Origin: Myxococcota bacterium
Lineage (GTDB): Bacteria > Myxococcota_A > Polyangia > Polyangiales > Houyiibacteriaceae
NCBI GenBank assembly: GCA_028284955.1
Contig: JANQQS010000051.1
Coordinates: forward strand, 1 to 34,275
Reading direction: 5' to 3'
Length of the DNA: 34,275 nt
Shown here: one piece after another, positions 1 to 34,275 of the stretch
Position numbering within the stretch: the first letter of the stretch is position 1
How the letters are laid out: each line of letters begins with the position of its first letter
Program-made: the position numbers and the translations under genes
Notes under the pieces: model-generated
Told to the model about the DNA's origin: nothing
Seen by the model: only the letters and a program-made list of their open reading frames with translations
Database searches by the model: none

Positions 1-151
1 GAGCAGGGGAGGTTGTTGCGGCTGGAGCTGTGCAAGGCGGAGCGGACGAAGTCCGTGGAGCTGCACAGGTCTAGACGCAGTACGGGTCCGAAGGACCCCC
101 AGTGTAGATAGGCAGAGGCAGCCGCGCTCAGGCCAAAAGGCCACTGCTCTA
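1..151 (-). repeat. Structured repeat element, left copy
   Basis: No gene is recognised here. The stretch holds several perfect hairpins: CTGTGCA (28-34) pairs with TGCACAG (62-68) and encloses CGGAC-GAA-GTCCG (43-55); GGGTCC-GAA-GGACCC lies at 84-98; GGCC-AAAA-GGCC at 131-142. Positions 123-151 match 34170-34198 in reverse complement at 26 of 29 bases. Both copies read outward, off the ends of the window. This copy begins just past the stop of the dehydratase gene, on the same strand. It could be a dispersed intergenic element, a structured RNA, or part of a long 3' UTR; no known RNA family is recognised. Confidence 0.45.
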
Positions 152-155
152 GCCT

Positions 156-464
156 CTAGCGGGGGATGCTGGCAGACTGCCGCGACCTCTCAATCGCTTT
201 TGCGAGATCAACGTCCTTGTGTGTGACTTGGCCGCCTGCATCGTGCGTATTCAGCGCAATGCGCAGCGTGCTGTAGACGTTGAACATCTCGGGGTGGTGA
301 TTCTGCGCTTCGGCGTGCAAACCGACCTGAACGATGAACCCCATGGCTTCCTTGAAGTCTGCGAACTTGTACTCGCGCTGCAGCTGGTTGTCGTGCAAAG
401 ACCATCCGGGCAGACTTTCGAGTGCACGCTGGATAGCTTCATCGGTGAGCGGTTCAGTGGCCAT
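156..464 (-). CDS. phhB: Pterin-4-alpha-carbinolamine dehydratase
   Basis: A small cytoplasmic enzyme of 102 residues that dehydrates 4a-hydroxytetrahydrobiopterin, recycling the pterin cofactor of aromatic amino acid hydroxylases; family members can also act as dimerisation cofactors. The family signature is clear: NHHPE at residues 55-59, with the His pair at 56-57, then YSTLRIAL and a third His (H74) in the segment before THKDVDLA. Length is typical. I chose ATG at 464 because an AGGAGA ribosome site lies about six bases upstream; a TTG 18 bases earlier would overlap that site. No phenylalanine hydroxylase gene is visible, so its partner is unknown. The structured repeat at 1-151 starts just past the stop. 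Confidence 0.93.
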   Translation of the reverse strand: MATEPLTDEAIQRALESLPGWSLHDNQLQREYKFADFKEAMGFIVQVGLHAEAQNHHPEMFNVYSTLRIALNTHDAGGQVTHKDVDLAKAIERSRQSASIPR

Positions 465-505
465 AGTGGTCTCCTGGCACAAGCCTAGACATCATCCTGC
501 CGACA

Positions 506-1015
506 TCATCTTGCTCGGCCGTGTCGCAACCGTAAGGACGTCAGCGGCTGCTGGCAACCCGACTTCGCGCTACGCGCTCGAGAAAGCGCCTCCTCCGACG
601 CCTTCATGTCTTCCGCAATGCGCATCAGCGCCTTGGCGTTGCCGGGTTCCCCGCCTTGGTCCGAGTCAGTATCCGTGCGTGATCCGGCACGACTGCGAGA
701 TTCTTCCGCTTCGAGCGCTTTTTTGGCCTTCAGCGACGCGCGCTCGGCTTCAAGCAACGATTCGTGCAGCGCGACGCACTGGGTGCGTATCTTTGCAAGG
801 GAAGCATGCTCTAGGGGAAGCGCGCGCAGCGCTTGTAGTTTGCGCCCGCGGACCTGGAGGTCAGGGTGATCAAGCGCGTCGACGCTCTGAATCAGCCGTT
901 TCGCTTCTTCGTGCTCAGAATCGCCACTGAGACTGTGGCAGCCCAACTCGCCGCAGCCGGAAGCTGCGAAGGCCATACAAAGAATGAGCCGCCGCGAGCG
1001 AGAAACGCCATGCAC
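506..1015 (-). CDS. Coiled-coil lipoprotein, function unknown
   Basis: A predicted lipoprotein of about 169 residues. From the GTG at 1015 the N-terminus is a short basic and hydrophobic signal (RSRRLILCMAFAASGC) ending in an ASGC lipobox, so the mature protein would be membrane anchored. The rest is charged and likely helical, with heptad-like Ala, Leu, Glu and Lys runs (LLEAERASLKAKKALEAEE) broken by a Ser/Asp/Gly-rich stretch. I do not recognise a domain. The frame stays open upstream to 1372 but there it overlaps the divergent lipase, so a start below 1070 is preferred; GTG at 1036 and ATG at 1075 are alternatives. No strong ribosome site is visible. The gene may be co-transcribed with the dehydratase. 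Confidence 0.6.
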   Translation of the reverse strand: MHGVSRSRRLILCMAFAASGCGELGCHSLSGDSEHEEAKRLIQSVDALDHPDLQVRGRKLQALRALPLEHASLAKIRTQCVALHESLLEAERASLKAKKALEAEESRSRAGSRTDTDSDQGGEPGNAKALMRIAEDMKASEEALSRARSAKSGCQQPLTSLRLRHGRAR

Positions 1016-1069
1016 GGCAGACGAGAAAAGAACTGTGTGTCGCACGCGCTCAGCGTATAGCCTTATCTC

Positions 1070-2206
1070 GTGCATCACGTCTACCTCATCCCGGGAATGT
1101 TCGGATTCGCCCGCCTCGCCGGCTACGACTACTTCGGACATGTGGAGCGGGCCCTCCGCCTTCGGCTCAGCGACGCCGGGGCGCAGAGCGTCGTCGAAAT
1201 CATCCCCACTCCGCCGACCGCCTCCATTCGCCGGCGCGCGCGGGTCGCCATGCACATGATCGCGGAGCACCATGCCGACCAGGGGCCCATTCACCTCATC
1301 GGCCATTCGACGGGAGGCCTCGACGCTCGTCTGCTCGCTTCTCCCAGCGCTCGTGTCGACGCCTACGTTCATCCGGAAGAGCAGATATCAAGCTGGCATC
1401 CGCGGCTCGCCTCAGTGACCACCATCAACACCCCGCACTACGGAACCCCGCTGGCCCAATTTTTTGCGACCGTATCGGGCACCCGATTGCTCTACGCGCT
1501 GTCGCTGCTCACCATCACCACGCTTACCGTCGGCGGCCCCTCGCTCACTGCCGCATCATCGCTCGTCGCCGCACTGGGCAAACTCGACGACGCACTCGGG
1601 CTCGACATCAAGCTCTTCGATCGTGTCACCGAAATGCTCATGCGTTTTCTCGGCGAACGCGAGCGAGGAGAGGTGCACGAATGGCTCAACGGAGTTCGGC
1701 AAGACCAAGGCGGCATCATTCAAATCACGCCCGAGGCGATGGATTTATTCGCCGCCGCCGCGGAAAACAGCGAACACGTCCGCTACGGATGCATCGCCAC
1801 TGCGGCGCCAACCCCGCGGTCGGCAAAGTTTCTGCTTTCTCCTCGCGGCCCCTACGCCGCGCTCTCGGCCACCATTTACTCCACGCTTCATACCGTGACC
1901 TCCCGGCCCCACGCGCAGTATCCCTACCCCGAACCCACCGCCGAAACCCGCACCAAACTCAACCGCGCGCTCGGTCAGCCTCCTGACGCGCGCACGTGCG
2001 ACGGGATCGTGCCGACGCTCTCGATGCTCTGGGGAACGCTGCTCTGGGCCGGCCCCGGAGACCACCTCGACGTCGTCGGCCATTTCCGCGACCGTTCTCC
2101 CCACACCACCCACACCGATTGGCTCGCCAGCCGCGCGCCCTACGACGCGGGGCATTTCGCAAAGAGCATGGACGCGATCGCGCGCTTCATCCTCGACGCG
2201 TCATAA
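1070..2206 (+). CDS. Alpha/beta-hydrolase, lipase-like
   Basis: A 378-residue alpha/beta-hydrolase resembling triacylglycerol lipases. The protein opens with the strand and oxyanion segment VYLIPGMFGF, has the nucleophile elbow GHSTGG with Ser80, and toward the C-terminus DGIVPT (Asp311) and DHLDVVGHF (His332), which would complete the triad. Lipases of this group hydrolyse acylglycerols or other esters. No signal peptide is seen, because the first strand starts at residue 3, so the enzyme may be cytoplasmic or use a different export route. The start is GTG at 1070, since family members begin directly with this strand; no good ribosome site precedes it. It is divergent from the coiled-coil lipoprotein and convergent with the nuclease-fold lipoprotein. 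Confidence 0.82.
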   Translation: MHHVYLIPGMFGFARLAGYDYFGHVERALRLRLSDAGAQSVVEIIPTPPTASIRRRARVAMHMIAEHHADQGPIHLIGHSTGGLDARLLASPSARVDAYVHPEEQISSWHPRLASVTTINTPHYGTPLAQFFATVSGTRLLYALSLLTITTLTVGGPSLTAASSLVAALGKLDDALGLDIKLFDRVTEMLMRFLGERERGEVHEWLNGVRQDQGGIIQITPEAMDLFAAAAENSEHVRYGCIATAAPTPRSAKFLLSPRGPYAALSATIYSTLHTVTSRPHAQYPYPEPTAETRTKLNRALGQPPDARTCDGIVPTLSMLWGTLLWAGPGDHLDVVGHFRDRSPHTTHTDWLASRAPYDAGHFAKSMDAIARFILDAS

Positions 2207-2259
2207 CTCGTATCGACTCATCGCATCGGCTCATGACTCGCGTCGACTCATGGTTCGAA

Positions 2260-3201
2260 TCAACGCAGCGGAATACGAATCACGACCGGAAGGTGATCCG
2301 AAACGCGTTCCAGATAGTTCGCGACGTCTTCGTTCAACTTTGGAATCACAGTCTCACCATCTTGAATCTCTTCTCGAAATGAAGACGTGGTGATGATGTG
2401 ATCGATCAGGCGCCGAGTGTAGAGGTGGCTTTTCCGGCGAGCCCGAAATAAGCGTCTGGTTCGAACCGTGTAGCGTCGTGAGCGCTCCACAAACGGCGCG
2501 AGCACCTGACCATCGAACTCCGCGAGCGTCTGATTGATATCGCCGAGGAGCACAATATCGTCTTCGCCAGGCCCATCGACCTGTCGACGCATGTAGCGCT
2601 CAAGCTTCTCCGCGGCTCGTTTCCGGCGGCCAAAATCGCGAGACCGCTGCCCCGCTTTGAGATGCACGTTGATCGCTAGAAAATCGACGCGCGGAGAGAT
2701 TCCTCGGTCGGTACGCACCGAAACGAGAAGCGGGGGCCGCGGGAAATCGTAGTCGCGCCGAAACAGCAGCGTGGGGGAATGCACATCAAGCAGCGAAGCA
2801 CGATAGATCACCCCAAGCTTTTGAAACGAGCCGTCGCGATACCGATGGCTCGAAAGCACCGACTTAAAGCCCGGAAGCCGTTTCATCAATGCATCAAACG
2901 CCTGCACATCACCGATTTCTTGCACAGCCACAAAATCAAGCGCCATCGAGGCAATCAAGTCCGCAACAAACTGAGGCGTCGACGATTGCGAAGGAAAGTT
3001 CTGAATATTCCAAGTCGCGATATCGAGCGAATCCGGCGCCCCCACCGCATCCACCACATCGGTTCGCGCCGACACTTGCGAGGCGCGCCCTTCAACGCGG
3101 GAATGACTCGACGACTGTTGAGTCGTGCGGCTGGGACACCCCGCGCAGAGGATCCACAGCGCGGCCACCTTCGCGGCCTTATGTCGTCGCAGCCCGTTCA
3201 T
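2260..3201 (-). CDS. Endonuclease/exonuclease/phosphatase-fold lipoprotein
   Basis: A 313-residue protein of the EEP superfamily (DNase I, exonuclease III, sphingomyelinase and inositol phosphatase relatives). A basic N-terminus and hydrophobic run end in lipobox LCAGC (Cys22), implying a lipid anchor outside the cytoplasm. EEP motifs appear in order: IATWNIQNF near 61-69, VAVQEIGD with the metal-binding Glu near 95, INVHLKAG, LLGDIN with the Asp/Asn pair, a terminal SDHLPV whose Asp-His is catalytic in the family, and IDHI before it. All expected metal and catalytic residues seem present, so activity is likely, but nuclease or phosphodiesterase cannot be separated by eye. The gene ends 53 bases from the lipase in convergent orientation. 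The 153 bases upstream show no other gene. Confidence 0.85.
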   Translation of the reverse strand: MNGLRRHKAAKVAALWILCAGCPSRTTQQSSSHSRVEGRASQVSARTDVVDAVGAPDSLDIATWNIQNFPSQSSTPQFVADLIASMALDFVAVQEIGDVQAFDALMKRLPGFKSVLSSHRYRDGSFQKLGVIYRASLLDVHSPTLLFRRDYDFPRPPLLVSVRTDRGISPRVDFLAINVHLKAGQRSRDFGRRKRAAEKLERYMRRQVDGPGEDDIVLLGDINQTLAEFDGQVLAPFVERSRRYTVRTRRLFRARRKSHLYTRRLIDHIITTSSFREEIQDGETVIPKLNEDVANYLERVSDHLPVVIRIPLR

Positions 3202-3354
3202 GAATGCCGGCTTACTTCGTCCTGTGCGAAACAGCCATCTCGTTCTGCAATGTGAATCTGGAGACGAGCGCTGAAGTTGAGCCGGACGCAGATGAACGCT
3301 CTGAATCAGAGGCTGGCGGCTATTTACCGGTTCCGCGTTTCGGGAGTCACTGCT

Positions 3355-4581
3355 TCAGATCGTGTCCGGCCAGATAGTGTCACAGCTCCGATGAGCGCAA
3401 TCGGGATCGAGAATCGAGCATCCTGGATTGCATGAACCATCTGCCTGGCAGTCGGTCTCCAGCGACTCATAACTGTATTTGGGCCTTGGCAAGTCGCATC
3501 GCGTGCCGGACCTGCAAAGGCGTTGAGGGGGCGTGCACATGAAACGCTGACGCGGCGGCATTCGCCTGCCCAGCACCGCGGTGAAGAACGGCTCAAAAGC
3601 GCGCGCACGCATGTATACTCCTCCTCTGCGACGTCCGATAAAATCGTTGTAGCCGGCCCCGTAAGCGTAGGTGCCTACCAGGCAGGCGCCGGCTTTGACC
3701 TGACTGAGCATCGGCCCCCCTGAATCTCCCTGACCAGGGTTGGGCAGCCCGGGCGGCAAAGCCAGTGCGTCTTCATATACTTGCGCAACCTGCGATACGC
3801 CAGACAGACGACGCTTCGGAATCGCATCGTTCGGAATGCGACAGCTTCGCTTCTGTTCACCGCAGTTAAGCTTCCCGTGCTCAGGATGGTTGCGTACCAG
3901 ACATTGCCATGAAATGTCGCACGACGAATCCGAACGCCGGCGAATGCAGCTCTGAACACCACGCGCGCAAGATTCTGGCCATGTGTATGTTTCAGGACAA
4001 TCCATCCCGTCTTTTCTGAGCTCGTCTTTGCAGCTCTCATACAAGTTCGTGTATCCATATCCCGAAAGCGTAACCTCGGAGTTCGCCTCCACAGGAAGGC
4101 ACCGATTCCCACCCAACGCGGTTACTCCCGCAATCGGGATGGGTTCAACGTCAGCGCAGCCCTCGAGCTCCAGCAACGCAACGTCGTTGTACATGATGCT
4201 GCCTGGCGTCTCGTTCCGAAGCACAAAGTGAAGCTCGACATAATCTGGATGAAGGTGCCACTTCCGGACGCCCAGGCGCGTCTCAGTGCCCTTGGCGATG
4301 GGGACGGAAAACCTCAGACTCGTCAGCGCTTGGCGGCAATGGGCGGCGCTCACGGCCCAGCCTGTCGATTCCACACATCCCACGTACGTCGCCGTGCACA
4401 GGAGCGACCGGAGCGGTGTCTCAATCTTGGCCACCGCCTGATGTGAGGCGTCGATGACCCCTCCATAAATCTTGTTCTCGTGCTCGAGCGAATCTTCCTC
4501 AATGGCCGCGGCGCACGCGCCGACAAACGATGCCCCGCTGGCACACAACACCAATGAAACGATGCAAGCTCTTGGCTCCAT
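3355..4581 (-). CDS. Trypsin-like serine protease, probable lipoprotein
   Basis: A 408-residue S1-family protease. The signal peptide ends in FVGAC (Cys23), a plausible lipobox. IYGGVIDA near 38-45 resembles the trypsin activation site (I/V-x-G-G). The triad is complete: SAAHC (His81), YNDVALLEL (Asp133) and GQGDSGGP (Ser287). A Cys-rich insert of about 65 residues (roughly 180-250) sits before the Ser region. The C-terminal tail of about 60 residues is also Cys-rich, with DGSCNPGC and LDPDC, a pattern common in secreted myxobacterial proteins. It probably digests extracellular protein or processes surface proteins. The start at 4581 is the only ATG before the signal; no strong ribosome site is seen. 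It is divergent from the TPR-CxxCH gene. Confidence 0.9.
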   Translation of the reverse strand: MEPRACIVSLVLCASGASFVGACAAAIEEDSLEHENKIYGGVIDASHQAVAKIETPLRSLLCTATYVGCVESTGWAVSAAHCRQALTSLRFSVPIAKGTETRLGVRKWHLHPDYVELHFVLRNETPGSIMYNDVALLELEGCADVEPIPIAGVTALGGNRCLPVEANSEVTLSGYGYTNLYESCKDELRKDGMDCPETYTWPESCARGVQSCIRRRSDSSCDISWQCLVRNHPEHGKLNCGEQKRSCRIPNDAIPKRRLSGVSQVAQVYEDALALPPGLPNPGQGDSGGPMLSQVKAGACLVGTYAYGAGYNDFIGRRRGGVYMRARAFEPFFTAVLGRRMPPRQRFMCTPPQRLCRSGTRCDLPRPKYSYESLETDCQADGSCNPGCSILDPDCAHRSCDTIWPDTI

Positions 4582-4668
4582 GCAGTGCTGTTAAGCAACA
4601 ATAGCGCCAACCCGACCAGGCACGACTTCGGCTGGATTGGTTTTGCACATCTCGCGCTTCGAAAAACC

Positions 4669-5547
4669 GTGAAACTACGTGGACTAATCTCATGGCGTTC
4701 CGGATGCGTCACCATTGCCGGAGCCGCGATGCTGACGCTCGGCGCCGGTGTACTCGCGCTCTGGTGGTGGCTGCGGGTTCCTGCAATCGACTCGAACACC
4801 GATCGCGCGGTCGAACTATTTTCTCGGGTCTTGAACGGAGAAGCGAATCTTCGTCCGCGCGCGTTGTCTGCGCTCGCGGGAGCGATCGAGCGCGATCCGC
4901 AAGATGCGCGGGCCCACCTTTGGTTCGGTCTCGCCAATATGCACGGCTATCTCGAGCATCGAACGCTTCCCTACGCCATTCGCGCAACCCGTGCCTTCGA
5001 CCGGGCGGTGCAACTCGACCCCGCCAACCGAAGCGCGGAGGGCTGGCGCGCGTTTTTCGCGTACCAAGCCGCGGTGAAGCAGGAAGACGACCTGGCCGAA
5101 CCAACCCGCGCGCTGCTCGCTGCAGGGCGCGCCGACCCCGGGTTTACAAGTTTTCTCGTCGCGGTCGCCCTCGCCAAGCAACCCCGAAGCACTGGCTACC
5201 CGGGCCAAGCACTTCCACCGTTGCGCGCCGCTGGCGACTGCGGCGACGGAACAACCCACCGCTGTCGGATCTCATCGTTGTTTCCCCACGCGGCGGAGGG
5301 CTACCACGCGACACTCGGAGACTTGCTCGTTCGTCTCGGCCGCGTAGATGAAGGTCAACGCGAATACCAAAAAGCACTGGCCCAAGAAACTGCGCACGCT
5401 TGGCCCTACCGAAAAGAATTCATTCGCTGGGTCGAGCAAACCGAACGACGCGCTGCGCGCCTCAGCCGCGATGACGCGCCCAAAACCAACCGTGACATAT
5501 TCTTCGCCAGCGGACCGCGCGCCTGCGCAGCCTGCCACGAGAAGTAA
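4669..5547 (+). CDS. Membrane-anchored TPR protein ending in CxxCH
   Basis: About 292 residues from the GTG at 4669. One transmembrane helix (about residues 11-33, ending in ALWWWLRV) would anchor the protein with its bulk in the periplasm. Helical TPR-like repeats follow: LSALAGAIERDPQDARAHL, YAIRATRAFDRAVQLDPAN and LGDLLVRLGRVDEGQREYQK. The last residues are IFFASGPRACAACHEK and then stop: CAACH is a c-type haem-binding motif, and the lead-in resembles the start of a cytochrome c domain, but nothing follows it. The frame is open back to a GTG at 4585, only four bases from the divergent protease start, so the later GTG is preferred. The substrate is unknown. Confidence 0.65.
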   Translation: MKLRGLISWRSGCVTIAGAAMLTLGAGVLALWWWLRVPAIDSNTDRAVELFSRVLNGEANLRPRALSALAGAIERDPQDARAHLWFGLANMHGYLEHRTLPYAIRATRAFDRAVQLDPANRSAEGWRAFFAYQAAVKQEDDLAEPTRALLAAGRADPGFTSFLVAVALAKQPRSTGYPGQALPPLRAAGDCGDGTTHRCRISSLFPHAAEGYHATLGDLLVRLGRVDEGQREYQKALAQETAHAWPYRKEFIRWVEQTERRAARLSRDDAPKTNRDIFFASGPRACAACHEK

Positions 5548-5578
5548 CGCTGCGCGCTCAAGTCGTGACAGGAGACGA

Positions 5579-6979
5579 CTAGGAACGGCTGCTCGCTGCC
5601 AAAATGCCTCCCGCCGCGTAGATACGCACCAAAGGGTCCTTATCCTGCAGAAGTGGCCTTACTTTCTCTGGCTGCATCGCGTCGCGGGCGAGGGCTCGCG
5701 CGCCAGCTCGCCGGAGTAATCGATCGTCTGAATGGATCGCCTGCTCGAGCACCCGCGTCGCTTCGCGGCTTCCTTCTCGTGCAGTTAGCGCGGCCGCTTG
5801 TAGCCCGGGAAGGTCTGGCTGGTCGAGCAGCCGCACCAAGGCTTCGTCGGCTTCTTCGCGAAATCGTTCGTGCATCCGAAGCGCGTAGGCGATCGCGAGC
5901 AACACGCCGCGGTCGGTCTCATTGCGCAGCGACGAAACCAACGCTTGGTCGACAGCTGGCGAAGGACGGAGCGTGGATAGTGCAATCGCCGCTTGAGATC
6001 GCAATCCTGGAGTGGATGCAACAAGCGCTTGCCGCAGATACGCGCGGGCGATGGTCACACCGTCAGGCATCCCTCCGTCTTCTGCGTCGCGGTCAGACGC
6101 CGCGCCTTCCTGAACAAACGCAATCACACGCGCCGCTTCAATGCCCGCGCGAGACGGCGGGGTGCCCAAAAGCGCACCCAGCGCGCCGATCGCGCGTGCT
6201 CGGTCGGCCTGCACCATGGCTCGAACCGCCGCGAAGCGCACGGCCGCGCTTGAATCGCTGAGTCGACCTCGAAGGACTTCAAACGAATGAGGACCAAACG
6301 TTCCCAATGTCTGCACTGCGGCTTGACGTACGCGGTCGACCGGATCGACGCGCGCGGTCTTTTCGAGCGCCAACACCATCTCTCGGTACGGCTTCGCGCC
6401 CGCCAACGCTCTCGCTGCGGCGCGACGCACCGCAGCCGAGGAATGACCGAGCATCCCCACCAACCGATCGGTTTCTCGACGCGCATCGGCTGCAGAAACG
6501 GCCAGCGCGACGATCTCTGGATCGTCTGATTCGATCATCGAGTACAGGTATGCACGCGCGGTTTTCGATCGCCGCTGAGCAAGAACATGCAGCGCTTTGG
6601 CGCGCGCCACAGTCATTCCCTCGGTTTCCGCAATGCGCTCCAGGACGGGTGATGCAGAAGTGCCGGCAAGCGTAAGTTGAGTCATCGCGGCATCTCGCTC
6701 CGCAAGCGTTTGCCCGAGCGCCGCATGCTCGAGCACAAGCGCCGCGATACGCCCCAACAACTCGTGATTGGTGCCGTCGACCTCCTGATATTGTCGATAC
6801 GCACGCAGCGCGCCTTCCACATCCCGGCGATCCAAAGCACGATGCACCGCCGCGCGAGGGCCAAGCGAGCATGCCCCACCCAGCAAACATGCACAGCCCA
6901 GCAGACATGCACAGCCCAGCAGATATGCACAGCCCAGTCGGCCATCGCGGAGACCAAGCAAGCATGCCCTAGAGCGCAT
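5579..6979 (-). CDS. HEAT-repeat lipoprotein
   Basis: A protein of 466 residues built mostly of HEAT or PBS-lyase-type helical repeats, for example LVGMLGHSSAAVRRAAARAL, VDRVRQAAVQTLGTFG and LSDSSAAVRFAAVRAM, continuing to the C-terminus (KDPLVRIYAAGGILA). Such solenoids bind other proteins. The N-terminus is a basic stretch and then a repeated hydrophobic unit, LGCAYLLGCACLLGCAC, giving several overlapping lipobox-like sites. A lipid anchor is therefore likely, but which Cys is used is not clear. ATG at 6979 is chosen because it directly precedes this signal and lies 17 bases past the stop of the PIN-like gene, on the same strand. The two probably form an operon. No ribosome site is obvious. 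Confidence 0.75.
   Translation of the reverse strand: MRSRACLLGLRDGRLGCAYLLGCACLLGCACLLGGACSLGPRAAVHRALDRRDVEGALRAYRQYQEVDGTNHELLGRIAALVLEHAALGQTLAERDAAMTQLTLAGTSASPVLERIAETEGMTVARAKALHVLAQRRSKTARAYLYSMIESDDPEIVALAVSAADARRETDRLVGMLGHSSAAVRRAAARALAGAKPYREMVLALEKTARVDPVDRVRQAAVQTLGTFGPHSFEVLRGRLSDSSAAVRFAAVRAMVQADRARAIGALGALLGTPPSRAGIEAARVIAFVQEGAASDRDAEDGGMPDGVTIARAYLRQALVASTPGLRSQAAIALSTLRPSPAVDQALVSSLRNETDRGVLLAIAYALRMHERFREEADEALVRLLDQPDLPGLQAAALTAREGSREATRVLEQAIHSDDRLLRRAGARALARDAMQPEKVRPLLQDKDPLVRIYAAGGILAASSRS
6863..6934. repeat. 18-bp tandem repeat encoding repeated lipobox
   Basis: Three near-identical 18-bp units lie at 6881-6898, 6899-6916 and 6917-6934, with a diverged fourth at 6863-6880. 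On the minus strand each adds six residues of the form LLGCAC to the signal peptide of the HEAT-repeat lipoprotein. The period keeps the frame, so copy number can change without disrupting the gene. Confidence 0.85.
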
Positions 6980-6996
6980 GCGTACGCGCCGCGACG

Positions 6997-7407
6997 TCAC
7001 ACGGGCGGAGGAGGCGGCATCGATTGCTCGAGTAGCCACGCCTCGGTCGTCACGAACGTCACCCCGTCGAAAGTATCGAGTTCCTCGAAATCCGGATGGT
7101 CGGTCACGACGCATTTCACGTTCGCAGCTTTCGCCAGCGCCACCAAAGGTTCTTTCCAGCTATCGGGACCATACTCGCCCTCTTCGACGACTTCCACGAG
7201 CTTACGGATGGTGGTCATTTGCGGCCCGATGGCGTCTTCTTTGAACGAATCCAGCCCGCGAAGCATCGCCTCGATTCGCTTCAGAACCCACGCCGACGTT
7301 TTCGCCCGCTGGGGACGACCGAGCACGCGGTTGACGACGTGCTCCGGGGGCGAACCCAGAGCAACCGACGCATTTACGAACACATCCGGTGCAATCACGA
7401 TGTCCAT
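6997..7407 (-). CDS. PIN-domain-like protein
   Basis: A 136-residue protein that looks like a divergent PIN nuclease. The first strand and helix, IVIAPDVFVNASVALG, match the PIN opening (D-T-N-x-x-V-x-A), keeping Asp8, with Val9 where Thr usually stands and Asn12 nearby. The segment KCVVTDHPDFEEL matches the later strand with an acidic residue. PIN proteins are Mg-dependent RNases, often toxins. No antitoxin-like gene is adjacent, so this is not clearly a toxin-antitoxin pair. The C-terminus ends in a Pro run. The start at 7407 is supported by GGAGG seven bases upstream. The gene precedes the HEAT-repeat lipoprotein by 17 bases, so co-transcription is likely, though a link between their functions is not evident. 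Confidence 0.65.
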   Translation of the reverse strand: MDIVIAPDVFVNASVALGSPPEHVVNRVLGRPQRAKTSAWVLKRIEAMLRGLDSFKEDAIGPQMTTIRKLVEVVEEGEYGPDSWKEPLVALAKAANVKCVVTDHPDFEELDTFDGVTFVTTEAWLLEQSMPPPPPV

Positions 7408-7565
7408 CTCATGCCTCCGACGCAGCGAGCATTAAACCAAGTTTTGCCCTCGCGATGCAAATCCTTGGTGAGGGTCGTAAAAGCGAATGGTCGCACTGTA
7501 CGAACGATCGTGCAGGACGCGCGCCGAGGTTGACAGCCTGAGCCGGCCGAGGTTGAGTCCCGCGT

Positions 7566-8585
7566 ATGCGTGCGGTGTGGATCCCCAAATTCGGAAAACC
7601 CGACGTTCTTGAAGTGCGGGAAGCGGCCGACCCGAGCCCGCGCCCCGATGAAGTCCGTATTCGGGTTCGCGCATGCGGGCTGAATTTCGCTGAAATCATG
7701 GCTCGCCAAGGCCTCTATCCCGATGCTCCCAAGCCGCCGATGGTCGTGGGTTACGAAATCGCTGGTGAAATCGACCGGTGCGGCGCGGAGGTAAAAGGCC
7801 TCAAGGATGGGCAGCGCGTCGTGGCGATGGTCCGATTCGGAGGTCATGCCGACATGGTGTGTGCGCCTCAACGCCAAGTGTTTGCCATGCCGGACGACAT
7901 GTCCTTCGAAGAAGGAGCGGCGCTCCCGGTCAACTATCTCACCGCGTATCATATGCTCTTCGAAGTCAAGCGTGTGCGCGCCAATGAACGGGTTCTCATT
8001 CACATGGCAGCCGGGGGCGTCGGCACGGCAGCGCTTCAATTGTGCAAAACCATCGGCGCGGTCACCTTCGGAACCGCGTCCGCGGCGAAGCACGAGTACG
8101 TGCGCTCCCACGGTTGCGACCATCCCATCGACTACCGCTCCAAACACTACGTCGATGAAATAGAAGCGATTGCGGGACGCGCTTCGCTCGATCTCGTGCT
8201 CGATCCCCTGGGGGGTGGAGATTGGCGCAAAGGCTACTCGCTCCTTCGGCCGAGCGGCATGCTGATCGCCTACGGCTGGGCCAACATGAACGTCGGAGGC
8301 AAGCGAAGCATGTTGCGAATCGCGAGAGAGCTCGTCCGCCTCCCGCGCTACACGCCCATCCAGGTTATGGATCACAATCGCGCAGTGGCCGGCGTCAACA
8401 TCGGCCACCTTTGGAACGAGCTACCCATGATCCGACGAGAAACCGAAGCCCTCATGAAGCTCTATCAGCAAGGCAGCATCCGCCCCCACATCGACGCGAC
8501 GTTCCCCTTCTCCCAGGCCGCCGAAGCTCACCACTACCTCGAACGAGGCAAAAACGTGGGCAAAGTCTTACTCATCCCAGAGTAG
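7566..8585 (+). CDS. VAT1-like quinone oxidoreductase (MDR family)
   Basis: A 339-residue medium-chain dehydrogenase/reductase of the zinc-independent quinone oxidoreductase type, closest in feel to VAT1-like proteins. The N-terminal GroES-like fold carries VRIRVRACGLNFAEIMARQG and VVGYEIAGEI. The Rossmann domain has HMAAGGVGTAALQLCK, with the AxxGxxG nucleotide-binding loop, and LVLDPLGGGDW. The C-terminus, AAEAHHYLERGKNVGKVLL, is typical of the family. Expected activity is NADPH-dependent reduction of quinones or activated alkenes in the cytoplasm; the substrate is unknown. It is divergent from the PIN-like gene across 158 bases and is followed by a 17-bp tandem repeat. No co-directional neighbour suggests an operon. 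Confidence 0.9.
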   Translation: MRAVWIPKFGKPDVLEVREAADPSPRPDEVRIRVRACGLNFAEIMARQGLYPDAPKPPMVVGYEIAGEIDRCGAEVKGLKDGQRVVAMVRFGGHADMVCAPQRQVFAMPDDMSFEEGAALPVNYLTAYHMLFEVKRVRANERVLIHMAAGGVGTAALQLCKTIGAVTFGTASAAKHEYVRSHGCDHPIDYRSKHYVDEIEAIAGRASLDLVLDPLGGGDWRKGYSLLRPSGMLIAYGWANMNVGGKRSMLRIARELVRLPRYTPIQVMDHNRAVAGVNIGHLWNELPMIRRETEALMKLYQQGSIRPHIDATFPFSQAAEAHHYLERGKNVGKVLLIPE

Positions 8586-8628
8586 CCCGAAGCACGGAGT
8601 TGCCCGAAGCACGGAGTTGCCTGAAGCG
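8585..8628. repeat. 17-bp tandem repeat after oxidoreductase stop
   Basis: Two perfect 17-bp units (8585-8601 and 8602-8618) and a partial third start at the last base of the stop codon. They sit in the short convergent spacer before the outer-membrane protein gene. Confidence 0.85.
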
Positions 8629-8648
8629 TTCTTGCAGCATCTCGCGAG

Positions 8649-9446
8649 CTATCCAGGTAGCCCGCTGATTCTGATAAACGCCCCCACATTGCTGGTCACG
8701 CCGTCGTAGGTCTCCTCAAGATTCGCGCCGGCGCCGAAAATCCAAGAAACGTTTCCCCACTCCGTGGTCGCGCCGAGGCGCAGCTGCTGGCTAAGGGTCC
8801 AGCCATCATCCCCAAACACGACGCTCGACCTTGAAAATCCGTACCCGAGGGACGTGAACACACCCCATCGCTCGTTGATTTTCGGCTGGTACATGATGGC
8901 GCCTCCGACGCCAATATCGTCTTTTCCTACGGAGGGCTCAATCCAGATCAAAAAGCCATCTGGTCCCAAGTAGAACGCAAACAAACTGCCGCGAACCCAG
9001 GGCCTCACTCCTTGCTCGTTGGTTTCATATCCGGCGAGCACGTTGACCCCGATGTCGATCACGCTGCCCAAGGCGCGGTATCCGAGCCCAGCGTGCCCCG
9101 AACTGCTGGCGTTCCCATCGTAGTCCACCGTGCTCACGGCCCGCATCTGGGTAACCACCACGTCTTGAATGAACAAAAAAAGGTTCAGGTCGGTATAGAC
9201 TTGATTGTGGCCGACCAAGACCTCGCCGTAGTCGAACGCAGCCACTGACGCCGGCGTCAACGTGGCCTGCGCGGTCCACACCGAAGCGCACCACGCGAGG
9301 GCCGTACACCATGAACCCAAGCGGGTCTGGCCGAACCGATTTCGCCGCGAGAAGACCGCCGATCTGCGGTTTCCCATCTCGCGATTCAGACCGCGCCGCG
9401 CGAAGCTCGCCATCCACATCCTCGGCCCGCCCGCTCCCCGCTTCAT
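8649..9446 (-). CDS. Probable outer-membrane beta-barrel protein
   Basis: A 265-residue protein with no recognised family. After about 40 basic residues comes a hydrophobic export-like segment (LGSWCTALAWCASVWTAQA). The rest has alternating aromatic and small residues typical of beta strands: VRGSLFAFYLGPDGFLIWIE, IGVGGAIMYQPKINERWGVF and LGYGFSRSS. It ends in ISGLPG, not the usual C-terminal aromatic residue. A small outer-membrane barrel is the best guess. AGGGGA lies about five bases upstream of the ATG at 9446, which supports that start, but an inner ATG at 9377 would give a more normal signal peptide. It is divergent from the cotransporter. Confidence 0.55.
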   Translation of the reverse strand: MKRGAGGPRMWMASFARRGLNREMGNRRSAVFSRRNRFGQTRLGSWCTALAWCASVWTAQATLTPASVAAFDYGEVLVGHNQVYTDLNLFLFIQDVVVTQMRAVSTVDYDGNASSSGHAGLGYRALGSVIDIGVNVLAGYETNEQGVRPWVRGSLFAFYLGPDGFLIWIEPSVGKDDIGVGGAIMYQPKINERWGVFTSLGYGFSRSSVVFGDDGWTLSQQLRLGATTEWGNVSWIFGAGANLEETYDGVTSNVGAFIRISGLPG

Positions 9447-9560
9447 GGTCCCCTGGTGTACGCCCTAGCAGGTATCGAATCAAGCCGACTCGGGGCACGA
9501 AACATCCAAAAATAGCGCGAACAACACGGATGTTGCGTCACATGGTCGTGGTGTGACACG

Positions 9561-12128
9561 GTGCCCCGAGCCGTGACCGAGCCGCTGACAGCCGACTCCC
9601 CGCGAGCCAGCGCAGGCCGCTTCGGAACGTTTTCGGGAGTGTTTACCCCGAGCATTCTCACGATTCTCGGCGTCGTGATGTATCTCCGGCTCGGCTGGGT
9701 CACAGGACAAGCCGGCCTTGGCGGCACCATCGTCATCGTGGTGATCGCCCACATGATTTCGTTCGCGACCGGCCTTTCTATCGCCAGCATCGCCACCAAT
9801 CGCACCGTGGGCGCGGGCGGCGCGTACTTCATGATCAGCCGCTCCCTCGGCGCGCCGGCCGGCGCCGCAATCGGCATTCCGCTGTTCTTCGCCCAGGCCC
9901 TCAGCATCACGTTCTACATCGTGGGCTTTACCGAATCGGTGATGCCGCTGCTTCCCGAATCGCTCGCGCGATACGTGTCCCCCGTGGCGATGAGCACTGG
10001 AGTCAATGTGCTTCTCACCATGGTGTCGCTCAAGAGCGCCGACCTCGCCATCAAGATGCAGTACTTCGTCATGCTGGCGATCGCGCTCTCGCTCGCATCG
10101 TTCTTCGGGGGCACGACGCCAGAGTTCCCGCGACAGATCGAGTGGATCAACCCTGAGGGCGCACCGTTCGGAACCGTATTCGCGGTCTTCTTTCCGGCCG
10201 TGACCGGCATCATGACGGGCGCGAGCATGTCCGGGGACCTCAAAGACCCCCGGAAAGCCATCCCCACCGGAACCCTCGCGGCAATTTTCGTAGGCATGGT
10301 GGTGTATCTCGGGTTCCCCGTATGGCTGTCGCTGAACTACGACAACGAAGGACTGGTTCGCGACCTCGATTCGGTGTGGAAGATTTCGCGATTTCAGTCG
10401 CTCATCTATGTCGGCGTATGGGGCGCCACGCTATCGAGCGCACTCGGCAGCATTCTCACCGCCCCGAGAACCCTTCAAGCCCTCGCGTGGGACGGCTTGG
10501 TGCCTCGCGTGTTCGGAAAGGGTAGCGGCCCCAACAACGAGCCCCGCATCGGCATGATGTTGTCTTTCGTCATGGCGCAAACCGGCATTCTGCTGGGCAG
10601 CCTCGACGCTATCGCCCCTGTGCTCACAATGTTTTTCCTCGCCACCTACGGCGTCACCAATCTCGCAAGCGGCCTGCAGAAATGGGCCGCGAGCCCCAGC
10701 TTTCGCCCTGCGTTTGCGGTGCCCGCGGGCGTAAGTCTGCTCGGCGGAGTGGCGTGCTTCTACGTGATGAGCATCATCGACTTCGGCGCGATGATTGCGG
10801 CGCTCGTGTTTTGCGCGATCATCTTTCTGATCGCTGAGCGGAGAACGCTCGACACCACCTACGGCGACGCGCGTCACGGTATCTGGGCCGCCCTCGTTCG
10901 AACCGCCCTGCACCGGCTCCGCCGCGTCGAATGGCACCCGCTCAATTGGCGACCAAACTTGGTCATCCTGGGCGGGAACCCGAACAAACGGCCGCATCTG
11001 TTGCACCTCGGCAGCGCGGTAGTTCAAGACCGCGGCCTCGTCACCTATTTCCATCTGCTCAAGGGCACGGTGCGCGACCATGCCAATCTTCGCAACGATC
11101 TCTTCGACACCTACGAACGAAAAATCGCGGAACGGTTTCCCAATGTCTTTTACCGAGTGGACATCGTCGACGATGTCTACCGAGGCACGGTCCAAGTCGC
11201 CCAAAGCTACGGCGTCGGCGGGTTCGAAGCGAACAGCGTGATGGCGGGTTGGCCGCGAAAGACCGAGCGCAGCGAACGGTATGTGCAAATGTGCCGCGAC
11301 CTCGTCGACCTCGACCGATCGCTCTTGCTCGTCAAATACGACGACGACAAGCAGTTCGGCGACGGCAAAGTCATCCACATCTGGTGGGGCGGCTTGCAAG
11401 GAAACGGCGGTTTGATGCTCCTGCTCGCGTATCTCGTGACCGCGCACTACCGCTGGCGCAACGCCAAGGTCAAAGTTCTCACGGTCGTCGCCACCGATGA
11501 AGAAAAGCGCGCCGCCGAAGACAATCTCTCGCGACTTCTTGCCGCCGCGCGACTTCATGGCGAACCGCGCGTGATCCTGCGTCAGGGCAGAAGCATCGCG
11601 CAGATCATGCACGTCGAAAGCGAGCGCGCCGACCTCGCCATCGTCGGCTTTCGCCTTCCCCCCGAGGGCGACCCTGTCGAGCCTTTCTTTCTGCGCATGA
11701 GCGAAATGCTTGCCGAGCTCCCCACCACGATTCTCGTTCACAGCGCACGCAATTTCGAAAGCGAACCGGTGCTCTTCGACAGCGCGACGGCTTCCGTCTC
11801 GTCAACCACCCTGAGCCGCTCGAGTCGACCGCCAAGCTCTTCGCCGGCTCAGGTCATGTCGGGGGCACACCCGCGCGTTCGATCCTCAACCACCGGGACG
11901 GCGACTCCTCCGGAGACAGCCGCTCCCGCCGAAGACACGACCACCGCGGGAATCAGAAAGCGCGAAGACTCGTTCGCGAGCTCCGAGCTCGGTGATTCTG
12001 CAACGCTCTACCTCCGACAACAAAAACTTCCATCGACTCCCGACCACCCAGATTCACCAATCGATGCCGTCGATCCCTCCATTTCATCCCAACGCTTGGA
12101 AATCCCAGACTCAGAACGCGAATCGTAG
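9561..12128 (+). CDS. Cation-chloride cotransporter (SLC12-like)
   Basis: An 855-residue membrane transporter of the APC superfamily, closely resembling the cation-chloride cotransporters (NKCC/KCC), which move K or Na together with Cl across the membrane. The hallmark first helix is FGTFSGVFTPSILTILGVVM followed by YLRLGWVTGQAGLGG. About twelve hydrophobic segments extend to roughly residue 440. A large cytoplasmic domain follows, with RPNLVILGGNPNKRPHLL and later WWGGLQGNGGLMLLLAY, both matching the conserved SLC12 C-terminal region. The last 90 residues are Ser/Thr/Pro-rich and probably disordered. Start is GTG at 9561. It precedes a betaine/choline-type importer on the same strand, which suggests a shared role in ion and osmolyte balance. 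Confidence 0.88.
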   Translation: MPRAVTEPLTADSPRASAGRFGTFSGVFTPSILTILGVVMYLRLGWVTGQAGLGGTIVIVVIAHMISFATGLSIASIATNRTVGAGGAYFMISRSLGAPAGAAIGIPLFFAQALSITFYIVGFTESVMPLLPESLARYVSPVAMSTGVNVLLTMVSLKSADLAIKMQYFVMLAIALSLASFFGGTTPEFPRQIEWINPEGAPFGTVFAVFFPAVTGIMTGASMSGDLKDPRKAIPTGTLAAIFVGMVVYLGFPVWLSLNYDNEGLVRDLDSVWKISRFQSLIYVGVWGATLSSALGSILTAPRTLQALAWDGLVPRVFGKGSGPNNEPRIGMMLSFVMAQTGILLGSLDAIAPVLTMFFLATYGVTNLASGLQKWAASPSFRPAFAVPAGVSLLGGVACFYVMSIIDFGAMIAALVFCAIIFLIAERRTLDTTYGDARHGIWAALVRTALHRLRRVEWHPLNWRPNLVILGGNPNKRPHLLHLGSAVVQDRGLVTYFHLLKGTVRDHANLRNDLFDTYERKIAERFPNVFYRVDIVDDVYRGTVQVAQSYGVGGFEANSVMAGWPRKTERSERYVQMCRDLVDLDRSLLLVKYDDDKQFGDGKVIHIWWGGLQGNGGLMLLLAYLVTAHYRWRNAKVKVLTVVATDEEKRAAEDNLSRLLAAARLHGEPRVILRQGRSIAQIMHVESERADLAIVGFRLPPEGDPVEPFFLRMSEMLAELPTTILVHSARNFESEPVLFDSATASVSSTTLSRSSRPPSSSPAQVMSGAHPRVRSSTTGTATPPETAAPAEDTTTAGIRKREDSFASSELGDSATLYLRQQKLPSTPDHPDSPIDAVDPSISSQRLEIPDSERES

Positions 12129-12158
12129 CGTTATTTTTGCGGTTTCGTTGCCTCTCCT

Positions 12159-12187
12159 TTGACAAACGCACAACCGGCCCACATACG
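12159..12187 (+). promoter_or_regulatory. Possible sigma-70-type promoter
   Basis: A perfect -35 box TTGACA (12159-12164) is followed after 17 bases by CATACG (12182-12187), a poor -10 box. It lies 30 bases upstream of the ABC ATPase start, in the 89-base gap after the cotransporter. Confidence 0.35.
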
Positions 12188-12217
12188 TAGAGAGTTCCTG
12201 CTGTACCGCCCGGACCC

Positions 12218-12976
12218 GTGATTCGCCTGCAACAAGTCACCAAGCGCTACGATGCGTTCACCGCGGTGCACGAATGCTCCCTCCACGTTCGTCAAGGAGA
12301 GCTCCTCGTGCTGCTGGGAGCCTCTGGTTCAGGAAAAAGCACCACGCTGAAAATGATTAATCGGCTGATCGAGCCAACCGCCGGGACGATCGAAATCGAC
12401 GGAACCGACACCCAATCGGTCAACCCGTCGACCCTCCGACGAGAAATCGGCTACGTGTTTCAGGAGGTAGGCCTCTTCCCGCACCTGTCCGTGGAAGACA
12501 ATATCGGCATCACCCCTTCGCTGCTGGGCTGGGATCGCGCGCGCATAAGAGCGCGAGTCAACGATATGCTCGATATGGTGGAGCTCGACCCAGACGGTAT
12601 GCGCAGCCGACGACCAAACGAGCTTTCAGGAGGGCAGAAGCAGCGCGTAGGCGTGGCTCGAGCGCTCGCTGCCCAACCGAACGTGGTGCTTCTCGACGAA
12701 CCCTTCGGCGCGCTCGACCCGCTAACCCGCGACGCCCTACAGCAAACGTTCCAAAAAGTTCGACGAGAATCGGGCATGACCGCAATCTTCGTGACCCACG
12801 ACATGGTGGAAGCCCTCTTGCTCGGGGACCGCATCGGGGTCATGCAGCAGGGACGTCTCGTCCAGCTCGGCCCCCCCGAGGAACTTCTCGAACGCCCCGT
12901 GAACCCCTACGTCGCCGCCCTCATGGACACCCCGCGACGCCAAGCCAAAGCGCTCTCCGATTTATCCGATGCATGA
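12218..12976 (+). CDS. Betaine/choline-type ABC importer, ATPase
   Basis: A 252-residue ATPase subunit of an ABC importer of the quaternary amine uptake family (OpuC, OsmV or YehX type). All motifs are intact: Walker A GASGSGKST (34-42), Q-loop FQEVGLFPH (Gln82), signature NELSGGQKQR (134-143), Walker B VVLLDEP (156-162) and H-loop FVTHDMVEA. The sequence GSGKSTTLKMINRLIEPTAG is typical of this family. Many relatives carry C-terminal CBS domains that sense ionic strength; this one ends soon after the ATPase core and lacks them. Start is GTG at 12218. The gene overlaps the permease-binding protein fusion by eight bases, so translation is probably coupled. Confidence 0.9.
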   Translation: MIRLQQVTKRYDAFTAVHECSLHVRQGELLVLLGASGSGKSTTLKMINRLIEPTAGTIEIDGTDTQSVNPSTLRREIGYVFQEVGLFPHLSVEDNIGITPSLLGWDRARIRARVNDMLDMVELDPDGMRSRRPNELSGGQKQRVGVARALAAQPNVVLLDEPFGALDPLTRDALQQTFQKVRRESGMTAIFVTHDMVEALLLGDRIGVMQQGRLVQLGPPEELLERPVNPYVAALMDTPRRQAKALSDLSDA

Positions 12977-14537
12977 ACTGCTCGCCCGCCTGCCAGACTA
13001 CCTCGGCGGCCATTTAAGACTATCGCTTTCCGCTCTGATCGTCGGGGTCGCGATCAGCGTTCCTTTGGGCGTTTTGGCTACGCGCCGTCGCGCGCTCGAA
13101 TCGCCCCTGTTGGCCATCGCAGGGGTCATTCAGACGGTTCCCGCGCTCGCGATGCTCGCGGTGATGGTACCCGCCCTCGCCATGCTGGCGCTTCCCAGTA
13201 TCGGTTTCCTGCCCGCGTTCCTGGGACTGACGCTCTACAGCATCCTCCCCATTCTGCGAAACACAGTGGTGGGCATTCGCGGAGTCGACCGCGCGATCAC
13301 CGAAGCCGCGCGCGGCGTTGGCATGACACCGTGGGATCGACTGCGCCGCGTCGACTTTCCCCTTGCGCTGCCCGTCATCGTCGCAGGTATTCGCACCGCA
13401 ACCGTATGGACGGTGGGTATGGCGACGCTCTCGACCCCCGTCGGCGCACCGAGTCTTGGCAACTACATTTTCAGCGGACTGCAAACCCGCAACTATCCCG
13501 CCGTCGCGGTGGGATGCGTCGCCGCCGCAGTGCTCGCGCTCAGTCTTGACGGGCTTGTCCGCATGCTGGAGCAAGGCGTCAAGGCAGAACGCCGGTGGCT
13601 CACCGCGGGGGCGACGACTGCGCTCCTCGTGCTCGCCGTGTGGTCCGGCGCGGGTCTGGCATACGGGTCCAACTTTGGCGGAGCGCCAATCAAGATAGGC
13701 GCCAAAACATTTACCGAACAATACATACTCGCCGAAATCATCGGTCAGAAGATTCGCGCCGAGAGCGACCGAGAAGCGCAAGTGTTGAGTTCGCTCGGCT
13801 CTACGGTGGTGTTCGACGCGCTCAAAAACGGCGCGGTCGACGTCTACGTAGGCTACACGGGAACGATCTACGCCAACGTAATGAAACGCGATCCCCAACA
13901 CGTCGACCGCAAGGTTCTCGTGCAGGAAATCGATCACTGGATGCAACAGAATCACGGAATTCGCTGCCTCGGCGCGATCGGCTTCGAAAACACTTATGCG
14001 CTCGCAGTCCGGCGCGACTTTGCAAAAAGATACCGATTGCACACCATCAGCGATTTGGCGCGCGTGCCGCCGAACACCCGCTTCGGAGCTGACTACGAAT
14101 TTTTCGTACGACCAGAGTGGCGCACGCTAAAAGCTTCGTACGATCTTGGCTCTCTTGAGGAGCGAATCATGGATCCAGGGCTGATGTATCAAGCGCTGGA
14201 CGGAGGAGATGTCGACCTCATTACCGCGTACTCGACGGATGGTCGCATCGAGGCCTTCGATGGGGCATTGCTCCGCGACGACCGTTCGGTCTTGCCCAAC
14301 TACGATGCGATACTACTAGTAGGGCCTCAGCTCTTCTGGGACGCACCAGAAGCGGTCGACGCGTTGCGTTCGCTGCTCGGATCGATCGATGCGCGCCAGA
14401 TGCGCCACCTCAATCTTCGCGTCGACGTCGATGGGCGATCTCCCGCGTCGGTAGCCGCTGAATTCCTGGCAAACCAGGCGAAAATCGAGCCCTCGGGTCC
14501 TCCCAAACCATCACCATCGGGATCAAGCGGCCAATAG
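12969..14537 (+). CDS. Betaine/choline-type ABC permease fused to binding protein
   Basis: A 522-residue fusion of permease and substrate-binding domains. Residues 1-205 hold hydrophobic helices and the ATPase-contact EAA loop EAARGVGMTPWDRLRRVDFP. A further helix (about 213-232) leads to the binding domain, which opens with IKIGAKTFTEQYILAEIIGQ, characteristic of OsmF/OpuCC-type betaine and choline binders. Further matches are VDVYVGYTGTIY and VDLITAYSTDGRIEAFDGAL. The domain would face the periplasm or outer membrane leaflet. Together with the ATPase gene this is a complete two-gene importer. The likely substrate is a compatible solute such as glycine betaine, carnitine or choline; which one is not shown. 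The last 20 residues are Pro/Ser-rich. Confidence 0.9.
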   Translation: MHELLARLPDYLGGHLRLSLSALIVGVAISVPLGVLATRRRALESPLLAIAGVIQTVPALAMLAVMVPALAMLALPSIGFLPAFLGLTLYSILPILRNTVVGIRGVDRAITEAARGVGMTPWDRLRRVDFPLALPVIVAGIRTATVWTVGMATLSTPVGAPSLGNYIFSGLQTRNYPAVAVGCVAAAVLALSLDGLVRMLEQGVKAERRWLTAGATTALLVLAVWSGAGLAYGSNFGGAPIKIGAKTFTEQYILAEIIGQKIRAESDREAQVLSSLGSTVVFDALKNGAVDVYVGYTGTIYANVMKRDPQHVDRKVLVQEIDHWMQQNHGIRCLGAIGFENTYALAVRRDFAKRYRLHTISDLARVPPNTRFGADYEFFVRPEWRTLKASYDLGSLEERIMDPGLMYQALDGGDVDLITAYSTDGRIEAFDGALLRDDRSVLPNYDAILLVGPQLFWDAPEAVDALRSLLGSIDARQMRHLNLRVDVDGRSPASVAAEFLANQAKIEPSGPPKPSPSGSSGQ

Positions 14538-14600
14538 AACCAGCCCGCCAAGCTGTGGTATCCTGGTAGGCAGCGACCGAAAACGTATGCCCAGAAAAGT

Positions 14601-17090
14601 ATGAGCGACCAGGCCGACAAACTGCTCGAGCGCGCGCAAGAGCATATGAAAGCTGGCCGGCACGAGGCCGCGCTGGCCGATTTCAACCGAGTGCTCGAGC
14701 TTCGACCTGCGTCGGCGGAGATTTACGGCCAACGTGGCGAGGTATTGCGACGCATGGGTCGCTATCGCGATGCGATCGCGTCGCTGGACCAAGCGATCGC
14801 CAGTGATCCCCGATATGCGTTCGCGCTGGCCAGCCGAGGGGACGCGCGCGCGCGTCTGGGAGATGTGGCGCTCGCGCTTTCCGATCTCAACGCCGCAATT
14901 ACGGTCGATGGGAAATACTCGTGGGCGTTTTTCCGGCGTGGCGAAATCCATCTCGATGCCGGCCGCCACGATGAAGCGATTGCCGATCTCACCCGAGCCA
15001 TCGAACTTGAACCGGAGCGCGCATCGATCATCGCGACGCGCGGCGAAGCCTATCGGCTCGTCCACCGTCACCGCGAAGCGCTCGCGGATTTCGACGAAGC
15101 CATCAAGCTCGAACCGAACGTGTCGTGGGTGCTCGCGAGTCGCGGGAAAAGCCGAGCGCTCTGCGATGAGCGCGAAGCGGCGCTCTCCGATTTCGATCGC
15201 GCGATCGAAATCCAACCGGACTATCCTTGGGCCCTCGCACAACGGGGCGAAGTCCACCGCCTCATGGGCAATCACGGCCCAGCGATTGCCGACCTCAGCC
15301 GCGCCATCGCGCTCGACCCCAAAAACGCATGGGCATGGGCGAGCCGCGGCGCTTGCTATCGAGGAGAAAAACGCCTCGAGGAAGCATGGTCGGACCTCTC
15401 GCAAGCTCTGCTGCTAGATGGAAAGTACGCTTGGGCGCTGGCAAACCGCGGCATGACGCTCTTCGACCTGGGGCGCTTCGAAGACGCCCTGCAAGACCTC
15501 GATAAGTCTATCGCGCTCGACGACACCAATCCTTTTGCCATTGGCCGTCGCGCGGAAACCTATGTTGAACTCCGCCGCTACGAAGCCGCCCTCGCCGATT
15601 TCGAACGGCTTCTCGAGCGCGATCCGCTCGACGGTTGGGCCATCGCACATCGCGCCGATACGCTGCGACTGATGGAGCGCTTTCACGAGGCTATCGCCGG
15701 TTTCGATCGCGCGACTGAGGTCAATCCGAAGTATGCGTGGGCCATCGCCTCACGCGCGGAGACCTACCACATGCTCGAGCGCTACGAAGAAGCCCTCGAA
15801 GACTTCACTCGCGCCACGGAAATCCAACCCGATTACCCCTGGGCTCGAGAAGGCCGCGCCCGCACGCTCAACAAGCTGCTTCGGAGCGATGAATCCATCT
15901 CCGAACTCGACTGGCTCATCAATCGAGGGGCGCCGTCCCCACGCCTTTTGCGTATGCGAGCGCAAGCCTACGTGTCTCAGGGCCGCTACGAAGAAGCCCT
16001 GAGCGACTACGACGCCGCATTGAATCTCGATCCCCGGCGCATCGAATCGATCTCCGGGCGAGGCAACGTGCTTCGGCTGCTCGAGCGACACGAAGAAGCA
16101 ATCGACGCCTTCACTCGAACCATTGAACTTTCGGACGACAACGCGTGGGCGGTATCGCGGCGCGCGGATTGCCATCGAGCGCTCGGAAACTACGAAAAAG
16201 CAATCACCGATTTCACCACCGCCATCGCCATCGAGCCTCATGAAGCATTCTCCTTCGCCGGACGAGGCGACGCCCTAAGGCAGACCCGGCGCTACGAAGA
16301 AGCGCTTCGCGACTTAGACCGAGCGCTGGAACTCGACCCCGACTCACGCTGGGCGGTGGGCAGTCGCGCAGATACGCTCCGGCTTCTCGGGCGCTACGAA
16401 GAAGCGCTCAGCGATTTCGACACGGCTATCGCCTGGGATCCTAAGGACGCATGGTTGCTCTCCCACCGCGCAGACACGCTCCGGCGAGCAGGACGACTCA
16501 TGCAGGCGCTCGCCGACTTGCATCAAGCCCTCGAACTCGAACCGGGCGACGTGTGGATTCTCGGCCGCCGCGCGCACACCTACATCGACATCGGACGTCA
16601 CGAAAATGCCTTACAAGATATCTCGAGCATTCTCGACCGGACCCCGAGCGACCCTTTCGCGCTCAGCATGCGCCCGCATGTCCTGAGGCAACTCGATCGT
16701 TTCGACGAAGCCCTCGAGGCCTCGGACGACGTGATCGAACGTTTTCCCGATCGTAGCTGGCATCTCTACGTACGCGCGGTCACCCACCGAAAGCGTGGCG
16801 ACGAAGATGCTGCGTCGAGCGATTTGTCCAAAGCGGTGCGGCTCGCCCAGGAGCGCCTCGCACAAGAAACCGACCACATGGATACACGCGTAGACCTCAT
16901 CGTGTATCTCATGGCGCTGGGCGACGCGAAACAAGCCCGTCGTCAATGCGACCACTTGCTCTCCCAAGACCCGCCCGAACGGCTGATTCAAGGAGCGCGG
17001 CAAAAACTCTCCGACTTCCGTGAACTACTCGGCGAAAACCACGCCTCCAAAGAAGTCCGCGCCCTCCTCGAACGACTATCCAAACACTAG
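14601..17090 (+). CDS. Large TPR-repeat protein
   Basis: An 829-residue protein made almost wholly of tetratricopeptide repeats with a 34-residue period, about 23 in number. Typical units are RYRDAIASLDQAIASDPRYA, RYEEALSDFDTAIAWDPKDA and RYEEALRDLDRALELDPDSR, with the usual Ala, Tyr, Gly and Pro positions. No signal peptide, membrane helix or enzymatic domain is seen, so it is probably a cytoplasmic scaffold. Repeats are very regular, with Trp-Ala at the start of many units (WAIASRAE, WAVGSRAD). The start at 14601 has AAAAGT directly upstream, a weak ribosome site. It follows the importer by 63 bases, and its stop overlaps the methyltransferase stop from the other strand in a shared CTAG. 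Confidence 0.88.
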   Translation: MSDQADKLLERAQEHMKAGRHEAALADFNRVLELRPASAEIYGQRGEVLRRMGRYRDAIASLDQAIASDPRYAFALASRGDARARLGDVALALSDLNAAITVDGKYSWAFFRRGEIHLDAGRHDEAIADLTRAIELEPERASIIATRGEAYRLVHRHREALADFDEAIKLEPNVSWVLASRGKSRALCDEREAALSDFDRAIEIQPDYPWALAQRGEVHRLMGNHGPAIADLSRAIALDPKNAWAWASRGACYRGEKRLEEAWSDLSQALLLDGKYAWALANRGMTLFDLGRFEDALQDLDKSIALDDTNPFAIGRRAETYVELRRYEAALADFERLLERDPLDGWAIAHRADTLRLMERFHEAIAGFDRATEVNPKYAWAIASRAETYHMLERYEEALEDFTRATEIQPDYPWAREGRARTLNKLLRSDESISELDWLINRGAPSPRLLRMRAQAYVSQGRYEEALSDYDAALNLDPRRIESISGRGNVLRLLERHEEAIDAFTRTIELSDDNAWAVSRRADCHRALGNYEKAITDFTTAIAIEPHEAFSFAGRGDALRQTRRYEEALRDLDRALELDPDSRWAVGSRADTLRLLGRYEEALSDFDTAIAWDPKDAWLLSHRADTLRRAGRLMQALADLHQALELEPGDVWILGRRAHTYIDIGRHENALQDISSILDRTPSDPFALSMRPHVLRQLDRFDEALEASDDVIERFPDRSWHLYVRAVTHRKRGDEDAASSDLSKAVRLAQERLAQETDHMDTRVDLIVYLMALGDAKQARRQCDHLLSQDPPERLIQGARQKLSDFRELLGENHASKEVRALLERLSKH

Positions 17091-18232
17091 GCCGTCATCA
17101 TGCGGACTTTGATTCCGCCGTGGTCGGTTAGGAGCGCGGTGCTTAGGCCGAGGCCGGTGGCGCGGGCGAGTCTGGGGTCAGCCGCCGCGAGGGCGACGCG
17201 GAATCCTCTCGGTAGACCTTGCACGACGCGCCCTAGCGTTTGGTAGAGCGGCCGTACATCCGCGTCACCAACCCGGTGGCCAAAGGGTGGATTGGTCACC
17301 AGCGCACCATGGGAGCCGAGATCAACATCGCGAAACGGAGCCGCCGAAAGCGGAGCACAGCCCAAATGCAAATCCGAGGCTACGCGCGCACGTTCGGCGT
17401 TGGTTACCGACGATTTGTAGGCTCCCGCATCGCGATCGCTCCCGTGAATCGGAAATGGAAGCTCTGAAATGGCGCGAGACATCGACTCGGTATGCACGCG
17501 GGTCCAAAGCTCGAGGTCGAAATTCGACGCGTCCATGAACGCAAAGCGTCGATCTGATCCAGGGGGAATACGGCGCGCCATTCGCGCCGCTTCAATCACG
17601 ATGGTCCCGGCTCCCATGAACGGGTCGACAAGCGGCGTCATTCGATCCCATTCGCTGACCACGACCAGCGCACGCGCGAGGTCTTCGCGCAACGGCGCCT
17701 TGCCAGTGGCCAATCGGTAGCCTCGCCGATGCAGCGGTTCGCCCGATGTATCCAGAGAGAGCGTGCACTGATCGTCGGCGATGCGCGCGAGCACCGTTAG
17801 CCCGCCGTCACCCATCAGAATTGCCTGTCCCAGACGCTCTTCAATTCCTGCCTTCACCCGCTCGGCAACCGCGCCGGAATGGTAAAGACGCGACTTTTTG
17901 CAGGTGACCCGAATCTGCACCGGAGCTTGCGAAGAGGGGCCCAGCCACTCTTCCCACGGAACGCGCGCTACCTTCCGCACCAGCTGAGGAAACTTCGTTG
18001 CCGAGAACTCCGCCAACCGGACGCGTACCGCATGAGCCAAACCGAGCTCCAGATTGAGTCGATATACGTCTTCTAGAGTTCCCGTCGCAGTCACCCCTCC
18101 AGGAGTCTCGGTAGGCTCAGAAGCCATCCACGACTCTGTTTCGTTCTTGAGCAGAGGTTCGAGCCCGGGCGCACACGACACAAATAGACTGAGGCTGCGC
18201 TCGGCTGGACTGAGGCTGCGCTTGGCCGTCAT
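17087..18232 (-). CDS. THUMP-domain rRNA (guanine-N2)-methyltransferase
   Basis: About 381 residues. An N-terminal ferredoxin-like and THUMP region begins LFVSCAPGLEPLLKNE and includes FPQLVRKVARVPWEEWL. LSLDTSGEPLHRRGYRLATG then joins to the catalytic domain, with SAM motif DPFMGAGTIVIEAARMARR and active-site motif TNPPFGHRV. The order matches the RlmL N-terminal half and Trm14-like enzymes that make N2-methylguanosine in 23S rRNA or tRNA; which RNA is used cannot be told. ATG at 18232 has AAGGA eight bases upstream; an earlier start at 18271 is less likely. A 21-bp direct repeat (18188-18229) duplicates seven residues right after the start (RSLSPAE type). No co-directional partner. Confidence 0.85.
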   Translation of the reverse strand: MTAKRSLSPAERSLSLFVSCAPGLEPLLKNETESWMASEPTETPGGVTATGTLEDVYRLNLELGLAHAVRVRLAEFSATKFPQLVRKVARVPWEEWLGPSSQAPVQIRVTCKKSRLYHSGAVAERVKAGIEERLGQAILMGDGGLTVLARIADDQCTLSLDTSGEPLHRRGYRLATGKAPLREDLARALVVVSEWDRMTPLVDPFMGAGTIVIEAARMARRIPPGSDRRFAFMDASNFDLELWTRVHTESMSRAISELPFPIHGSDRDAGAYKSSVTNAERARVASDLHLGCAPLSAAPFRDVDLGSHGALVTNPPFGHRVGDADVRPLYQTLGRVVQGLPRGFRVALAAADPRLARATGLGLSTALLTDHGGIKVRMMTA

Positions 18233-18290
18233 CCCGAAATCCTTCCCGCAAGGGGCCTTGACCACACCCAAAATAAAGCTATGCCCAAGC

Positions 18291-18315
18291 GATTAGTTGC
18301 TCTACGCAACCAATC
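18291..18315 (+). promoter_or_regulatory. Likely MarR-family operator
   Basis: An inverted repeat with 10-base arms GATTAGTTGC and GCAACCAATC (nine of ten pairs match) around the spacer TCTAC. TAGTTGC with GCAAC is a known form of MarR-type operator. It sits 36 bases before the MarR-GNAT start, so self-regulation is likely. It also lies 58 bases from the divergent methyltransferase start. Confidence 0.6.
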
Positions 18316-18351
18316 ACGTGCGGACAAACACAAAATTCCGGAGACGCCCTC

Positions 18352-19278
18352 ATGAACCATTCCTCCCCAGATTTCACCGCCTCGCTCCGCCACGCGTCGC
18401 GCAAAGTCGTCCGGGAACTCGGCATGCTTCAGGACCAGGTGCCCGGAACCGACGTTAGCGCGCCGCAGGCTCATACCCTGCTCGAACTCGCCTATCACGG
18501 TGCCCTCACGAGCGGGGAGCTAGCGGACATCCTCCGCACCGACAAGTCGACCACCAGCCGGGCCCTCAAAAAGCTTCAAGACCAGCGCTGGGTGGAATTC
18601 AGCGTCGACTCCCGAGACCGGCGCCGCAAACCTGCGCGACTCACGCGGACAGGCACAAAACACGTCCAGCACATCCACCACGCAGCCGACACCGTCGTCA
18701 ACCACGCGCTTGCGCTCTTGCCCGAAGACGAACGAAACCTCGTCTGTCAAGGCATGCATACGTACGCCAAAGCCCTTGAACGCTCGCGCCTACAACGCGA
18801 ATTCGACATTCGTCCTATCCGGCGCGAAGACGACCCCGAGATCGCAAAGCTTGTACGCGCGGTACTCGAAGAGTTTGGAGGCACGGGGCCCGGCTACGCG
18901 ATTCATGACGCCGAGCTCGACTCCATGTTCCGTGCCTACCAGCCCTCGCGATGCAAATACTGGGTCGTGCTCCGCAACGGACGCGTCGTCGGCGGCGCGG
19001 GATTTGCGCCGCTCGACCACGGCGACGAAGAGACCTGCGAGCTTCGAAAAATGTACTTCTATCCCGAATGCCGAGGCGTCGGCCTCGGCGCGCGGATGGT
19101 GCAAATGATTCTCGAAGAAGCCAAAAAATGCGGCTTCACCCGCTGCTACCTAGAAACCCTCTGCCGCATGGACCGAGCGCAGCGCCTCTACGACCGGTTC
19201 GGTTTCCGAACACTCGACGCCCCTCTAGGAAACACCGGCCACCATGCCTGCGACGCATGGCGCGTGCGGGAGCTTTGA
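18352..19278 (+). CDS. MarR regulator fused to GNAT acetyltransferase
   Basis: A 308-residue two-domain protein. Residues 1-150 form a MarR winged helix: TSGELADILRTDKSTTSRAL is the helix-turn-helix and SRDRRRKPARLTRTG the wing. Residues 155-308 are a GNAT acetyltransferase, with RPIRREDDPEIAKLVRAV at its start, RKMYFYPECRGVGLGARM as the acetyl-CoA binding segment, and LYDRFGFR near the end. This fusion is known in many bacteria and probably links gene control to acetylation of a small molecule or amino acid; the ligand is unknown. GGAG lies eight bases upstream of ATG 18352. A palindromic operator-like site precedes it. The last codons are included in the duplicated unit that follows. Confidence 0.9.
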   Translation: MNHSSPDFTASLRHASRKVVRELGMLQDQVPGTDVSAPQAHTLLELAYHGALTSGELADILRTDKSTTSRALKKLQDQRWVEFSVDSRDRRRKPARLTRTGTKHVQHIHHAADTVVNHALALLPEDERNLVCQGMHTYAKALERSRLQREFDIRPIRREDDPEIAKLVRAVLEEFGGTGPGYAIHDAELDSMFRAYQPSRCKYWVVLRNGRVVGGAGFAPLDHGDEETCELRKMYFYPECRGVGLGARMVQMILEEAKKCGFTRCYLETLCRMDRAQRLYDRFGFRTLDAPLGNTGHHACDAWRVREL

Positions 19279-19478
19279 GGCGACGACGGGTTCGCGCCTG
19301 CTGAACCAGAGGTCCCACGTTTCGGACAGTTAAAAAAGACTGTCAGATAGACGGATCCCATCACGTATAAGCCCATATCGCTATTTGCTAGAGCGCAACG
19401 TGTTCAGCACCAAAGCACTAGCAATCTGAACACACGCGCAGAATTAGATCTTGAACGGTCGAAAGGAGACGGGGATAC

Positions 19479-20126
19479 ATGAATATCATCAAGTCTTGCA
19501 TGTGGCTCGCAGCGTCGCTCGCCATGGCGTCCGGTTGTGCCAGCCAGCTGGATGATCAGGAGGGGGACGAAAACATCGCCGCCGTGCTCGAAGAGGTCCG
19601 CCTCGCCGCGCAAAAAAACGAACCGCCAAAGCTCGACGAGGCGCAACTGGATGCCTTCTTCGCTGGGCTACGAAAGCGCTCACAGGCGCGCGGCCTCCAT
19701 GCGAGCGGGATCACCCAGTTCACCGATCACGACAGAGACGAAATCCCTCGCCCCGGCAACAACCCATGCAAAGTCTGCAGCCTGGTCGTGCAAAGCGGCG
19801 CCTACTTGTTCGCAGCCATCGAACTCGTGGCATCAGACTACTTCACCGTCAGGCCGCCGTTCGAAGTCATGTTGGACCCGACATCTCTCGGCCCGGACGT
19901 TTCCGGGATCGACAACTGGTTGCCGAACTCGGACGACACCACCAACAAGCAAGTCGTCTATCTTGGCTCAGTCGGCAACGGCATGCCCGATGAAGCCTAT
20001 GCCCGCTTTCAGTTGAACATGACCCCGCAGGCGCAAACTTCGAGCAATCACGCAGGCGGTATTCCATACATCGCAAGTTCGCCCATGATCCCGATGGATG
20101 TGACCACCTTCCATCATCACCTATGA
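19479..20126 (+). CDS. CKVC lipoprotein, copy 1
   Basis: A 215-residue predicted lipoprotein of unknown function. The signal peptide MNIIKSCMWLAASLAMASGC ends in an ASGC lipobox with Cys20. The mature part opens with a charged helix-like stretch (EEVRLAAQKNEPPKLDEAQL), then a conserved core RPGNNPCKVCSLVVQSGAY holding a CxxC pair, then FEVMLDP, YLGSV and YARFQLN, which look like beta strands. CxxC could form a disulfide or bind metal outside the cytoplasm. The protein ends in TTFHHHL. AAAGGAG stands about eight bases upstream of ATG. A near copy lies exactly 1000 bases downstream, and a strong hairpin follows the stop, so each copy is probably its own transcription unit. Confidence 0.8.
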   Translation: MNIIKSCMWLAASLAMASGCASQLDDQEGDENIAAVLEEVRLAAQKNEPPKLDEAQLDAFFAGLRKRSQARGLHASGITQFTDHDRDEIPRPGNNPCKVCSLVVQSGAYLFAAIELVASDYFTVRPPFEVMLDPTSLGPDVSGIDNWLPNSDDTTNKQVVYLGSVGNGMPDEAYARFQLNMTPQAQTSSNHAGGIPYIASSPMIPMDVTTFHHHL

Positions 20127-20140
20127 CCTGGGCTCTCCCG

Positions 20141-20178
20141 AAACCCTTTCGTCATCCGCTGCGTGACGAAAGGGTTTT
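20141..20178 (+). terminator. Terminator-like hairpin after copy 1
   Basis: A perfect 14-base stem (AAACCCTTTCGTCA with TGACGAAAGGGTTT) and a nine-base loop, followed by TTCG, start 15 bases past the stop. The U tract is short, so termination may be partial. Confidence 0.7.
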
Positions 20179-20478
20179 CGCGCGTGGTTGGGCCGTTCTC
20201 GCGAACACCTGAATCCGATTCCGAACCGATTCCGAACCAGCACCCGACATGCGGGCTTTGAGGCGACGACGGTTCGCGTTTTGCTGAGCTAGAGGTCCCA
20301 AGTTTCGGACAGTCTCAAAAAAGATTGTCAGATGAACGGGCCCTGCCGCGTATTCGCTCATATCGCTATTGACCCATATCGCTATTGCTAGAGCGCGCCA
20401 TGTTCAGTACCACAGAAATAGCGATCTGAACGCACGCGCAGAATCAGATCTTGAGGGATTGAAAGGAGACCGGGGGAC

Positions 20479-21123
20479 ATGAACATGATCAAAATGAACA
20501 CGATCAAACCTTGCATGTGGCTCGCGGCGTCGCTCGCCATGGCGTCCGGTTGCGCCAGCCAGCTCGATGGTCAGGAGGGGGACGAAAACGTCGCCGCCGT
20601 GCTCGAAGAGGTCCGCCTCGCTGCGCAGAAAAAGGTCACGCCGAAGCTCGACGAGGCGCAACTGAATGCCTTCGTCGCTGCGCTAAAAAGAAATTCCCGG
20701 GCACGAGGCAACTCGAGCGGAATCACCCAGATCACCGATCATGACCCAGACAAAATCCCTCGCCCCGGCAACAACCCGTGCAAAGTCTGCAGCCTAGTCG
20801 TGCAAAGCAGCGCCTACATGTTCGCGTACATCGAACTCAGACAGTCCGATTACTTCACCGTGAATCCACCATTCGAGGTACTGATGGACCCAAGGCTCCT
20901 CGGGCCGAACACGCCCGGGGTCAACAGCTGGTTGCAAGACACCAGCGCCTCAGCCGAAGGACAAATCATCTACCTTGGCATGTTCAACCCACCCAATGTG
21001 GCCTACGCGCGCTTTCAGCTGAACGTGATTCCGCAAGGGTCGACCTCGAGCGGTCACTTAGGCACCGGTCCGACCACCAAAAATTCGCCCGAGATCCCGA
21101 TGGATTTGGCCAACTTCCAATAG
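20479..21123 (+). CDS. CKVC lipoprotein, copy 2
   Basis: A 214-residue paralogue of the preceding gene. The signal peptide is longer at its N-terminus (MNMIKMNTIKPCMWLAASLA) but ends in the same ASGC lipobox. The first 40 mature residues and the core RPGNNPCKVCSLVVQSSAY are almost unchanged, including CxxC, and FEVLMDP and YARFQLN also match. The middle (after LGP) and the last 30 residues have diverged most, and the His-rich C-terminus of copy 1 is absent. It has the same AAAGGAG ribosome site and a matching terminator hairpin. Conservation of reading frame in both copies argues that both are functional. The repeated second in-frame ATG near the start leaves the exact start open (20479 or 20494). 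Confidence 0.8.
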   Translation: MNMIKMNTIKPCMWLAASLAMASGCASQLDGQEGDENVAAVLEEVRLAAQKKVTPKLDEAQLNAFVAALKRNSRARGNSSGITQITDHDPDKIPRPGNNPCKVCSLVVQSSAYMFAYIELRQSDYFTVNPPFEVLMDPRLLGPNTPGVNSWLQDTSASAEGQIIYLGMFNPPNVAYARFQLNVIPQGSTSSGHLGTGPTTKNSPEIPMDLANFQ

Positions 21124-21141
21124 CTGTGACCAGGGCTCTCC

Positions 21142-21182
21142 CGAAACCCTTTCTTCATCTACCGCTTGGCGAAAGGGTTTCG
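21142..21182 (+). terminator. Terminator-like hairpin after copy 2
   Basis: A perfect 12-base stem (CGAAACCCTTTC with GAAAGGGTTTCG) and a 17-base loop, 18 bases past the stop. It is the counterpart of the hairpin after copy 1, with the inner GTCA/TGAC pairs lost. Confidence 0.65.
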
Positions 21183-21401
21183 CGCTCGGTTGAGCATTTT
21201 ACTCTGCCCGTGGGTGAACGCTCCCGTTACTTAAGTTTGAACTTCGGTTCGCGAAGAAAACGAAACGCATCTCGAATTTCGATCGAGCCGACGCGTCTTT
21301 CGGTCGGAAGACCTTTCACGAGCTGCATCGCGGCACAAGACCAAAGCGCATTAACTGACAAATAGTCGGAATCAGTCGTCCATCGCCGGCGCAGACCCCG
21401 G
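21183..21401. other. Spacer without recognised gene
   Basis: About 220 bases of lower GC content than the neighbours. On the minus strand a short open stretch (about 21227-21380) could encode a peptide ending RDAFRFLREPKFKLK, but it runs out of the repeat island and has no clear start. It may be a gene remnant; I do not call it. Confidence 0.4.
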
Positions 21402-21600
21402 TGCCGATCCTGATCCAGACCCCGCACCCGACGCCGACACGGGACCTGATCCTGATCCCGATCCCGATCCTGACGCCGACTCTGCACCAGATTCAGATTC
21501 GGCGTCTGGGTCTGGTTCGGATGCAGCGTTTGGGTCTGGTTCGGCGACCGGTTCAGATTCCGCGTCGGCAACGCGTTCGGGTTCAGCCTCCGCGTCGGCG
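21402..21600. repeat. Hexanucleotide-periodic island
   Basis: About 200 bases with a strong six-base period. The first part on the plus strand is GATCCC or GACGCC type; from about 21500 it changes to GGTTCG or GCGTCT type. It directly follows the stop of the CAP lipoprotein on the minus strand. Read in another minus frame it would give an Asp/Glu/Pro-rich and then Ser/Gly-rich tail (GSGSGSGSG). The same type of sequence recurs at 28704-28820 and 29785-29972. Confidence 0.8.
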
Positions 21601-22302
21601 CTACGGGGATGCGGTATCGACAGGTGGTTGCCTTCGTTGCTCGGCGAACGGGTTGTTGGGATCAAACCCCTGCGGGCATTGGGCAGGCACAACAAAAAGC
21701 TGCGTCACGACCGTCGCCGACTTTGGCCCGTCACTCGTCGAGACAGTGCAGTCGGACATCGCAAGTCCTGTTCCTACAAAATGTCGCAGCTTGATGTTCA
21801 AGTGGTGGTCTGCGCTGGCAAGCCACGACCGTAGAAACTTCTCCGCCAACGGGACGATATTATTGCTGTTCGGATACCTCGTCCTCAACGTGTTCAAGTA
21901 CGCCTCGTATTGCGCCTTCGTTTTTGGAATCAAGTTGATATTTTCCCCCGCCGCACACGTTGCAATGCCCGCGTTACGTACCCGGCCGGTGGGCGTATTC
22001 CCCGTCTGGCCGTGGGTCACTCCTTTTGCTCCATACAGCGCTGCACCTCGACATTCAGCTTCGCTCTTCGCTCGAGCGAGTTGAGTCAATGTGGCGTTGC
22101 AGGCCAGCGCGTTGCTTCTGACGCCGTTGACGAGCTGCATCAACCGACGTTCATCTGGCGTCTGCCCGCACGCATCGACCGGATTCAAAAGCGCGGTGCT
22201 TTGCGCGCCGTTCTTGTTTTCGCGTTCTCCAGAATCACCAACATTGGCCGCACAGCCACTCAGCATCCAGAGCAGTACAGATCCCATAAACAGCAAGGGC
22301 AT
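21601..22302 (-). CDS. CAP/SCP-domain lipoprotein
   Basis: A 233-residue lipoprotein with signal peptide MPLLFMGSVLLWMLSGC (lipobox LSGC, Cys17). The body is a CAP (SCP, PR-1-like) domain: ERRLMQLVNGVRSNALACN opens the fold, LTQLARAKSEAECR continues it, THGQTGNTPTGRVRNAG and GENINLIP carry the His and Glu of the conserved cleft, and WLASADHHLNIK is like the family W-x-x-S-x-x-H motif. Six or more Cys suggest disulfides. Bacterial CAP proteins are secreted; functions range from lipid binding to proteolysis, and none is proven here. It ends in PPVDTASP, directly before a hexanucleotide island whose other frame stays open, so a frameshift in a longer C-terminal tail is possible. Confidence 0.82.
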   Translation of the reverse strand: MPLLFMGSVLLWMLSGCAANVGDSGERENKNGAQSTALLNPVDACGQTPDERRLMQLVNGVRSNALACNATLTQLARAKSEAECRGAALYGAKGVTHGQTGNTPTGRVRNAGIATCAAGENINLIPKTKAQYEAYLNTLRTRYPNSNNIVPLAEKFLRSWLASADHHLNIKLRHFVGTGLAMSDCTVSTSDGPKSATVVTQLFVVPAQCPQGFDPNNPFAEQRRQPPVDTASP

Positions 22303-22367
22303 GGCGCTCTTCTCTGCAGCAGCTGTGCCGAAATTTCTCGCTGAGAATCAAAGCACTTTTTCACTAT

Positions 22368-22440
22368 TTCTGTGACAGAATGTAGGCGTTTACCTACAGG
22401 CAACGACCTTTTTTCTGGAGCTATTTATGGTACATATGTA
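22368..22440 (+). promoter_or_regulatory. Palindrome cluster upstream of vapBC
   Basis: Three perfect palindromes lie in the 148-base gap between the CAP lipoprotein and the antitoxin: TTCTGTGACAGAA (22368-22380), TGTAGG-N6-CCTACA (22381-22398) and TACATATGTA (22431-22440). VapB antitoxins bind such sites to repress their own operon, so one or more is probably the operator. Between them CTGGAG (22415-22420) stands six bases before an ATG with only four codons and TAA (22427-22441). Confidence 0.5.
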
Positions 22441-22450
22441 AACTACGTAT

Positions 22451-22672
22451 ATGCCACAGTTACATTTCTCTCTCGATGCCGACACCGCCGAGCGTTTGGA
22501 GCAAGAAGCTGCCTCAAAGGGGCTAAGCCTCTCCAAATATTTGGCTTCGATCGTGCGCCACGCAGTTCCGGACCAATGGCCGGAAGGCTACGTCGAACGT
22601 GTGGTCGGCAGCTGTGCGCAACACCCGCTGTCGGAGCCGCCTGACGACCCCCCCGATGACGTCACGCTTTGA
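22451..22672 (+). CDS. VapB-type ribbon-helix-helix antitoxin
   Basis: A 73-residue protein. The first 40 residues, LHFSLDADTAERLEQEAASK then GLSLSKYLASIVR, form a ribbon-helix-helix DNA-binding fold, and the acidic Pro/Asp-rich tail (SEPPDDPPDDVTL) would bind and block the toxin. As an antitoxin it neutralises the adjacent VapC and represses the operon. ATG at 22451 is the only start in this frame; no ribosome site is visible, while a short upstream ORF has one. The stop overlaps the toxin start by one base (TGATG), so translation is coupled. Confidence 0.85.
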   Translation: MPQLHFSLDADTAERLEQEAASKGLSLSKYLASIVRHAVPDQWPEGYVERVVGSCAQHPLSEPPDDPPDDVTL

Positions 22673-23073
22673 TGTATTTGCTCGACACCAACGTATGCGT
22701 TCGCATTCTCAATGGGAGCTCGCCGTCAATCGCTCGCCACTTCTCGCGCGAGTCGCCGACAACGGTGCGACTGTGTTCGATCGTGAAAGCAGAGCTTCTT
22801 TTTGGCGCACGCAAAAGCCGCCGAGTGACAGAAACGCTCGAGGCACTGCACGCGTTCTTCTCCCCGCTGGACAGCTTTGTGTTCGACGACGCGTGCGCGG
22901 AGCACTACGGCAGCATTCGTGCAGATCTAGAGCGGAACGGCACTCCGATAGGCGCCAATGACCTTTTGATCGCATCCATCGCCCGGCGACACGATGCGAT
23001 TCTTGTGACCCACAATACCCGTGAGTTCACGCGTGTTGTCGGCCTGCAGGTCGTAGACTGGGAAGCCGATTAG
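22672..23073 (+). CDS. vapC: VapC-type PIN ribonuclease toxin
   Basis: A 133-residue PIN-domain toxin. VapC enzymes are Mg-dependent RNases that cut tRNA or rRNA and halt growth. Acidic residues expected at the active site are present: MYLLDTNV (first Asp), CSIVKAELLFGA (Glu), GTPIGANDLLIASIARRHD (Asp) and LVTHNTREFTRVVGLQVVDW at the end, where Asn stands in the usual later position. It closely follows the FitB/VapC1 pattern. I start at the ATG at 22672, which shares its first base with the antitoxin stop; TTG at 22669 is less likely. The 3' end overlaps the stop of the PrsW-family gene from the other strand. Confidence 0.9.
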   Translation: MYLLDTNVCVRILNGSSPSIARHFSRESPTTVRLCSIVKAELLFGARKSRRVTETLEALHAFFSPLDSFVFDDACAEHYGSIRADLERNGTPIGANDLLIASIARRHDAILVTHNTREFTRVVGLQVVDWEAD

Positions 23074-24194
23074 GCACGCTGCAGAGCGACCCGCAGCTGC
23101 GCGAGCTGATTTCGCAGCGGCACGATGAAATCCATGCTTACGGTTTTGGTGCCGCCGTGCATCGCGCGAGCGGTATGCCATTTGGAGAGTGCAAGCCGCG
23201 CCGCCGCGCGAACAAACTGTGCGCCGCGCGGTCCGTATTTGAGCCGCGCCTTGAGCAACCCGAACGCGCTCGCCACCAAACGAACCTCCTCTCGCGAAAG
23301 GTTGTTCAGCGCGATTTCGTCTTCCAAAAACTCCTTGATGATCAAACCGCGCCGCCGCACCAGCACGATGATGAGCACCAGAAAAATCGCCACGAACACA
23401 AACCACACGGGAAGCATCAAGAAAAAGATCGCCCCCGAACCCGATGCGTCGGCGAGGGTGGCCGAGCCGTTCCAAATCGCGTGCAGCAATACCGCGCCCA
23501 GATAGCCCAGGGCCGGCGCGACCACGCGCATGATCGGCGTTCGCGTTTCCCGAGCTACGCCCAGACCAATGCCGATCATCGACGTGTATACCGGGTGCCC
23601 CCAGGGCGCGATGATGCCCCGCAAAATGAACGTGACAGCGAGGGTGCCCCCTCCCCCCGAAGCAGCGCGCGCGTAGTAGATCACGTTTTCGATCGTCGCG
23701 AAGCCAAGCGCCACGAAGGTCGCATAGATAATCCCATCGACGACCCCATCAAACTCGCGGCGCAGAAAATAGAACACCCCGAGCACGCCCACGCCTTTCC
23801 AAAACTCCTCCACCAGCGGCGCGCTCACGACCGCAGCTAGCGCTTCGCCAGAGCCCGAGCCAAGCGACGCGGTGCCGATCGCCGCCACCGAGCTGTTGAT
23901 CACCGCTGAAAACCCGCAGGCTGCGATTCCGCCCCAGAGGATACAGCCCACCAGCGCGTACCATGGCTCCGGGTCGTAGCGGTCGAGCAGACGAGGAACC
24001 GTGAGATACATCGTGCCGGCGGGAAGCGCGAGAAACGCCCCCAGGCACATGAACCCCAGAATATCGATCCGCCCCGAAAGCACGGGCCCGCCCACGAACG
24101 TCGTCACGAGCAGCACACCGCCGACGAAGATGCCGGTGAGGAACAGTAGGGCGCCGACGTGTCGACGCGTTCGCTCGGGGTCAGGAAGCTTCAC
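23070..24194 (-). CDS. PrsW-family intramembrane protease
   Basis: A 374-residue membrane protein with about eight hydrophobic segments. The PrsW motifs are present: APLVEEFWKG (Glu pair), FDGVVDGIIYATFVALGFAT then IENVIYY (Glu), PWGHPVYTSMIGIGLG (His) and LLHAIWNGSA (His). In the family these residues belong to a putative metal-dependent active site, and PrsW of Bacillus cuts an anti-sigma factor. The C-terminal 100 residues are cytoplasmic, with DEIALNNLSREEVRLVASAF. Here no anti-sigma gene is adjacent. The start is GTG at 24194, 41 bases after the Ku stop on the same strand, so it may be transcribed with Ku. The stop overlaps vapC. Confidence 0.85.
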   Translation of the reverse strand: MKLPDPERTRRHVGALLFLTGIFVGGVLLVTTFVGGPVLSGRIDILGFMCLGAFLALPAGTMYLTVPRLLDRYDPEPWYALVGCILWGGIAACGFSAVINSSVAAIGTASLGSGSGEALAAVVSAPLVEEFWKGVGVLGVFYFLRREFDGVVDGIIYATFVALGFATIENVIYYARAASGGGGTLAVTFILRGIIAPWGHPVYTSMIGIGLGVARETRTPIMRVVAPALGYLGAVLLHAIWNGSATLADASGSGAIFFLMLPVWFVFVAIFLVLIIVLVRRRGLIIKEFLEDEIALNNLSREEVRLVASAFGLLKARLKYGPRGAQFVRAAARLALSKWHTARAMHGGTKTVSMDFIVPLRNQLAQLRVALQRA

Positions 24195-24235
24195 GTTAGG
24201 TTCGTCGACCGATCGGCATGGAACGCTTTGATCCG

Positions 24236-25042
24236 CTATCCCGCTTCGCTCTCGGAAGCCGGCTCGCTCTTGCGCGAATCGTCCAAGCTCGCTTTGAGCG
24301 CCTCAAACAGATCGATGATTTGCGCCGATTCCTGCCCCGAATCGACGGTGACCTCTTCGCCCGCCACTTTTTGCTCCACCGCATTCATCACGCGACCGCG
24401 AAACTCATCGCGATATTTGGCTGGATCAAACGCAGGCTCAGTAAGCTGCTCGAGGAGCATCCGCGCCATCTCTTCCTCCCCTGGCTTCAGCTCTGGCTCT
24501 TCGCCAAGATCGATATCCTCAAACGACCGCACCTCGTCGGCGTAATAAAGCTGATGCAAGAGCAAGCCTCCTCGGTACTCTCGAATGATCACCAAATGCT
24601 CTTTGCCGCGGGTGTAGTATCGGCCCACCGCCACCTTGTCGGCTTCGCGCATCACCCGGGCGAGCAGTTTGTAGGCTCGCTGGCCAGCTTTGCCGGGCCC
24701 CACATACGACGACTTCTCGACATGCACAAAATCGATGCTCTCGAGCGGCACAAACTCTAGAATCTCAAGATTGTGGCTCTTCGGAGCCTCGAGCGCCTTC
24801 AGCTCTTCGTCGGTAAACTGGACATACCGATCTTTTTCATACTCATAGCCGCGAACAATCTCGCTTCGCTCGATGACCCTGTCGTCGTGCGGGCAATACA
24901 CCTGATACTTGATGCGCGTGCCACATTCTTTATGCAGCTGATGAAACCGCACGCTCTGAGACGACGTCGCGGTGTACAACTTGAAGGGAATCGACACGAG
25001 ACCAAACGTCAACGTGCCCGAACCGGTCGACCGAGCTGCCAT
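24236..25042 (-). CDS. ku: Ku, non-homologous end-joining protein
   Basis: A 268-residue bacterial Ku homologue, a homodimeric ring that holds broken DNA ends and recruits LigD. The opening TGSGTLTFGLVSIPFKLYTA is diagnostic, as are HQLHKECGTRIKYQVYCP, VIERSEIVRGYEYEKDRYVQ and YSSFEDID-like VRSFEDIDLGEEPELKPGE. The C-terminal tail (KASLDDSRKSEPASESEAG) is short and not very basic, unlike the Lys-rich tails of some relatives. Length is usual. LigD lies 0.8 kb away on the other strand, separated by an acyltransferase gene. With PrsW downstream and the acyltransferase upstream, all on the minus strand, the three may share a transcript. Confidence 0.96.
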   Translation of the reverse strand: MAARSTGSGTLTFGLVSIPFKLYTATSSQSVRFHQLHKECGTRIKYQVYCPHDDRVIERSEIVRGYEYEKDRYVQFTDEELKALEAPKSHNLEILEFVPLESIDFVHVEKSSYVGPGKAGQRAYKLLARVMREADKVAVGRYYTRGKEHLVIIREYRGGLLLHQLYYADEVRSFEDIDLGEEPELKPGEEEMARMLLEQLTEPAFDPAKYRDEFRGRVMNAVEQKVAGEEVTVDSGQESAQIIDLFEALKASLDDSRKSEPASESEAG

Positions 25043-25156
25043 CGCTTAAGGATAGATCGCCCGGCCGGCTCAGCCTGCAAAATTCGCAAATCTGGCGCTT
25101 CGAGGCATTTTTCCGCGGATGATTCGGCCCAGCACGCGATTAGCGCCAACACGCAA

Positions 25157-25849
25157 CTAGCACCAGTGGTTCAACTCACGCTCCAACTCGCGCTGGGCGG
25201 GTACAAAATCGCTCGATGGAACGAGTACGTCGGGCCCCACATAGAGGCGAATTCGTCCAAACGGGAGCGGAATCACTTTTCTATCCCATCCTGGAAGGCG
25301 CATCGCGAAGTCGGCGCGAATGGTGATCGGCACGATGGGGAGCCCGCTCTGGTGCGCGATATGAAACACCCCTTTTCGAATCTTTCGGCTCGGCCCGGAG
25401 GGGCCATCCGGGGTGATGAATGAGCTGTAACGGGTGTTTCGCAGCAGCCGGCTGAGCTCGCTCGCCGCTTCCCGGCCGCCGTGGCCCGTGGAACCGAGAA
25501 TGATTTTCTCGACGCCGAACCACCGGAGCAGCACGTGGGTTTGTTTCATGTACCACAGCGGATGATTGATAATCGCCAAGCCCCGAATCCGCTTCACCGA
25601 GGAAAACAAAGCGAATATTTCACTGTGCCAAACCGCAAAGATGACGGGATATGAAATCGACTCGAGGTCTCGGCCAACAAACTCTACCCGGCTGGTCCGA
25701 CCCACCAAACGGTGCCACCCGTAGTGGGCGGTGCCGAGCGCGGTGCTCGCCGGGTTGTACCACCAGGCGATGGCCCGCGGAATGTTGTCCACGCGGTATC
25801 GCCCCTGCAATCGAGCTACCATAGTTTTGAACGTGTGTTGCGCGCCCAT
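25157..25849 (-). CDS. Lysophospholipid acyltransferase-like protein (DUF374)
   Basis: A 230-residue protein of the DUF374 group, related to LpxL and PlsC acyltransferases. Conserved parts are VIFAVWHSEIFALFSS (the family WH motif), GSTGHGGREAASELSRLLR, SSFITPDGPSGPSRKIRKG and IAHQSGLPIVPITI. The group is thought to acylate lipid A or phospholipids at the inner membrane; the precise substrate is not known. ATG at 25849 is only five bases from the divergent LigD ATG at 25855, which leaves no room for separate promoters; an inner ATG at 25819 (MVARLQGRYR) would give 36 bases and is a fair alternative. Ku follows after 114 bases. Confidence 0.85.
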   Translation of the reverse strand: MGAQHTFKTMVARLQGRYRVDNIPRAIAWWYNPASTALGTAHYGWHRLVGRTSRVEFVGRDLESISYPVIFAVWHSEIFALFSSVKRIRGLAIINHPLWYMKQTHVLLRWFGVEKIILGSTGHGGREAASELSRLLRNTRYSSFITPDGPSGPSRKIRKGVFHIAHQSGLPIVPITIRADFAMRLPGWDRKVIPLPFGRIRLYVGPDVLVPSSDFVPAQRELERELNHWC

Positions 25850-25854
25850 TGAAG

Positions 25855-28620
25855 ATGCCTAAGCCGCCGGTCGACGAGAACTCCAAACTGGACCGCTACC
25901 GCAAGAAGCGCAATCCAGAAGCGACCAACGAGCCCTTCGGGCCAGACCCTGCGGGGGGCGGGCCAACGCGCTGGGGCGAATACGTCGTGCACCTTCACGA
26001 CGCGACCCGGCGTCACTACGACCTGCGCATCGAAATCGGCGGCGTATTGGCGAGCTTTGCCGTGCCCAAAGGGCCAAGCCTCGACCCCAAAACCCGGCGG
26101 CTCGCCGTGCATACGGAAAACCATCCCCTCGAATACCTCGACTTCGAGGCGATCATCCCGCCCGGAAACTACGGCGCGGGAGCAATGATTTGCTGGGATC
26201 GCGGCACCGTGCGCTACCCCAAAGGCCCCGCCGAAGACGGCCTCACCGAAGGCAAGCTCGAGTTCGACCTGGAAGGGCACAAGCTCCGTGGCGGCTGGGT
26301 GCTGATTCGCACCAAGAACAAAAGCGCGTCCGCCAATCAGCTCGAAGGAGGAACCGAGCAGTGGCTGCTCATCAAACGAAAAGACCCCGCCGCGTCCGAT
26401 CGCGACATCACCGAGATGCCGCGCAGCGTGCTGTCCGGGTTGCTGATTCACGAGCTCGCTGAGACGGCGACCATCCGCGCCTCGCTCGCTGAACAGGCCA
26501 AAGAACTCGGCGCCACGGAACAAGACGAGCTCCCTCGTGACGCACGCCCCATGCTTTGCGCATCCGCCGACCCCAGCCCAGAAGCCCTTTCCAAAAAAGA
26601 TTTCCTCTACGAGATGAAGCTCGACGGAGTCCGCGTGCTCGCATACCGAAGCGGACCACAAGTAGCCTTGATCTATCGATCCGGTCGCGCCGCCACGGGG
26701 CTCTTTCCCGAAATCGTCCGCGCGCTGCAATCGCTCGCGCCAACGCGCGTGCTCCTCGATGGCGAAATCGTCGCGTTCGATCAAGGCCGTCCAAGCTTTG
26801 AAAAACTCGCCCGGCGCATCCACGATGCGCGCCCCTTGGATCGCAAGCTCGCCAAACGGTCGGCGCCCGCTGTGCTCATGGCGTTCGATATACTGCATGT
26901 CGAGGGCCGAGACTTGCGCGCCCTTCCTCTTCGCGACCGCAAATCCCTCCTGCGCACAATCTTGCCCGGGCGGGGCATTGTACGCGCGCTCGATGACCTA
27001 GAAAACGGCCAAGCGCTCTACGATTTCTGTCGCGAGAACCGCCTCGAAGGCATCGTCGCCAAAGCCGCCGGACAACCCTACGATTCGACCGGCCGGCGCG
27101 CCGACCATTGGCTGAAAATCAAATGCGAGCGCGAGGATGACTTTGTCGTCGTGGGATACACCGTGGGGACCGGTGACCGAGAGCGCATGGGCGCGGTCGA
27201 CGTCGCGAGCTTCGAAGGAGAACGGCTTCTCGTTCGCGGCAAAGTCGGTAGCGGCCTCTCGAACGAGATCATCGACCAGTTGCTGGATCGCGTTTCGATT
27301 CAAGACGACTGCGCCGCCGAAGGCGAGCTCATGCCAGCCCCGCGAGGACGCACTTTTGTCGCTCCGAACGTGGTCATCCGCGTACGGTACGGCGGCTGGA
27401 CCGAACAAGGCCGGCTGCGCTTCGGGGTCGTACGCGGCCTTCGCTCCGACGTATCGCCCGAAAACGCAACCGCACACCCACCAACCTCCGTCGAGCCTGA
27501 CGCGCCCGCCGCCCCCGATACTCGCGTCAACCCCAACACTCGCGTCAACCCCAACACTCGCGTCAACCCAGATGCTCACGTCGACGACAGCGACGCTCCC
27601 GCCGTTCCCCAAAGTCACGACACAGCCCCCGCATCGACCGATGCTCCCGCTGGGAAACGAAAAAAGCGCCCTTCGACGCCAACACGCCCCGTGACGTCGA
27701 CACGCCCCGTGACATCGACACACCGAGTCAAGCTCACCAACCAGAACAAAGTATTTTGGCCCGTAGAGGGCTACACCAAGGGCGACTTATGCGCCTACTA
27801 CGAGTACATCGCGCCAATCCTCTTACCCCACCTGCGCGATCGGCCCGTTACTTTGGTGCGCTATCCCGACGGCATCGAAGGCAAACACTTTTATCAATGG
27901 AGATTGCCTCAGGGCGCGCCCTCGTGGCTCAAACAGCTGCCCTTGCGCTCCACGTCTCCATCGCATGGCACGCGCGACAAGAAAAACGTCGACACCGTGC
28001 TCGTCGATGACCTCGACAGCTTGCTCTACATCGCGAACCTCGGCTGCATTCCGATCCACATCATCGCCGCGACCCAAGATTCGCTCGACACCTGCGATTT
28101 TCTCACCATCGACTTCGACCTCGGCGCCGCGCCCCTGAGACACGCCATTACCCTGGCTCGGTCTCTGCACGAACTGCTGAGCGACCTAGGGCTCTCCGGG
28201 TTTCCGAAAACATCGGGCCAGCGCGGGCTCCACGTGCTGATACCGCTCGGCCCGGGCATTCCTTTTCCCGCTGCCAAGAAACTCAACGAACTCATCGGGA
28301 GACTGCTTACCCGCCGCGCCCCGGGCCTCGCCACCATGGAGCGACGCAAAGAGCATCGAGGCGAGCGCGTCTACGTTGACACCGGCCAAACTGGCCGCCT
28401 CCGCACCATCGTCGCGCCCTACTCCGCCCGCGCCTACCCCGGCGCCACCGTATCCACCCCGCTAACCTGGGACGAAGTAAGCTACGCGCTAAACCCCGAA
28501 CAGCTCACCATCTTCTCCGTGCCCGCGCGCGTAGAAGAACGCGGCGACCCCTTCGCGACGATGCGGAAGTGCGCGCCCAACATTCAAGACACGATGAGCC
28601 GCATCAACCAGCTGATCTAA
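25855..28620 (+). CDS. ligD: Multifunctional ATP-dependent DNA ligase LigD (PE-LIG-POL)
   Basis: A 921-residue end-joining enzyme. The 3'-phosphoesterase domain (about 15-190) has VVHLHDATRRHYDLRIEIGG and IIPPGNYGAG. The ATP-dependent ligase domain (about 230-535) has the nucleophile motif YEMKLDGVRVLAY with Lys255 and then WLKIKCEREDDFVVVG. A low-complexity linker (about 535-625) carries NPNTRV repeats. The primase-polymerase domain (about 626-921) has the metal motif LTIDFDLG, SGQRGLHVLIPLG and RTIVAPYSARA. This order is as in Pseudomonas LigD, not Mycobacterium. It would trim, fill and seal ends held by Ku. ATG at 25855 is chosen over a TTG six bases earlier. No strong ribosome site. Confidence 0.95.
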   Translation: MPKPPVDENSKLDRYRKKRNPEATNEPFGPDPAGGGPTRWGEYVVHLHDATRRHYDLRIEIGGVLASFAVPKGPSLDPKTRRLAVHTENHPLEYLDFEAIIPPGNYGAGAMICWDRGTVRYPKGPAEDGLTEGKLEFDLEGHKLRGGWVLIRTKNKSASANQLEGGTEQWLLIKRKDPAASDRDITEMPRSVLSGLLIHELAETATIRASLAEQAKELGATEQDELPRDARPMLCASADPSPEALSKKDFLYEMKLDGVRVLAYRSGPQVALIYRSGRAATGLFPEIVRALQSLAPTRVLLDGEIVAFDQGRPSFEKLARRIHDARPLDRKLAKRSAPAVLMAFDILHVEGRDLRALPLRDRKSLLRTILPGRGIVRALDDLENGQALYDFCRENRLEGIVAKAAGQPYDSTGRRADHWLKIKCEREDDFVVVGYTVGTGDRERMGAVDVASFEGERLLVRGKVGSGLSNEIIDQLLDRVSIQDDCAAEGELMPAPRGRTFVAPNVVIRVRYGGWTEQGRLRFGVVRGLRSDVSPENATAHPPTSVEPDAPAAPDTRVNPNTRVNPNTRVNPDAHVDDSDAPAVPQSHDTAPASTDAPAGKRKKRPSTPTRPVTSTRPVTSTHRVKLTNQNKVFWPVEGYTKGDLCAYYEYIAPILLPHLRDRPVTLVRYPDGIEGKHFYQWRLPQGAPSWLKQLPLRSTSPSHGTRDKKNVDTVLVDDLDSLLYIANLGCIPIHIIAATQDSLDTCDFLTIDFDLGAAPLRHAITLARSLHELLSDLGLSGFPKTSGQRGLHVLIPLGPGIPFPAAKKLNELIGRLLTRRAPGLATMERRKEHRGERVYVDTGQTGRLRTIVAPYSARAYPGATVSTPLTWDEVSYALNPEQLTIFSVPARVEERGDPFATMRKCAPNIQDTMSRINQLI
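27520..27717. repeat. 18-bp minisatellites in LigD linker
   Basis: Three 18-bp units at 27520-27573 (encoding NTRVNP) and two 18-bp units at 27682-27717 (encoding TRPVTS) make up much of the linker between the ligase and polymerase domains. Both keep the reading frame. Confidence 0.85.
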
Positions 28621-28825
28621 TGCTGACCACTGCACCACCGCTCTCTGAGATGCACCCTGAGCTGCAATCAACCAATCTGATCGTTGCTCCAGAGAGACAA
28701 GCCGATTCTGACCCAGACGCCGATTCTGACCCAGACGCCGATTCTGACCCAGACGCCGACGCCGAACCTGATCCCGATGCGGCTCCCGATCCTGCACCCG
28801 ATTCGGACTCACCCCCCGCGTCGAT
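28621..28825. repeat. Hexanucleotide island between ligD and terB-like gene
   Basis: The convergent spacer holds three perfect 18-bp units (28704-28757, each made of three hexamers GATTCT, GACCCA and GACGCC) and then a looser six-base repeat to about 28820. In one frame the plus strand would read as Asp/Pro/Ala repeats, but no start or ribosome site supports a gene. Confidence 0.8.
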
Positions 28826-29293
28826 TCACCTCTCGAGAACCGTCAGCTTGTCCCGATGCCGCGCTTGAACCGCTACATAGTCGGATTGCGTGAGCCCGAG
28901 CGAAGGCACCAGGCGGCGCAGGTAGTTTGTTTCCGTGAGCGACAGGCGGCCGTCCGCCGCGGCGACCTCGACGAGCGCTTCGAGCACTTCGATGCGGCCG
29001 TCGGTTGTGCATAGCTCGCGCACGTCGCGGCAAAACGCGTGATCTCCATCGGACGTCATGCGGCCCATGTCGGTTCTCAGCGCGGCGCAGATCGCGTCGA
29101 CCGCGGCGCCATTGAGCACATGCACGCGCCCCAGCTCTTCGCGAATCTTGGCTTCTTCGGCTGGGGAATAATCCTGCTCGCAATGACCCACGTGGGCCAG
29201 GAGCCCGGCGATCGCGCATATCAGCCTATGCGTATCGTCATCCGCGTCCGGCAATACAGCTCGTACCTTGTCCATCAGGGGAGAATGCGACAT
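28826..29293 (-). CDS. TerB-like protein
   Basis: A 155-residue, all-helical protein resembling the TerB family (tellurite resistance B and DjlA N-terminal domain relatives). The typical region is LVEVAAADGRLSLTETNYLR then RLVPSLGLTQSDYVAVQARH; an earlier repeat, ICAIAGLLAHVG then SPAEEAKIREELGRV, has the same pattern. Acidic residues in the AADGRL turn are metal-binding in the family. No signal peptide is seen, so it is cytoplasmic. The role of such proteins outside ter operons is not known, and no ter genes are nearby. It lies 81 bases from the divergent globin. Confidence 0.75.
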   Translation of the reverse strand: MSHSPLMDKVRAVLPDADDDTHRLICAIAGLLAHVGHCEQDYSPAEEAKIREELGRVHVLNGAAVDAICAALRTDMGRMTSDGDHAFCRDVRELCTTDGRIEVLEALVEVAAADGRLSLTETNYLRRLVPSLGLTQSDYVAVQARHRDKLTVLER

Positions 29294-29374
29294 TCATCCA
29301 GCTCGATTTTAGGTTTCGGCAGGCCGCGCGGGCTCACCACAATCGGCTGTAGACATAGCACCGAACATGTCAGC

Positions 29375-29782
29375 ATGAAAAAAATGACGACGCGAGAACC
29401 TCCCACCGCATTTGACACCATCGGCGGAGAACCAGCCCTTCGCGCGATGATCGAAGAGTTCATCGACCGCTGTTTTGCCGACACGATGATCGGCTTTCTG
29501 TTTCAGCGCGCCGACCCTGCGCGCATCAAGCGGTTTGAGTTCGAACACGCGGCTGAGTTTTTGGGCGCTCCTGTTCGGTACCGCGGCCGGTCGCTGGCCG
29601 CGGCCCACGCGCGACATCGCATCATGGGAGGCCAGTTCGACCGGCGCCTCACGATTCTGCGAGAGGTCCTTGAATCTCGCCAGGTGCCCGACGAAATCCG
29701 CGACGCATGGCTCGCGCACCACGAACGCCTTCGTTCAGAGGTTACGCTCGACGAGCGGGGAGAGTGCATTCCTCGGAAGTAG
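29375..29782 (+). CDS. Truncated haemoglobin
   Basis: A 135-residue protein of the truncated globin family (2-on-2 fold). The N-terminal helix pattern FDTIGGEPALRAMIEEFIDR is characteristic, then FADTMIGFLFQ marks the B to CD turn. LAAAHARHRIMGGQFDRRL carries the probable proximal haem ligand His78. The Tyr usual at B10 seems absent, with Cys/Phe in that part, so its ligand chemistry may differ. Truncated globins bind O2 or NO and may detoxify NO or sense oxygen. ATG at 29375 is chosen because the globin fold starts shortly after; no ribosome site is clear. A hexanucleotide island follows the stop. Confidence 0.75.
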   Translation: MKKMTTREPPTAFDTIGGEPALRAMIEEFIDRCFADTMIGFLFQRADPARIKRFEFEHAAEFLGAPVRYRGRSLAAAHARHRIMGGQFDRRLTILREVLESRQVPDEIRDAWLAHHERLRSEVTLDERGECIPRK

Positions 29783-29784
29783 AC

Positions 29785-29972
29785 GTGGATGCGGATGTCG
29801 ATACGGGATCGGCGACAGGATCGGGATCAGCGACAGGATCGGGATCGGGATCGGGATCCGGTTCGGTGTCGGGTTCGGAGTCGGTGTCGGGTTAGGCGTC
29901 GGGACCAGGCTCAGGTTCGGTGTTGGCCTCGGCGTCTGGTTCAGGTTCGAGTTCGGCATCGGATTCGGTCAT
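29785..29972. repeat. Hexanucleotide island downstream of globin
   Basis: A six-base repeat of GGATCG/GGTTCG type fills most of the 258 bases between the globin and the next gene. It contains consecutive GGGATC units around 29840-29865, which might form a G-quadruplex. Both strands are partly open in several frames, but no start signal supports a gene. Confidence 0.8.
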
Positions 29973-30040
29973 CCCCTGACGTTTCTTTCACACGGAGTTA
30001 GTCGGTTTACCCTCGCTGGCGCGCGCGATACCATGGTCAC

Positions 30041-30802
30041 ATGGCGAGCTTTCCCTGCGCGATCCCCGTCTCACCAAAGTCGCCAACCTGGTTTCTCATC
30101 GGAAGCCTGCTCGTGTGCATCCAGGCGTGTGGCCTCGAAGGCAAGCCAGCCCCGCGCGGGGTCACCAAAACCCCTCCCCCATCCTCTGCGACCCCTGCGC
30201 CTGCAGAAACCGCAACGGCACCGAAGGCCCGCTGGCGACGGACCCAAACCGCTGCCCCTGCCCCAGCCTCCGAAACCGCGAACCCCGACGAAGAACAAAA
30301 GCCCAAACGGGATCTCAACGCCGAGTTGCGCGCATCGTTCGGCGACCCCACGCCGTGTGTATCGTCTTGGCAAGCCGCTCCGCAAAGCACCACCGTTTCG
30401 GTGCAAGCCTGGGTCAACGTATCCGGCGCGGTCTCTCGGTCCAGCGTGTCGTGCCCAGGCGCTCCGGCAGTCGTGCAGCAATGCCTCGAACAAAGGCTAC
30501 GTCAAGTTCGCTTTCGCGGCCCGGTCGACGACGCGCCAACCCTTGCCTCGACGCGCTTCGACGTACTGCGCGACGCGCCTCCAGCTCCAAAGCCCGCTGC
30601 CAAACCTGCTCCTACGCCGCCCCCGACCGCCGTCTCGGGAACCCCGATTCAAGCGCTCCCCTCGCAGGCCCCGCGAGGCGAACAGGGCACGCCGATACGC
30701 GAAGCCCCGTCGGTCGCCGCCCAAGGCAAAGAAACCACCCCCATTTCCGAGCCGACGTCGGTGCCCATCCAGGGCCCGAGCGGCGTGCCCATCGGCCGCT
30801 AG
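30041..30802 (+). CDS. Lipoprotein with TonB-C-like domain
   Basis: A 253-residue predicted lipoprotein: after SPKSPTWFLIGSLLVCIQAC the lipobox Cys30 is followed by a Pro/Ala/Thr-rich linker. Residues about 105-165 (TTVSVQAWVNVSGAVSRSSV then SCPGAPAVVQQCLEQRLRQV) resemble the TonB C-terminal-like domain of myxobacterial AgmX-type proteins. The C-terminal 80 residues are again Pro-rich, with a repeat of TPI and PSV motifs. It probably stays in the periplasm, anchored to a membrane. The role is unknown. The start at 30041 is an ATG right after the ATG-rich segment; no clear ribosome site. It is followed by the ERG2-like gene after 118 bases. Confidence 0.6.
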   Translation: MASFPCAIPVSPKSPTWFLIGSLLVCIQACGLEGKPAPRGVTKTPPPSSATPAPAETATAPKARWRRTQTAAPAPASETANPDEEQKPKRDLNAELRASFGDPTPCVSSWQAAPQSTTVSVQAWVNVSGAVSRSSVSCPGAPAVVQQCLEQRLRQVRFRGPVDDAPTLASTRFDVLRDAPPAPKPAAKPAPTPPPTAVSGTPIQALPSQAPRGEQGTPIREAPSVAAQGKETTPISEPTSVPIQGPSGVPIGR

Positions 30803-30920
30803 CGCGCCACCGCGAGCGTCGTTTGGACAGACCGGGTCTTCCCCTCTAGGGTGCGTCCGCAGTCAACGCGCCCCAGCCGAGCAAATCGGCGTCGCCGGGT
30901 CCACACAGCAAGGTCAACCC

Positions 30921-31481
30921 ATGGGCTACCTATTCGAACCAAAGGTTTTGCACGAATGCGCGAACGCCGGCCTGAACCATCAGGGCGAAGCGATGTTCGA
31001 CGCGGTCACTGAGGAACTCGCGCGTCGTTACCCGGGCCATATCGACACTGGTCCCCGAAAATGGATCTTCAACAACGCAGGCGGCGCGATGGGCCAAATC
31101 GCTATTCTGCATGCGTCGCTATCAGAATACGTTCTGATCTTCGGCAACCCCATCGGCACCGAAGGGCATTCCGGCCGCTATCGAACCGAGGTTCACGACT
31201 TCATGCTCAGCGGCGAAATGTGGTGCTTTCAGGAAGGGCAAACCGAACGCGTGGTCTATAAGCCCGGCGACCACGCCTACCTCGGCCCGAGCGAAGCCAA
31301 AGGTTATCGCGTACCGAGCGACGCGTTCATGCTCGAATACGCCCGCGGCGCGGTACCTACGATGCTCGCGTTTGGCCTCGCCGACACCGTCACCAGCACG
31401 CTCGACCTATCCGTGATGGCCCGAACCCTCGGCGCGTACACGGGCAAAGTCATGCGCTCGCTCCTCCAGGGAAAAATCTAA
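30921..31481 (+). CDS. C-8 sterol isomerase / sigma-1 receptor-like protein (ERG2 family)
   Basis: A 186-residue homologue of yeast ERG2 and the animal sigma-1 receptor. The family signature is intact: WIFNNAGGAMGQIAILHASL then SEYVLIFG and GHSGRYRTE. The acidic residues equivalent to Asp126 and Glu172 of human sigma-1 are present: VHDFMLSGE (Asp93) and MLEYARGAVP (Glu139). It ends LADTVTSTLDLSV and TGKVMRSLLQGKI, again as in ERG2. The N-terminal membrane helix of the eukaryotic proteins is missing. ERG2 moves the sterol double bond from C-8 to C-7. AAGG lies seven bases before ATG. No other sterol gene is in the window, so substrate is inference. Confidence 0.9.
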   Translation: MGYLFEPKVLHECANAGLNHQGEAMFDAVTEELARRYPGHIDTGPRKWIFNNAGGAMGQIAILHASLSEYVLIFGNPIGTEGHSGRYRTEVHDFMLSGEMWCFQEGQTERVVYKPGDHAYLGPSEAKGYRVPSDAFMLEYARGAVPTMLAFGLADTVTSTLDLSVMARTLGAYTGKVMRSLLQGKI

Positions 31482-31489
31482 CCCGCCGA

Positions 31490-33052
31490 CTATCTACGGC
31501 ACTGGCGCCTTTGCACTAGGGCCGGGTCGATAAGCGGGTGATAGGTAACGTAGCGCGACGTGAGCGGCCGGGCTTTCTTAAGAGCCACCAGCGTTTGGTA
31601 CACCATCGCTGCGACCACGCCTTTCTTGGCCAACGGTCGACTGAACCAGGCCGTACCGGCCAGCCGGCCTCGGTAGTCGAAAGAGACAACTGCATTCGGC
31701 TCCAACGAAAAGTCGAGATTGATCGCGATACGGTGCTCAATCGCAGTCGCAAGATCGTTCATCTGCGCGTCATCGAACTTGTCGCGAATGAGCTCCCAGT
31801 TCCCTTTGTACACTCTCTTGAGGCGATCATGAGAGGGCTCCGCTGAGATTCGCGTCAGATTTGTGCCGCGAACAAGGCCCGCCACCGCTTCCACGTACTC
31901 CAGATTGTCGTCGGGTCGAAACGATCCGTCGGCGTCTGCGCGGATGAAATTCCGAAAATGCGCATACCGAATCGCCCCATAGTCGGGGTCGCTCCTCGGG
32001 ACATCGACGAAGCGAGCCGGCGACGGGTCGAGCACCCCCGCTGAGCTTGCGAACGCACGGTACACCAAGCGAGCAAACAACCTCCGCGGAATCGCGACAC
32101 CCAGGCCACCGGATACCTCAGACGGCAAGATCACGTCTCTTCGGTGGAGCAAGCGAACAAACGGCGCGGCGGGGTGACAGCGGTCCACGCGCAAAGGGAC
32201 CCAGTCTTCGCCCGGGTCGAGCGCACCTCGAGCGAACTTGATCCACGGTTCATGCGGCTTGATGGCCACCGACACACCAGAAAACCCGGGGTCGTAGGGA
32301 AGTTCACGATTGGTTGCAACGACAATACCGTGAAGCATCCCATCTTCGTCGAGCAACGCTCCACCCCGAATTCCAGGATCCAATGTTTTGGAGCCTTTGT
32401 GCCCGTGGAGAATCGCGAAAGGACTGGGCCAAGGGTCATGACGACCCATGCGGACAATCGTGCCCGTGACAGTTCCTTTCCTGATGATCCGGTTTTTGAT
32501 TTGCTCGCTAGCGTTTGTCCCATACCCCAAAGCGATCACTTTTTCGCAGTTGCCGAGAACATGTCTTGCGATCTTCGCAGGGTTCGCAGCGAGCTGGTGT
32601 TCCGGTTTCGCCTTGACGAGTCCGATATCAAAATACCGAGCATGTTCGGCGAGATACTGCGATTCGCGGTCGAACAGGTAGCCAGGGTGCTCAACAATCT
32701 GACACGCCTCGTGCCCACTGAGCCGAAGTCTGCGACGTTGCCGGAGCAAATGGGCGACCGTGATCGCGATATTTCGCCCGTAGCTCACTACCGCGCTTCC
32801 AGCATCGCAGACCGGTTCCCCCAAGTCCGAACGAACTCTCACTACGGTCGCTAGCGAAGCGGTCGTCTGTTTGTTCTGGCTCGATTCACGTTCAGTCGTA
32901 GACGCAGGGCAACCCGTCGCGGTCAGCCACACGGCACACCACACCGCGAGCTTCCATCGAAAACATGTCGATACATTGGGTGCGAAGCTGCTCAAGATGC
33001 TCCCGTGACAAGCAAATTTCGATCCGGAGCGCGACGATTCCCAGTTAGACAC
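31490..33052 (-). CDS. Degenerate trypsin-fold lipoprotein with SLH domain
   Basis: A 520-residue protein with signal FRWKLAVWCAVWLTATGC (lipobox Cys48). Residues 65-265 look like a trypsin-like fold: ITVAHLL (His101), FDIGLVK (Asp142), and LDPGIRGGALLDEDG where GDSGG is expected; Arg229 stands in place of the nucleophile Ser. It is therefore probably not a protease. Residues 347-396 match an S-layer homology domain: FVDVPRSDPDYGAIRYAHFR and DADGSFRPDDNLEYVEAVAG. The last 120 residues are unassigned. SLH domains bind cell wall polymers. The start is a GTG at 33052. It converges on the ERG2-like gene, eight bases apart. Confidence 0.7.
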   Translation of the reverse strand: MSNWESSRSGSKFACHGSILSSFAPNVSTCFRWKLAVWCAVWLTATGCPASTTERESSQNKQTTASLATVVRVRSDLGEPVCDAGSAVVSYGRNIAITVAHLLRQRRRLRLSGHEACQIVEHPGYLFDRESQYLAEHARYFDIGLVKAKPEHQLAANPAKIARHVLGNCEKVIALGYGTNASEQIKNRIIRKGTVTGTIVRMGRHDPWPSPFAILHGHKGSKTLDPGIRGGALLDEDGMLHGIVVATNRELPYDPGFSGVSVAIKPHEPWIKFARGALDPGEDWVPLRVDRCHPAAPFVRLLHRRDVILPSEVSGGLGVAIPRRLFARLVYRAFASSAGVLDPSPARFVDVPRSDPDYGAIRYAHFRNFIRADADGSFRPDDNLEYVEAVAGLVRGTNLTRISAEPSHDRLKRVYKGNWELIRDKFDDAQMNDLATAIEHRIAINLDFSLEPNAVVSFDYRGRLAGTAWFSRPLAKKGVVAAMVYQTLVALKKARPLTSRYVTYHPLIDPALVQRRQCRR

Positions 33053-33183
33053 GCTTTCTGATAGTCCGAGGGCGCGCTAGGGAGATGTCGGTAACTGTGG
33101 TAGCGTATCAATTGGGCTTCGAAGCATCGCAGAATGGGGCGCGGCGCGAACTCAGTCGCGATTGAGCAGAGGGGGGCGGCGAA

Positions 33184-33738
33184 ATGAACGGAGGAATCGA
33201 GACCGAGCGCGTCGAGGTCGACGAAATCATCGAGCTTCTAGGCCTTCGGCCGCACCCTCGAGAGGGCGGCTACTATCGCGAAACCTACCGCAGCGCGGTG
33301 CCTTTTGTCTCCGCCGAGGGTCCCGTAACGCCGCCCGGGATTCGGAGCTCCGCCACCGACATCTACTATCTACTTCGCGCCGGGTCGAAATCACTGCTGC
33401 ATCGGATCAAATCGGATGAACTCTGGCATTTCTATCTCGGCGGGCCGATCACCATCGTCGAGCTGCATCCCGACGGAACGGTAGACGAAGTCGTGCTCGG
33501 GTCATCGCTCCGATCGGGCCAACGACTCAAACACGTCGTGCGCGCCGGAACATGGTTCGGCGCATACACCGAGCACGACACCGGCTTCGCGCTCGTAGGC
33601 TGCACCGTCGTGGCTCCAGGATTCGACTTTCACGACTTCGAAGTCGGCGACCGCCACCAACTCAGCGCGCTCTACCCTCAAGCCTCGACCCTAGTCGAAA
33701 AACTCACCGAACCCGAGTTCTCACTTCACCCCCCATGA
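33184..33738 (+). CDS. DUF985 cupin-family protein
   Basis: A 184-residue protein of the cupin_5 (DUF985) family. Diagnostic parts are LGLRPHPREGGYYRETYRS at the start, TDIYYLLRAGSKSLLHRIKS, ELWHFYLGGPITIVELHPDG and HVVRAGTWFGAYTEHDTGFA, then ALVGCTVVAPGFDFHDFEVG at the end. HRIKSDELWHFY and the Glu/His pattern probably bind a metal and form the double-stranded beta helix. Biochemical function of the family is unsettled; carbohydrate or small molecule binding is likely. ATG at 33184 has a G-rich stretch (GGGGGCGGCG) before it. It is divergent from the SLH lipoprotein across 131 bases, and is the last gene in the window. Confidence 0.9.
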   Translation: MNGGIETERVEVDEIIELLGLRPHPREGGYYRETYRSAVPFVSAEGPVTPPGIRSSATDIYYLLRAGSKSLLHRIKSDELWHFYLGGPITIVELHPDGTVDEVVLGSSLRSGQRLKHVVRAGTWFGAYTEHDTGFALVGCTVVAPGFDFHDFEVGDRHQLSALYPQASTLVEKLTEPEFSLHPP

Positions 33739-33911
33739 TGCATCTGATCACGGGCATCGAAATCGGGATCGGGAGAAGCATCAGGATCGCGCGGCAGGTT
33801 TGGAATCAGGAGATTCGCCTGATTGCAGCGCAAGCCACATCCCACAGAGCTGCGGTCAGTACGGCTGATCGAAATCTCTCAGCAGGAAGATATTCCGCGA
33901 CCTCACCGGCA
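33739..33911. other. Spacer without recognised gene
   Basis: No gene is seen. Near 33750-33790 there is a weak version of the hexanucleotide repeat (ATCGGGATCGGGA). The plus strand is open from the ATG at 33735 to 33962, but it runs through the direct repeat and hairpin below, so I do not call it. Confidence 0.4.
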
Positions 33912-34161
33912 ACCATGTCACGTGCCTCCTGGCGGGGGAGCTGTGTTGTCCGGAGGGTTTGAGGCAAACCCTCCCCCCGCGAAATACGATTCCGCGGGTC
34001 CCCCCTCCCAACTCCGGCCGCTGTCGCGGCCGCCCCATCGCTGCGCGACGGGGCCCCGGCAGTTCACCCCCACGCGACCATGTCACGTGCCTCCTGGCGG
34101 GGGAGTTTGGGTGAATCGGCGGGGTCGTACCCCGACGAGAGGGTCTGGGTGCCAGACCCTC
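33912..34161. repeat. Hairpin array with 29-bp direct repeats
   Basis: A perfect 29-bp direct repeat (33912-33940 and 34077-34105; it contains CACGTG) flanks four hairpins, and two more follow. Stems: 33952-33974 (GGAGGGTTT), 33976-33998 (CCCGCGAAAT, one mismatch), 34015-34032 (CGGCCGC), 34033-34053 (CCCCATCG, one G-T pair), 34120-34134 (CGGGGT), 34139-34161 (GAGGGTCTGG). It resembles repetitive extragenic palindromes and could act as terminators or mRNA stabilisers. No gene fits. Confidence 0.75.
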
Positions 34162-34275
34162 AATCAATATAGAGCAGCGGAATTTTGGCCTGAGCGCGAG
34201 CGCCCCCACAGCGAACGACTGAGGAAGGCTCCGAGCCTTTCGCAGGGAGAGAGCGAGGAGGTAAGCCGCGCTCAG
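34162..34275 (+). repeat. Structured repeat element, right copy
   Basis: The segment 34170-34198 matches 123-151 in reverse complement at 26 of 29 bases. AAGGCTC-C-GAGCCTT forms a hairpin in the middle. CTGAGCGCG (34190-34198) pairs with CGCGCTCAG (34267-34275), the very end of the window, so the element would be a larger stem-loop that the window cuts. AGCCGCGCTCAG at 34264-34275 also equals 120-131 in direct orientation. It follows directly on the hairpin array. Confidence 0.45.

Follow-up and report, generated by a model that had tools for sequence, protein, structure and literature searches.

An ERG2/sigma-1 family gene in a myxobacterial genome

The window, meaning the whole stretch of 34,275 nucleotides analysed here, is contig C151 of a 6.07-Mb myxobacterial assembly that is 96.6% complete. 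An open reading frame beginning with the ATG at 30921 was found at exactly the coordinates of a first-pass annotation of this DNA. It encodes the protein that we refer to as P0001, and the features at the locus are as follows.

30910..30913, + strand: AAGG, a ribosome-binding-site-like motif 7 bases 5′ of the ATG (read from the sequence)
30921..31481, + strand: gene for P0001, a 186-aa ERG2/sigma-1 family protein (PF04622), predicted C-8 sterol isomerase without an N-terminal membrane helix
31191..31199, + strand: P0001 codons 91-93, Val-His-Asp; Asp93 corresponds to human sigma-1 Asp126 and column 91 to human Ile124; fungal ERG2 and the bacterial clades termed acid-91 below have Asp at column 91
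31335..31337, + strand: P0001 codon 139, Glu, corresponding to human sigma-1 Glu172 and yeast Erg2 Glu174; conserved in nearly all family members

The first-pass annotation described P0001 as a homologue of ERG2 and the sigma-1 receptor, and our searches bear this out. P0001 matches the Pfam profile PF04622 (ERG2_Sigma1R) with an E value of 8.1e-64 and 215 bits (cut-off 21) over profile positions 22-210 of 210, and phmmer relates it to human sigma-1 (5hk1) at E = 1.2e-39; judged by sequence, the family match is far beyond chance. PF04622 is the only Pfam family matched, the EBP domain (PF05241) was not found in the protein, and P0001 is the sole PF04622 gene of its genome. The core motif HASLSEYVLIFG and GHSGRY are both kept, as had been described, and alignment with human sigma-1 agrees with the proposed equivalence of Asp93 and Glu139 to Asp126 and Glu172; it also pairs Tyr70 with Tyr103 and Arg86 with Arg119. 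The nearest relatives are from Myxococcota (55-66% identity), and the gene has no introns, a GC3 of 0.73 and bacterial neighbours.

In the window these neighbours encode a TerB protein, a truncated globin, a trypsin-like protein and a DUF985 cupin, none of them linked to sterols. The conserved neighbours of window-type genes likewise include none that is sterol-linked, and those that are shared resemble large generic families. Just upstream of P0001 lies a gene for a 253-aa proline-rich protein (30041-30802, +) that matches no Pfam family at an E value of 0.01. The second cupin of the window (33184-33738, +; DUF985/Cupin_5, E 1e-45) lies 1.7 kb downstream and gives no sign of relation to P0001.

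A sigma-1 fold lacking the N-terminal membrane helix

The AlphaFold model of P0001 (mean pLDDT 89) superimposes on the human and Xenopus sigma-1 structures (5hk1/7w2b) with Z ~25.5 and an rmsd of 1.9 Å over 183 residues, at 38% identity in the structural alignment to 5hk1, and Foldseek agrees with sigma-1 as the fold match. The model has both the cupin barrel and the C-terminal helix pair of sigma-1 and covers human residues 33-218 only. The next, unrelated cupins score Z 8.5-9.3; the metal cupins among the matches (Z about 9) were considered as kin and rejected, as they reflect just the common barrel. With these scores and with myxobacterial kin at 55-66% identity, a distant cupin group, raised earlier as an alternative home for the protein, does not fit.

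P0001 has no N-terminal membrane helix: the highest 19-residue hydropathy within residues 1-45 is 0.08, compared with 2.24 in human sigma-1, and the in-frame stretch upstream of the start also contains none (0.04). The missing helix had been presented as marking out a soluble bacterial form. Its absence is confirmed, but it is no peculiarity of P0001, since the prokaryotic PF04622 members sampled lack the helix as a rule. P0001 would be soluble or peripherally membrane-bound; by analogy with the contact proposed for sigma-1, the pair of C-terminal helices would probably touch the membrane. Should P0001 prove as soluble as expected, work on the family by crystallography, ligand binding and assays would be much easier than with the membrane-bound sigma-1 receptor.

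Predicted sterol synthesis in the host

One strand of contig C95 carries a squalene epoxidase/squalene synthase fusion of 1203 residues, SdmB-like and SdmA-like genes, HMG-CoA reductase, a cytochrome P450 and an oxidosqualene cyclase (OSC). The cyclase scores 708 bits to TIGR03463, and the C-4 demethylation pair scores 412 (SdmA-like) and 315 bits (SdmB-like). We call the P450 CYP51-like on the strength of 45-62% identity to P450s from other bacterial sterol clusters. An ERG24-type C-14 reductase (E 8e-57 to the solved Delta(14)-sterol reductase 4quv) is encoded on contig C187. The genome therefore holds the set that would make Delta8 sterols (OSC, CYP51 as assigned by P450 identity, C-14 reductase and C-4 demethylation) and is predicted to be able to make sterols. 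The link to sterol metabolism proposed in the first-pass annotation, which called for sterol genes elsewhere in the genome, is supported by the C95 cluster and the C187 reductase.

No gene for EBP (PF05241), the other C-8 isomerase family, was found in the host genome. With the pathway present, a single PF04622 gene and EBP absent, the C-8 isomerase step is one that P0001 would fill. A DHCR7-type second reductase was not found in the genome either, and cholesterol by the usual route is therefore not predicted as the end product; among five genes of the fatty-acid-hydroxylase family, none could be singled out as a C-5 desaturase. The P0001 gene lies on C151, apart from the sterol operon on C95. 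Scattered sterol genes have been noted in Enhygromyxa salina too (PMC10202945).

Fusion of squalene epoxidase to squalene synthase in an open reading frame of ~1140-1200 aa is seen at L034:8561-12169 (C95), L053:1135-4566 and L066 about 6480-10004, and the middle ~400 residues weakly match terpene-cyclase toroid repeats. In L053 and L066, from two other Polyangia, the fusion order recurs and the ERG2 gene is directly 3′.

Bacterial ERG2 genes and their distribution

C-8 isomerases had been assigned to the eukaryotic sterol pathway. That restriction does not hold: ERG2-type genes occur in 53 of the 318 genomes of the class, in several phyla and in published bacterial pathways, namely those of sponge symbionts, where ERG2 is part of a bacterial sterol pathway (PMC9531527), and of Calothrix, which has a C-8 isomerization homologue (PMC10202945). 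A C-8 isomerase or ERG2 homologue is also mentioned for Methylotuvimicrobium (PMC13277303), and Sandaracinus amylolyticus makes lathosterol and cholesterol (PMC12004948), so a C-8 isomerase step exists in myxobacteria. The PF04622 proteins of Calothrix sp. NIES-4105, Enhygromyxa salina and sponge symbionts resemble P0001 in length, in having no membrane helix and in coming from genomes with OSC and sterol genes. Bacterial ERG2 homologues are thus known from the literature, and P0001 adds one with receptor-like, not yeast-like, pocket acids.

Within the class, OSC is present in 49 of the 53 genomes with PF04622 and in 65 of the 265 without it (Fisher p about 4e-21, a value inflated by relatedness). 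Cyclases were called at TIGR03463 < 1e-100, and one fragmentary genome was counted in manually (48/53 without it). A scan of GTDB contigs gave 77 PF04622 loci, in Myxococcota, Cyanobacteriota, Actinomycetota, Pseudomonadota, Acidobacteriota, Chloroflexota, Spirochaetota, Bacillota and Asgard archaea; no relatives were found on viral contigs. The gene lies inside sterol clusters in cyanobacteria, in sponge-symbiont-like MAGs of several phyla and in some Polyangia.

A pocket acid at either of two positions

P0001 shares with fungal ERG2 the PF04622 domain, the FNNAGGAMGQ core (FVNAGGWMGA in sigma-1), the glutamate at 139 (yeast Glu174) and ~40% identity to yeast Erg2. It differs in lacking the N-terminal membrane segment and in the position of its second acid, which is at 93 in P0001 and at 91 in yeast. 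In the alignment, Asp126 and Phe128 of yeast Erg2 fall in columns 91 and 93. The Glu174 numbering of the yeast sequence used in the alignment and tree agrees with the literature (PMC8230181). P0001 has Val91 and thus no acid at the column of yeast Asp126; the cyanobacterial members and the member in the L121 sterol operon likewise lack a column-91 acid. With sigma-1, P0001 shares the equivalents of Tyr103, Asp126 and Glu172, and it differs in having no transmembrane helix and in coming from a sterol-making bacterium.

All 91 sequences compared have a single acid in columns 91 and 93 (58 at 93, 33 at 91, neither or both in 0). Sequences with the acid at 91 ("acid-91") are yeast ERG2 and two bacterial clades; those with the acid at 93 ("acid-93") are sigma-1, P0001 and nearly all carriers without a detected OSC. 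The PF04622 proteins of Enhygromyxa and the sponge-symbiont-like MAGs are acid-91, unlike P0001; cyanobacterial members are acid-93 like P0001 but form a separate clade. The two key acids named in the first-pass annotation are therefore present in P0001 and yet do not mark the family, because fungal ERG2 and the two bacterial clades carry the acid two residues earlier and have no equivalent of human Asp126. In human sigma-1, Ile124 as well as Asp126 lines the ligand pocket (PMC6017133, PMC6555132), and by this analogy the acid appears to move a single step along one strand and to stay on the same face. We found no description of the 91/93 swap in the literature searched, which is not proof of newness. 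An acid at either 91 or 93, never both, across the sampled family gives a clean, testable handle on the old isomerase-versus-receptor question in this fold.

On a tree from which columns 91 and 93 were left out, the position of the acid changes 2 times, compared with about 27 in shuffles. The phylogeny with ERG2 and SIGMAR1 that had been called for, in which yeast Erg2 and human and Xenopus sigma-1 were included, gave a placement for yeast and none that is settled for sigma-1. Yeast Erg2 sits inside a fully supported, otherwise bacterial and mostly myxobacterial acid-91 clade, and joining it to the P0001 clade is disfavoured (AU p 0.02). Sigma-1 (human and Xenopus; acid-93) is on a long branch without a settled place among the bacterial lineages. 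Close kinship of animal sigma-1 with the P0001 clade, an idea that came from the shared acid arrangement, was dropped in view of this long branch and of the alternative that joins sigma-1 to the acid-91 clade with yeast, which is not rejected (AU p 0.42).

Acid-93 genes lie in sterol clusters at eight cyanobacterial loci (L064, L067, L086, L090, L094-L096, L105), and in L121, from the same class as the window, an acid-93 ERG2 gene is part of an SdmB-SdmA-OSC-ERG2-C14 reductase operon, with no EBP match in that genome. Both arrangements are found in sterol clusters, which argues that an acid at 91 and one at 93 can each support the reaction. The two forms can also coexist in one predicted sterol maker, since G216 (L011, L131) and G217 (L008, L129) each carry one acid-91 and one acid-93 gene. 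G264 (probably Minicystis rosea), which has an acid-93 gene, was considered as an organism proven to make cholesterol and was dropped because its genome also has two EXPERA/EBP-domain matches.

OSC was not detected in 17 of the 38 sampled acid-93 genomes, incomplete MAGs making single absences provisional, nor in 2 of the 12 acid-91 genomes, both Bryobacterales MAGs with a close sister that has a cyclase beside the gene. The loci without a detected OSC that are acid-93 are L050, L058, L054-L062, L077, L083, L085, L081, L087 and L089, and their hosts are termite-gut Bacillota, Mycobacterium, Heimdall- and Lokiarchaeota, Chloroflexi and a spirochaete. Some such carriers keep ERG24-type reductases, directly beside the PF04622 gene in spirochaete L089, and in L081 a Lys replaces the near-universal Glu139. 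Thus, acid-93 alone does not imply sterol synthesis, and the acid-93 branch may include another function besides isomerase; carriers in which no sterol synthesis was detected suggest a function not yet described.

Predicted function of P0001

We consider it probable, from its sequence and genome, that P0001 carries out C-8 isomerisation (Delta8 to Delta7) of the sterols made by its host, a Polyangia-type myxobacterium, a substrate and reaction that we infer. OSC, CYP51, the C-14 reductase and SdmA/SdmB would first yield a Delta8 sterol. Glu139, hydrogen-bonded to a protonated Asp93, would then lie beside rings B and C of the sterol, where a proton added at C-9 and one lost from C-7 would move the double bond from C8-C9 to C7-C8. 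In sigma-1, Asp126 hydrogen-bonds Glu172, which binds the ligand amine (PMC6017133), and by analogy Glu139 and Asp93 are likely the acid/base pair of this shift.

There are three other explanations for P0001. It could resemble sigma-1 in binding sterols or amines and have no isomerase activity, in an acid-93 lineage of lipid sensors, carriers or chaperones, with the isomerase step absent or performed by another enzyme. The acid-93 arrangement is that of a receptor, and human sigma-1, with the same Asp/Glu pair, is not known to isomerise sterols. The acid-93 genomes without a detected OSC, among them Mycobacterium, Asgard archaea and termite-gut Bacillota, fit a binding protein as well, and the location of the gene outside the sterol operon, among genes without a sterol link, counts against an isomerase. 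Yet the host has the upstream pathway and no EBP, and acid-93 genes lie inside sterol operons of cyanobacteria and L121, so that we regard a pure binding protein as unlikely. We also find it unlikely that P0001 is a member of an ancient acid-93 branch, present in myxobacteria, mycobacteria, Asgard archaea, anaerobic Bacillota and spirochaetes, which has the sigma-1 acids and functions in many hosts without sterol synthesis. If it did, sigma-1-type ligand binding would be a prokaryotic function predating animals, and the shift from 93 to 91 would mark the split of that branch from the ERG2-type isomerases.

A double-bond isomerase acting on another substrate, from Delta8(14) to Delta7 or to Delta8, would work together with a bacterial 8,14-sterol reductase. 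Such a reductase, making Delta8(14) sterols, has been described in methanotrophs, and a homologue from Sandaracinus sp. NAT131 was tested (PMC13277303); the NAT131 MAG also carries an acid-93 ERG2 (L071). The host of P0001, on the other hand, encodes a C-14 reductase of ERG24 type, whose usual product retains a Delta8 bond, and we give this substrate little credence. That P0001 is a cupin without sterol function, or a eukaryotic contaminant of the assembly, is highly improbable: the cupin fold is common to many unrelated enzymes, but these score far below sigma-1, and the myxobacterial kin, intron-free gene, GC3 and bacterial neighbours speak against contamination. As far as sequence can decide, this last reading is refuted.

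A divergent PF04622 gene is present in G167, from the family of the window genome (L116:8549-8998 and 10984-13797). Its flanking genes encode an F420H2-dependent quinone reductase and an MMPL protein that matches a sterol-sensing domain. The genome of G167 is small, with no OSC detected and two ERG24-type reductases.
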